Shown here in pieces: positions 1-50,961 of a DNA stretch of 50,961 nt. The translations under genes were made by a program, and so were the position numbers. Source of the DNA: Tannerella sp. (lineage in GTDB: Bacteria; Bacteroidota; Bacteroidia; Bacteroidales; Tannerellaceae); NCBI GenBank assembly GCA_031277335.1, contig JAITMM010000014.1:1-50961 (forward strand), written 5' to 3'. The notes beneath the pieces are model-generated. The model was not told the DNA's origin. It made no database searches and saw only the letters and a program-made list of their open reading frames with translations. How positions within the stretch are numbered: position 1 is the first letter of the stretch; each line of letters begins with the position of its first letter.

Positions 1-1023
1 AAGGGCAATCCATTTATTGTCATGGAGTTCTGTCCAAATGGAGACTTGCTGCAACTTGTCAACCGGCAAGAAAACGTAGACCTTGTCAAGATCGGCAAAG
101 AAGTGCTTTACGGACTAAATGATCTGCATAGATACGGCAAAGTTCATCGTGACTTAAAGCCTGAAAATGTATTGATTAAGATGGACGGGACAGCCGTATT
201 GACCGATTTTGGCATCAGTGGCGACCGAAAGAAACGCATCACCGTCACCGATTTGTTCGGACGGCCTACAGAGATCACAGGCACAGTGATTTACATGGCG
301 CCCGAACAGGCCAAACCTAAAAACAGAGAGGTGACCGTGCTGCCGACAATGGATATCTTTGCTTTCGGAGTGATGATGTATCAGCTGATTACGGGCGTAT
401 TTCCTTTTGGGCCGTTGAACAACGAAGACGATATGGTCTTATATATAAAGAACGCGCGCGAGGGAAACTGGAACCGGCAGGAATTGGCAAAATATCGCGA
501 AGGTTCATTGTTTGTCAATGTGATATCCGGCTGTCTGAATCCTGATTTCAAACAAAGGCTGCAAACGGTTGAAAATGTATTGCAGTTGTTGCCACAATCG
601 TCAAGTCAGCCGGGTACGGACACCAATGTCCATCATGCCCCTCCGCCTGCCGTCAACGGTGTTTTGCTGCGTGTCATGCAAGGCGAAGACTACGGAGCCG
701 TCTATAAACTAAATGATTACATTGCCGGAACAAGAAAAATGATAACTGTCGGATGCAATGATCCGTTAGTAAAAAATATTCTGCCGATAACAGAAAACAT
801 GTCGCGCTATATCTCACGCAAACACTGCACATTAGAACTGTTCAGTCACAATCAGTGGATCATTCGCGACGGACAATGGGATAAGACGGCTACTAACGGA
901 TGGAAGCAGTCTTTGAACGGCACCTACGTAAACTCCACCGAAACGACACTCGCAGGAATGCCTGTCATGCCGGGAGATATCATTTCTATCGGAGATGTAA
1001 AACTAAGGGTAGAGGGGTATTAA
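1..1023 (+). CDS. Ser/Thr protein kinase with C-terminal FHA domain (5' partial)
   Basis: Cytoplasmic protein kinase that phosphorylates Ser/Thr. The reading frame is open from base 1 (KGNPFIV precedes the first listed Met), so the true start and the ATP-binding N-lobe lie outside the window. Visible kinase parts are the catalytic loop VHRDLKPENVL, the DFGISG magnesium-binding motif and a MAPEQ activation-loop end. After a short linker the last ~110 residues form a forkhead-associated (FHA) domain with ISRKH and LNGTYVN, the usual phosphothreonine-binding signature. A kinase that carries its own phosphopeptide reader fits the FHA, phosphatase and kinase genes that follow on the same strand. 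No membrane segment is seen in the visible part. The family call is secure; substrates are unknown. Confidence 0.93.
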   Translation, partial: KGNPFIVMEFCPNGDLLQLVNRQENVDLVKIGKEVLYGLNDLHRYGKVHRDLKPENVLIKMDGTAVLTDFGISGDRKKRITVTDLFGRPTEITGTVIYMAPEQAKPKNREVTVLPTMDIFAFGVMMYQLITGVFPFGPLNNEDDMVLYIKNAREGNWNRQELAKYREGSLFVNVISGCLNPDFKQRLQTVENVLQLLPQSSSQPGTDTNVHHAPPPAVNGVLLRVMQGEDYGAVYKLNDYIAGTRKMITVGCNDPLVKNILPITENMSRYISRKHCTLELFSHNQWIIRDGQWDKTATNGWKQSLNGTYVNSTETTLAGMPVMPGDIISIGDVKLRVEGY

Positions 1024-1058
1024 ATAATGAATAATGAACAATGAATAATGAACAATGA
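1024..1058. repeat. Heptamer tandem repeat after kinase stop
   Basis: Five tandem heptamers of the form AYAATGA start on the base after the TAA stop of the kinase gene. Because seven is not a multiple of three, the repeated TGA falls in all three + strand frames. The remaining ~60 bases before the next gene are AT-rich with no clear promoter. Confidence 0.85.
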
Positions 1059-1121
1059 GAAGGGGGGAATATCTATTCTTATGTTAAAAAATATAATTTT
1101 AAGTATTTAATTATTAATAAT

Positions 1122-2924
1122 ATGTCAAGAGCAACACAACCTTACAGACGATCATTCGGGTCGTCACTGGGATCCGGAATGGGTTCCTTATTCGGCGGTT
1201 CGGGAAGAAAGTATTTTATTCTCGAACACAAAACAAGTTCCAAGTATCACCGAGCAGGTGAATCACAGGAAATTATTGTAGATCAAATTGAAATCGGCCG
1301 CGACCCTAAATGCCAGGTGCGATTCGATGATTCATTTACGACAGTCAGCCGGCGACATGCCGCAATCGTCAGAACGGGAGATAGATGGAAGCTGATACAA
1401 CTATCCACAACAAATCCGACATTCCTCAACGGCGTAAAAGTCGATAGCGAATGGATGCTGCAAAACGGAGACGAAATCCAGCTTGCCGTAGGCGGCCCCA
1501 AACTTGGGTTTATCACCCCGATGGGAAATAATGCGGCTGTAGGCAGCCTGAAATTGACGCGGCGATTCAATCTTTTCCGCCAGCAAGCGTTGCGTCCGTA
1601 TAAAACGGCTATCACCCTGCTGACCATCGCTTTAGTCCTGGTATTGCTCGGTTCGGTCGGCTGGGGCTATTATTCCTATCAAAAACAGGAAAAGCTGCTC
1701 GTTGAGAATGAGAGACTTGGAAAAGAATTGGACGAACTCAACAAACGTGCCGATTCAATATCCGACAAATCATCGGCCGAATATCAGGAAATTGTCAAAC
1801 AGACAGAGCAGGTGGCCACGAGACTGGCTCAAAGCAACAGTCAGCTATACGCCGAAAACAGACGCACGCGTCGTGATTTTGAAGAGCTTCAAAATCAGAT
1901 GGCTGCCGATGAAAGTGACGCATCTCCTGCCTCAGGCACTTCATCGTCAGGCAGCTCAACATCCTCAGGCTCAACTGCTGCCGGCAGAAGCAGCGGCGGG
2001 GCTGCAAGAACAGGTGCTGCCGCCGGCAATACATCTGCTTCAGCCGAATCAGGCGCCGCAGGCATCCATGGCGAAGCGCTGCAAGGCACTCGCGAAGCAG
2101 GTGAAAATACAGTCGGCAACGCGCTGCCATCAGCAAGAGACATCAATAGTTATAGTGGATATGTCTTTGCTATTCAGTTGGAAAAGACAGAAATCACTTG
2201 GCGTGGCAAGACTACGATCATTACAGAACCGCTTCCAAAACTCGTAGGGACAGGCTTTCTGATGAATGACGGACGTTTTGTCACTGCGCGTCATGTGCTT
2301 GAGCCATGGTACTATTACCATTTAAAATTGGATTATTCCATTTTTACCGTTTATTCCAATCCGACGTATCGTCTTGATATGTTGAATATGTACGCCAATA
2401 ATGGAGGTACCGTCATTGCGCATTATACGGCAGTATCAAGCTCGGGTAAAAGAATTGCTTTTAACAGTAGCTTAGCCAGGGTCAACAGGACGACGGACAG
2501 GGTTGAAAGCGCCAAAATAGGCAAAATATCGGGAGTGACGCGGAAAGCCTTGCTCGACGACACCGATTGGGCTGTGTATCAAACTCTTGAGAGAAGCGGT
2601 TTTACACATAACAGTACGCTTTCAATGAATCTCGACATCGGGACAGTGTTGTCGGTACAAGGTTATCCGTGGGGACGTGGCGCTGACGAAGCCGTGCAGG
2701 TCACGCCTATCTACTCCGTCTGCAACGTGGCAAGAAATGGATTGGACGTGAATGGCACCATCATGGTTTCAAACGACAATACGGAGCGTGGCAACGACGG
2801 CGGCCCTGTAACCGTAGTCAATGAAGAAGGTGTCTATCAGGTTGTTGGAATCCTTTCCGGCAGCACATTTGCCAAGGGACGCATTATCCCAATATCAGTC
2901 GTCTATTCGCAAGCCTCACAATAA
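1122..2924 (+). CDS. FHA domain - transmembrane - trypsin-like pseudo-protease
   Basis: Predicted single-pass inner-membrane protein. A cytoplasmic FHA domain (about residues 50-125; IGRDPK, SRRH, NPTFLNG) is followed by a membrane helix (about 162-185), a charged coiled-coil-like stretch (about 186-265), a Ser/Ala/Gly-rich linker (about 266-310) and a trypsin-like fold (about 345-600), presumably periplasmic. His391 in VTARHVL and Asp482 in DTDWAVY sit where a catalytic His and Asp belong. The nucleophile motif reads GNDGGP, with Asp559 replacing the Ser of GNSGGP. I infer that the domain is catalytically dead and acts as a binding or sensing module, while the FHA domain docks phosphorylated kinase partners. 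It lies 7 bases upstream of the phosphatase gene, so the two are probably cotranscribed. Domain calls are firm; function is inferred. Confidence 0.9.
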   Translation: MSRATQPYRRSFGSSLGSGMGSLFGGSGRKYFILEHKTSSKYHRAGESQEIIVDQIEIGRDPKCQVRFDDSFTTVSRRHAAIVRTGDRWKLIQLSTTNPTFLNGVKVDSEWMLQNGDEIQLAVGGPKLGFITPMGNNAAVGSLKLTRRFNLFRQQALRPYKTAITLLTIALVLVLLGSVGWGYYSYQKQEKLLVENERLGKELDELNKRADSISDKSSAEYQEIVKQTEQVATRLAQSNSQLYAENRRTRRDFEELQNQMAADESDASPASGTSSSGSSTSSGSTAAGRSSGGAARTGAAAGNTSASAESGAAGIHGEALQGTREAGENTVGNALPSARDINSYSGYVFAIQLEKTEITWRGKTTIITEPLPKLVGTGFLMNDGRFVTARHVLEPWYYYHLKLDYSIFTVYSNPTYRLDMLNMYANNGGTVIAHYTAVSSSGKRIAFNSSLARVNRTTDRVESAKIGKISGVTRKALLDDTDWAVYQTLERSGFTHNSTLSMNLDIGTVLSVQGYPWGRGADEAVQVTPIYSVCNVARNGLDVNGTIMVSNDNTERGNDGGPVTVVNEEGVYQVVGILSGSTFAKGRIIPISVVYSQASQ

Positions 2925-2931
2925 TAATTAA

Positions 2932-4002
2932 ATGAGTGTAATTAAGATTGCTATGGCGGCCCGTTGCGAAGCGGCGGGCCGCCCAAACAATGAAGACAAT
3001 TTCCATCTGCACGACAATCTGTCAGGCAACCAATGGGGGTTCATGACAGACAAAGAAGTGACTTTGAACGAAAAAGGCGCTTTGATGGTGGTTTGTGACG
3101 GTATGGGCGGCATGAACGCAGGCGATACGGCATCAAGACTGGCCGTTGAAGCAATAAAGGAGTGGTTCGCTACTGACCGATTGACGCCTACGATCTTTGC
3201 CTCGCATGAGACCGTCATGTCATATATCGAACAGGCAATCATCGGCGCCGATTCTAAAATCAAAGAAGCCGAAAAAGACAATAATGCCCTTGAAGGCATG
3301 GGTAGCACTATAGTACTCGCATGGGTCATAGGTGATTATATTTATATCGGATGGTGTGGTGACAGTCGTGCGTATCGCTATAATCCTGCTACGGGTTTAG
3401 AACAGCTGTCGCATGACCATTCGTATGTACAGGATTTGGTGGATAGCGGGAAATTATCAAAAGAATTGGCTTTTGACCACCCCAACAACAATATCGTCAC
3501 GCGCAGTCTTGGAGATATCCGGCAAGTGGCCGAGCCATCCGTCAAATGTTTTCCTAACGGCAACGGAGACGTCATCCTTTTATGCAGCGACGGACTAAGC
3601 GGCGTCCTGCGCGACCCGGAAATAGCCAACATCATCCAAAACAATTCGCAGACGATGGAGAGTTGCCGTAACGCTTTATGGACGGAGTCCGAGAAGGCCG
3701 GATGGACTGACAACGTGACTATTGCGCTATGCCAAATCATCTCAGGCGTCGAACAGCCGAAATCGGATTTTGAACTTCCGGCTACGGGCATCAACCCTGC
3801 AAAGACTGAAACTGAGGTGATTGAGAAGATAATGAACGGCAACAGAACAGAACCTGTCAAGAAGAAAAACAACCGGTTGCTGCTAATCATTATCTTACTT
3901 TTATTGCTTGGCGCAGCTTTCGAAGCAGGCCATTATATAGTCAAAAAACGCATTTGGAATCCTCTGGATATGATTGAACAGGTGATGCCGGGCAAAAAAT
4001 AA
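2932..4002 (+). CDS. PP2C-family Ser/Thr phosphatase with C-terminal membrane anchor
   Basis: Metal-dependent PPM/PP2C phosphatase that removes phosphate from Ser/Thr and probably reverses the neighbouring kinases. The family motifs appear in order: RPNNEDNF near the N-terminus, VVCDGMGGMNAG, WCGDSRAYRY, LLCSDGLSG and TDNVTIAL. Their Asp residues are those that bind the two metal ions, so the enzyme looks active. A basic linker leads to one hydrophobic helix near the C-terminus (about residues 313-335, RLLLIIILLLLLGAAF), which would hold the catalytic domain on the cytoplasmic face of the inner membrane. The gene lies 7 bases after the FHA/pseudo-protease gene and 8 bases before a kinase gene, so expression as one unit is likely. 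Confidence 0.95.
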   Translation: MSVIKIAMAARCEAAGRPNNEDNFHLHDNLSGNQWGFMTDKEVTLNEKGALMVVCDGMGGMNAGDTASRLAVEAIKEWFATDRLTPTIFASHETVMSYIEQAIIGADSKIKEAEKDNNALEGMGSTIVLAWVIGDYIYIGWCGDSRAYRYNPATGLEQLSHDHSYVQDLVDSGKLSKELAFDHPNNNIVTRSLGDIRQVAEPSVKCFPNGNGDVILLCSDGLSGVLRDPEIANIIQNNSQTMESCRNALWTESEKAGWTDNVTIALCQIISGVEQPKSDFELPATGINPAKTETEVIEKIMNGNRTEPVKKKNNRLLLIIILLLLLGAAFEAGHYIVKKRIWNPLDMIEQVMPGKK

Positions 4003-4010
4003 ATCTGATT

Positions 4011-5405
4011 ATGCTGCTTCAAGAGGACATATTGTTTGATAATCGCTATCTGCTGAAACGACTGTTGGGATGCGGCGGGTTTTCCGAAGTCTGGCTTGTG
4101 GAAGACACCAAAGTCGGCAACAAGAAGATGGCCTTGAAGATATTTGTCCCTGAAAGAGGGCTGGATGACAATGGTGTACAGCTCTTTAGCAGCGAGTTTG
4201 AATTGGTGTTCGATTTGAATCATACAAATTTGATGCGCCCGTCTCATTTCAATGTCTGCGAACGCTCGCCTTATCTCTTAATGCCTTACAGCGAGCAAGG
4301 TTCTGTCAATAAATTAGTTGGCCTGATTGCCGACGATGATGCCTGGCGATTGCTTCATGACGTGGCGTCAGGACTGGAATATTTGCACGGCCAGCATCCG
4401 CCCATTATTCACCAGGACATAAAACCCGATAATATATTGATCGATCAATCAGGTCATTATCAGATAACCGACTTCGGTATAAGCACAAAAACGCGCAGTA
4501 CGCTGCGCAAGAGCGTGGGCGAAGCAAAAATGTCAATGACAGTGGCCTATTCGCCGCCCGAACGGTTTGGCCAGCATAATGCGGCCATTCCGGCAAGTGA
4601 TATCTGGTCGCTTGGAGCCACTATGTTTGAATTGCTTACGGGAGAAATGCCATTCCATGACCATGGAGGCCTGATTCAGAAGCATGGAGCCGAAATCCCG
4701 TTGATTCATGGAGACAGGTCGTCCGATTTAATCGGAATCATCACAATGTGTCTTTCGGTAGATATCGAACAAAGGCCTACTGCAGAGCAAATTGTAACAT
4801 GGACAAATCAACATTTCAAGGGAGCAAAAATCGTTTTTGAGCAAAAAAAAATTGCTACAAAACAGAATTTACGTCAGGCGGCAACGGGAGATGTGCCAAA
4901 TCCGAGCAAATCTTCGTCGAAAAAAATGATCGGGATCGTGGCAGGTTCTGTTTTACTTATTTGTCTGGCGATTACGTTCGTTTTCGTCAAACCGGGACAA
5001 TCCGATATTGTTTCTACGAATGAACATATTGGTATTGAGATAGATAGCTCGGAAATAAACCCTGCGGCAGATACGATAAGTTCGGAAGCGGACTACGATG
5101 CTTCTTCGACGGAAATTGCGCCTATAAATCAGCCGTCTGAAGAGCGTGACAACGCTGTTAATCAGCCTCCGATAGAAGCGCGTAGCGTCCTGAATCAGCC
5201 CTTGGTCGAAACCTCAACCTCAACAAAAATCTCTCGCCTCTATGAGCATGACGAGACATTGATTTCCGAATCGGGAGAACAGTTTCAAGTCAAAGCAGGC
5301 GATTCGTTTCAAGGCGAAATGAGGCAGGACAAGATTATTCAAGGCAAGATAATCGATCAAACAGGCAAAGTGAAGCATTTAATTCTACCTAAAAAAAATA
5401 ATTGA
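4011..5405 (+). CDS. Membrane-anchored Ser/Thr protein kinase (copy 1)
   Basis: Transmembrane Ser/Thr kinase. The glycine-rich loop GCGGFSEVW, Lys43 (MALKIF), the catalytic loop IIHQDIKPDN with Asp136, Asp154 of DFG, and SPPERF are all present, so activity is expected. The loop has HQD rather than HRD, which makes it a non-RD kinase. After a basic juxtamembrane region one helix (about residues 306-327) leads to a ~135-residue extracytoplasmic tail rich in Asn, Gln, Ser and acidic residues, with no recognised domain. The first ~160 residues are nearly identical to the kinase at 8919-10592, but the tails differ. The gene follows PP2C by 8 bases and its TGA shares one base with the ATG of the next, secreted protein. 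Confidence 0.95.
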   Translation: MLLQEDILFDNRYLLKRLLGCGGFSEVWLVEDTKVGNKKMALKIFVPERGLDDNGVQLFSSEFELVFDLNHTNLMRPSHFNVCERSPYLLMPYSEQGSVNKLVGLIADDDAWRLLHDVASGLEYLHGQHPPIIHQDIKPDNILIDQSGHYQITDFGISTKTRSTLRKSVGEAKMSMTVAYSPPERFGQHNAAIPASDIWSLGATMFELLTGEMPFHDHGGLIQKHGAEIPLIHGDRSSDLIGIITMCLSVDIEQRPTAEQIVTWTNQHFKGAKIVFEQKKIATKQNLRQAATGDVPNPSKSSSKKMIGIVAGSVLLICLAITFVFVKPGQSDIVSTNEHIGIEIDSSEINPAADTISSEADYDASSTEIAPINQPSEERDNAVNQPPIEARSVLNQPLVETSTSTKISRLYEHDETLISESGEQFQVKAGDSFQGEMRQDKIIQGKIIDQTGKVKHLILPKKNN

Positions 5406-6529
5406 TGGGCAAGCGGTTAGTTTTTATAATGGTTTTATCTGGTTGCATGTTGTCTGCCTCTTATCCTCAGGCTTTCTCAACACGCAAGTTATCAGATATA
5501 TATCAATTATTCCCAAATATCGGTTTGCCGTTGAAAGACAGCATTTTCGGTTGTGCGCAGGTCACAACGGCCAAGTCGCTTGTGATCGGCTATAACAAGA
5601 ATAATGAAATCAACCATTTAGGCGTCTCATTATTCAGCCCCGAAAGCAAGCAGATGATAGGCATTCCGGTTTGTAATTTTATTGAGCAGACCATGCTCGT
5701 ATTGCAGTTGCAAAAGTCTTCGCAAGACGTCAGGTATAAACTTAATGAATATGGCATGCGTCTGCGAAAGAATGGATTTGATTTCGGAAGCCGGTCATTT
5801 GATTCGATAAATAATATGCTCACGGATTTGCAAAATCCGGCAGATTTCTCCTTACAAAAAGATTCAATCTATTCTGTTTTATGGCAATTTGGTGATAATC
5901 AATCATTCAGTATGTCGTTTCCTATCTCTCGCGAACAGATATTCGGGACGGACAAAATGGAATCCGACGAAAAAATAAGCGAGTCGCTTGTGCAGGACAA
6001 TTGCAGCAAAATCCTCCATCCGGAAAGTCCGGAATCAATTGCCGAAAACGAACTGTCTCTAATACAAGGCACTGATATATACAGACGTAAAGGCTTGACA
6101 CTGATAAATAACAGCGATGTCAATACAGACACGTATTATCAGCGCTCCGACAGACAATACAGTCTTGTTTTCGACACCGATCATCCAAATGAATCATTAG
6201 TCAACTTATTCCTCAACAATCAGATAGACAATTCCTTGATGTTGAAAATTTCGCATCGCAAATATGGTGGTTTCAGTCCCGCTCTGACTATTCCTCTCAA
6301 TCGTTTTATATGTCTTTTCGAGGATGAATTTACTACGTTTTGCCTGCTGCGTAAATCAAATAACGATCTGATTAATATGTCAGTAATCTTATTCAACAAA
6401 AATTTCGATTTTGTTCATCTGCTGCGTGTGTCAGCGGACCGGCAGCAATTGTTCTCTGCCGACGGCACGTTGACGGCCGACTTTTACACAAACATACCTT
6501 TTCATAATATAAAAAACTTATTTGAATGA
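5405..6529 (+). CDS. Secreted protein of unknown function, coupled to kinase copy 1
   Basis: I do not recognise a family. The ORF track begins at a TTG at 5402. I prefer the ATG at 5405, which overlaps the kinase TGA as TGATG and begins MGKRLVFIMVLSGCMLSAS, a good signal peptide. The mature ~350 residues have no further membrane helix and alternate hydrophobic and polar residues in a way that suggests beta structure. The one-base overlap implies translational coupling with the membrane kinase, so this is a plausible periplasmic partner or sensor for that kinase's outer tail. That role is inferred from arrangement only. Confidence 0.75.
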   Translation: MGKRLVFIMVLSGCMLSASYPQAFSTRKLSDIYQLFPNIGLPLKDSIFGCAQVTTAKSLVIGYNKNNEINHLGVSLFSPESKQMIGIPVCNFIEQTMLVLQLQKSSQDVRYKLNEYGMRLRKNGFDFGSRSFDSINNMLTDLQNPADFSLQKDSIYSVLWQFGDNQSFSMSFPISREQIFGTDKMESDEKISESLVQDNCSKILHPESPESIAENELSLIQGTDIYRRKGLTLINNSDVNTDTYYQRSDRQYSLVFDTDHPNESLVNLFLNNQIDNSLMLKISHRKYGGFSPALTIPLNRFICLFEDEFTTFCLLRKSNNDLINMSVILFNKNFDFVHLLRVSADRQQLFSADGTLTADFYTNIPFHNIKNLFE

Positions 6530-6548
6530 AAATTAATATATTAACGAT

Positions 6549-7544
6549 ATGAAACTCAATAATATCCTATTTTTGTTTTTTGCAATTTTGACGGCAATCC
6601 AACATGTAGATGCGCAATCTGAAAGATGCAAGTTAGTGATTACCGATGGACTTGGTAATGAGCAGTTAAGGCTCAGGATTGAGCAAAATGTTTCTGCATT
6701 TCTTTCTGCCTGCAATACTGCGGTCATCGATGGGAAAAAGCCTGATCTGGATAGCAAAACGACTACCGGCGATGCCAGGAAGCGTTTTTATTCGATTTGG
6801 GAAACAAGTCCGATCGGGTGCAGCGCTGCATCTGCGCTTGAACGAAAATGCCTGACACGCCCTGCGGGCGGCTATCAGATACGCGATATCCCGGTCACCA
6901 TGCTCTCAGCGCCGGAATCGGAACGTAACCAGGAAATTGTTATAAATCTGACATCCAACGGCCTCATTGACGATATTTTCATCCCAATCAGCCAATACTC
7001 CGACCTGTTAAGCGCCAATGAAGAAGCCGAAGATATAGATTTGAGAATGAGGGTATTGGATTTTGTGGAGAATTACAGAACAGCTTATAATCGCAGAGAC
7101 ATAGATTTTATTGAGACGGTCTTCAGCAACAATGCCGTCATTATCGTGGGCAAAGCAATCAAACAAAAGCCCAAATCAGACGTGGCACTTCGTTCGTCAA
7201 TTTCGACGGCTCAATTTGAATATCAGGTAAAAAACAAGCAGCAATATATTACTGCTCTGAGAAATGTATTCAAAGTAAACAAATATCTCGACGTCCGGTT
7301 CGACGAAATAACCGTGCTCCAACATGAAAATTATCCTAAGGTTTATGGCGTCACTCTGAAGCAGTTGTGGAATTCTGACGCCATTAAAAATGAAGTAGGC
7401 TATGTGTTTTTACTTATCGATTTCAGAGACGAACAGCAGCCACTGATACATGTTCGCACTTGGCAACCTGACCAATATGACGGTCGACAGTTGAAAAGAG
7501 ACGAGATTTTTCAGATCGGCAGTTTTGATTTAAATAGATTTTAA
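6549..7544 (+). CDS. Secreted protein with C-terminal NTF2-like domain
   Basis: Exported protein with signal peptide MKLNNILFLFFAILTAIQHVDA and a likely cut before the Gln. The N-terminal half (about residues 25-150) is unrecognised and contains a Cys-rich patch around SPIGCSAASALERKC. The C-terminal half (about 160-325) looks like a nuclear-transport-factor-2/SnoaL fold: FVENYRTAYNRRDIDFIETVF is the typical first helix, followed by alternating strands ending in IHVRTWQP. Such domains bind small ligands or dimerise. It starts 19 bases after the preceding secreted-protein gene and belongs to the same kinase-linked string. The domain call rests on pattern only. Confidence 0.7.
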   Translation: MKLNNILFLFFAILTAIQHVDAQSERCKLVITDGLGNEQLRLRIEQNVSAFLSACNTAVIDGKKPDLDSKTTTGDARKRFYSIWETSPIGCSAASALERKCLTRPAGGYQIRDIPVTMLSAPESERNQEIVINLTSNGLIDDIFIPISQYSDLLSANEEAEDIDLRMRVLDFVENYRTAYNRRDIDFIETVFSNNAVIIVGKAIKQKPKSDVALRSSISTAQFEYQVKNKQQYITALRNVFKVNKYLDVRFDEITVLQHENYPKVYGVTLKQLWNSDAIKNEVGYVFLLIDFRDEQQPLIHVRTWQPDQYDGRQLKRDEIFQIGSFDLNRF

Positions 7545-7568
7545 ACATAAAAATAATAAATAAAAGTC

Positions 7569-8879
7569 ATGAAAAAAATATTTGTATTGATTTTACTTTT
7601 TACATCGCTGTGCGTCTATGCACAGCGGAATTTAGGTTATGAAGACCGTTCAATGGATAATGCCGTGTTTGGCGGGCAAACAAATGAGGCATGTGTGACA
7701 TTTTCAGCGCCTACCAATTTGAAACCTTTGTTTTTTAGTTCAAATATACAAAAATTACCTGCAAAAATCGATACCATTGGCACGGACATCAATTACCATC
7801 TGGTTTTTGATGCAAGTAAGGGCAGAGAAAGCCGGACGATCAGCATTCGCGTTCAGGGTTTTTCTCCGCTCTCACTGTCCGTCTGGCTGACGCCCAAGAA
7901 GCAACTGAATTTTTTTCTGTATGACCCTGATTCCACGATAGTCGGCTGCTACTATCAGTTATCAAAAGAAGGCGCCGACTTTTTTGCAAAAGGGATGTAT
8001 ATGGAAGCTAAGGAAAAATATACGTCGGCCATGCAGTGTAAAACCGACTTCAAACCTGAATATGAAGCCGTTCTCAATCAAAAAATAACCATTATCGATT
8101 CAATTCTGTTCCTTAAACCGCTTGCCGATGCGAGCTTCGACCTATTGGATTATAAGACGGCTTATGATCTTTATTTTCAGATATATTCGTATAATGTAGA
8201 CGATAGGACGGTCGCGGATAGATTGACGCTTTGCTCGCAGAAAATGTATGAAAACTGTAAAATATACTTCACCAATGCCGAAAATTATCAAAAAAACGGG
8301 GAAAACGAAAAGGCTATAGAATTATACCAACGTGTTGTAGATCAGGGATGTAGTCAATCAGTCACAGCCAACCTGCGAATACAGGAAATTTATGATGCCA
8401 CTGTCATCAATAAAACGGCCACAACACTAACTTATGAATACGAAAAAGACGCCCCGATAGGATTTTCGATAGGAAAGTATAAAGACCGCAAAAGCAACGG
8501 ATATTTTACAATGCGTTTAAACTCAGAGGTTTTTGAAGCATTGAGATCAAATAACGATTCTCTGAAAAGACCTGAATTAAACATTTCTTTCGGATGGACG
8601 ATAAAAGTTGTCAAGCCGGTTTGGATATTTTTCGGACCCGGCTATACGGGCGTCGGAAAATATGAGGCTAAAGCCAATGCAAATGAAAATGACGAACTTA
8701 CATTAAAAATCAAAAGCGCCGTTTCGCCTGAAATAGGTCTTTTGGGCAAGATTGACCTTAGCGATGATGTAGGTATAGCATTTCGATACACCTTTCAATA
8801 CCGTTTTGCCTTGGAAAAGGAATCGATTGATTATATCGGCAAAATAAAACATGTGATAGGTATAGGGCTGTGTTTCTGA
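7569..8879 (+). CDS. Secreted TPR protein with possible outer-membrane beta-barrel end
   Basis: Signal peptide MKKIFVLILLFTSLCVYAQ. Residues ~30-125 are a beta-rich, unrecognised segment. Residues ~135-280 hold TPR-like helical pairs, for example FFAKGMYMEAKEKYTSAM and NGENEKAIELYQRVV, which usually mediate protein contacts. The last ~120 residues alternate aromatic and polar residues and end IGIGLCF, like the C-terminal strands of an outer-membrane barrel, although they are too short for a full barrel alone. It may bridge periplasmic components of the kinase island to the outer membrane; that is inference. It is 24 bases downstream of the NTF2-like gene and 39 bases before the second kinase. 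Confidence 0.72.
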   Translation: MKKIFVLILLFTSLCVYAQRNLGYEDRSMDNAVFGGQTNEACVTFSAPTNLKPLFFSSNIQKLPAKIDTIGTDINYHLVFDASKGRESRTISIRVQGFSPLSLSVWLTPKKQLNFFLYDPDSTIVGCYYQLSKEGADFFAKGMYMEAKEKYTSAMQCKTDFKPEYEAVLNQKITIIDSILFLKPLADASFDLLDYKTAYDLYFQIYSYNVDDRTVADRLTLCSQKMYENCKIYFTNAENYQKNGENEKAIELYQRVVDQGCSQSVTANLRIQEIYDATVINKTATTLTYEYEKDAPIGFSIGKYKDRKSNGYFTMRLNSEVFEALRSNNDSLKRPELNISFGWTIKVVKPVWIFFGPGYTGVGKYEAKANANENDELTLKIKSAVSPEIGLLGKIDLSDDVGIAFRYTFQYRFALEKESIDYIGKIKHVIGIGLCF

Positions 8880-8918
8880 TATATGAATTAAATAAAATTA
8901 CTTTCGACAAATATAGTT

Positions 8919-10592
8919 ATGTTGCTTCAAGAAGATACACTTTTCGATAACCGCTATCTTTTAAAACGTTTACTGGGTTGTGGCGGATTTTCCGAAGTCT
9001 GGCTTGTGGAAGATACCAAAGTCGGCAACAAGAAGATGGCTTTGAAGGTGTATGTGCCTGAAAGAGGGCTTGATGACAACGGAGTGCAAATCTTCAGCAG
9101 CGAGTTTGAATTGGTCTTTGACCTCAATCACACCAATCTCATGCGTCCGTCGCATTTCGATGTCTGCGAACGATCTCCCTATCTGTTAATGCCTTATAGC
9201 GAGCAAGGTTCGGTCACCAGATTAGTTGGTCAAATATCCGAAGACGAAGCCTGGCAATTGCTTCACGATGTGGCGGCAGGGTTGGATTATTTGCACAGTC
9301 AGCAACCGCCCATCATTCATCAGGATATAAAACCGGATAATATACTGCTCGATCAATCAGGTCATTATCTGATATCCGACTTCGGGATCAGCACAAAAAC
9401 GCGCAGCACGCTGCGCAAAAGCATGAATGTCCCCAGATCGGGCGGCACGATGGCTTATATGCCTCCCGAACGCTTCGGAAAAGATAATTCGCCGATAAAA
9501 GCCAGCGATATATGGGCTGTCGGAGCGACTGTCTACGAACTGCTTGCCGGCGACATGCCTTTTGGCGAACATGGAGGATTGCTGCAAAAAAGCGGGTCGG
9601 AAATCCCGAATATTCCGGGAAAATGGTCGAAAGATATGGTCGAAATCGTTCATCGCTGCCTTCAGCAGGAACCTTGGAACAGACCTCTTGCTCATCAAAT
9701 TGTGGAATGGACTGACGCTCATTTTAAGGGCGAAAAAATAGTCTTCTCCACCAATAAGACAAAAAATCCGAATCGTAAGAATAAGAATATCTTTTGGATA
9801 ATCGGCGGAGGCATCGTTTTCTTAGTTGCCATAGCAGCTATTTCGTTTATTTTCTTGCTTCCACGTATCTTAAATAATAAACCGGAAACGGTCGGCATCG
9901 CCATCAACGAGGCCTCATCAACCGATGACTATGTCTCTACTCCTCAACCCTCGCCGACCGGATCCGGCGCCATCGCTGATTCGGCATTGTCTACAAACAC
10001 TGACGAACAGCTTCAACCGCAAACAAATACGCAGTCTCAACCGACTTCGCCGACGCCTGAGCGTTATAACACTCCGGCTCCCGAACCTGCCCCCGCCGCC
10101 GTTCAATCATGGATTACGGAATACGATCGTATTCTGACACTTGCGCAAGCAGCCTTTCGCAATAAGAATTTTGAACAGGCCAAGACCGAGTATAACCGCG
10201 CCTTGACACTTGCCAACCGTAATGGCGACAGGACAAAAGCTACTTTTGTGACAGGTCAGATTGACGAATGTACGAAGTTGATTGAAGAACAACGCAAAGC
10301 AGATGAAGATGCACGCCAACAAGCTATCCAACAACGTCTTGCAACATACAATACGTTTAACAATCAATTTACGCTTGGTTCCAATTTTCTGATCGTACAG
10401 GCAAAATCCAACAATCGATGGGGGATTATAAACCTGGAAGGTGAAGAAAAAGAAGCATTTACGTATTCGCAGGTATCTATCCGTCTGAAAAACAATGCTT
10501 ATGCCTTAAAAAACGAACAAGGCTGGACGGTATTTGACACTTCGGCTAATAAAGTCGCCACAAATCTTGAAAATTTAAATGATTATAGATAA
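8919..10592 (+). CDS. Membrane-anchored Ser/Thr protein kinase (copy 2) with TPR and WG-like outer domain
   Basis: Transmembrane Ser/Thr kinase and close paralogue of the gene at 4011. The kinase domain again has GCGGFSEVW, HQD at residue 136, DFG at 154 and MPPERF, so it should be active. A membrane helix (about residues 291-314, IIGGGIVFLVAIAAISFIF) is followed by a Thr/Pro/Gln-rich linker. A helical TPR-like segment comes next (about 400-485, FRNKNFEQAKTEYNRALTLA), then a terminal WG-repeat-like element (RWGIINLEGEEKEAFTYSQV). The outer region differs completely from copy 1, so the two kinases probably sense different inputs and share targets. The TAA overlaps by one base the ATG of the next gene. 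Confidence 0.95.
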   Translation: MLLQEDTLFDNRYLLKRLLGCGGFSEVWLVEDTKVGNKKMALKVYVPERGLDDNGVQIFSSEFELVFDLNHTNLMRPSHFDVCERSPYLLMPYSEQGSVTRLVGQISEDEAWQLLHDVAAGLDYLHSQQPPIIHQDIKPDNILLDQSGHYLISDFGISTKTRSTLRKSMNVPRSGGTMAYMPPERFGKDNSPIKASDIWAVGATVYELLAGDMPFGEHGGLLQKSGSEIPNIPGKWSKDMVEIVHRCLQQEPWNRPLAHQIVEWTDAHFKGEKIVFSTNKTKNPNRKNKNIFWIIGGGIVFLVAIAAISFIFLLPRILNNKPETVGIAINEASSTDDYVSTPQPSPTGSGAIADSALSTNTDEQLQPQTNTQSQPTSPTPERYNTPAPEPAPAAVQSWITEYDRILTLAQAAFRNKNFEQAKTEYNRALTLANRNGDRTKATFVTGQIDECTKLIEEQRKADEDARQQAIQQRLATYNTFNNQFTLGSNFLIVQAKSNNRWGIINLEGEEKEAFTYSQVSIRLKNNAYALKNEQGWTVFDTSANKVATNLENLNDYR

Positions 10593-11971
10593 TGAAAAAA
10601 ACAAAATCAGTATTTATTTGGTTATTATGCCTTTGCTCTACGACCCTCTTTGCCCAGCAAGAGCAAACGGCAGGAGATGCTTACGCTGCGGAAGGGAATT
10701 ATGAAGGAGCATCCGTCATGTATCGTATCTGCATGGAAACCAACGAACAATGCTTGCTCAAGCTATTTAAGTTGATCTACGACAAGAAGATTGATGCTCA
10801 ATTTACCGACGAACTGTATCAGTTAATCAATCCGCCGGCTGAAAAAGGCAATGCCGAGGCGCAATATTATTTAGGCACACTCTATCTCAATGGGATTGGA
10901 GGCGTGGAACGCGATGATGCTAAGGCAGTTCAATGGTTTCAAAAAAGTGCCGAACGTGGATTTGAAAAAGCTAAAAAAGACTTGGAAAGTCCGAAATTCA
11001 TTCAAATTTCAGGCGATCAATATGCCAATGCAAATGAATATGACAAAGCTGCCGCACAATATCGGCTTTGTAAGAATACGAACGATACGTGCTTAATAAA
11101 GCTCGTCCAACTGATATATGACGAAAAAGTCAAACCGATGTCACGCAACGAACTGTTTCAACTGCTCAACCCGCTCGCCAAAAAGGGAAACGCACAAGCA
11201 CAATATTATATGGGTATGCTCTACAAAAAAGGCATCGGAGGCGTCAGGCAACATTATAACTCTGCGTCTAAATGGTTTAAACAGAGCGCCGATCAAGGAA
11301 ATATCGAAGCCCGAAATGAATTGGATTTATTGTCGAAACCGGCTGCACCCGAAAGGCAGACGGCTCAAGAGTCTTCGCGACAGACAACGCCCCGGGCAAA
11401 AGCAGACAGACCTAAAGAAGCTGAGAATAAAGTAAATGTAGTGTCAAATGCTACTACTACGGTAGTGGAAACACCTGTAAAAAAACCGGAAAATCCTCCT
11501 GTCAGGACTGTCGACAATCCTGTAACTGTTGTTGACAGCCCCGTACAGAGGACAAATCAACGCGGAAAAATAAATGAACAGCCTGCTACCGAAATAATGA
11601 ATATCGCTCCCGAAAAGCGCTCGTCCGGTTTGGGAAATACGTTGCTGATAGTTGGAGGCGTAGCCTTAGTCGGCGGTGCGGCTGCAACTTATCTGCTCCC
11701 GCCAACCGTCGAGGAAGACTGGAGCAGCAGCAATGAGACAGGCACTTACGTAGAAGTAAAGAAGCGAAATCCCATTTACCTGATTGCTGGCGGCGTTGTC
11801 GGCGGCATCTGCATCGGCACAGGCATCGTCATCAAAGCTAAGGCAAAATCGCATAATAGCCTGTTGTCTTTAGACAGTAATATTCAGCCGCTTCCATCAT
11901 CAGGTCAGCACGATATCATGCTGAATTTTATCGCGGTGTATCGCGGAGCAGGTTTAAGATTAACTTTTTAA
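10592..11971 (+). CDS. Secreted Sel1/TPR-repeat protein, coupled to kinase copy 2
   Basis: Begins MKKTKSVFIWLLCLCSTTLFAQ, a signal peptide. Two tandem ~107-residue blocks follow (about 27-133 and 140-250). Each ends in a Sel1-like repeat, AQYYLGTLYLNGIGG in the first and AQYYMGMLYKKGIGG in the second, so the N-terminal half arose by internal duplication. A long polar, Thr/Val/Pro-rich linker leads to two Gly-rich hydrophobic stretches near the C-terminus (GNTLLIVGGVALVGGAAATY and YLIAGGVVGGICIGTGIVI) that may insert in a membrane. Sel1 repeats are protein-binding scaffolds. The TAATG overlap with the kinase gene mirrors the arrangement after kinase copy 1 and suggests a kinase-partner pair. 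Confidence 0.83.
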   Translation: MKKTKSVFIWLLCLCSTTLFAQQEQTAGDAYAAEGNYEGASVMYRICMETNEQCLLKLFKLIYDKKIDAQFTDELYQLINPPAEKGNAEAQYYLGTLYLNGIGGVERDDAKAVQWFQKSAERGFEKAKKDLESPKFIQISGDQYANANEYDKAAAQYRLCKNTNDTCLIKLVQLIYDEKVKPMSRNELFQLLNPLAKKGNAQAQYYMGMLYKKGIGGVRQHYNSASKWFKQSADQGNIEARNELDLLSKPAAPERQTAQESSRQTTPRAKADRPKEAENKVNVVSNATTTVVETPVKKPENPPVRTVDNPVTVVDSPVQRTNQRGKINEQPATEIMNIAPEKRSSGLGNTLLIVGGVALVGGAAATYLLPPTVEEDWSSSNETGTYVEVKKRNPIYLIAGGVVGGICIGTGIVIKAKAKSHNSLLSLDSNIQPLPSSGQHDIMLNFIAVYRGAGLRLTF

Positions 11972-11982
11972 TTATTAGCTAT

Positions 11983-12948
11983 ATGAAAATCAACTTATTA
12001 TCCCGGATATTATTTCTAAAAACGCTTAATTACATCGTTTCGTTGCTTTTCTCCTGTCTTGCTTTCACAAGCTGTCTTGAGACAACATCGGAAATTCCCA
12101 TCGAACTGTCGCTCTCCGTAAAATCGTTTAATTTGCCGCCGGAGGCTGTCGAAGAGTCTTTTTCGATCTACTCCAATACAAACAGCTGGACTGTTTCGAG
12201 CAGTTCGAACAATTGGCTGACGGTGTCTCCCGCCTCCGGACAAAAGGAAGGCAATGTGACAATTAGCGCTTCAGTCAACACGGTCACAACTCCGCGTTAT
12301 GCCGTCCTGACTGTCAGAGGCACCGGCGTGCCTGACCAGGAAATCCAAGTTATGCAGGAAGCAGCCGAACCTACGTTGAGCCTGTCAAAAACAGATTTGA
12401 CTTTCGCGGCTTCCGGCGGCCAAAACACGTTCAATATCACCTCCACAGGCAACTGGACGGTCAGCAGTAATTCGCCGACATGGCTTACGGTATCTCCTAC
12501 ATCAAGTTCGGGAAATAAAACAGTCACCGTCACGGCCTTCGCCAACACAATCCAATCGCCGCGTGCCGCAGTCATCACCGTGACGGCAGGAAATCAATCG
12601 CAACGCGTCAATGTGACTCAATTGGGAAGCACTGCGCCGACAAAGGCTCAGATAAGGTTTCAAAAGGCAAAAGCTTATCCCGAATGCACACAGATGGCCA
12701 TAGTTGCCGTCAACGAAACAGACATATTATCAAACTATTACTTCGGTACGCCATCAGGTACTTCGCCATACGAAGAAATCCCTTCCGGCTCTCATATCCC
12801 GGCATTTTCCGACGGCGTAAACTGGTATTATTGTTTCAACACCACGGTCAAAACGTATAACTTCCTGGCCGGCCGCCGATATACTCTGATCTGCAACGAC
12901 AACGGATCGAGTTTTGTCTTTACCGTAAGAGATGATGGAACGTTTTAA
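11983..12948 (+). CDS. Lipoprotein with two BACON domains
   Basis: Exported protein with a long hydrophobic N-terminus ending LLFSCLAFTSC, a relaxed Bacteroidetes-type lipobox. Two BACON-type beta-sandwich domains (about residues 40-125 and 128-215) each carry the NSWTVSSSSNNWLTVSP kind of signature and end in a QEIQVMQEA or QRVNVTQLG strand. BACON domains are associated with glycan or mucin binding in Bacteroidetes. The last ~100 residues are Tyr-rich and unrecognised. The gene is 11 bases after the Sel1 protein and probably in the same transcript. Cell-surface placement is inferred from the lipobox. Confidence 0.85.
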   Translation: MKINLLSRILFLKTLNYIVSLLFSCLAFTSCLETTSEIPIELSLSVKSFNLPPEAVEESFSIYSNTNSWTVSSSSNNWLTVSPASGQKEGNVTISASVNTVTTPRYAVLTVRGTGVPDQEIQVMQEAAEPTLSLSKTDLTFAASGGQNTFNITSTGNWTVSSNSPTWLTVSPTSSSGNKTVTVTAFANTIQSPRAAVITVTAGNQSQRVNVTQLGSTAPTKAQIRFQKAKAYPECTQMAIVAVNETDILSNYYFGTPSGTSPYEEIPSGSHIPAFSDGVNWYYCFNTTVKTYNFLAGRRYTLICNDNGSSFVFTVRDDGTF

Positions 12949-12958
12949 ATATAACATT

Positions 12959-15511
12959 ATGAGACAGAGGATATTATTATTGTGTACTGCGATTTTTTTC
13001 TCGACGCAGGTATGGGGAGAAATTAATATTCCCGCAGGCGTTGTTGCAAATCATAACATAAAGATTGATAGTGAAATAGAAATAACAGCTTACGCTAATT
13101 CGGTGATGATGACTGCGGCAGAATCGGATTTTGATGTTGTAAACAGTGTACTTGTCAATTACAACGGTACGGGTGGAAATATCGTGATACCCGGCAATTT
13201 GGGGATTATTGCTATAGGATATCAGGCTTTTCTGGGGAATCAGACGGTTACTTCGGTGGAGATTCCGCAGGGAGTAACACGTATAGAAACTTCGGCATTC
13301 AGCAGCTGCTCCAAAATGACTTCGGTCAAACTGCCTGACGGGCTAATCACAATCGGCGACAGGGCATTTTATAATTGTATTTCTCTGACTTCCATTGATA
13401 TACCAAAAAGCGTAAAAGGCATTGGCCAATGGACGTTTTTCAAATGTCCTGTGATGCGCGATGTCACAGCGCACTGGGACAAAGCGGCAGATATCCCCGA
13501 TGCACCGGCTTTTCTTGCTGTCGAATCCGCCAATGCCACGCTTCATGTTCCGGCAGGGATGAAATCAGCTTACCGGTACGCTTACGGATGGGAAGATTTC
13601 GGAGCATACATGGAAGAAAGCAGGGAAGAGATTATTTTGAATCATTGGTGTTGGTGGCTTAAACCCGGTGAAACACTTCAGCTTTCAGCAACTTCAACTT
13701 CTCAAAATCAAACTTTTACATGGAAATCAGATAATCAGACTGTGGCAACTGTAACCGGATCGGGACCAAATGCGACTGTAAAAGCTATATCACGTGGTAA
13801 TACTGTTATTCGTGTTTTTTCTCAAACCGGGAATGAAGGTCCATCATGTAGAATATTTGTTAATGATGATAATAATACATCAACTCATGGTTTTATTTCA
13901 TCTTTAAGCTATATGTACATTGGTCAAAAATACAAATTTGTTATGCAATCCGGTCCTGAAAATAAAACATTTGAGTGGATATCAAGTAATCCATCTATAG
14001 CTTCGGTTGATCAAGAAGGATTAGTAACTGCAATACGTAAAGGAACAGTTAATATTGGGATGGGCTATAATGGCTTTTTAGTAGCTTTTTATTCCGTATC
14101 AATTATAGACAAACAAACTGCCTTTAATTCATCAGATATTGAAACTTTAAAAAATTTTGTCAGACAGGATATTAATTATATTTCACTCGGTCTAAGTTCC
14201 GGTTGGGAAAATGATTCACAATGGTTTGAAAAAGTGGAAGGTGTACAATGGAAATATATCGAGAATGGTGCAAAAATGTATATTATGTATATAAATTGGA
14301 GTGGCCATAATGTAACCGGTAGGTTGGATGCTACAGGTTTTACAGCCCTTCAAAGTTTGAGTGTAAATAATACCAAAATATCAGAAATAAATGTCAGCGG
14401 TTTGCAAAACCTTAGTTATCTAGAATGTTCTAATATGGGGTTACTTAGGTATTTGGATGTAAGTAAAAATCCAAGTTTAAAGTATTTATACTGTTCGGGT
14501 AATATATTTAGTTTTAATACTTTACCAATTAAAGAAACAAAATATTCAAATTATCGGTACGCCCCTCAACTGACCGTCAACCTCCCTGCAAGCCCCGGTA
14601 AGGAAATTGACATGACTGACTATCTGCACAATAATAAAACCTTTTTCAAATGGTATCGTCAAAGTAATCTTACCACCCAATTAACTGATATCAAAGAATC
14701 AGGCGTCAAGGGAAAATTCCTTATTCCGGCAGGCTATGCCGACGCCGATTTGGTCTGCATGATGACAAACAGCGACTTTCCCGATTTCACCGGCGACAAT
14801 GCCCTGAAAGTCAGGGTGCATGTCGGCTCCAATACCGACGGAGCAATTGTTGCCGAGCAAAAATCGGACACAAATCCCGATACCGAATCAGTAGATATAA
14901 TATATGATATTCCCGACGGCGTAAACGGCTACGAAGTCACAATGCGAATCAAACTGCCCAAAGGCATCAGACCGGACGAGGCTTCATTGCAAAAAACTAT
15001 GGCACAGGGTAATTATGTATTCAGACTTATAGAAGAAGCAACAGACGGAATTTCTTCATGGTGGTTATTATCAATTTTCTACGATAACATCCCCTCTGCG
15101 CGTTCCATGCTCAGAGCCTCCGCTACGTCCGCTATTTTAAATCTCCCGTTACTCATTGACAAACAGTTGCCAAGCGGAAACTATATAGTCACTTTCAGAA
15201 ACATATTGCTGGCTTTCGATAACGGAACGCAACGCGTAGAACCGGAAATTCCAATAGTCCTCAGGATTGACCGCACAACCGCCACAGAACGTATTGATCA
15301 AACGGCGGTTCAGTCCTACATTTATAATAACAAGCTGTATATCAATAGCCCCAATGCCGAATCCATCCGTATATATTCGATTACCGGCATGTTATTGCAA
15401 ACCGCCCAAAAACCGTCAGGCGTCTTCCAAATGCCGCTTAACGGATTGAAAAACGGCATCCTTATCATCACCGGAAGCTCCGGCTGGGCACGCAAAGCAG
15501 TGAAAAATTAA
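12959..15511 (+). CDS. BspA-like LRR/Ig-like surface protein with T9SS sorting tail
   Basis: I start at the ATG at 12959 (MRQRILLLCTAIFFSTQVWG), which gives a clean signal peptide; the track's ATG at 12932 overlaps the previous gene. BspA/LRR_5 repeats such as VTRIETSAFSSCSKMTSVKL occupy about residues 75-190. Two Ig-like BIG2 domains follow (about 235-390; WKSDNQTVATV, WISSNPSIASV), then short LRRs (about 455-510; LQSLSVNN, LKYLYCSGN) and a beta-rich region. The C-terminus (IRIYSITGMLLQTA...LKNGILIITG) matches the type A T9SS sorting domain, so the protein is probably secreted by T9SS and fixed to the surface, where BspA proteins mediate adhesion. The central third (13640-14560) is strikingly AT-rich compared with both ends. 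Confidence 0.88.
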   Translation: MRQRILLLCTAIFFSTQVWGEINIPAGVVANHNIKIDSEIEITAYANSVMMTAAESDFDVVNSVLVNYNGTGGNIVIPGNLGIIAIGYQAFLGNQTVTSVEIPQGVTRIETSAFSSCSKMTSVKLPDGLITIGDRAFYNCISLTSIDIPKSVKGIGQWTFFKCPVMRDVTAHWDKAADIPDAPAFLAVESANATLHVPAGMKSAYRYAYGWEDFGAYMEESREEIILNHWCWWLKPGETLQLSATSTSQNQTFTWKSDNQTVATVTGSGPNATVKAISRGNTVIRVFSQTGNEGPSCRIFVNDDNNTSTHGFISSLSYMYIGQKYKFVMQSGPENKTFEWISSNPSIASVDQEGLVTAIRKGTVNIGMGYNGFLVAFYSVSIIDKQTAFNSSDIETLKNFVRQDINYISLGLSSGWENDSQWFEKVEGVQWKYIENGAKMYIMYINWSGHNVTGRLDATGFTALQSLSVNNTKISEINVSGLQNLSYLECSNMGLLRYLDVSKNPSLKYLYCSGNIFSFNTLPIKETKYSNYRYAPQLTVNLPASPGKEIDMTDYLHNNKTFFKWYRQSNLTTQLTDIKESGVKGKFLIPAGYADADLVCMMTNSDFPDFTGDNALKVRVHVGSNTDGAIVAEQKSDTNPDTESVDIIYDIPDGVNGYEVTMRIKLPKGIRPDEASLQKTMAQGNYVFRLIEEATDGISSWWLLSIFYDNIPSARSMLRASATSAILNLPLLIDKQLPSGNYIVTFRNILLAFDNGTQRVEPEIPIVLRIDRTTATERIDQTAVQSYIYNNKLYINSPNAESIRIYSITGMLLQTAQKPSGVFQMPLNGLKNGILIITGSSGWARKAVKN

Positions 15512-15538
15512 ATATAACAAATTAAATATCATAAATTT

Positions 15539-16228
15539 ATGAACATTAAAAAATTAAAGTTACTATTACCGGCAACCGTGTTATCATTGTCATTCCTCGC
15601 AGGCAGTTGCAGCGACGATAACGCACCGGGCATTGAGACGAATAAAGACGGCACAATTTCCGTCATTGAAGGCAAAATTTTCAATGAACTTGATGAATCG
15701 GTGGAGATTAAGACTGTTGGAGGATGTTTATGGGACGACTGGGATAATATCTACGTCGTATCAATGGCTCCATTTGAAAATGGCGGTTTTCGGATGGAAC
15801 TTCCACCGGAAGTGACAGATGAAAGCTATTTGGAGCTACTTTACCCTGTTTTTGCAGAGATTCCGGAAATTAAGTTTTCAGACACTAAAGTAAAATATCG
15901 CGAGTTGGAAATTTTTGCCAATCGTGGTAGTGAGATTGAAATGGGCGCTTATGATGTTTATTTACAGACAGTCGACCCTGCACTGTCAAAAGTGCCGGAT
16001 AAAGGTGCTTATTGTATATTTACCTACGTCGACCGCGATGTCACCATAACCGGTAAAGTTACCTCTGAATCAGAACTTGACCCTCTCGCTGTCTCCGAAA
16101 TAGACCTTTCCCTAAAAAAAGGCTGGAACGCCGTTTACTCCGAGTTTGATTATACGTCAAAACCTGCGCGAACAAAATCCTCCACCAAAGCCCCAAGCGG
16201 CTTGAAATGGTGGGTAGATATAGATTAG
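15539..16228 (+). CDS. Small lipoprotein, paralogue A
   Basis: Lipoprotein signal MNIKKLKLLLPATVLSLSFLAGSC with Cys followed by Ser-Asp-Asp, a surface-exposure-compatible context in Bacteroidetes. The mature ~205 residues are acidic and beta-rich with no family I recognise. The C-terminal third contains a Tyr-x-Asp-Arg-Asp-Val strand, a LSLKKGWN motif and a terminal GLKWWVD. The same elements recur in the next gene, so the two are tandem paralogues. The gene lies 27 bases after the BspA-like gene and is likely cotranscribed; partnership with that surface protein is possible but unproven. Confidence 0.75.
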   Translation: MNIKKLKLLLPATVLSLSFLAGSCSDDNAPGIETNKDGTISVIEGKIFNELDESVEIKTVGGCLWDDWDNIYVVSMAPFENGGFRMELPPEVTDESYLELLYPVFAEIPEIKFSDTKVKYRELEIFANRGSEIEMGAYDVYLQTVDPALSKVPDKGAYCIFTYVDRDVTITGKVTSESELDPLAVSEIDLSLKKGWNAVYSEFDYTSKPARTKSSTKAPSGLKWWVDID

Positions 16229-16254
16229 CTCTAACATTTTTAATTCAAATAATT

Positions 16255-16890
16255 ATGTGTATCAAAAATTTCAAATTATTATTTCCGGCAGTGTTACTGT
16301 CACTGTTGCTCTTAGCTGCCGGTTGCAGTAAGGATGACTTCTCGAATGGAATTAGCGTATCTGAAATAAACGTTAAAAATCCGGTAGGAGAATCATCAGA
16401 AAGTATTGATTTTGTAGAAGTTGAGTTTAACAACAAACAATTCATGACAGTTGATTTCATGGATAACGGTTTCACGGTCAATCTCCCGGAAACGGTTGAA
16501 GACTATTACCTGATGGATATAAAAGACGATTTTCCGAAAGGATTGAATATCAGCGATCCTCAAGCCAAGATTTGCTATCTGAGCATGGAGGGCGGCGACT
16601 ATGAGTCTGACTTAAAAGGCAATGAATTTCGAAGGCAGTACGAATACAGAAATATGGAATATAACGGCCCCGACGAAGCACCGGAAACAGAAGGTTTCTA
16701 TATTTATACAGACCGGGATGTTGCGATAACAGGCAAAACGGAAGGTGATTTTTTCACACCAATAAGTTGCAGTCTTTCATTAAAGAAAGGATGGAATCTT
16801 TATTTTTGGACAAGAGATCATACCGATGATTTCGGAAAGGAAACATATTCTCATAAAGAACCTAAGGGAATGCAATGGTGGGCGAGATAA
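16255..16890 (+). CDS. Small lipoprotein, paralogue B
   Basis: The track start at 16207 lies inside the preceding gene. The ATG at 16255 gives MCIKNFKLLFPAVLLSL followed by LLLLAAGC, an excellent lipobox, so I use that (211 residues). The family is unrecognised. It shares with the preceding lipoprotein the YTDRDVAITGK strand, SLSLKKGWNLYF and a terminal tryptophan pair (GMQWWAR), so it is a diverged tandem duplicate. It lies 26 bases downstream of its paralogue and is probably translated from the same message. Confidence 0.75.
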   Translation: MCIKNFKLLFPAVLLSLLLLAAGCSKDDFSNGISVSEINVKNPVGESSESIDFVEVEFNNKQFMTVDFMDNGFTVNLPETVEDYYLMDIKDDFPKGLNISDPQAKICYLSMEGGDYESDLKGNEFRRQYEYRNMEYNGPDEAPETEGFYIYTDRDVAITGKTEGDFFTPISCSLSLKKGWNLYFWTRDHTDDFGKETYSHKEPKGMQWWAR

Positions 16891-16925
16891 ATGGTAGAAA
16901 AATACTTATTAAATATCAATGAATT

Positions 16926-18896
16926 ATGAAACAAATAAAAAATTATCTGATTATCCTAGCAGCATTCGGATGCATGCTGCTGGCGGGATGCGAGAAAGAC
17001 GGTGACAAACAAACCGATTTCACGGACGAAGAAATCGAAGCACTGTATCAGGAGATTGAACCGCTGGCTGATGAAATTTTATTAAGTGATAAACCGGACT
17101 GGAATGAAATAGTAGAACAGTACAAGAATAGGAAAGAAATAAAAGAGATTGAGTCAAATGAGGATGGCTTAATGATTGAATTTATTAATGGTCAGATTAA
17201 TGGGTGGATACTTCCGCCACCTGTTGTGTCAGATGAAATTTTATCATCCATTGATTTAACACACCTATCAAATGCATTACAAAAACAAACCAGCATCAGA
17301 AATACTGCCCAAGATGAGAAAAAACCAAAAATTGCTTTTGTGAATTCTAATTGGTATATTGATAAATATTATCAAAAGTTTATTTTAGACATGGCAATCC
17401 CCGATTTTCAAAAAACTTGGGATGTAGAAGAAATTGGAGGTAAAAATGGTGCAAATCTTGACTTTTTTAAAAAAAGATTATCTGAATTCGATGTTGTTTT
17501 TTTACATGCTCATGGTGCTATTGCGTTAAACGGTAAATTTTGGATAGAAACAGGAGAAGAGGCAAATACCAATTTTTGGACAAATATAAAGGCAAATATT
17601 GGTATGGGTAAAATAGCTGCAATTAATCAAAAAGATTATATTGATAATAAAGAAGTTATAACAACACATGCTTTTATTTCTGGTGAAGTTATTTCTGATA
17701 ATTATTTGAACAATCCTTTCCCTAATTCTTTAATTTATTTAACATCTTGCCACGGTTTACAAAATCCCAATCAGTTTGCAAAACATTTTACTGATAATGG
17801 AGCAAAGGTGGTTGTAGGATGGAATGAAACGAATTGTATTGGTATTTTATCAGGTGCTAAGTTATTGGATGGTTTGATGCTTTCAGAAAATTTAAATTTA
17901 TCTGATGCTGTAGCCAATCTTCCAGAAAAAGATAGAATCAATGATCATCGTAATAACAGCGCTCGAAACCCACTTTGCAATCCACCTAACTCACATTATG
18001 CTGAACTTGTATTCTATCCCTCTTCCGCAGGCAACTACAAACTACCTTATGTAGACGATGGTCTTACTGATGAAATTCATAATATTATTCCCGACGAGAT
18101 TTTAGAAAAATTTAAAGGACTTGATATAGTCATAAACGGCGGTAATAATCCTCCCAATATTACAGGAAGTTATTTTATATCGCCCCTGATAATAACAAAA
18201 ACGAACTTCAACGGATCAACGTCATTAGGTCGTATGAATATGGATTTGACTTTCTCGGAGCAAAATAACACAAACCTCACTGTTAAAGTAGATTATACAA
18301 AAAGATATCTGGATTCAGGAACTTTTTTAGGAGGAGACGGTTTAGGTGCTTTTATTACAGGTGAGGGTAATAAATTTTCAGTATTTTTCGAAGCAAACGG
18401 AACGTCAAGAGGTGGTCCTTATAAAAGCGTAGAAATTATGTCTGGAGAAATTACTTCTGAAGGTATTAAGAATTGGCAACGCGCCTACATAATGACTCAA
18501 GAGAGTTCAGCTACAATCAAAGTAGGACAAGGACGCTTAAATATTGATAGTGACGGATTTTCGGAACGTACAACAGGAGGTACTCAACCTAACTGGCCGG
18601 ATAATGTAGTAGGAAGTATCGATTTTGATTTTGGAAATGTAACTGTAAACCAAAGCGCATCGGAAAATTTGAATATAAGTAACAGTGGTAATTCCATATT
18701 ATATTGGTCAACGGTTTGTCCGGATGGCTTTCGGGTAGATTCATGGTCGGGAGCAAGCGGTTCAATAGAACCTGGTAAACAAGCAAAAATAGAATTAATC
18801 TTCCGACCCACTGTTAGAAAATATTACTCCGGTACAGTAATCTTTTATACGTCAATTGGAAAATATTTGATTAATGTAAGTGGAACAGGCAAATAA
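16926..18896 (+). CDS. Lipoprotein with caspase/CHAT-like core and HYDIN-type tail
   Basis: Lipoprotein signal ends MLLAGC. Residues ~130-345 resemble a caspase-fold (CHAT-like) peptidase: a hydrophobic strand ends in FLHAHGA (His196) and a second strand ends in LIYLTSCHG (Cys275), followed by FAKHFTDNGAKVVVGWNE, which matches the CHAT layout after the catalytic Cys. A middle domain (about 400-550; ...PPNITGSYF, DGFSERT) is shared with the gene at 19019. The last ~95 residues (FGNVTVNQSASENLNISNSG, LIFRPT) look like an ASPM/SPD-2/HYDIN (choice-of-anchor D) beta-sandwich. The caspase-like core is very AT-rich, unlike both ends of the gene. The peptidase call rests on motif pattern; activity and substrate are unknown. 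Confidence 0.75.
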   Translation: MKQIKNYLIILAAFGCMLLAGCEKDGDKQTDFTDEEIEALYQEIEPLADEILLSDKPDWNEIVEQYKNRKEIKEIESNEDGLMIEFINGQINGWILPPPVVSDEILSSIDLTHLSNALQKQTSIRNTAQDEKKPKIAFVNSNWYIDKYYQKFILDMAIPDFQKTWDVEEIGGKNGANLDFFKKRLSEFDVVFLHAHGAIALNGKFWIETGEEANTNFWTNIKANIGMGKIAAINQKDYIDNKEVITTHAFISGEVISDNYLNNPFPNSLIYLTSCHGLQNPNQFAKHFTDNGAKVVVGWNETNCIGILSGAKLLDGLMLSENLNLSDAVANLPEKDRINDHRNNSARNPLCNPPNSHYAELVFYPSSAGNYKLPYVDDGLTDEIHNIIPDEILEKFKGLDIVINGGNNPPNITGSYFISPLIITKTNFNGSTSLGRMNMDLTFSEQNNTNLTVKVDYTKRYLDSGTFLGGDGLGAFITGEGNKFSVFFEANGTSRGGPYKSVEIMSGEITSEGIKNWQRAYIMTQESSATIKVGQGRLNIDSDGFSERTTGGTQPNWPDNVVGSIDFDFGNVTVNQSASENLNISNSGNSILYWSTVCPDGFRVDSWSGASGSIEPGKQAKIELIFRPTVRKYYSGTVIFYTSIGKYLINVSGTGK

Positions 18897-19018
18897 TAAT
18901 TTAATAGCAAAACAAAAAAAATACTAAAATAAACGATTATTTGAACTACTAAAATACAACATACTTATTACTAATATTTTGTCTGCCCAAGGAGCAGACG
19001 TTAAACAAAATTTCTAAA
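18897..19018 (+). promoter_or_regulatory. AT-rich leader with a perfect 6-bp hairpin at 18981-18999
   Basis: This is the largest gap in the 11983-19720 string. GTCTGC and GCAGAC can pair around a 7-base loop (CCAAGGA), about 20 bases before the next ATG. With no T-run after it, it is more likely a leader structure than a terminator. No convincing TAnnTTTG box was found. Confidence 0.4.
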
Positions 19019-19720
19019 ATGAAAAAGATTTTTTTCTGTTTTTTTACGGTAATGATGGCCGTATTGTGCATTGGACTTGTTTCGTGCAAGAAAGATGACC
19101 TCAAGGAAGTGGACGATCAAGGGCTGACCGAAGATATTCGTGACTTTATGCCCGAGGACATTATTCAAGAAGTTGAAAGGCTGGGACTGACAATTTACGG
19201 AGGTAATACGCCACCTGATATTACAGGTACTTATTTTACGTCTCCCAATATTCTTAAAGACTCAAATATTGACGATCCTTCGGATATCGGCTCTTTGCAG
19301 TTTAATGATGCAACGGTAATCTTTTCGGAACAGGACAATAAGAATCTGACGATACAGGTGTTTCAGGATCACCTGAGAGACGAGTCGGATGGCGGAAGCG
19401 GCGTAGGCGGTTATATCGTTGGTAAAGACAAGAATTTCACCGTATTTGTCAAACTTCTCGATGTGGATACTCACGGTCACGAAGCGTTGGTAGCCATGCT
19501 CTATTCCGGCACGATATCGGACGCCGGAATCATAAATCTTCATATTGCTACTATTATGATTGATGATGGAGGCGACCCTCACAATAATTTAATTAACATC
19601 GGCGGCAGCAGACTTATTTACGATCAGGACGGACTTTCGGAAAGAAAATCTTCTACAAAAAGTCTATTAAAGCAATCGGAGAACATGTTGCCCGGCATCC
19701 TTAGCATCCAAAAAAATTGA
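19019..19720 (+). CDS. Lipoprotein sharing the middle domain of the caspase-like lipoprotein
   Basis: Signal MKKIFFCFFTVMMAVLCIGLVSC with Lys-Lys-Asp-Asp after the Cys, typical of a lipoprotein. The remaining ~210 residues align by eye to about residues 400-550 of the preceding protein: GGNTPPDITGTYF against GGNNPPNITGSYF, VIFSEQDNKNLTI against LTFSEQNNTNLTV, a GVGGYI/GLGAFI strand, and a closing DQDGLSERK/DSDGFSERT. The family is not named. It lacks both the peptidase-like core and the HYDIN-type tail. A stand-alone copy of a domain found in its neighbour suggests a binding partner or a decoy, which is inference. Confidence 0.75.
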   Translation: MKKIFFCFFTVMMAVLCIGLVSCKKDDLKEVDDQGLTEDIRDFMPEDIIQEVERLGLTIYGGNTPPDITGTYFTSPNILKDSNIDDPSDIGSLQFNDATVIFSEQDNKNLTIQVFQDHLRDESDGGSGVGGYIVGKDKNFTVFVKLLDVDTHGHEALVAMLYSGTISDAGIINLHIATIMIDDGGDPHNNLINIGGSRLIYDQDGLSERKSSTKSLLKQSENMLPGILSIQKN

Positions 19721-19747
19721 CCGTTTTATCGGCAATGCGTAAATAAA

Positions 19748-19779
19748 TTTGGCATTACGCTCGGCTTACACTATCTTTG
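19748..19779 (+). promoter_or_regulatory. Bacteroidetes-type promoter, upstream copy
   Basis: TTTG (19748-19751), exactly 20 bases, then TATCTTTG (19772-19779), which matches the Bacteroides -33/-7 consensus TTTG-N19-21-TAnnTTTG. It is one of two near-identical copies ahead of the PD-(D/E)XK gene. Confidence 0.75.
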
Positions 19780-19798
19780 CTTCGAAAAGCGAAGATAG
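19771..19798. promoter_or_regulatory. 12-bp stem-loop with CGAA loop overlapping the upstream promoter's -7 box
   Basis: CTATCTTTGCTT and AAGCGAAGATAG pair over 12 positions (one T-G wobble) around a CGAA loop. The left arm contains the -7 element, so the hairpin would form only in read-through RNA from upstream, or act as a DNA dyad. No T-run follows. Confidence 0.6.
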
Positions 19799-19825
19799 GC
19801 GGCGCCTCGACAATGTACAAATAAA

Positions 19826-19857
19826 TTTGGCATTGCGCTCGGCTTGCACTATCTTTG
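19826..19857 (+). promoter_or_regulatory. Bacteroidetes-type promoter, downstream copy
   Basis: TTTG (19826-19829), 20 bases, TATCTTTG (19850-19857). It lies about 20 bases before the ATG at 19878, giving a very short leader. The sequence from AATAAATTTGGCATT to CTTTGCTTCG repeats the upstream copy with only two substitutions. Confidence 0.8.
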
Positions 19858-19877
19858 CTTCGCAATTTTTGTAAGAT

Positions 19878-21587
19878 ATGGCATCCGATAATCGTAAAGC
19901 ACCACTGCCTATTGGGCACTCGTTCTTCGACCGCGTCATCGAAGACGAGTTTTATTATGTCGATAAAACGCTGTTTATCCGCGATTTGTTAGACAAGAGT
20001 GCATTGGTTACACTTTGCACACGTCCGCGTCGGTTTGGCAAAACGCTTAACCAAACCATGCTAAAGTGTTTTTTTGAAGATACGGCGCAGGTTGGAGGAA
20101 AAGATACTAAAGCGCTATTTAAAGGACTAAAGATAGAAAACGCAGGAGAGCGATATCTTCGTCATCAGGGAAAATATCCGGTTGTTTTTTTGAGTTTCAA
20201 AGGAGCCAAACGCAGTACTTTTGAAGATTCTTACTTTAACCTCAAATATGAGATAATGGAAGAATTTAAACGCCATCATTACGTTTTGGATAAATTGTCA
20301 AATGACGGTGACAGGGAAATGTTCAAGAAATTAGCATTCGGCAAAGGCACACTTGAAGAATATGCAGTATCGCTTAGATTTCTTTGCAAATGTCTGGCAA
20401 ATTACCACAATCATAAAACAGTAATCCTTATTGACGAATACGACGTCCCTTTCGAAAGTGCATGGTTTGGAGGTTTTTATCAGGATATGATTCAGTTCAT
20501 ACGTCCGCTATTTGAAGCAGCTTTAAAAGACAATCCGTTTTTGCAGATTGCCGTTATTACCGGCTGTTTGCGGATTTCCAAAGAGAGTATTTTCACAGGA
20601 TTGAACAATCTGGATATTATTTCGATACGCAGTGTTCATTACGACGAGCATTTCGGTTTCACGCAGGATGAAATGGATCGAATGCTCCAATACTACGATC
20701 TTGAAAGCAAAACACAAATAGTGAAAGACTGGTACGATGGCTATCTGTTCGGAAATAAAGAAGTATACAACCCATGGAGTTCCATCCGTGTCATCAACAA
20801 CTGGAACGTAGACAGAAACTGTCTTCCTGAACCTTTCTGGGCGAACACCAGCAGCAACGATATCGTCCGCAAACTGATAGACCGCGCAGACAGCTTTATG
20901 AAAGAAGACCTTGAAAAGCTGATGTCAGGCGCATCCATTTCAAAAAAAATTCACGAAGATATAACGTATGACGAGATAGACAAAAACCCGAAAATTCTTT
21001 GGAACTTCCTCTTTTTCACAGGTTACTTGAAAAAGATTGGCGAAGAGAAAGTAAATGATATGGGCGAAATCATATTGGAGTTGACAATTCCTAATATCGA
21101 ACTGAAATATATTTACAAAACAAAAATAAGTGAGTGGTTTGAAGAGCGTATCTCAGCCAAGAATCTCGACCGCTTTTTCAATGCCATCCTGAACGGAGAC
21201 ACTGAAACTTTTCAGGCCGAACTCTCGATGCTCCTTGCGGAAAGCATAAGCTATATGGACAGTGCAGAGAATTTCTATCATGGATTTATGACAGGTGTAT
21301 TGTCGCGTCTCGACGGATACCGTATAAAATCAAACCGTGAAAGCGGCAAAGGACGCAACGACCTGGTAATGTATGCCCTAAACTGCATGGCCGGCAAAGC
21401 TGTGATTTTTGAATTAAAGCAGGCCAAGAGTTTTCGTGAAATGCCCGACGCATGCCTTTCGGCTCTCAAACAGATTGAAGACATGGACTATGCAGCCGAA
21501 TGGAGTTACGAAGGATACGATAATATTTTAAAGTATGGTATCGCTTTCTATCGAAAAAGCTGTATGATTATGTCAAATACTAAATAG
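19878..21587 (+). CDS. AAA-like ATPase domain / PD-(D/E)XK nuclease-fold protein
   Basis: Cytoplasmic protein of the family widely annotated as AAA-ATPase-like domain plus DUF1703. It opens with the hallmark PLPIGHSFFDRVIEDEFYYV and DKT, then RPRRFGKTLN, a degenerate Walker A loop, and VILIDEYDVP, a Walker B-like strand (about residue 180). The C-terminal ~90 residues contain GKGRNDLVMYA...KAVIFELK, the D-(n)-ExK pattern of the PD-(D/E)XK nuclease fold. These genes are multicopy in many gut Bacteroidetes and their role is unresolved; nuclease activity is possible but unproven. It has its own duplicated promoter and is probably an independent, mobile-like unit between the lipoproteins and ggt. 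Confidence 0.9.
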   Translation: MASDNRKAPLPIGHSFFDRVIEDEFYYVDKTLFIRDLLDKSALVTLCTRPRRFGKTLNQTMLKCFFEDTAQVGGKDTKALFKGLKIENAGERYLRHQGKYPVVFLSFKGAKRSTFEDSYFNLKYEIMEEFKRHHYVLDKLSNDGDREMFKKLAFGKGTLEEYAVSLRFLCKCLANYHNHKTVILIDEYDVPFESAWFGGFYQDMIQFIRPLFEAALKDNPFLQIAVITGCLRISKESIFTGLNNLDIISIRSVHYDEHFGFTQDEMDRMLQYYDLESKTQIVKDWYDGYLFGNKEVYNPWSSIRVINNWNVDRNCLPEPFWANTSSNDIVRKLIDRADSFMKEDLEKLMSGASISKKIHEDITYDEIDKNPKILWNFLFFTGYLKKIGEEKVNDMGEIILELTIPNIELKYIYKTKISEWFEERISAKNLDRFFNAILNGDTETFQAELSMLLAESISYMDSAENFYHGFMTGVLSRLDGYRIKSNRESGKGRNDLVMYALNCMAGKAVIFELKQAKSFREMPDACLSALKQIEDMDYAAEWSYEGYDNILKYGIAFYRKSCMIMSNTK

Positions 21588-21610
21588 TGTGATTATTAAA
21601 TTATTGAATT

Positions 21611-23308
21611 ATGAAATATGTTGTTTTTATTGTATCTGTCATGTTGACTGCTTCTATTTTTGCGCAAGGTCGCCGTAGCGGGTTGCCGTGGACTACCCGC
21701 AGTGAAGTCATCGCCCGGCAGGGGATGGTCTGTTCGTCGCATCCGTTAGCCACGCAGGTTGGGATTGATATTTTGAAGAAAGGCGGGACGGCTGTCGATG
21801 CCGCCATCGCCGTCAATGCATGTCTCGGCCTGATGGAACCCACCGGGTCAGGCGTTGGAGGAGACCTTTTTGCCATCGTATGGGACGCCAAAACCCAAAA
21901 ACTCTACGGACTCAATTCCAGCGGCCCGGCTCCGAAAAGCATCAGTATAGAAGCGCTTAAAGCGCAGGGCATCACTCAGATACCGTCTTTCGGAGCGCTA
22001 CCGGTCAGTGTGCCGGGTTGCGTGGACGGGTGGTTTGAGTTGAATAAACGGTTTGGGGCGCTGCCTATCAGCGAGTTATTGCAGCCGGCCATCGACTATG
22101 CCAATAACGGCTTTCCGCTCACCGAAGTGATAGCGCCAGGCATCAGGAGCACGGTCGCGCGGTTTGAAAAGCTGTATCCCAATATCAAAGAGACTTATAC
22201 GCCAAATGGTGAAATATGGGAAAAAGGAGACGTATACCGCAATCCGATGCTGGCCAAGACATTGAAGCTGATTGCCGAAAAGGGACGCGACGAGTTTTAC
22301 AAGGGGAGCATTGCCGCTGCCATCAGTTCGTTTATCCAGTCGCAGGGCGGATTCCTTAATTATGAGGATCTTGCTTCGTATAAAGCGGAATGGATAGATC
22401 CGGTCAGCACCAACTATCGCGGCTACGATGTATGGGAACTGCCGCCCAACGGACAGGGTATCGCCGCCCTGCAGATGCTTAACATATTGGAGCATTATGA
22501 TTTACAGAAATATGGATTCGGTTCGCCTGAACATATCCACTACTTCGTGGAAGCCAAGAAGCTGGCCTTTGAAGACCGCGCCAAATACTATGCCGACCCG
22601 CGATTCAATGAAGTTCCCGTAAACACGCTGATTAGCAAGGAATATGCGGCGGAACGCTTCAAAAACATCAACGACGGCAAAGCGGCTCAAAATCCGCAGG
22701 CGGGTGTCATCTCGAATACAAATAACACGATATACCTGACGGTCGCCGATAAGGACGGCAATATGGTATCGTTTATCCAGAGCAACTTCCGCGGCATGGG
22801 AAGCGGCATGGTGCCTCCCGGACTGGGTTTTATGCTGCAAAACCGGGGCGAACTCTTCTCACTGGACAAGAATCATGCCAATGCCTTGCTGCCCGGCAAA
22901 CGTCCGTTTCATACCATCATCCCGGCTTTTGTGACGAAAGACGGCAAGCCTTTTATGAGCTTTGGCGTGATGGGGGGCGATTTCCAGCCATTGGGGCATG
23001 TACAGATTATTCTGAATATCATTGACTTCGGCATGAATTTGCAGGAAGCCGGAGATGCGCCGCGGATCGACCATGCTGGTTCTACTTCGCCCGTCGGTGA
23101 AGCTCAGGCCGCCAATGGAGGCGATGTCATCCTCGAGAACGGCTTCCCGGCCGAGTCCGTCCGCCGGTTATTGGAAATGGGGCATCATGTCAGTTATGGC
23201 TTTGGGGAAAGCTTCGGCGGGTATCAGGCCATTCGCTACGATCCTGTCACTAAGGTTTATTACGGCGCTTCCGAAAGCCGGAAGGACGGGTGTGCTATGG
23301 GGTATTGA
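21611..23308 (+). CDS. ggt: Gamma-glutamyltransferase
   Basis: Exported enzyme that transfers or hydrolyses the gamma-glutamyl group of glutathione and related compounds. Signal peptide MKYVVFIVSVMLTASIFAQ. The N-terminal large-subunit part has GGTAVDAAIAVNACLGL and TGSGVGGDLF. The self-cleavage and nucleophile site is at NT-IYLTVADKDGN with Thr373, so the small subunit would start there. The usual second Thr of the TT pair is Ile here, but the first, catalytic Thr is kept. The small subunit shows FRGMGSGMVPPGLGFMLQNRGE and VMGGDFQPLGH. Length (565) is normal. It likely works in the periplasm in glutathione scavenging. A heptamer repeat array starts one base after its TGA. Confidence 0.95.
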   Translation: MKYVVFIVSVMLTASIFAQGRRSGLPWTTRSEVIARQGMVCSSHPLATQVGIDILKKGGTAVDAAIAVNACLGLMEPTGSGVGGDLFAIVWDAKTQKLYGLNSSGPAPKSISIEALKAQGITQIPSFGALPVSVPGCVDGWFELNKRFGALPISELLQPAIDYANNGFPLTEVIAPGIRSTVARFEKLYPNIKETYTPNGEIWEKGDVYRNPMLAKTLKLIAEKGRDEFYKGSIAAAISSFIQSQGGFLNYEDLASYKAEWIDPVSTNYRGYDVWELPPNGQGIAALQMLNILEHYDLQKYGFGSPEHIHYFVEAKKLAFEDRAKYYADPRFNEVPVNTLISKEYAAERFKNINDGKAAQNPQAGVISNTNNTIYLTVADKDGNMVSFIQSNFRGMGSGMVPPGLGFMLQNRGELFSLDKNHANALLPGKRPFHTIIPAFVTKDGKPFMSFGVMGGDFQPLGHVQIILNIIDFGMNLQEAGDAPRIDHAGSTSPVGEAQAANGGDVILENGFPAESVRRLLEMGHHVSYGFGESFGGYQAIRYDPVTKVYYGASESRKDGCAMGY

Positions 23309-23309
23309 G

Positions 23310-23365
23310 TTCAAAGTTCAAGGTTCAAAGTTCAAGGTTCAAGGTTCAAAGTTCAAGGTTCAAAA
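23310..23365. repeat. TTCAARG heptamer tandem repeat (8 units)
   Basis: Eight consecutive heptamers TTCAAAG/TTCAAGG, the last degenerate (TTCAAAA), begin one base after the ggt stop. On the + strand they contain no stop. On the - strand every unit carries TGA, which hits all frames. Confidence 0.95.
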
Positions 23366-23406
23366 ATTCAATTATACAGTCGTATAATGTTTTTTATTTG
23401 CTTGTG

Positions 23407-23590
23407 ATCATCCCATAGGAATGCGTTGCACGATAGAATAATACGGCAACACAAAGAATGCATCCCATAGGGATGTGTCGCTCGGTAGAATGATACGGCA
23501 ACACAAAGGATGCATTCCGTACGGAATGCATCCAATTAATGTCATCTGTTTTCTACCGAGCGATGCAATCCTAACGGATTGCAATTAACG
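23407..23590. repeat. Palindromic interspersed-repeat block
   Basis: Two ~52-base direct repeats (23407-23460 and 23461-23512) share CATCCCATAGG, a GATAGAAT/GGTAGAAT element and GATACGGCAACACAAAG-like ends. A perfect 26-base palindrome follows at 23508-23533 (left arm GGATGCATTCCGT). A 13-base inverted partner then appears: TCGCTCGGTAGAA at 23478-23490 against TTCTACCGAGCGA at 23551-23563. No ORF or promoter is seen. The last part, from GCAATCCTAACGGATTGC on, recurs at 36356. Confidence 0.85.
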
Positions 23591-23624
23591 GATGTCAAAT
23601 TGGATATTCATTTGATGTTCAAAA

Positions 23625-23760
23625 TTCAGTTATTCAATTAATCAGTTATTCAATTAATCAATTATTCAGTTACTCAGTTATTCAGTTACTCAGTTACTCA
23701 GTTATTCAGTTACTCAGTTATTCAGTTACTCAGTTATTCAGTTACTCAGTTACTCAGTTA
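23625..23760. repeat. CAGTTAYT octamer tandem repeat, running into purN
   Basis: A degenerate start (TTATTCAATTAATCAG) gives way to clean octamers CAGTTATT/CAGTTACT up to 23760. The - strand units TAACTGAR carry TAA and TGA and stop all three frames. The purN stop codon lies inside the array. Confidence 0.93.
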
Positions 23761-24316
23761 TTACCCATTCAATAACCTTCGGATAATGCTCGTACTCCAA
23801 CGCATGCACCTTATTTGCAACGTCTTCCGCCGTATCGTCAGGTAGCACGGGGCATCGCGCCCGGAAGATGATCTGTCCTTCGTCGTAATGCTCATTAATA
23901 TAATGTATGGTGATGCCGGATTCCGTTTCGCCGGCAGCCACCACCGCTTCGTGCACGCGCATCCCGTACATTCCTTGTCCGCCGTACTTGGGCAGAAGGG
24001 CCGGATGAATATTGATGATCCTGTCAGGATACGCCCTTCGGACAGGCTCGGAAATCATCTTCAGAAAACCGGCCAGCACAATCAGGTCAACTTCAAATTC
24101 CTGCAATTTTTTGACGATTTCAGTCCCTTCCGCAAATTCAGGGTTCGAAAAAGTCATCGAAGGGATGTTCAACCGATTCATGCGTGCATGGACACCGGCC
24201 TGCAGATTGTTTGATAAAGCCAAAACTACGGTAACATTCTGATTATCAGTAAAATATTTTACAATATTTTCGGCATTTGTCCCGGAACCCGAAGCAAAAA
24301 CAGCAATTTTTTTCAT
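23750..24316 (-). CDS. purN: Phosphoribosylglycinamide formyltransferase
   Basis: Catalyses formyl transfer from 10-formyl-tetrahydrofolate to GAR in purine biosynthesis (cytoplasmic). The N-terminus KKIAVFASGSGTNAENI is the phosphate-binding loop. IINIHPALLPKY carries the catalytic Asn and His, and HYINEHYDEGQII the catalytic Asp. Its 188 residues are normal for the family. The final codons (VITE and the stop) are made of the octamer repeat that fills the region downstream, so the natural 3' end has been eroded or replaced. It is divergent from acpP, with an 11-bp inverted repeat between them. Confidence 0.97.
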   Translation of the reverse strand: MKKIAVFASGSGTNAENIVKYFTDNQNVTVVLALSNNLQAGVHARMNRLNIPSMTFSNPEFAEGTEIVKKLQEFEVDLIVLAGFLKMISEPVRRAYPDRIINIHPALLPKYGGQGMYGMRVHEAVVAAGETESGITIHYINEHYDEGQIIFRARCPVLPDDTAEDVANKVHALEYEHYPKVIEWVITE

Positions 24317-24329
24317 ATCATCATTTTCG

Positions 24330-24364
24330 AAAATTGCACACGAAAAGAAAAAATGTGCAATTTT
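24330..24364. promoter_or_regulatory. 11-bp inverted repeat between purN and acpP
   Basis: AAAATTGCACA and TGTGCAATTTT face each other across 13 A-rich bases, followed on the + strand by a T-run. It may be an operator for the divergent purN and acpP genes or a terminator for antisense reads. The shape alone does not decide. Confidence 0.5.
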
Positions 24365-24386
24365 TTTGATTTTTTATCCGATTTAT

Positions 24387-24418
24387 TTTCGTCGTAAGCT
24401 AAATAATTCGTTCCTTTG
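24387..24418 (+). promoter_or_regulatory. Probable promoter of acpP-fabF-rnc
   Basis: TTCCTTTG at 24411-24418 differs from TAnnTTTG at one position. TTTC lies 20 bases upstream (24387-24390) in the -33 position. The acpP ATG follows after about 50 AT-rich bases. Confidence 0.5.
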
Positions 24419-24469
24419 CACTGCAAAATTAAAAATAAAAGCATATTATTCACTTAAAATTTAAAAATT

Positions 24470-24706
24470 ATGTCTGACATTGCATCAAGAGTTAAAGCTA
24501 TCATCGTTGACAAATTGAGTGTTGAAGAATCCGAAGTTACAAACGAAGCGAGCTTTACGAACGATTTAGGAGCCGACTCACTTGACACGGTGGAGTTGAT
24601 TATGGAATTTGAAAAAGAATTTGATTTGTCGATTCCCGATGATCAAGCTGAAAAAATTTCTACGGTTGGCGACGCCATTGCTTACATCGAAGCAGGCGTG
24701 AAGTAA
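24470..24706 (+). CDS. acpP: Acyl carrier protein
   Basis: Small acidic carrier (78 residues) that holds growing fatty acids on a phosphopantetheine arm. The attachment Ser is in [19 protein letters not shown], and the C-terminus [11 protein letters not shown] is typical. It is followed within 14 bases by fabF, the standard fatty-acid elongation pair in Bacteroidetes. Confidence 0.98.
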
Positions 24707-24720
24707 ATAATCATTTGATT

Positions 24721-25977
24721 ATGAAATTAAAAAGGGTTGTAGTAACAGGTCTTGGAGCTATTACTCCATTGGGTCATACCATGCCGGAGACGTGGAACGG
24801 TCTGCTCAATGGAGTCAGTGGCGCAGGACCTATTACTCTGTTTGACGCGAGCAAATTCAAAACACGTTTCGCCTGCGAGGTGAAGGATTTTGATATCAGC
24901 CGGTATATGGACAGGAAAGAATCACGCAAACTCGACCGTTTTACCCAATTTGCGATGATTTCCGCCGACGAAGCGTTGTTGGACTCCGGCATTGATACAG
25001 AGAAAGTTAATAAAGATCGCGTAGGCGTAATCTATACGTCGGGCATCGGAGGGATTTTCACGTTTCAGGATGAAGCCATGTCCTACAAAGAGGCGATAGG
25101 GCCCAAATTCAATCCGTTTTTTATCCCGAAAATGATTGTCGACATTGCCGCCGGTCAAATTTCGATGAAATACGGGTTCAGGGGACCTAACTTTGCAACC
25201 GTCTCGGCTTGCGCTTCGTCTACCAATGCCATTTCCGATGCTTTCAATTATATCCGCTTAGGCAAATCCAATGTCATCCTGACAGGTGGCGCCGAGGCTG
25301 CGGTGACGATAGTCGGTATCGGCGGTTTCAACGCAATGAACGCACTTTCAACGCGTAACGACTCGCCAGAAACGGCATCGCGACCGTTTTGCCTGAGCCG
25401 CGACGGATTTGTATTGGGTGAGGGAGGCGTCTGCTTGGTGCTTGAAGAGATGGAACATGCCTTGGCCAGAGGCGCCAAAATCTATGCGGAAATTGCGGGA
25501 ACCGGCATGTCGGCCGACGCACATCACCTGACTGCAAGCCATCCTGACGGATTGGGCGCTAAATTGGTGATGCTCAATGCATTGGAAGACGCTGAAATGA
25601 CTCCGGAAGATATTGATTATATTAATGTACACGGGACATCAACTCCTGTAGGCGATATTTCAGAAGTAAAGGCCATCAAACATGTATTCGGTGAACAAGC
25701 CAAACATCTGAATATCAGCTCAACAAAATCAATGACCGGACATTTGCTCGGTGCAGCCGGAGCCGTCGAGGCGGCCACCTGCATCCTGGCAGTTCAAAAC
25801 GATATCATCCCCCCTACCATTAATTTTACGCAAGGAGATGAAGACCCTGAAATTGATTATTCGTTGAATTATACATTTAGTAAAGCGCAAAAAAGAGACG
25901 TAAGAGCAGCTTTGTCCAACACGTTCGGTTTTGGAGGACATAATGCCAGCGTCATCGTTAAAAAATTTGTGGAATAG
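24721..25977 (+). CDS. fabF: 3-oxoacyl-[acyl-carrier-protein] synthase II
   Basis: Condensing enzyme that extends acyl-ACP by two carbons with malonyl-ACP. The track begins at a TTG (24715). I use the in-frame ATG at 24721 (MKLKRVVVTGLGAITPLG), which matches the family start. The active-site Cys is in VSACASSTNAI, and the two His are in NVHGTSTPVGD and KSMTGHLLGAAGAVEA. The C-terminal NTFGFGGHNAS is conserved. The last ~47 bases overlap the start of the ribonuclease III frame, as is common for tightly linked genes. Confidence 0.98.
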   Translation: MKLKRVVVTGLGAITPLGHTMPETWNGLLNGVSGAGPITLFDASKFKTRFACEVKDFDISRYMDRKESRKLDRFTQFAMISADEALLDSGIDTEKVNKDRVGVIYTSGIGGIFTFQDEAMSYKEAIGPKFNPFFIPKMIVDIAAGQISMKYGFRGPNFATVSACASSTNAISDAFNYIRLGKSNVILTGGAEAAVTIVGIGGFNAMNALSTRNDSPETASRPFCLSRDGFVLGEGGVCLVLEEMEHALARGAKIYAEIAGTGMSADAHHLTASHPDGLGAKLVMLNALEDAEMTPEDIDYINVHGTSTPVGDISEVKAIKHVFGEQAKHLNISSTKSMTGHLLGAAGAVEAATCILAVQNDIIPPTINFTQGDEDPEIDYSLNYTFSKAQKRDVRAALSNTFGFGGHNASVIVKKFVE

Positions 25978-26809
25978 TGTGTTTGCCGGAATATATCGAG
26001 CGTTAAAGTGGAGATTTTCTAAAAAGAATGATCCTTATCCAACATTCTACCGGATACTTGGATTTTATCCTAAAAACTTGCAGCTCTATGAGTTGGCTTT
26101 CGTTCATCGCTCTTCGTCCATCGAAACAATGGACGGCAGATGGCACAATAACGAACGCCTGGAGTTTTTGGGAGACGCCGTATTGAATGCCATTGTTTCC
26201 GACATTATCTACAAAAAATATCCCGAGAAAAAAGAGGGATTTCTAACAAATACGCGCTCTAAAATAGTTCAGCGTGAGACACTTAACAAGATCGCGGTCG
26301 ATATGGGACTAAATGATCTCATCAAATTGCCGCGAATCATCAACAGTCACAACAATTATATCTACGGCAACGCGTGCGAGGCATTGATTGGAGCCGTTTA
26401 CCTGGATCAAGGCTATCGAAAATGCTTTGAGTTTGTGGAAAAACGAATCATCGAACCTTACATTTCGCTGGATAAGATTGTGCGTAAGGAAGTTAATTTC
26501 AAATCACATCTGATAGAATGGAGTCAGAAGAATAAAATGGAGGTCATGTTTGAACTTCTCGAAACAAACAGAGATGTAGATCATAATCCTGTCTTTCAGA
26601 CACATGTGACGTTGATGGGCATATCCTTAGGCAAAGGCGTAGGTTATACCAAAAAGGAATCCCAACAACTGGCAGCAAAGACTGCCATCAAACGTATTCG
26701 TAAAGACAAAGATATTCAAAGAGTTATAAATGAATTGAAAAACGTGGCCGGCGAAAAGAAAATTCATGACGTGCCCGATGACCCGGAAGATGCGGGACAT
26801 GGAAGCTGA
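25931..26809 (+). CDS. rnc: Ribonuclease III
   Basis: Cuts double-stranded RNA in rRNA processing and RNA decay. The catalytic domain has NNERLEFLGDAVLNAIV, the RNase III signature with acidic metal ligands, and ACEALIGAVYLDQG. The C-terminal ~75 residues form a double-stranded RNA-binding domain (FKSHLIEWSQKNK ... SQQLAAKTAIKRI). The start is uncertain: ATG 25931 or ATG 25943, the latter preceded by GGAGGA within the fabF coding sequence. Both overlap fabF. The first ~30 residues are a variable extension seen in Bacteroidetes relatives. A heptamer repeat begins one base after its TGA. Confidence 0.96.
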   Translation: MEDIMPASSLKNLWNSVFAGIYRALKWRFSKKNDPYPTFYRILGFYPKNLQLYELAFVHRSSSIETMDGRWHNNERLEFLGDAVLNAIVSDIIYKKYPEKKEGFLTNTRSKIVQRETLNKIAVDMGLNDLIKLPRIINSHNNYIYGNACEALIGAVYLDQGYRKCFEFVEKRIIEPYISLDKIVRKEVNFKSHLIEWSQKNKMEVMFELLETNRDVDHNPVFQTHVTLMGISLGKGVGYTKKESQQLAAKTAIKRIRKDKDIQRVINELKNVAGEKKIHDVPDDPEDAGHGS

Positions 26810-26810
26810 G

Positions 26811-26880
26811 TTCAAGGTTCAATGTTCAAGGTTCAATGTTCAAAGTTCAAGGTTCAAGGTTCAAGATTCAAAGTTCAAAG
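26811..26880. repeat. TTCAARG-like heptamer tandem repeat (10 units)
   Basis: Ten heptamers (TTCAAGG, TTCAATG, TTCAAAG, TTCAAGA) start one base after the rnc stop and end in a run of T. Two copies of TAATTCGTAA follow before the fucosidase gene. Confidence 0.95.
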
Positions 26881-26949
26881 TTCATTTTTTTTTTTCGTTT
26901 TAATTCGTAATAATTCGTAAAATTCGCAGCTACAAAATTAGCAACTACT

Positions 26950-28401
26950 ATGTATAAGACTTTAATTGCAATCATAAGTATTGTATTTTTCACAATTTCG
27001 TGCTCGTCGCCCGGCGAGCCTCCCGCGCCGGTATTGCCTGTGCCGACCGCTGAACAAATTGCATGGCACAAACTTGAGAAATATGCCTTTATCCATTTCG
27101 GACTCAACACATTCAACGACCTGGAATGGGGCTACGGCAATACACCGGCCAAGACATTCAATCCCGAAGACTTAAATTGCGACCAATGGGTGCAAATCAT
27201 CAAGGCAGCAGGACTTAACGGTGTGATCCTCACAGCTAAGCATCACGACGGATTTTGCCTGTGGCCAACGGAAACAACAGAATACAGCGTCAAAAACTCC
27301 CCGTGGAAAGGCGGCAAGGGCGATGTCGTACGCGATTTATCGGAAGCCTGCAAGCGTCATGGCCTGAAGTTTGGCCTCTATCTGTCGCCCTGGGACAGAA
27401 ATAATGCGGAATACGGCAGGCCGGAATACGTAAAAACATATCATGCCCAAATTAAGGAATTAATTTCCAACTACGGCCCTCTTTTTGAGTTTTGGTTTGA
27501 CGGTGCCAATGGCGGCTCGGGATGGTATGGCGGGGCGGACGAAACGCGCCGCATCGACGCCATCAACTATTACGACTACGAAGGCGCCGCCCAAATGATC
27601 AAATCCATGCATCCCGAAGCCATGATTTTCGGAGGAACGATGCCCACCATCAGATGGGTCGGCAACGAAAAAGGATGGGCCGGCGATACGCAATGGAGCA
27701 TCTACGACTCGGAACCGGCTCATAATTACAAGTATGCAGGCAGCCAGTGGGGCGACGAGAACGGCCCGAAGTGGCTGGGAGCCGAAGTCGACGTGTCCAT
27801 CCGTCCGGGATGGTTCTACCACGCCCGTGAAGACACGCTCGTACATTCACTCAACGAAATGATCGATTTCTATTACCGCAGCATCGGCCATAATGCCAAT
27901 CTGCTCCTGAACTTCCCCGTGGCATTGAGCGGCAGGATTCATCCGATAGACTCGGCAAGGGTCATGGACTGGGCGAACATCATCCGCAATGATCTCAAAG
28001 ACAACTTATTGGCGAATGCCACCGTCAAAGCGAGCAATTCGCGCGGCAGTGATTTCTCTGCCAACCAAACGATTGACAATGACTGGAATACCTATTGGGC
28101 AACCAAAGACGGCATCACCGCTGCCGACCTGACATTTAAGTTTCCCCAACCGACGCAATTCAGCCGCGTATTGATTCAGGAATACATCCCGCTGGGTCAA
28201 CGAGTCCGCTCCTTTGTCATTGAGACTGAGCAGAATGGCAAATGGCAAACGGTCGCGACAGCAGATTCAACTACGACAGTCGGTTATAAACGCATCGTGC
28301 GATTCGGAAAAGTAGAAGCCGATCAATTTCGCATCCGCTTCTTGGATGCCCGCGGCCCTTTGTGTATCAATAATGTAGAAGCATTTCTCGCGCCGGAATA
28401 A
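26950..28401 (+). CDS. Alpha-L-fucosidase (GH29) with C-terminal F5/8-type carbohydrate-binding domain
   Basis: Exo-enzyme releasing L-fucose from glycans, for example host mucin or milk-type sugars. Lipoprotein signal [18 protein letters not shown]. The GH29 barrel (about residues 35-345) contains [25 protein letters not shown] and [11 protein letters not shown], with Asp184 as the likely nucleophile, plus NLLLNFP. The last ~130 residues ([17 protein letters not shown] ... VEAFLAP) match the discoidin/F5-8C (CBM32-like) fold. No SusC/SusD pair sits next to it, so it appears as a lone glycosidase. The acid/base residue was not assigned. Confidence 0.95.
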
Positions 28402-28428
28402 TGCCGTAATGATGCCCCATGAGCCGTC

Positions 28429-28449
28429 ATTGCGGACATGATCCGCAAT
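28429..28449. terminator. Palindromic element between convergent genes
   Basis: ATTGCGGA and TCCGCAAT pair perfectly around a 5-base loop (CATGA) in the 105-base gap between the convergent fucosidase and beta-propeller genes. It could end transcription from both sides or be a copy of a REP-like repeat. No long T-run accompanies it. Confidence 0.55.
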
Positions 28450-28506
28450 CTTATTCCTTGCAGCACCACTTATGTTCTACCTATAAATTATTGGATATTA
28501 GGGATT

Positions 28507-29862
28507 TTATTTAAGTTTGGCAACCACAATCACCGGATTGTCATCTTCCTTCAAATCTTGTAATACGGCTTTGAGCCGTTGATGGGCGGCCGGGTCTTTG
28601 ATTTGATGGGCGGCAAAATATTCTTCCGTTAGAAATTCTTTCATTTCGTAAGGCTGCCAGATGTCAATCAGTTCATTGTCCGAAGTAAGGTATCTTGGCC
28701 AAAAAGACAGGCCTCCGTCCAGGTCATTGATTAAACCGGGCATTCGGGAGACAGGGTCGGTATCCGGCATCCTCATGGAGCGACGGGCTATATCATAGAT
28801 TCCCAGTAGTTTAAAATACTCGTAATCATGTACCTGTCCCATGACGTACGCCGTCTTCTTAATCCCTTTGGGTACGGGAAAACTCGGATCGGGACATTGC
28901 GTAATGCTGAAAAAAATATGTTCAGTGGTTCCAACCATAGGATAGTCAGGAACGTTCCATATGGGAATGATAAGCCTGTCTTTGTAATTAGTATTATACC
29001 ATGCCTCATTATGTTCATAAACCTCTCTCAAATGGAGTGGAAAAGCATATTTGCCCAGGTAAAACACAAATTGGGGAATAAGTTCGTCTTTTTGATTCAG
29101 GAAAAACAATGTATCATTATGATACTCTTTCAAATAGATACGTTCTTCTATTTTAAATGGCGGTATGGAATTGTCATCGTTCCCGCCCCAGGAGCCTACC
29201 CGTTCAAAAAAAATGTGGTTGTCAAACGCCTTGATCACCTGCCCGGAGTCATTAAAAATGACAAAATTGTACGGCTCTTTACCTCTGCGGTTTGGAGTAT
29301 GACCAATAAACACATTATCACGAATATGAGTAACGCCGTCAAGACCCCATCCATGCGAGTTTTCCGGTCTTTTGATTGATCGCAGGAAAACACCATCCCA
29401 TGAGTATACAAGTAAACCACTGGTTGTCAAAAGATAAAGTGTCCGACTTTTTTCATCAATGAACATGCCGGAGATCATTGTATATTCTCCAGGGCCCTGT
29501 CCTACGCGGCCAATTTCGTTAAGAAATTGGCCGTTACGACCGAAGGCATAACAGAAAGTACGGTTTGGTCCTATTAAAAACCCTCCTCCTCCCCCTCCCT
29601 GACCCCAACAAAAAATATGCGTTGAAGTAACAATGATCTGGGATATTGATCCGACCAGAAAATCCTTGCCACCCTGTAACGGGATATATTCCAGTCCGGA
29701 GATAATCTCGCTTGCGGCAACTGCATGATAATGTCCGATTTGCTGCTCCACATCAATCACAGCAATGCCATCTTGCCGATCCAGGCTGTTCTGACTGCAA
29801 CAGCACAGGATGGGTATTAATAATAGGCAAAATTTTGTATTTATAAAAAATATCTTCATCAT
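28507..29862 (-). CDS. 6-bladed beta-propeller lipoprotein
   Basis: Exported lipoprotein (LLLIPILCCCSQ) of the Bacteroidetes 6-bladed beta-propeller family. Family marks are the early IISGLEYIPLQ strand, FCYAFGRNGQFLNEIGRVGQGPGEY, a later GLSFWPRYLTSDNELIDIW and the closing EDDNPVIVVAKLK. It is the closest relative in the window of the gene at 41809, with a near-matching last 90 residues. A Gly-rich patch (GQGGGGGGF) interrupts the second blade. These proteins are thought to sit on the cell surface or in the periplasm and bind ligands; the ligand is unknown. It stands alone here, away from the main cluster. Confidence 0.85.
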   Translation of the reverse strand: MMKIFFINTKFCLLLIPILCCCSQNSLDRQDGIAVIDVEQQIGHYHAVAASEIISGLEYIPLQGGKDFLVGSISQIIVTSTHIFCWGQGGGGGGFLIGPNRTFCYAFGRNGQFLNEIGRVGQGPGEYTMISGMFIDEKSRTLYLLTTSGLLVYSWDGVFLRSIKRPENSHGWGLDGVTHIRDNVFIGHTPNRRGKEPYNFVIFNDSGQVIKAFDNHIFFERVGSWGGNDDNSIPPFKIEERIYLKEYHNDTLFFLNQKDELIPQFVFYLGKYAFPLHLREVYEHNEAWYNTNYKDRLIIPIWNVPDYPMVGTTEHIFFSITQCPDPSFPVPKGIKKTAYVMGQVHDYEYFKLLGIYDIARRSMRMPDTDPVSRMPGLINDLDGGLSFWPRYLTSDNELIDIWQPYEMKEFLTEEYFAAHQIKDPAAHQRLKAVLQDLKEDDNPVIVVAKLK

Positions 29863-29887
29863 AATGGATAAATTTTCATTCTAAAAA

Positions 29888-30652
29888 CTACCGGCTAAAG
29901 ACTACCGACTTCTTAGGAACGGTAGCCATAAACTCTTTCAGATAGAACGGTTCGAAATAAGCAGTATCTGCAAATTGTTGATTACCAAAAGATTGTTCAG
30001 CCAAAGGCACCATGGCGGAGGCTAACGGATGGATATTGTCAATAAATATGGCGTTGGCAGCAGGGAGCAGCGATTGGCATTTGGCTGCGCCCGAGCCGAA
30101 AAAGCAGACAGGGCCGCGTTCCAACTCCGCCTGATACGATTGCGGCGTTAATATTTCGGCCGCAGTCGCCCGTACGGGCGTGAGCGTGGCGTCATAGATG
30201 GCCGAATAGACTTCCATCCGCCGCGCATCAAGCATTGCGCAATACAGTATATCGGATTTTTCGCGGTGACAGATTGACTGAGAAGCCAGCTCCTTATCGG
30301 TGATATTGTGCAGGTCGATGGATTTTTCGACGTGACGGATGGCCTGCGAAGCCATCAGCCGGAGCGTCTCGACGGCAATTAACGGCGTTCCCCAGCCCAT
30401 ACACAGCCCTTTGGCCATCGAAGCGCCGATACGCAAACCGGTATACGAGCCCGGCCCGCCGCTCAACGCGACGGCATCAGGCTGATAACCGGCTCCGTGC
30501 GCAACAGCAATCGCCTCCTCCGCAAAGACGCCCAACAGAGCTGCGTGGGAAAGCCCCTCGTAAGACACACGCTCAAAAACCACCTCCCCGTCCACCGACA
30601 AAGCCACCGAACAAACCGACGTCGCCGTCTCAATATGTAAAATACACGCCAT
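29888..30652 (-). CDS. tsaB: tRNA threonylcarbamoyladenosine biosynthesis protein TsaB
   Basis: Partner of TsaD in making the t6A base at position 37 of ANN-decoding tRNAs. The N-terminal HIETATSVCSVALS and ALSGGPGSYTGLRIG are the ASKHA-fold signatures, and LDARRMEVYSAIYD marks the second half. Between LMASQ and the LYCAMLDARR strand sits a ~30-residue insertion not usual for the family. It contains a duplicated element (ASQAIRHVEKS and ASQSICHREKS), so it arose by local duplication or a repeat insertion that stayed in frame. It is divergent from yicC-gmk-nadD. Confidence 0.95.
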   Translation of the reverse strand: MACILHIETATSVCSVALSVDGEVVFERVSYEGLSHAALLGVFAEEAIAVAHGAGYQPDAVALSGGPGSYTGLRIGASMAKGLCMGWGTPLIAVETLRLMASQAIRHVEKSIDLHNITDKELASQSICHREKSDILYCAMLDARRMEVYSAIYDATLTPVRATAAEILTPQSYQAELERGPVCFFGSGAAKCQSLLPAANAIFIDNIHPLASAMVPLAEQSFGNQQFADTAYFEPFYLKEFMATVPKKSVVFSR

Positions 30653-30702
30653 GTTAGAAAAAAATCATCGTTGTTTAAGCGCGTAAAAGTAGAAAAAAAA
30701 TG

Positions 30703-30710
30703 TATATTTG
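30703..30710 (+). promoter_or_regulatory. -7 promoter element for yicC-gmk-nadD
   Basis: TATATTTG matches TAnnTTTG and lies 20 bases before the yicC ATG at 30731. No good -33 TTTG was found at the usual distance. Confidence 0.5.
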
Positions 30711-30730
30711 CAAAAAAATTCAAGTGGACG

Positions 30731-31603
30731 ATGATACAATCAATGACAGGGTTTGGCAAGGTGACCGTCGAACTTCCGACCAAAAAGGCAATAATAGAGA
30801 TAAAGTCGCTGAACAGCAAGCAATTGGACTTGACATCGCGCATTTCACCAGCCTACCGCGACAAGGACATTCTGATTCGCAACGAATTGCTGCAAGCGCT
30901 TGAACGCGGGAAAGTCGAAATAGTAATAACGACGGAAATAACTGAAAAAGAAGCTTCTGCCAAAATCAATCTGCCCATTTTTGAAAGTTATTACGAACAG
31001 GTCAAAACCATCGCGAAAAAACTGAATCTGAGCGAACCGGACAACTGGTTTCAGACGCTACTCCGTATGCCTGAGGTAGTTAAGACGGATTTATCCGAGA
31101 CTGACGCGGCAGAATGGGAAGCCGTGCATCAGGGACTGCAGGAGGCTATTGCTCAATTGATTGAATACAGAATGAAAGAAGGCGCCATGCTGGAACAACT
31201 GTTTGTACAAAAGATTGCAACGATCGCCGGTCTGCTTCAGCAGGTAGAACCGTATGAAAACGAGCGGATTGACAGGATAAAAGCGCGCATATCCGAAAAC
31301 AGGATGAAACTGGCAGACATCGAATACGATGCGGGGCGTCTGGAGCAGGAGATGTTTTATTATATTGAAAAATTGGATATTAACGAAGAAAAGTCGCGAT
31401 TGGACTATCATTTGAAATATTTTATCGATACATTGGGCAACGGAAGCGGTCAAGGCAAAAAACTCGGATTTATCACGCAGGAAATCGGGCGGGAAATCAA
31501 CACCTTAGGCTCGAAAAGCAACCATGTGGAAATCCAAAAGATCGTCGTCCAGATGAAAGATGAACTGGAACAGATTAAGGAACAAATTTTAAATGTGTTA
31601 TGA
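30731..31603 (+). CDS. yicC: YicC family endoribonuclease-like protein
   Basis: Cytoplasmic protein of the YicC/YloC family, described as an RNA-cleaving enzyme in other bacteria. The track start at 30671 lies in the promoter region. The ATG at 30731 gives MIQSMTGFGKVTVELPTKKA, the conserved N-terminus (290 residues). The middle contains long charged helices, and the C-terminus has LDYHLKYFIDTLG and GFITQEIGREINTLGSKS, a highly conserved stretch. The stop overlaps the gmk start by four bases (ATGA), so translation is coupled. Confidence 0.95.
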   Translation: MIQSMTGFGKVTVELPTKKAIIEIKSLNSKQLDLTSRISPAYRDKDILIRNELLQALERGKVEIVITTEITEKEASAKINLPIFESYYEQVKTIAKKLNLSEPDNWFQTLLRMPEVVKTDLSETDAAEWEAVHQGLQEAIAQLIEYRMKEGAMLEQLFVQKIATIAGLLQQVEPYENERIDRIKARISENRMKLADIEYDAGRLEQEMFYYIEKLDINEEKSRLDYHLKYFIDTLGNGSGQGKKLGFITQEIGREINTLGSKSNHVEIQKIVVQMKDELEQIKEQILNVL

Positions 31604-32169
31604 ACAATAAGATTATTATTTTTTCAGGCCCTTCGGGATCGGGCAAGTCAACGATTATCAACTATATATTAAAGCAGGACTTCCCGATGCAGTTTGCCGT
31701 TTCGGCCACAAGCCGTGCGCCGCGCGGCAAAGAAAAGGATGGCGTGGAATATTATTTTATCACTCCCGAAGCGTTTAAACAAAAAATCCGGAATGACGAA
31801 TTTCTTGAATATGAGGAAGTTTACAAAGATTCGTTTTACGGCTCTCTGCGTTCCGAAGTGGAGCGGATTTTTTCAGCCGGCTGTCACGTCATTTTTGACG
31901 TGGACGTAGCAGGAGGACGCAGGCTCAAAAACATATTCGGCGAGCGGTCGATGACGGTTTTCATCAAGCCGCCTTCCATCGAAGTATTGCGTAAACGGCT
32001 GTATGGCAGACAGACAGACACGCCTGAAGTGATAGAAAGCCGATTAGCCAAAGCAGCATACGAACTGGAATTTGTCTCGCAATATGACGCCGTCGTGATC
32101 AGCGATCAACTGGAGCAGGTGCTGGCAGATACGTTGCAGTTGGTTACAGCGTTTCTCGATCGCCCATGA
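31600..32169 (+). CDS. gmk: Guanylate kinase
   Basis: Phosphorylates GMP to GDP with ATP. Walker A loop FSGPSGSGKSTI at residues ~8-17, then VSATSRAPRGKEKDGVEYYF, the GMP-binding loop, and VIFDVDVAGGRRLK. Its 189 residues are normal. It overlaps yicC by four bases and nadD by four bases, a compact operon common in Bacteroidetes. Confidence 0.98.
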   Translation: MNNKIIIFSGPSGSGKSTIINYILKQDFPMQFAVSATSRAPRGKEKDGVEYYFITPEAFKQKIRNDEFLEYEEVYKDSFYGSLRSEVERIFSAGCHVIFDVDVAGGRRLKNIFGERSMTVFIKPPSIEVLRKRLYGRQTDTPEVIESRLAKAAYELEFVSQYDAVVISDQLEQVLADTLQLVTAFLDRP

Positions 32170-32738
32170 AAAAAATCGGCATCTTTTCAGGTTCTTTCAA
32201 TCCGATTCATATAGGTCATCTGGCGTTGGCCAACTGGCTGTGCGAATACGTTGCGCTGGATGAGGTCTGGTTTCTCGTAACACCACTTAATCCGTTGAAA
32301 GACAAGGATGAACTGATGGACTACGACGCACGTTTCGAGATGGTGAAGGCGGCGATTGCCGGGTATCCGAAGTTTAAGGCGAGCGATATCGAATGTTCGT
32401 TGCCCCTCCCTTCCTACACCATCGACACGCTTCAAGCTCTCCATCAAATTCATCCTAACTTCCTGTTTCATTTGATTATAGGAGCCGATAGCTGGGCATC
32501 GATTCACCTCTGGAAAGATGCGGAACAATTGATGCACGATTTTCCCATCCTTATATATCCGCGAAAAAACTACGAAGAGACTGAAACGCCGCCATATCCT
32601 CATATTCAAAAAGTTGACGCTCCATTAATAGAAGTTTCATCTTCATTTATCCGCAAAGCGCTCGACGAAGGCAAGGACATCCGTTTCTTTTTGCCGGAAA
32701 CGTCGCGGCAGCTGATAAACATTTTTGCAGGCGAATGA
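32166..32738 (+). CDS. nadD: Nicotinate-nucleotide adenylyltransferase
   Basis: Joins nicotinate mononucleotide and ATP to make deamido-NAD. KIGIFSGSFNPIHIGHLALA carries the (H/T)xGH nucleotide-binding motif, and EVSSSFIRKAL stands for the ISSTxxR motif, with Ser in place of Thr. LVTPLNPLKDKDELMDYDARFEM is the typical substrate loop. It overlaps gmk by four bases; its stop lies about 58 bases before the dCMP deaminase start. Confidence 0.97.
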   Translation: MKKIGIFSGSFNPIHIGHLALANWLCEYVALDEVWFLVTPLNPLKDKDELMDYDARFEMVKAAIAGYPKFKASDIECSLPLPSYTIDTLQALHQIHPNFLFHLIIGADSWASIHLWKDAEQLMHDFPILIYPRKNYEETETPPYPHIQKVDAPLIEVSSSFIRKALDEGKDIRFFLPETSRQLINIFAGE

Positions 32739-32760
32739 CACAACAGACGATAAAAATCAT

Positions 32761-32768
32761 TACTTTTG
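32761..32768 (+). promoter_or_regulatory. -7 promoter element before the dCMP deaminase gene
   Basis: TACTTTTG matches TAnnTTTG and is 28 bases before the chosen ATG at 32797, which supports that start over the track's upstream one. The -33 half is weak. Confidence 0.5.
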
Positions 32769-32796
32769 CACTTCGGTTTCCCGAAACACAGACATC

Positions 32797-33231
32797 ATGA
32801 CGGAAAAAGAGACGAAACAACTGGAAGTAGACAAGCGATATTTGCGGATGGCAGGCATCTGGGCTGAAAATTCGTATTGCAAAAGACGCAAAGTGGGCGC
32901 ATTGATTGTCAAGGACTTGATGATTATTTCGGACGGTTATAACGGAACGCCCTCGGGATTTGAAAATGTATGCGAAGACGAAAACAATGTCACAAAGCCG
33001 TATGTCATTCATGCTGAGGCAAATGCGATCACCAAGGTAGCCGCCTCGTCCAACAGCAGCAAAGGCGCGACCATCTATATCACTTCATCTCCGTGCATCG
33101 AATGTGCCAAGCTGATCATTCAGTCGGGCATCAGGCGCGTCGTTTTTTCCGACCGGTATCACACTGCGGAAGGATATGATTTACTTGTTCGTGCGGGAAT
33201 ACCGGTCGAATATATTGAAATAAAAGAATAA
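32797..33231 (+). CDS. dCMP deaminase family protein
   Basis: Zinc-dependent deaminase, probably dCMP to dUMP for thymidylate supply. HAEANAI holds a zinc His and the catalytic Glu; PCIECAKLII holds the two zinc Cys. The N-terminal NSYCKRRKVGALIV and GYNGTPSGFENVC are conserved in ComEB-type dCMP deaminases. The track starts at 32725 inside nadD. I use ATG 32797 (MTEKETKQLE, 144 residues), which fits both the family length and the nearby -7 box. It is followed by the S41 protease gene after six bases. Confidence 0.92.
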   Translation: MTEKETKQLEVDKRYLRMAGIWAENSYCKRRKVGALIVKDLMIISDGYNGTPSGFENVCEDENNVTKPYVIHAEANAITKVAASSNSSKGATIYITSSPCIECAKLIIQSGIRRVVFSDRYHTAEGYDLLVRAGIPVEYIEIKE

Positions 33232-33237
33232 CAAAAA

Positions 33238-34941
33238 ATGGATAACAATACAAAAAGGACTCTCTATACTCCTATTATTATAGCGCTCTGTATATTAGCG
33301 GGTTTCTATCTCAGAGGATGCTTGGACGTCAACCACCGCGGGATGAATTTTTTCTCCAACGGCAACAAGATTGACGCCATCCTCGAAATCATCGACCAAC
33401 AATATGTAGATACCGTAAATATCAATCAGTTAGTCGAAAAGACAGCCTTCAATCTCATCAATGAACTGGATCCGCATTCCGTGCTGATTCCGGCCGAAGA
33501 TTTGCAAGCCGTCAATGAACCGCTCGAAGGATCGTTTAGCGGAATCGGGATTTCATTTAATTTCATATCGGATACGATCCTTGTACTCAACGTAATACCC
33601 GGAAGTCCGGCCGAAAAAGCCGGCATCTTGCCTTTCGACCGGATCATTACGATCAACGATTCGGTCTTTGCAGGCAGGAAATTCGGCGACAACGAAATAC
33701 AGAATAATATCAAGGGGCCTCAAAATACGAAAGTCAAGTTGGGAATCATGCGCGATGATGCTACTGACCTGATTTACTTTGATGTAACGCGCGGCGACGT
33801 GCCGAGCTTTTCAATTGAAGCATCTTATGTTGTGAGCAACAATATCGGTTATATTAAGATAAGAAACTTTGCACGAACAACTTACAACGATTTTCTCACC
33901 GCCATTGCGACGTTGAAAGACGAAGGTTGCACCAGCTTCATCATCGACTTGAGAGGCAACAGCGGCGGCATCATGGACGTGGCTATCAGGATGATCAACG
34001 AGTTTATGCCTGCAAAACGTCCCATCGTATACGCGGAAGGCAAAGCGTTCAGGCGTCAGAATTTCAGGGCAGACGGCACCGGGTCGTGTCAGGACGCACC
34101 GCTGGTGGTGTTAATCGACGAATTGTCAGGGTCGGCCAGTGAAATATTTGCAGGAGCCATCCAGGACAACGACAGGGGCATCATCATCGGTCGCCGCTCT
34201 TACGGTAAAGGATTGGTACAGGCGCCAATACCGTTAAAAGACGGCTCGGAATTGCGCCTGACGGTGGCACGATACTATACGCCTTCGGGACGATGTATCC
34301 AGAAGGCTTACGAGATGGGCAATGCGGCTGATTATGAGCAAGATCTATACAACCGTTACATGCACGGCGAATTCCTGTATGCAGACAGCATCAAGATGGT
34401 CGATTCGCTTGAATATAAGACGTTGGGAGGTCGCACGGTCTATGGTGGCGGCGGCATTATGCCCGACATCTTTATCCCGCGCGACACGAGCGGCATTACT
34501 TCATTTTATGTCAACGTGGCCAATTCCGACGTGCTGTTACAGTTCACGTTAGAGTATTCATTCCGCAACCGTAAGAAGCTTGGTTCTTTTGGGACTTATC
34601 AAGAACTGTATTCCTATCTGAAAAGCCAACGTGTTATGGATCAGTTTTTTGAATATGCAGAAAGCAAAGATATCAAAAGACGTCCGTCATCGGCCGACGT
34701 TTCTGACGGGATGCTTGAAAATAACGTATTTTCGCTGATTGTCAGAAATTTCTTCGAAAACCCCGGTTATTATCCTGTCTTACAGAAAGATGATATAGTC
34801 ATTCATCGTGCCATCAAGGTATTAAACGATGGAGAATGGAAGCCGCAAGTCTCCATCTCCGAATCTGAGATAAACAACTCATCCATAATCAAATCCGGCT
34901 TCCGATTCAAGGAATACAAAAAAATCACCGCTCTCGGATAG
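33238..34941 (+). CDS. S41 family C-terminal processing peptidase with PDZ domain
   Basis: Periplasmic Ser/Lys protease anchored by an N-terminal helix (IIIALCILAGFYLRGCL). A PDZ domain follows (about residues 90-175; GIGISFNFISDTILVLNVIP, GSPAEKAGI). The catalytic domain has LRGNSGGIMDVAIRM, then LSGSASEIFAG with probable nucleophile Ser299, and RRSYGKGLVQ with Lys324. The 25-residue Ser-Lys spacing is that of the CtpA family. A ~170-residue C-terminal extension is unassigned. Such proteases trim or degrade envelope proteins with exposed C-termini. It is likely cotranscribed with the deaminase. Confidence 0.95.
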   Translation: MDNNTKRTLYTPIIIALCILAGFYLRGCLDVNHRGMNFFSNGNKIDAILEIIDQQYVDTVNINQLVEKTAFNLINELDPHSVLIPAEDLQAVNEPLEGSFSGIGISFNFISDTILVLNVIPGSPAEKAGILPFDRIITINDSVFAGRKFGDNEIQNNIKGPQNTKVKLGIMRDDATDLIYFDVTRGDVPSFSIEASYVVSNNIGYIKIRNFARTTYNDFLTAIATLKDEGCTSFIIDLRGNSGGIMDVAIRMINEFMPAKRPIVYAEGKAFRRQNFRADGTGSCQDAPLVVLIDELSGSASEIFAGAIQDNDRGIIIGRRSYGKGLVQAPIPLKDGSELRLTVARYYTPSGRCIQKAYEMGNAADYEQDLYNRYMHGEFLYADSIKMVDSLEYKTLGGRTVYGGGGIMPDIFIPRDTSGITSFYVNVANSDVLLQFTLEYSFRNRKKLGSFGTYQELYSYLKSQRVMDQFFEYAESKDIKRRPSSADVSDGMLENNVFSLIVRNFFENPGYYPVLQKDDIVIHRAIKVLNDGEWKPQVSISESEINNSSIIKSGFRFKEYKKITALG

Positions 34942-34959
34942 GAGCAAAAAAATAGTTTC

Positions 34960-36327
34960 ATGGCAAAATTAAAATCCGTATTTATATGTTCGCATTGCGG
35001 AGCCGATTCGCCGAAATGGATCGGAAAATGCCCTGAATGTGGCGAATGGAATACGTATGTGGAAGAAATCATCGCCAATCAGCCGGCTCAAAAGCGTGAA
35101 ATCCCGGGTTTGGCCAAACCCGACGCCCGCCCGCGGCTGTTGCGCGACGTCACCCTGCAGGAAGAAGCGCGCATCGACTTGCAGGATGGCGAACTGAATC
35201 GCGTGCTGGGAGGCGGACTTGTCAAAGGTTCGCTCGTATTGATTGGCGGCGAGCCGGGGATCGGCAAATCGACGCTGGTACTGCAAACCGTTCTTCGACT
35301 GCGTGATATGCGTATCCTGTATATTTCCGGCGAAGAAAGCGCGCAGCAGTTGAAGTTGCGCTCAGAGCGTCTGGCGGGCGGAGATGCGGACAACTGCTTT
35401 ATCCTCTGCGAGACAAACCTGGAGCAGATTTTTGTGCAGGCGCAGAACATTCAGCCCGACCTGATGATTGTAGATTCCATTCAGACGGTCTTTACCGAAC
35501 GTGCCGAGTCGTCGCCCGGCAGCATCTCGCAGGTGCGCGAATGTAGCGCTTCCATCCTCAAATATGCCAAGGAAACAGGGACGCCCGTGCTGCTGATCGG
35601 GCATATCAACAAGGAAGGCAATATTGCCGGGCCGAAAGTGCTGGAACATATTGTGGACACGGTTTTGCAGTTTGAAGGCGACCGTCATTATATGTACCGC
35701 ATCATGCGGAGCATCAAGAATCGTTTTGGAAGCACTTCTGAATTAGGGATTTACGAAATGCGCTCCGACGGTTTGCGCGAAGTGAGCAACCCTTCGGAGT
35801 TATTGCTGACGCAGAATCACGAGGGGCTGAGCGGTGTGGCCATTGCCGCCGCGATAGAAGGCGTCAGGCCGTTTCTGATTGAGACACAGGCGCTGGTGAG
35901 TTCGGCCGTCTACGGGATGCCGCAGCGGAGCGCCACGGGATTTGATATCAGGCGGATGAATATGCTGCTGGCCGTCCTCGAAAAGCGCGCAGGTTTCAAA
36001 CTGGCGCAAAAGGATGTCTTTCTGAATATTGCAGGCGGGTTGAAGGTGAATGACCCGGCGATGGATCTGTCGGTGACGGCGGCCGTGCTGTCGTCCAGCT
36101 TCGACATGGCCATCGAACGCCATATCTGCATGACCGGCGAGGTGGGGCTGTCAGGCGAAATACGCCCCGTCAACCGCATCGAACAACGCATCCAGGAAGC
36201 GGAGAAATTGGGTTTCAAGCGGATCATCATCCCGCAGATGAAAGGCCTCGAAAGCCTTCATACACAAATCAAAATCCATCAGGTCAGGAAAATAGAAGAA
36301 GCTTTTAGAATACTATTCGAAAATTAA
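34960..36327 (+). CDS. radA: DNA repair protein RadA
   Basis: RecA-like ATPase that drives branch migration in recombination. The four-Cys zinc finger CSHCGADSPKWIGKCPECGEW is at residues ~10-31, Walker A GGEPGIGKSTL at ~95-105, the KNRFGSTSELGIYEM motif in the middle, and the Lon-like C-terminal domain ends GFKRIIIPQMKGLE. Its 455 residues are normal. Octamer-like repeats start three bases after its stop. Confidence 0.98.
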   Translation: MAKLKSVFICSHCGADSPKWIGKCPECGEWNTYVEEIIANQPAQKREIPGLAKPDARPRLLRDVTLQEEARIDLQDGELNRVLGGGLVKGSLVLIGGEPGIGKSTLVLQTVLRLRDMRILYISGEESAQQLKLRSERLAGGDADNCFILCETNLEQIFVQAQNIQPDLMIVDSIQTVFTERAESSPGSISQVRECSASILKYAKETGTPVLLIGHINKEGNIAGPKVLEHIVDTVLQFEGDRHYMYRIMRSIKNRFGSTSELGIYEMRSDGLREVSNPSELLLTQNHEGLSGVAIAAAIEGVRPFLIETQALVSSAVYGMPQRSATGFDIRRMNMLLAVLEKRAGFKLAQKDVFLNIAGGLKVNDPAMDLSVTAAVLSSSFDMAIERHICMTGEVGLSGEIRPVNRIEQRIQEAEKLGFKRIIIPQMKGLESLHTQIKIHQVRKIEEAFRILFEN

Positions 36328-36330
36328 CAA

Positions 36331-36497
36331 ATTCAAGGATTCAAAGATTCAAAAATGCGATTCTAACGGATTGCAATTAACGGCTATCATTTTGATATTC
36401 ATTTGATGTTCTAAATTCAGTTATTCATTTAATCAATTATTCCATTACTCAGTTATTCAGTTATTCAGTTATTCAGTTATTCAGTTACTCAGTTATT
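36331..36497. repeat. Composite repeat block, second copy
   Basis: Three ATTCAARG-type octamers (36331-36354) are followed by a core, GATTCTAACGGATTGCAATT through GATATTCATTTGATGTT, and then TTATTCAG-type octamers to 36497. The same order and core occur at 23310-23760. The array ends only a few bases before the ATG of the next gene, so it occupies that gene's whole upstream region and leaves little room for a normal promoter. Confidence 0.9.
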
Positions 36498-36502
36498 ATC
36501 TT

Positions 36503-38128
36503 ATGCTCAAAGACCTACAACTCCGACTTTTGCCCGACGAGGCTGCCAATGAAGATTCGCTTCGGCGCGTCGTCTGTCGCGAGTTGGGAGAGGATCCCGA
36601 AACGGTAAAAGCCGTGCGTATCCTGAAACGCTCGATTGACGCGCGTCAGCGTGTGATTTATATCAATCTCACCTTGCGCGTCTTTATCAATGAAATGCCT
36701 GATACACTTGAATATCCGATTATTTCCTATCCCGATGTGTCAGGCGGCAGACCTGTCATCGTCGTGGGCGCCGGTCCGGCCGGCCTGTTTGCCGCGCTCA
36801 GGCTGATTGAACTGGGCTTGCGTCCTGTCGTCGTCGAGCGCGGGAAAAATGTGCACGACCGCAGGAGAGATATCGCCAAAATCAGCACCAACCATCTCGT
36901 CAACCCCGAATCGAACTATTGCTTCGGCGAAGGCGGAGCAGGTGCTTTCTCTGACGGCAAACTGTATACGCGCAGCACGAAAAGAGGCTCCGTCGAACGT
37001 ATCCTGCAGATTTTCTGCCAACACGGCGCCAACCCTTCCATCCTGTGGGACGTCCACCCGCATATCGGGACGGACAAACTCCCGCGCATCATCGAAAAGA
37101 TGCGCAACCAAATCATCGCATCCGGCGGCGAAGTACATTTCGAAACGTGCATGAAAAGCCTGATTATCAAGGATAACAAAGTGATCGGCATCGAGTCGCA
37201 GCAAGGCGAAATTTTTCATGGCCCGGTGATCCTGGCTACGGGACATTCGGCACGCGATGTATACGAATGGCTTCACAGTCAACAGATACCGATCGAAATA
37301 CAGGGAATAGCCGTCGGCGTGCGGCTCGAACATCCGCAAGCGCTGATTGACCGCATTCGCTATCACCGTCCCGAAGGACGCGGCGAATACTTGCCGCCCG
37401 CCGAATACAGGTTTGTCACCCGTGCCCGTGACCGCGGCGTCTATTCTTTCTGCATGTGCCCCGGCGGCATTGTCGTGCCGGCAGCTTCCGGCCCCAATCA
37501 GCTGGTAGTAAACGGCATGTCATCTTCATTCCGCAGTTCCAAATGGGCAAATGCCGGCATGGTCGTCGAGTTACTGCCTGAAGACCTCCGGTCTAAAGAA
37601 CTTCAAATCAATCGCGGCAGCACTGAAAGCCGATTCAATACTGAAAGCCGAATAAATAAGGACGACGCCTCCCCGCTGCGCATGATGCACTTTCAAGCGC
37701 AGTTGGAAAAAATCTGCCGGCAGCAGGGCGGCATGACGCAAGTGGCTCCCGCCCAGCGAATGACCGATTTCATAAAGCATCAACAATCGTCCGACCTGCC
37801 CCCATCGTCCTACGCACCGGGGTTATTGTCCTTGCCGTTTCATGCCTGGATGCCACCCTTTCTGACAAAGCGTTTGGAGGAGGCATTTCATCAATTCGAC
37901 AGCGTCTCCAAAGGGTTCCTTACCCGCGAAGCCATCCTGATCGGCCTTGAATCACGCACCTCCGCACCCGTCAGAATCCTCCGTGACAAAGAGACCTTGC
38001 AGCACGTCACTCTAAAAGGCCTTTACCCCTGCGGCGAAGGCGCCGGCTACGCAGGCGGCATTATCTCCGCCGCCATCGATGGAGAATTATGCGCCGAGCG
38101 CGTAGCGAGCCTGCGAAGCAATCAATAA
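36503..38128 (+). CDS. FAD-dependent dehydrogenase-like oxidoreductase
   Basis: Cytoplasmic flavoprotein of the COG2509-like group. The N-terminal ~75 residues (LQLRLLPDEAANED, RILKRSIDARQ) are the characteristic leader domain and support this start. The FAD-binding dinucleotide fold follows: VIVVGAGPAGLFAALRLIE and VVVERG. Later SNYCFGEGGAGAFSDGKLYT and the C-terminal YPCGEGAGYAGGIISAAIDG are family hallmarks. The substrate is unknown. Around residues 373-385 there is a duplicated TESR segment from an 18-base tandem duplication. The upstream region is entirely repeat sequence. Confidence 0.93.
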   Translation: MLKDLQLRLLPDEAANEDSLRRVVCRELGEDPETVKAVRILKRSIDARQRVIYINLTLRVFINEMPDTLEYPIISYPDVSGGRPVIVVGAGPAGLFAALRLIELGLRPVVVERGKNVHDRRRDIAKISTNHLVNPESNYCFGEGGAGAFSDGKLYTRSTKRGSVERILQIFCQHGANPSILWDVHPHIGTDKLPRIIEKMRNQIIASGGEVHFETCMKSLIIKDNKVIGIESQQGEIFHGPVILATGHSARDVYEWLHSQQIPIEIQGIAVGVRLEHPQALIDRIRYHRPEGRGEYLPPAEYRFVTRARDRGVYSFCMCPGGIVVPAASGPNQLVVNGMSSSFRSSKWANAGMVVELLPEDLRSKELQINRGSTESRFNTESRINKDDASPLRMMHFQAQLEKICRQQGGMTQVAPAQRMTDFIKHQQSSDLPPSSYAPGLLSLPFHAWMPPFLTKRLEEAFHQFDSVSKGFLTREAILIGLESRTSAPVRILRDKETLQHVTLKGLYPCGEGAGYAGGIISAAIDGELCAERVASLRSNQ

Positions 38129-38215
38129 ACGTCAGAATTTTTATTAATAATTTTTCTGTTCCGTTAATAAATCATATCTCAGTATAAAAATAGAAACTTA
38201 TTATAAAATAATCAA

Positions 38216-41200
38216 ATGAAATTCTTTATTTTATTACTCTGTATTTTGCCGTTCGCATCATTCGGACAACGGACAGCCAGCGGTCAAATCACTGATGCTG
38301 AGGATAAAACTCCTGTGCAGGGTGTTACGGTTTTTCTTTCCAATACGTCAGTGGCCGATATGACAGACGCCGACGGTCGTTATCGGCTTGAGATACCGGG
38401 CGAAGGGAGTTATCAGCTTACAGTCTCACATGTGGGATATCAAGCTGTATATAAAGATATTGAAGCAGGAACGGCTTCTTTTGTATTTGATGTGGCTTTG
38501 CAACCTCGCGAGATGGACGAAGTGGTGATAGCTAAAAAAATCAAATTCAGGCAGCGTGATATAAATTTGTTTTGGCAGACCGTACTGGGAGAAAAACCGA
38601 CGGAACGGAGAATATGGGTTCAGAATCCGGAAGCCGTTTATTATTACTACAACGCCGACACCCGCAAACTGACAGTGACGTGCCGCGAACCGCTGCAAAT
38701 ATTTAATTACGAATTGGGATATCATATTCAATATATCCTGAAAAATTTTACTCACGATTACGGTACGGACGTCACCGAATTTAGCCAGCAGTTCTTTTTC
38801 TCAGAATTGGAACCGGAAAATCTTAAACAGAAAAACGAATGGGAGAACAGAAGACGCGAAGTATATAGGATATCGGCTGAAAAATTTTACAAATCTCTGT
38901 ATAACAACTCCATGACTGAGGACGGTTTCGTCTTGGCCGATTTGCGCAAAAGTGTTGAAATTAACAAATCCTACGAGATCACCGTGTTGGACCCTGCCGT
39001 CCTGCTGTCGCCCGCGGCGCCCGACGGAAGCAGAACATTGAATTTCGCCGGCCGACAGATTTTACTGATTTGCTACGGCCGTCCTGTGACGGAAATGGAT
39101 TTGCAGCATCTCAATACATTAGATGTAAGAGATATTATTAAAAATCAACGTCTTATGATTGACATGTTGCAGGGAGAATCTATACGCATCTATCCCGACG
39201 GCACTTATGCAGACCTGCTGGAAGTGCTGCCTGTCAATTTATTGTCTACCATTATGTCACTTAACCGCAGATTGCCAACCGAATATTTGCCTGAAGCACT
39301 TTCCATTGCCATGTCGGAGATGGAAAAAGAAAAGACAGCCGTGCTTGATAGTGTATCACAACGTATTGCTACACAGCTTTATGAATATCCGCAGGAAAAA
39401 ATACACCTGCATACTGACCGCGATGTTTATGTGCCCGGAGAAAAGATATGGTTCAAGGCGTATCTTGTCGATGCGGCCACTCATCAGCGTTCGGATATCA
39501 GCCGGTATATATTTGTGGAGCTTGTCAGTCCTGACGATTCACTTGTCAACCGTGTGATGATCCGACCCGAGAACGGGATGTTTTTCGGATATCTACCGAT
39601 CACCGAGCGCGTGCCCGACGGCTATTATACGCTGCGAAGCTATACGCGGTATATGGAAAATAGCGGAGAGGATTATTTTTTCAGGAAAAATATCAGGATT
39701 GGAAATATTGGCAATCTCCTATCATTAGTTGATACAATAAACAACGAAAGGAATGATATGATTTTAAACGATTTCGATGTGTCATTTTTCCCTGAAGGCG
39801 GAAATTTGGTAGAAGGCGTATTGAGTCGGGTGGCATTGAAGGCATTGCGGAGCGATGGGACTACGGAAAGCATATCCGGAAAAATAGTCGACGAAAACGG
39901 TATCGTAATAACTGATGTACAGACATTTTATGCCGGAATGGGTGTTTTTTCAATTACACCTGAACGCGGAAAGAAATATTCTTTGCAATGCAGTAACACT
40001 GCAAATTGTGAAAAACGTTTCGAACTGCCGCAGGCAAATGCCCGTGCCTATGCGTTGACAGCAATTCAGGATGATGAAACCATCTCGGTCGGCATCCTGA
40101 AAAATCCGCTCAGCCCTGATATTCCAGGCTATCTGATGGCCCATTGCCGAGGCAAAATCATCTATTTCGATGTCTTGAATAGCGATGACCGGGCTGTCGA
40201 CCTTATTACGGACGATTTGCCTGCAGGCATTATCCATTTAATCCTTTTCGACCGGCAGTTGAATCCGCTCAGCGAACGGCTTGTTTTCAATAAAAACGAT
40301 AAAGACATGGCACAGGCGGAATGGAACACCGATAAAGCCTCGTATGAACAGCGTGAGCATGTCCTGGTGACTCTGTCCCTTACGGGGTTGCAGGAAAATC
40401 TACAGGAAGGCGATTTGTCGGTGGCCGTCACGGACGACAGGGATTTGACAGCCGATGCCTCTGCAACCGTCGCATCCACCCTGTTGCTTTCTTCCGAACT
40501 GAAAGGGAATATTGAGAACCCGGCTTGGTATTTAAATGAAAATCCTGATGCGCAACGAGCATTAGACCTTTTGATGATGACCCATGGCTGGAGAAGATAT
40601 GACATGCCGGCAGTCGCCGGGGGAAAGCTCGAAAATCCTTCCATCGCCCCGCAGACAGGTCAGGAAATATCCGGCACGGTCAAGCGTTCGGGGCTGTTCG
40701 GACGGTCAAGTGCGCTGGTAAACAGCGAAGTTTCCATTTTGTCGCAGCAAGGTAATTTTGCTATTGTATCAACGGATCTGGACGGGAGATTCAAGTATCG
40801 TGATATCGAGTTTCCCGACAGTACGATGTTCTTTATTCAGTCTCTGAGCGACCGTGGCGCCAATCGCACAGAGATCGTGCTTGACGGAGAATTGTTTCCG
40901 CCGCCGGTGCACGTTCCTATATTAGAGACGTTGCGCGCAACGTCTCTACAAGACGAAGATGCATTTATCGGCAAGGCGGAACAACGGGCAAAGTATGATG
41001 AAGATATGTGGTCAATAAATCTGAGCGAAGTGGAGGTCACAGCGCGCAGAATGGCAAGTAGAGAAGAGCCTCGCCTCAAATATGAACTGAATAAAGGCTC
41101 GGATGCTACTGTCCGTAGAGAGGCAATTGCGAAAGTTCGCTATACCCATATTGCTGATTATTTGAGTACCGTTCCCGGCGTTCGCGTTTCGACTGATCCT

Positions 41201-41740
41201 CTCGACCCTCGCGCCAGACGAATAAATATCAGAGGAGCAAGCTCTTACTCCTTGTCTACAGAGCCTTTGATTATAATCGATGGAGTAGCTGTTTCCGGAA
41301 TGGGGGCAGGAGAAGACCCTTTGGCATCTATGCCTGTTGAAATGGTGGAGAGCATTGACGTGTTCTCGGGCGGAAGCGCTTCGGCATTTGGCGCCCGTGG
41401 AGCCAACGGAGTGATAAGCATCACCACCGTAAGAGGATTTTCCGACAGCGACAGATTGACAGGGACAACAACGAATAATTTGGTCTACTCCCCGTTGGGT
41501 TATCAAAAGCCTATCGAGTTTTATGCCCCGAAATACGATTCGCCCGATGCAAAAAATTCAACCATTCCCGACTTCCGGACTACGATTTTCTGGAAGCCTG
41601 ACATTATTTTCAACGGCGAGGAAGAAGTGAGCTTCGATTTCTATACTGCCGATTTCCCGACTACCTATTCCGTTGTGATTGAAGGATTAACGGCAGACGG
41701 AAAAATCATCAGACAGGTCGAAAAAATTGAAGTAAAATAA
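38216..41740 (+). CDS. Carboxypeptidase-regulatory / MG2-like / TonB-plug protein without barrel
   Basis: Large exported protein (signal MKFFILLLCILPFASFGQ). Residues ~20-100 are a carboxypeptidase-D regulatory-like domain (ASGQITDAEDKTPVQGVTV ... VSHVGYQ). Residues ~390-490 look like a macroglobulin MG2 domain (KIHLHTDRDVYVPGEKIWFK). Residues ~935-1085 are a TonB-receptor plug (YLSTVPGVRVSTD, RRINIRGASS, IDVFSGGSASAFGARGANGV). After the plug only ~90 residues remain, too few for the 22-strand barrel, so it is not a transporter by itself. A 26-base perfect palindrome at 40923-40948 is embedded in frame, encoding part of ETLRATSLQD. It may act as an outer-membrane assembly or ligand-presentation protein; that is inference. 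Confidence 0.9.
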   Translation: MKFFILLLCILPFASFGQRTASGQITDAEDKTPVQGVTVFLSNTSVADMTDADGRYRLEIPGEGSYQLTVSHVGYQAVYKDIEAGTASFVFDVALQPREMDEVVIAKKIKFRQRDINLFWQTVLGEKPTERRIWVQNPEAVYYYYNADTRKLTVTCREPLQIFNYELGYHIQYILKNFTHDYGTDVTEFSQQFFFSELEPENLKQKNEWENRRREVYRISAEKFYKSLYNNSMTEDGFVLADLRKSVEINKSYEITVLDPAVLLSPAAPDGSRTLNFAGRQILLICYGRPVTEMDLQHLNTLDVRDIIKNQRLMIDMLQGESIRIYPDGTYADLLEVLPVNLLSTIMSLNRRLPTEYLPEALSIAMSEMEKEKTAVLDSVSQRIATQLYEYPQEKIHLHTDRDVYVPGEKIWFKAYLVDAATHQRSDISRYIFVELVSPDDSLVNRVMIRPENGMFFGYLPITERVPDGYYTLRSYTRYMENSGEDYFFRKNIRIGNIGNLLSLVDTINNERNDMILNDFDVSFFPEGGNLVEGVLSRVALKALRSDGTTESISGKIVDENGIVITDVQTFYAGMGVFSITPERGKKYSLQCSNTANCEKRFELPQANARAYALTAIQDDETISVGILKNPLSPDIPGYLMAHCRGKIIYFDVLNSDDRAVDLITDDLPAGIIHLILFDRQLNPLSERLVFNKNDKDMAQAEWNTDKASYEQREHVLVTLSLTGLQENLQEGDLSVAVTDDRDLTADASATVASTLLLSSELKGNIENPAWYLNENPDAQRALDLLMMTHGWRRYDMPAVAGGKLENPSIAPQTGQEISGTVKRSGLFGRSSALVNSEVSILSQQGNFAIVSTDLDGRFKYRDIEFPDSTMFFIQSLSDRGANRTEIVLDGELFPPPVHVPILETLRATSLQDEDAFIGKAEQRAKYDEDMWSINLSEVEVTARRMASREEPRLKYELNKGSDATVRREAIAKVRYTHIADYLSTVPGVRVSTDPLDPRARRINIRGASSYSLSTEPLIIIDGVAVSGMGAGEDPLASMPVEMVESIDVFSGGSASAFGARGANGVISITTVRGFSDSDRLTGTTTNNLVYSPLGYQKPIEFYAPKYDSPDAKNSTIPDFRTTIFWKPDIIFNGEEEVSFDFYTADFPTTYSVVIEGLTADGKIIRQVEKIEVK
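40923..40948. repeat. Perfect 26-bp palindrome inside coding sequence
   Basis: TAGAGACGTTGCG is followed directly by its exact reverse complement. It lies in frame within the TonB-plug gene and resembles the mobile REP-like palindromes usually found between genes. Confidence 0.93.
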
Positions 41741-41808
41741 TATAACAGTTGACGTTCTGTCTGAAAATGTTTTAAATTACACAGTGGAAATATAGTTTAT
41801 TAAAAAAA

Positions 41809-43128
41809 ATGAAACGGACGACGATTACTCTTTTAAAAATCGGACTGCTTGCATGCATTTCATTATTTGGATGTCGTAAAGAAAGCAGGGATAAACCGGA
41901 CGGTTTGGCGGTTATTGATATCATTAATAATCTCGGAAAATATCAGACGATCCCTGTCAGTGAATTTGTGTCTGAATTGGAATATATTCCGTTAGAGACC
42001 GACCTTGAATGTTTGATCGGAGAAAATATAAGAGACCTTATCGTTACTACAACGCACATCTTTATTGTTAGTGATAATTATTGTTACGCATTTGGTCGTG
42101 ATGGCAAATTTCTCAACCGGATAGGAAGAATTGGAAACGGGCCGGGAGAATATCAAGTAATAGGCAATTTGTCAGTCGATGAACAAAACAAAACCCTCTT
42201 TTTTGAAAACTTTCGAAACGTGTTTGAATATTCTTGGGATGGCGTTTTTCAAAAATCAATCCCTATACCCGAAAACACGAATAAAAGTCCTCTTGGTGAT
42301 GTTTCTTTTGTACGAAATAATCTGTTTATAGGTCATAATCATAATCATGTTGGTAATGAACCATATAATTTTCTCCTGTTTGATACACTCGGTCAGGTTG
42401 TCAAATCTTTTGAAAACCATGTGAAAATAAATCATACCAAGCCAAGTTATTTTATTGCAGAGCGCGCCATTAAACCGTTTCGAATGTCGGAAAGTATTTT
42501 TGTAAAAGAAAATTCAAATGATACATTATACTATTTAAACAAATATAATGAGATGATTGCCGGTTACATATTTGATTTAGGCAACTTTGGATACTCAATA
42601 CAAAAAAGACTTAATGCAAATCAACGGGATTATAAAGAAACAATAAAAGGAGGATTAATTCATATCCCTAATTATAATATGCCGATAGTTGGCACTCCCC
42701 GGTATCTCTTTTTTAGTTTTACTGCAGAGGAAGTACCAAAAAACATTCCTTTTCCCGCAAAAAGAGTTCGCATTCCTGTTATTCCTCCCGGCTTCAAAGT
42801 TACAGGACGTATTGATAGTCATAGTGTAGTTGGTATTTATTTTTTTGAGAATCAAATTACCCGGTTATTAGATGCCGATCACATTTCTCTTATACCCGGT
42901 CTCATGAATGATGTGGATGGTGGCCTGTCTTTTTGGCCAAGATATTATAGCTCGGACAACGAATTGATAGATATCTGGCAATCTTATGACATGAAAGAAT
43001 TTTTGACGGACAAATATTTTGCTTCCCACGAAATAAAAAATCCCCAAGCCCATAAAAAACTGAAAGAATTGTTGAATAAGATAAGTGCAGCAGACAATCC
43101 GGTGGTCGTCATAGGCAAGATGAAATAA
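41809..43128 (+). CDS. 6-bladed beta-propeller lipoprotein 1 of cluster
   Basis: Lipoprotein (LLACISLFGCRK) of the 6-bladed beta-propeller family. FVSELEYIPLETD, CYAFGRDGKFLNRIG with NGPGEY, GGLSFWPRYYSSDNELIDIW and the closing ADNPVVVIGKMK are all shared with the - strand gene at 28507, its nearest relative here. It begins 68 bases after the TonB-plug gene and may be read from the same promoter. Likely placed at the outer membrane; the ligand is unknown. Confidence 0.85.
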   Translation: MKRTTITLLKIGLLACISLFGCRKESRDKPDGLAVIDIINNLGKYQTIPVSEFVSELEYIPLETDLECLIGENIRDLIVTTTHIFIVSDNYCYAFGRDGKFLNRIGRIGNGPGEYQVIGNLSVDEQNKTLFFENFRNVFEYSWDGVFQKSIPIPENTNKSPLGDVSFVRNNLFIGHNHNHVGNEPYNFLLFDTLGQVVKSFENHVKINHTKPSYFIAERAIKPFRMSESIFVKENSNDTLYYLNKYNEMIAGYIFDLGNFGYSIQKRLNANQRDYKETIKGGLIHIPNYNMPIVGTPRYLFFSFTAEEVPKNIPFPAKRVRIPVIPPGFKVTGRIDSHSVVGIYFFENQITRLLDADHISLIPGLMNDVDGGLSFWPRYYSSDNELIDIWQSYDMKEFLTDKYFASHEIKNPQAHKKLKELLNKISAADNPVVVIGKMK

Positions 43129-43144
43129 AAAAATACCAAAAGAA

Positions 43145-43174
43145 TTGTTTTTTGAAAAAAAGATTATAAATTTG
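43145..43174 (+). promoter_or_regulatory. Promoter before beta-propeller gene 2
   Basis: TTG at 43145-43147, 19 bases, then TAAATTTG at 43167-43174. The following ~130-base leader before the ATG at 43305 contains a 67-codon frame that I regard as non-coding. Confidence 0.55.
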
Positions 43175-43304
43175 CAATGTTAAACCGGCAAAGCATCACT
43201 TTAAGACAGTCTGGTTTTGGTCTACAAACGGGAAACAGTATACTTATTATCAATAAAAATGTTTTAATTCTCTATATAAAAAGCAATAATAAACATTATA
43301 GACT

Positions 43305-44456
43305 ATGCTTAAAAATATATTTAATTTTCTTATTTATAGTACAATATGTCTTTCACTTATCGGATGTAAGGCAAAGATAGACAAAGAGAATCAATTTATT
43401 CAGATTGATGTAAACGCTTCTTCTACCGAAAAGGCGATTAATTTGTCAGAAATTGCTGATATTGAATATTTGCAACTGGATTTCAATGATGAATTTCTGT
43501 TTAATGAACCGCCTGAAAATATTACGGACAGTAAGTTGATAATTCATCAGTTGAATGGAGATATTCTTGTTTTTTTAAGATCGGGAAAGCCTCTGTCAAA
43601 ATTCAACCATACGGGTAATGGACCCGGAGAATATGCCTCTATCACGGGCAAATGTTTCTACGATGAAGCTGCGGACGAGATTTATGTTAGAACTTGGAAT
43701 AAATTGATGGTTTACTCATTATCAGGGCTGTACAGACGGGAGATACCATTGTTGGAAGAAGATGGAGCCTCCATCACTAACATTGTAGTTTTTGATTCGG
43801 AGACCTTATTGCTTCATGACGAGAATGTTGTGTATGCGTCTCCCTTTGTATTGATTTCCAAACAAGACGGTAGCGTTTTGGAAACAGTAAATCTTCCTGT
43901 ATATAAAAGGTTGATTTTAAAAGTATTAACAGACGAATGGGAGGGTGGCAAAGCTTATGCAGGACTGCCTCTTACGAATATTTTAAGATACAATAACGGA
44001 TATTTGCTGAGTGATTTTTCCAATGATACGATTTATTTCTTTTCCCGGGAAAAAGTACTTTCGCCAATAATGGTAAGAAAACCTGAAGTACAGTCAATGA
44101 ATCCGGTAATTGCATTGCATGGATTTGTCGAAGCCGGGAATTATGAATTTATGTTTACTACAAAAGTACAGCTTGAAAACAAAAGACTGCCAAGAAAATA
44201 CCTGATGCGTGACAAAACGACAGGCTCGATGTTTGTCCCTGCAATCACTTTTGACGACTATCGGGGAAAGGTTGTTGATATTTCTCCTTTTACGGTATTA
44301 AACACAACTGATAGCAAATTGGGGGTTATCGTGCTAAGTATGACAGAATTAAAGGATGCTAACCTGGAAAACAAACTGAGTGGCAGATTAAAAGAGTTGG
44401 TAGACAATTCGGACGAGGAAGGAAACGATATCTATATGTTATTGCATTTCAAGTAG
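43305..44456 (+). CDS. 6-bladed beta-propeller lipoprotein 2 of cluster
   Basis: Lipoprotein signal NFLIYSTICLSLIGC. IADIEYLQLDF, a GDILVFLRSGKPLSKFNHTG strand with NGPGEYASITG, and the closing NDIYMLLHFK place it in the beta-propeller family, more diverged than gene 1. Codon use is AT-rich like its downstream neighbours. Its TAG is followed by 49 further in-frame sense codons, but the protein ends where relatives end, so read-through is not assumed. It has its own upstream promoter-like element. Confidence 0.82.
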   Translation: MLKNIFNFLIYSTICLSLIGCKAKIDKENQFIQIDVNASSTEKAINLSEIADIEYLQLDFNDEFLFNEPPENITDSKLIIHQLNGDILVFLRSGKPLSKFNHTGNGPGEYASITGKCFYDEAADEIYVRTWNKLMVYSLSGLYRREIPLLEEDGASITNIVVFDSETLLLHDENVVYASPFVLISKQDGSVLETVNLPVYKRLILKVLTDEWEGGKAYAGLPLTNILRYNNGYLLSDFSNDTIYFFSREKVLSPIMVRKPEVQSMNPVIALHGFVEAGNYEFMFTTKVQLENKRLPRKYLMRDKTTGSMFVPAITFDDYRGKVVDISPFTVLNTTDSKLGVIVLSMTELKDANLENKLSGRLKELVDNSDEEGNDIYMLLHFK

Positions 44457-44606
44457 ATTAATCTAACTGACGCATATATTTCGGAGTACGAACAATCTCT
44501 TCATATCGACGCCGAGCTATGTGTATTTGACGAAAACAGACAGAAATTAACGTACGGTATCTTGAAAGGAGTAATACTATATGAAAAAAGTTGGATTATC
44601 AAGTAA
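44457..44606 (+). pseudogene. Possible gene remnant after beta-propeller gene 2
   Basis: Forty-nine sense codons in frame with the preceding gene run to a TAA and read like real protein (ELCVFDENRQKLTYGILKGV). There is no start codon at a sensible place. It may be the tail of a deleted gene or chance; confidence is low. Confidence 0.25.
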
Positions 44607-44621
44607 CAATATCTATCTTTG
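44591..44621 (+). promoter_or_regulatory. Promoter before beta-propeller gene 3
   Basis: TTG at 44591-44593, exactly 20 bases, TATCTTTG at 44614-44621: a good match to the Bacteroides consensus. The ATG at 44656 follows after 34 AT-rich bases. Confidence 0.7.
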
Positions 44622-44655
44622 CATATTATTAAAAGATATATTAAAATAATTTTTC

Positions 44656-45879
44656 ATGAATAAAAAAGGTCTTGTTTTATTGATGTTATTAATTTTGACG
44701 GTCAGCCAAGTTATAAGTCCTCAATCAGGTACTGAAAATCTGCCGGTCATTGATTTGTCAAAAACATATCCCAAAAAGGAGAAAAATCTACGTGATGTTG
44801 CAGATTTTGAATACATCCCTTTAGAAACAACCGATGATGTTTTATTGGGCAATAGAGCTGTTCTTTCAGATGTTTCAGACAACTATATTCTTATACATGA
44901 CTGGGAACGTGGTGATATATTTGTCTTCAATCGAGCTGGGAAAATAATATCCCATTTCAATCATAAAGGACAGAGCGGACGAGAATATCAAATGATTGCC
45001 GGTGTATCATCCAACTCGATCGGAACTATTTTAGATGAAAAAAATGAGGAAATTTTTGTTTGTTCCTATTCCATTCAGGTTTATTCGCTGAGCGGAGAAC
45101 ACAAACGTACTTTACCGGTAAACACGATAAAGTATAATTCTAAAGTTTTCAATTTTGATGATGAAACCCTGCTTTTATACGAAGATTTCATTTTTAATCC
45201 TGCCAATAAAAGCAAATCTAAAACAAATCCATACAGTCTGATATCAAAAAAAGACGGAAGTGTGACGGCAGTTTTGGATATTCATTTACCTAAACGGGTT
45301 TCTACAAAAGTATTTCAAGAACTTGAGAATGGCAAAGTATGGAATTCTATTAATATTTTCCCGTCAAACATGCATTACGGTAAAGATTTTGTCATTGCAG
45401 ACACGTCATCCGACACGCTATACATTTTAACACAAGACCGTAAGCTAAAGCCTTTGTTAGCCAGAAAGCCGTCAGTCCATGCTTCAACCGACCCAATGCT
45501 TATCTGGTCACCCATATTGACAACCGATAAATTTATAATTTTCTGTATAATTCCTATAAAGCTTCAGTTGGCAGGTAGTCGCGAAGGCGGTGACGGTGGA
45601 AAAGCTGCGACATATATGTATGAGTTCGAAACCGGCGAAATAAGTGACACATCGTTTTTAGATTTAGATGTAGTAAGAAACATGAATAGAAGATGGAATA
45701 AGGATTGGAATATTGGACAAACTCCTCGCATTTCTAAAAATATGACAGCCCAACTGATTTGGCCAATGTATATTATCAATGCATTTAAGGCTAAGCAATT
45801 AACAAAGGATATGAATAAGTTTGCGAAAACACTTAACGAAGATGATAATCCGATAGTAAGAATTGTTAAATTTAAGTAA
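44656..45879 (+). CDS. Secreted 6-bladed beta-propeller protein 3 of cluster
   Basis: Signal peptide MNKKGLVLLMLLILTVSQVIS without a lipobox Cys, so it is probably soluble or loosely attached, unlike most of its neighbours. DVADFEYIPLETTDDVLLGN, GDIFVFNRAGKIISHFNHKG with SGREYQMI, and the ending EDDNPIVRIVKFK mark the family. An in-family Gly/Arg patch (GSREGGDGGKA) lies in the fifth blade. It carries its own promoter and is followed by a 154-base gap with no recognised feature. Confidence 0.82.
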   Translation: MNKKGLVLLMLLILTVSQVISPQSGTENLPVIDLSKTYPKKEKNLRDVADFEYIPLETTDDVLLGNRAVLSDVSDNYILIHDWERGDIFVFNRAGKIISHFNHKGQSGREYQMIAGVSSNSIGTILDEKNEEIFVCSYSIQVYSLSGEHKRTLPVNTIKYNSKVFNFDDETLLLYEDFIFNPANKSKSKTNPYSLISKKDGSVTAVLDIHLPKRVSTKVFQELENGKVWNSINIFPSNMHYGKDFVIADTSSDTLYILTQDRKLKPLLARKPSVHASTDPMLIWSPILTTDKFIIFCIIPIKLQLAGSREGGDGGKAATYMYEFETGEISDTSFLDLDVVRNMNRRWNKDWNIGQTPRISKNMTAQLIWPMYIINAFKAKQLTKDMNKFAKTLNEDDNPIVRIVKFK

Positions 45880-46033
45880 ATATTGAGTTGCATGAAATCT
45901 TTTTTTCAAATAGAGACGTATTTATCGAGCGAAATAACATTAAAACGAATGTCCATTGAAATGAACACTGTATATCATAATTTATTTTTATCATATCAAA
46001 AAAAAGAACACTAAAATATAAAAGACTGAATTT

Positions 46034-47299
46034 ATGAAAAGGTTATTTTTTATTTTTTTGATTATTCCTATACTGTTTTGTCAATGCAATGCCAACAGTT
46101 CAAACCACTCGGATGAAAAAAATAAATTATCAATTGAGTCGTTTGAAAATAAAAAAATCGGAGAAGAATCCGGTGAGATTGAAGAAATACCCATTTATAC
46201 TACAGATGCACCGGTAAACAATAATTTGTCTGAAATTGCGTCAAACATTGATTTTGTATGGCTGGATTTTGATCCCCCTTTGAATGATTTTCATATTAGC
46301 AGTGTTGAACTGAGTGAAGACAATATCTTTCTGGCGTCAGCAGGCGATATAAAATCTTACGACATGGATGGAAAGTTCATACAACATATAGGTCGAAGCG
46401 GCATGGGGCCTCAAGAATACATAAATATTTCCTTTCCTTTGCAATTGGACCGCTCAAAACAGTTAATATATGCCTCGGATTTAAACAGGCAAAGAGTAGT
46501 TGTTTATCGTTATAATGGAACATTCGTGCAATCATTTCAATTGATTAACGGAGCGCTTGCAATAATTGATTCATCGATGATCGCTTTACGACAGAGTCTT
46601 TATGACAGACAGCTAAAACCTGCGCCCTTAATCAAATTTATCACTCACGATGGAAAAGTATTGAAAACAATATGGAGTAAAAATTATCCTATATCCCAAA
46701 TGACAAGATTATTAGGCCCCGATATGAGTCCTTTGTGGAGTTTTAAAAACAGGTTTTATTATCTTGAATATGGGACAGATACTATTTTTAACATAATGAG
46801 TAATTCTTTATTACCTGCACGTATATTAACCGGCGAGTTAAAACTGTCCTTAAATGAACATTATTTGGAAAAAACCGGCAATAAATTACGTTTATCTACC
46901 CCTATTCAGCGATTTAATGCTGGAATTTTTGAATCGAACCGTATAATGATTTTTAGACTAAGCAATGATTATGAGCGATTTTTCATCGTCTATAATAAAG
47001 ATATTCAATCGCTACACAGAACACGACATGAAAATCCGCTTCAATCGCCAAGAGGGGATGTCAAATGGCATGATTTTTTTGTTGATGATATGATTTCGGG
47101 ATTGAACTTCAATCCTCAATATCAAAGTATGGACAAGGCTATAGCACTTATCCCTGCCGCAGAGATTTGCAAAAAGAGGCAGGAAATTTTGGATTTTATA
47201 GCAAAGCACCCCAGCGACCAATCAACTTCCTTAAAACAGATAGTTGAGAATTTTACTGAGGATCATAATTCGTTAATGATGATGGTAACATTTAAATAA
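46034..47299 (+). CDS. 6-bladed beta-propeller lipoprotein 4 of cluster
   Basis: Lipoprotein-type start MKRLFFIFLIIPILFCQC, followed by an acidic Ser/Asn-rich spacer (about residues 20-60) longer than in its neighbours. SNIDFVWLDFDPP, IKSYDMDGKFIQHIGRSGMG with PQEYINI, and the closing EDHNSLMMMVTFK fit the family, although the NPV motif has changed to NSL. It is the most diverged member. A 227-base structured leader separates it from the next gene. Confidence 0.78.
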   Translation: MKRLFFIFLIIPILFCQCNANSSNHSDEKNKLSIESFENKKIGEESGEIEEIPIYTTDAPVNNNLSEIASNIDFVWLDFDPPLNDFHISSVELSEDNIFLASAGDIKSYDMDGKFIQHIGRSGMGPQEYINISFPLQLDRSKQLIYASDLNRQRVVVYRYNGTFVQSFQLINGALAIIDSSMIALRQSLYDRQLKPAPLIKFITHDGKVLKTIWSKNYPISQMTRLLGPDMSPLWSFKNRFYYLEYGTDTIFNIMSNSLLPARILTGELKLSLNEHYLEKTGNKLRLSTPIQRFNAGIFESNRIMIFRLSNDYERFFIVYNKDIQSLHRTRHENPLQSPRGDVKWHDFFVDDMISGLNFNPQYQSMDKAIALIPAAEICKKRQEILDFIAKHPSDQSTSLKQIVENFTEDHNSLMMMVTFK

Positions 47300-47432
47300 C
47301 AATAAGATATGACAAAAAACTTCATCGGCATGCAAGGCATGTTAAAACTTTTTAACGAATCATTATAAAAAAAACGGGTTTTAGTAAAAAATTCTTATAT
47401 GGAATTGATAGTTTTTAACCATTTAAATTGCA

Positions 47433-47507
47433 ATGTACGAAAGTACGCTGATGGTAAGATGGGTATGGGAGAAGTCTCTCATACCTTCTTCCATCTCATT
47501 TGTGTGA
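47433..47507 (+). promoter_or_regulatory. Structured 5' leader with two adjacent hairpins
   Basis: A GTAC-GAAA-GTAC mini-hairpin is followed by a strong stem (47462-47485): GGTATGGGAGA pairs with TCTCTCATACC with one wobble. AGATGG and CCATCT can extend it past a bulge. It lies 20-90 bases before the beta-propeller gene at 47527. No T-run follows, so a regulatory leader is more likely than a terminator. A 24-codon frame also fits here but looks accidental. Confidence 0.5.
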
Positions 47508-47526
47508 TAAATAAAAAACAAAACCA

Positions 47527-48741
47527 ATGAAATATCCCAACTATCTAATGTTGATCAGTTTTAAACTGAAGTTCAAATATTTATTGATTTGCTGCATGTT
47601 ATGCCTGTCGCGCTATCATTTCGCTCAGGAAGTGACTAAAATTACGGTCAACCCTTTGGATTTGCGCCAGGGAAATTATACGCTGAGTGATTTGGCCGAA
47701 TCAATTGAATATATCCCGTTGGAAACGAACGATAAATGCTTAATCGGGTCCATATATTATTTCGATATATCTGAAAATTATATTATTGTATATTGCCCCC
47801 AGACTTTGAATCTCTACCTGTTTGATAGAAATGGACACTTTATCAGCCAGATAGGTAAACATGGGGAAGGCCCTCAAGATTATCTGGGCTATTCCATCTC
47901 ATGCCTTTTAATTGATGAAAAGAGAAACAGAATTATCGTTCATGACAAACATCAATGCAAGCAATTGGTTTTTGATTTGAGAGGCAGATTTGTAAGTTCC
48001 GTGACGATGGATGAAAAAACAGGAACCGGTCATTATGAGCGATTATATAATGATTTGTTTTTCATCTACACTAATAATTATAATGGAAATATGCCGTTTG
48101 TTTATGAAATCAGGGACATCAATTTGCAATTGATGTCAGAGAATATCAAAACGGTTTATTTCAAAAGAGGACAGGGTGTCAGTATGATAGGAACCCCAAG
48201 GCATTACCTCTATAATAATAAAATTCAATGGAAGGAAACATCACTCAACGATACAATCTATACCGTCGAAAATGATTGTTCCTTCAAGCCCAAATATGTG
48301 GTGAACGCGGGCAAACATGAAGTAACCCCCGAACTAAGTGCAACGCCGGACATTTTCAAGTTCCGGCAAAGAATGCGGGAATATGTCAATTTTGATTTGT
48401 TTTTTGAAACACAGGATAAATTGCTTATTTCATACATCTTCGGCAACCGAAAGTATTATTATTGTTATTATGATAAAAATGATCAAGCGCTGCTCTATTT
48501 CAAGTCGGACAAGGGAATTCCGAACGATTATGACGGAGGATTGGATTTCTGGCCGACGCGTCAGGATAACAATACGCTGTATGCGTTTTACGACGCCTAT
48601 TTATTCACCGAACATCTTTCCGGCATGAAAAAAGAAGGACTTAAAGGAAATCCTAAAGATATAAAGTCATTTAAAAAAATGATGCAAATTCTTGACCCGG
48701 AAGACAATCCTGTTTTAATGATAGTGAAATTAAAAGAATAA
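47527..48741 (+). CDS. Secreted 6-bladed beta-propeller protein 5 of cluster
   Basis: Exported through an N-terminal hydrophobic segment (YLLICCMLCLSRYHFAQ) after a longer charged leader. There is a Cys pair but the cut is more likely after FAQ. DLAESIEYIPLETNDKCLIGS, LYLFDRNGHFISQIGKHG with EGPQDYLGY, DGGLDFWPTRQDNN and the closing PEDNPVLMIVKLKE are family signatures. The gene ends 15 bases before the glycosyltransferase gene, which links the propeller cluster to the sugar-transfer gene in one transcript. Confidence 0.83.
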   Translation: MKYPNYLMLISFKLKFKYLLICCMLCLSRYHFAQEVTKITVNPLDLRQGNYTLSDLAESIEYIPLETNDKCLIGSIYYFDISENYIIVYCPQTLNLYLFDRNGHFISQIGKHGEGPQDYLGYSISCLLIDEKRNRIIVHDKHQCKQLVFDLRGRFVSSVTMDEKTGTGHYERLYNDLFFIYTNNYNGNMPFVYEIRDINLQLMSENIKTVYFKRGQGVSMIGTPRHYLYNNKIQWKETSLNDTIYTVENDCSFKPKYVVNAGKHEVTPELSATPDIFKFRQRMREYVNFDLFFETQDKLLISYIFGNRKYYYCYYDKNDQALLYFKSDKGIPNDYDGGLDFWPTRQDNNTLYAFYDAYLFTEHLSGMKKEGLKGNPKDIKSFKKMMQILDPEDNPVLMIVKLKE

Positions 48742-48756
48742 CTGAGCATCAGGCAA

Positions 48757-49602
48757 ATGAATGTAACATCAATTATTTTTTTAATTTACTGGAGTGGAAA
48801 TCTACCATGGTATTTTCCTTACTTTCTACATTCCTGTCGTTTTAATCCAACTATAGATTTTCTGATTTTTACCGATAACTACGATCCCAATCTTGAAGTT
48901 CCCCAAAATGTAAAAATAGTATCCAGTTCGATTGATCGGTTCAAAACAGATGCTTATAAAAAAATGGGATTTGAGATTGCGGCAGAATCAGGTTATAAAC
49001 TGTGTGATTTCAAGCCGGCTTACGGCCTAATCTTTTCCGATTACATTAAGGATTACAATTTCTGGGGCTATTGCGATATAGATGTGATTTTCGGTAACAT
49101 CCGGTCTTTTATGACGGATGAACTGCTAAACGAGTACGATGTGATCAGTGCCCGTCATGATTATCTGACAGGCTGTTTTGCCCTGTATCGCAATAATAAG
49201 TATATGCGGGAGTTATTCAAACAAAGTAAAGACTACCGTAAAGTCTTTACTGATCCACGTAACTTTTTCTTTGACGAAACAAATTTTGCATTTGATGAAT
49301 TTGCAAAAGGATTGCATTACAGCCAAATAAAAACTGATGTTGAAAGCATGACACATGTCGTAAGAAGATTACAGGAAGAAAATAAACTGAAAGCGTATTT
49401 CGAGTTTCAGATTGTTGAAGGTTTTGCCGGTAATATGCTTTGGAAAAAAGGGTCATTAATCTACCGTAAAGAATTTGAAGCGTTGCTCTATCATCTTGTA
49501 CGATTTAAACGCAAATACTCGGAACCAATTGATTTATATCAAAAAATACCGGATGAATTTCGGATTGGAAAGAAAAAAATATACTACAAGAAAAAATTAT
49601 GA
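48757..49602 (+). CDS. DUF6625-like glycosyltransferase-fold protein
   Basis: Cytoplasmic protein of ~281 residues. The N-terminus IIFLIYWSGNLPWYFPYFLHSC starts a Rossmann-like beta strand/helix pattern. FWGYCDIDVIFGNIRSF carries a DxD motif (about residues 107-109) typical of metal and nucleotide-sugar binding in GT-A enzymes, and YDVISARHDYLTGCFALYRNN follows. This layout matches proteins annotated as DUF6625, which accompany glycan or exported-product loci. The sugar donor and acceptor are unknown. Position between beta-propellers and an exporter suggests modification of an exported or surface product, which is inference. Confidence 0.75.
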   Translation: MNVTSIIFLIYWSGNLPWYFPYFLHSCRFNPTIDFLIFTDNYDPNLEVPQNVKIVSSSIDRFKTDAYKKMGFEIAAESGYKLCDFKPAYGLIFSDYIKDYNFWGYCDIDVIFGNIRSFMTDELLNEYDVISARHDYLTGCFALYRNNKYMRELFKQSKDYRKVFTDPRNFFFDETNFAFDEFAKGLHYSQIKTDVESMTHVVRRLQEENKLKAYFEFQIVEGFAGNMLWKKGSLIYRKEFEALLYHLVRFKRKYSEPIDLYQKIPDEFRIGKKKIYYKKKL

Positions 49603-49801
49603 TATATATTCCTATCTTATCGTTTTGCATTTCATGAAGGAACAGTATTTATTAAATCCTGAAATTATTGGAAGCCGTATTCGCATGGTCATTACTTCAA
49701 TTTATCCTTAACGATCAATTTTAAAAAACCACGAATTAACTTATTTTTTTAATTTGTACATTTGTTTTCAAAAAAAACAATATCTTTGAGGCTGTTATAA
49801 A
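49603..49801 (+). promoter_or_regulatory. Intergenic region with promoter element (TATCTTTG at 49781-49788)
   Basis: This AT-rich 199-base gap holds TATCTTTG about 13 bases before the exporter ATG at 49802. TTTG occurs at 49753 and 49761, but the spacings (24 and 16 bases) are not the usual 19-21. The listed ORF at 49475-49711 is a shadow of the preceding gene running into the gap. No convincing precursor-peptide gene was found. Confidence 0.55.
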
Positions 49802-50961
49802 ATGATTCAAATGCTGAAATCCTTTCCCCACTTTCGCCAACTTGATGCAATGGACTGCGGGCCGACGTGCCTAAGGATGATTGCGAAGCATTACGGGCGC
49901 AACTATACGCTGCAAACGCTTCGTGAGAAGGCGTTTATAACGCGTGAAGGGGTGTCGATGCTGGGGATAAGTGAGGCGGCCGAATCCATAGGGTTTCGTA
50001 CGACGGGGGTTAAGATTACGCTGGAGCAGTTGAAAAAGGAAGTGCCGCTGCCGTGTATACTGCACTGGAATCAGAATCATTTTGTGGTATTATATGACCT
50101 CACCCCACGCCCTCTCCGAAAGAAAGGGGGATTTCATATTGCTGACCCGGCATCAACATTGGTGACATTTACGGAAGAAGAGTTTAAACGCTGCTGGCTT
50201 AGTTCCAAGACTGATGATAAGGATACGGGAACTGCTTTGCTGCTGGAGCCGGGGCCTTCATTTTATGAAATGGAAGACGAGAAAAGGCAGCAGAGACAAG
50301 GCATTTCATTTTTCTTTCGATACCTGACACCGTATAAAAAGGAACTTATCCAGTTGATACTTGGGATGATAACTGCAAGTATATTGCAGTTAATCATGCC
50401 GTTCCTGACGCAGTCGCTGGTGGACACAGGGATAAGGGACAGCAACCTCGGCTTTATCACGCTGGTGCTGATTGCTCAACTGATCGTGTTCCTGGCACGC
50501 ATGTCGACAGACTTTATTCGTAGCTGGATACTGCTGCACGTCAACACGCGCATCAACATAGCGCTGATATCAGACTTTCTGGCCAAACTTATGCGGCTGC
50601 CGCTCAAATTCTTCGACACCAAGATGGTAGGCGACATCATGCAGCGCATCGGCGACCACAGGCGCATCGAGACGTTCCTGACGGGGTCCTCCATCAATAC
50701 GCTGTTTTCGTTTGTCAACTTTATCGTCTTCGGCATTGTGCTGGGGTACTACAGCCTGCCAATTTTGGGACTGTTCCTGCTTGGCAACGGCATATATGTG
50801 GCCTGGGTACTGGCCTTTATGCGCTACAGGCGCGAACTCGATATCCGCCGATTCTCGCAGTCGGCCGGCGAGCAGAGTAATCTTTTTCAGATGATTACAG
50901 GCATGCAGGAGATAAAACTCAACAACTGCGAGACGGAGAAACGCTGGCAGTGGGAACGCAT
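49802..50961 (+). CDS. C39 peptidase-domain ABC exporter (3' partial)
   Basis: This frame is missing from the ORF track because it has no stop before the right edge. The first ~140 residues form a C39 peptidase: DAMDCGPTCLRMIAKHYGR with Cys19, His93 in NHFVVLYD and Asp115 in HIADPA. Such domains cut double-glycine leaders from exported peptides. A transmembrane domain follows (from about residue 170; LIQLILGMITASILQLIMPF, LARMSTDFIRSWIL, GLFLLGNGIYVAWVLAFMRY). The ATPase domain would lie beyond the window. The loop between His and Asp is slightly long and Pro/Arg-rich. This is a type I/bacteriocin-type exporter (PCAT); its cargo is not visible here. Confidence 0.93.
   Translation, partial: MIQMLKSFPHFRQLDAMDCGPTCLRMIAKHYGRNYTLQTLREKAFITREGVSMLGISEAAESIGFRTTGVKITLEQLKKEVPLPCILHWNQNHFVVLYDLTPRPLRKKGGFHIADPASTLVTFTEEEFKRCWLSSKTDDKDTGTALLLEPGPSFYEMEDEKRQQRQGISFFFRYLTPYKKELIQLILGMITASILQLIMPFLTQSLVDTGIRDSNLGFITLVLIAQLIVFLARMSTDFIRSWILLHVNTRINIALISDFLAKLMRLPLKFFDTKMVGDIMQRIGDHRRIETFLTGSSINTLFSFVNFIVFGIVLGYYSLPILGLFLLGNGIYVAWVLAFMRYRRELDIRRFSQSAGEQSNLFQMITGMQEIKLNNCETEKRWQWER

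Follow-up and report, generated by a model that had tools for sequence, protein, structure and literature searches.

We hypothesize that the C-terminal trypsin-like domain of a membrane protein from Tannerella sp. has lost catalysis and is retained for binding in the periplasm, as part of a hub for Ser/Thr phosphorylation that spans the membrane, a reading to which we assign a probability of about 0.6. The gene lies in the window, by which we mean the whole 50,961-nucleotide stretch of DNA that was analysed. Pseudoproteases have been much studied in animals, and few bacterial ones are understood. A single Ser-to-Asp change would be an ordinary pseudoenzyme event, whereas repeated loss across a family, together with a link to a partner gene, is of more interest. 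Here, the catalytic triad was lost six times independently within one conserved cassette. Some of the genomes concerned also hold intact copies that serve as natural controls, a secreted partner co-evolves with the triad, and the family may serve as a pointer to a Bacteroidales phospho-signalling system acting across the inner membrane. An earlier note on this DNA had described the altered nucleophile; the family-wide loss, the intact paralogue in the same genome and the link between triad and partner are three points that go beyond it.

The features of the gene and its neighbours are given in Table 1. The FHA loop residues S76, R77, H79, T100 and N103 are invariant (alignment A1), and by its domain match and these conserved binding-loop residues the protein is predicted to bind phosphothreonine. 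An Arg/Lys-rich stretch lies ahead of the transmembrane (TM) helix, and therefore the C-terminus is expected in the periplasm. The kinase-FHA gene holds the same position in nearly all cassettes, and the gene order of kinase(-FHA), FHA-protease, PP2C and usually then a kinase is kept in loci with intact and with dead protease domains alike, as read from a crude motif scan.

Table 1. Coordinates of the FHA-protease gene, its parts and the neighbouring signalling genes in the window.
Feature	Coordinates	Strand	Evidence
Ser/Thr protein kinase with C-terminal FHA domain, truncated by contig start	1..1023	+	Pfam Pkinase 8.7e-30, FHA 3.5e-8
FHA - TM helix - coiled coil - low-complexity linker - trypsin-like pseudoprotease, 600 aa	1122..2924	+	ORF and Pfam
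FHA domain, residues 57-121, cytoplasmic side expected	1290..1484	+	Pfam 7.3e-17
Probable single TM helix, ~residues 161-184	1602..1673	+	read from sequence
Trypsin-like domain, residues 340-600	2139..2921	+	AlphaFold pLDDT 92.4, pTM 0.91; Foldseek
His391, catalytic His position kept	2292..2294	+	alignment, profile search
Asp482, catalytic Asp position kept	2565..2567	+	alignment
Asp559 (codon GAC) at nucleophile Ser position, inside GNDGGP 2790-2807	2796..2798	+	sequence, alignment
PP2C-type Ser/Thr phosphatase, C-terminal TM, directly 3' of the FHA-protease gene	2932..4002	+	Pfam PP2C_2 6.2e-16
Ser/Thr protein kinase	4011..5405	+	Pfam 3.1e-42
Further Ser/Thr kinase with TPR repeats, cassette membership uncertain	8919..10592	+	Pfam 3.3e-41

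The window domain is predicted to adopt the chymotrypsin fold. Residues 376-577 match Trypsin_2 (PF13365; E=1.5e-5) with a score of 26.2 bits, slightly below the gathering cut-off of 27.6, and a PDB search with the domain as a single sequence returned chance matches only. A structure model, which the earlier note had proposed as a check, was computed by AlphaFold from 81 family members and reached the confidence listed in Table 1; its Foldseek matches include DegP, urokinase (uPA), HtrA1, thrombin and similar proteases (probability 1.00), as the claim that the fold is kept had anticipated. The span first proposed for the domain, 2187-2924, corresponds to residues 356-600 plus the stop codon, so that its end holds and the real start lies further upstream, at about residue 340. 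In a profile search of the family, the His and Ser columns line up with the catalytic motifs of Deg proteases, and since the Ser column aligns with the Deg catalytic Ser motif, Asp559 is placed at the nucleophile position. His391, Asp482 and the change from GNSGGP to GNDGGP were all read correctly at the outset, in residues and in codons. The domain thus keeps His391 and Asp482 and, with Asp559 for Ser, lacks the complete His-Asp-Ser triad that defines an active S1 serine peptidase.

A paralogue on another contig of the window genome (C243) is 77% identical to the window protein and has the same GNDGGP, while about half of the third codon positions differ between the two. A third paralogue (C170) has an intact triad with GNSGGP. 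Ser is also found in the closest branches of the tree, and Asp559 is therefore the derived state. Between the window protein and its Asp-bearing paralogue, dN/dS is 0.08 in the trypsin-like domain, 0.23 in the linker and 0.71 in the low-complexity part of the linker. Judged from these comparisons, the Asp559 state is derived, fixed and constrained, and the window domain combines the conserved fold, lost catalytic residue and retained constraint by which a pseudoprotease is recognized. The earlier note had asked whether relatives share the Asp and had taken Ser in them as a possible sign of a single sequence error. The assembly is indeed fragmented (284 contigs), but the same residue occurs in a paralogue on a separate contig with many synonymous differences, and a change from Ser (AGC/TCN) to Asp (GAC) takes at least two base changes. 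We therefore reject a sequencing or assembly error, to which we give practically no credence, as refuted by the diverged Asp-bearing paralogue.

To place the window domain in its family, homologues were gathered from searches at the level of the family and of the order and from named genome contigs, which yielded 117 distinct proteins; the organisms named belong nearly without exception to the Bacteroidales or Bacteroidota, and one contig bears the label Clostridia. Culturable relatives with an intact cassette include Phocaeicola sartorii and Bacteroides sp. 519. The His-Asp-Ser triad is intact in 81/117 and broken in 36/117. In the order His, Asp, Ser, the larger classes of triad letters are HDS (81), QCL (10), RDS and SNT (7 each), and HDD, RDD and QSY (2 each), while HDI, KDA, SDA, SDS, RNS and QSL are each seen once. 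On a family tree computed without the triad columns, supported branches force six independent triad breakages (bootstrap range 6-6). The Ser-to-Asp change itself has at least two origins, one in the window pair and one in L081/L186, where the His is also replaced by Arg. Loci L188-L195, in the wider family of G517, encode trypsin-like proteins that are more distantly related; their triads are intact and their FHA matches weak or missing.

It might be argued that the domain has kept an enzymatic activity in which Asp559 acts as the nucleophile or as general acid/base, or in which a Ser from another position has taken over, given that His391, Asp482 and the oxyanion-loop glycines are kept. We regard this as very improbable: the profile puts Asp559 in the catalytic Ser column, and other dead clades have also lost the residues at the His and/or Asp482 position. 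Asp is not known to act as the nucleophile in chymotrypsin-fold peptidases.

A second alternative is that the window copy is a redundant duplicate in simple decay, in which catalysis was lost after duplication of the cassette and the domain has been drifting since. The genome carries three to four related cassettes, one of them without any protease domain, and one dead pair in the family (L013/L014) is under weaker constraint, with a dN/dS of 0.26. However, the dN/dS of 0.08 between the two Asp-bearing copies was obtained with synonymous sites near saturation, the reading frames are intact and the fold is modelled with high confidence, and dead clades are conserved in many Prevotella-type genomes. 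Across the family, dN/dS of dead pairs is 0.04-0.26 vs. 0.02-0.10 for intact pairs, and several dead clades, at ~0.04-0.08, are close to intact ones; purifying selection still acts on most of the dead domains. Simple decay is accordingly improbable as an explanation. The proposal of a retained role rather than decay had been based on the flanking Gly residues, which are weaker ground than the selection seen after fixation of the Asp; on the latter ground the proposal stands, whereas the "binding or sensor" function attached to it would be one plausible form of such a role.

The fourth cassette (L051:3396-6351, on contig C134) consists of a kinase-FHA gene, a gene for a 185-aa FHA-TM protein, PP2C and a kinase. 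Its FHA-TM protein ends right after the TM helix and has no protease domain, and therefore the cytoplasmic part can stand alone and the periplasmic part is dispensable there. Of the observations that speak against an essential role for the periplasmic domain, this cassette carries the most weight. The same genome also holds an FHA fragment of this family (L005, C162:217-540) with two stop codons inside, probably a decaying copy.

Most intact loci contain an extra gene between protease and PP2C, which encodes a secreted-looking protein of ~280 aa without a Pfam match. Loss of the triad is associated with absence of this partner gene. A profile search found it at 69/79 readable intact loci vs. 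1/36 broken loci, plain counts that overstate the association since relatives are not independent. Five of the six triad-loss lineages also lack the gene. Among independent pairs on the tree, 5/6 went in the expected direction in most pairings, with none opposite and one tie, which gives a sign-test p of 0.0625, the lowest attainable with five informative pairs. A correlated-evolution likelihood-ratio test, of a type that can be over-confident, gave p ~5e-5, and 5e-4 without the large Prevotella-type dead clade. Models in which the triad or the partner is lost first (lnL -44.87 vs. -46.57) do not decide the order of loss.

The window locus lacks the partner gene, and the single copy in the window genome adjoins the intact C170 paralogue; in 9 + 19 genomes where all copies found were broken, whole-genome searches returned no partner homologue. 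The sole broken-triad locus with a partner, L181 (G741), has Arg, Asn and Ser at the triad positions and is a possible intermediate. Intact loci such as L068, L140 and L107 carry the gene, while ten intact loci are without it, and L117, L060, L061, L063, L067, L121 and L123, all with intact triads, have no partner gene anywhere in their genomes.

The partner is itself predicted to have a trypsin fold without a triad, and hence to be a pseudoprotease. Its AlphaFold model has a pLDDT of 87.4, and the top 50 Foldseek hits are all trypsin-fold (best E 1.9e-4, probability 1.00), with modest TM-scores of 0.3-0.4 by query. Comparison of the partner and FHA-protease profiles scored 29.6; the best of 30 column-shuffled controls reached 16.7 and the reversed profile 17.2. 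The alignment is local and covers only 28 columns. The partner columns matching the triad hold residues other than His, Asp or Ser and are not conserved. One partner (L053:1979-3838, minus strand) carries a fused outer-membrane beta-barrel at its C-terminus (OMP_b-brl_2, 4e-6), a sign that this one, at least, may reach the outer membrane.

Kinases set Thr phosphorylation, FHA domains read it and PP2C phosphatases reset it. We therefore propose that the window protein would sit in the inner membrane as a phospho-signalling protein, where its FHA domain, on the cytoplasmic side, would recognize phospho-Thr marks that the adjacent kinases add and the adjacent PP2C removes. The periplasmic trypsin-fold domain would act as sensor or effector, having lost catalysis by the Ser-to-Asp change at position 559. 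As it is not expected to cut, it most likely binds, presumably a periplasmic peptide or protein in the old substrate cleft, and binding could be coupled via the coiled coil and the TM helix to the FHA domain and kinase signalling. In intact cassettes, by contrast, the anchored domain should be an active protease, and the secreted pseudoprotease may be its dedicated regulator or client, which would become dispensable once the anchored domain stops cutting. An extension of this scheme, which we offer only tentatively and hold at less than even odds, is that an anchored protease worked together with a secreted pseudoprotease that shared its fold and was dedicated to it, and that, on catalytic loss, the partner was discarded and the anchored domain took over the binding role, a switch that would have occurred at least five times. 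The family makes two questions directly testable, namely the role of a protease fold after cutting ends and the purpose of a paired pseudoprotease.

Known systems offer partial parallels. In the animal serine protease homologues protein Z and HGF, a trypsin fold with a substituted triad is used for binding, and the Ser position is occupied by Asp in protein Z and by Tyr in HGF, as in some family members here; their architecture and the origin of the loss are unrelated. The best-described bacterial parallel that we found is MamO, an HtrA/Deg pseudoprotease of magnetotactic bacteria that binds metal and activates MamE; MamO and inactive MamE copies arose by repeated independent losses, and active and inactive copies co-occur (PMC4794232). 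The window family resembles MamO in its bacterial trypsin fold, degenerate active site, repeated loss and co-occurrence of active and inactive forms. In MamO, however, the oxyanion position is not occupied by Gly, whereas the window domain keeps the Gly there and has Asp in place of Ser, and MamO lies in magnetosome islands, whereas the window domain is fused to FHA-TM and has kinases and PP2C as neighbours. The kind of protein is a pseudoprotease comparable to MamO, while the architecture and the protease-pseudoprotease pairing are new. An active-type protease beside a predicted same-fold pseudoprotease, a candidate for a pair of the MamE/MamO type, is found in most intact cassettes and not at the window locus.

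This precedent, and the presence in the window genome of the intact C170 paralogue beside two Asp559 copies, could mean that the dead domain regulates its active paralogue, as hetero-oligomer or competitor of the intact FHA-protease. Some genomes, among them G086 (one contig, 99% complete) and G043 (96%), show only broken copies, and therefore no active partner of the same family is needed there. We regard regulation of a paralogue as unlikely and favour the binding domain coupled to the phosphorylation hub.

RsgI9 of Clostridium thermocellum, whose S1C peptidase-like ectodomain was reported to bind polysaccharide (PMC12203970), is likewise a single-pass membrane signalling protein with a protease-like outer domain, and Foldseek also matched its structure (7sjy) to the partner model. 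It differs in being a Firmicute anti-sigma factor without FHA, kinase or phosphatase. In vWA-MoxR ternary conflict systems, trypsin domains in the effector position are reported to be nearly all inactive and FHA domains occur (PMC7159879), a combination similar to that described here. Unlike these systems, the annotated neighbours in the window show no vWA, MoxR or VMAP match, and PADLOC returned only generic kinase matches and a weak RT-Protease_XI match (7e-7) among them; by signature neighbours and PADLOC, the window cassette belongs neither to the vWA-MoxR systems nor to another known defence system. NCBIfam and PADLOC gave it no system-level identity, and no description of an FHA-trypsin-PP2C cassette was found in the literature searched, which lay mostly outside subscription journals. 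Downstream of the second kinase, positions 5402-8879 encode three consecutive exported-looking proteins without a clear Pfam family, which could belong to the system. Further along, at 11983-15511, a BACON-domain protein followed by an LRR_5/Big_2 protein is encoded beside the signalling genes.
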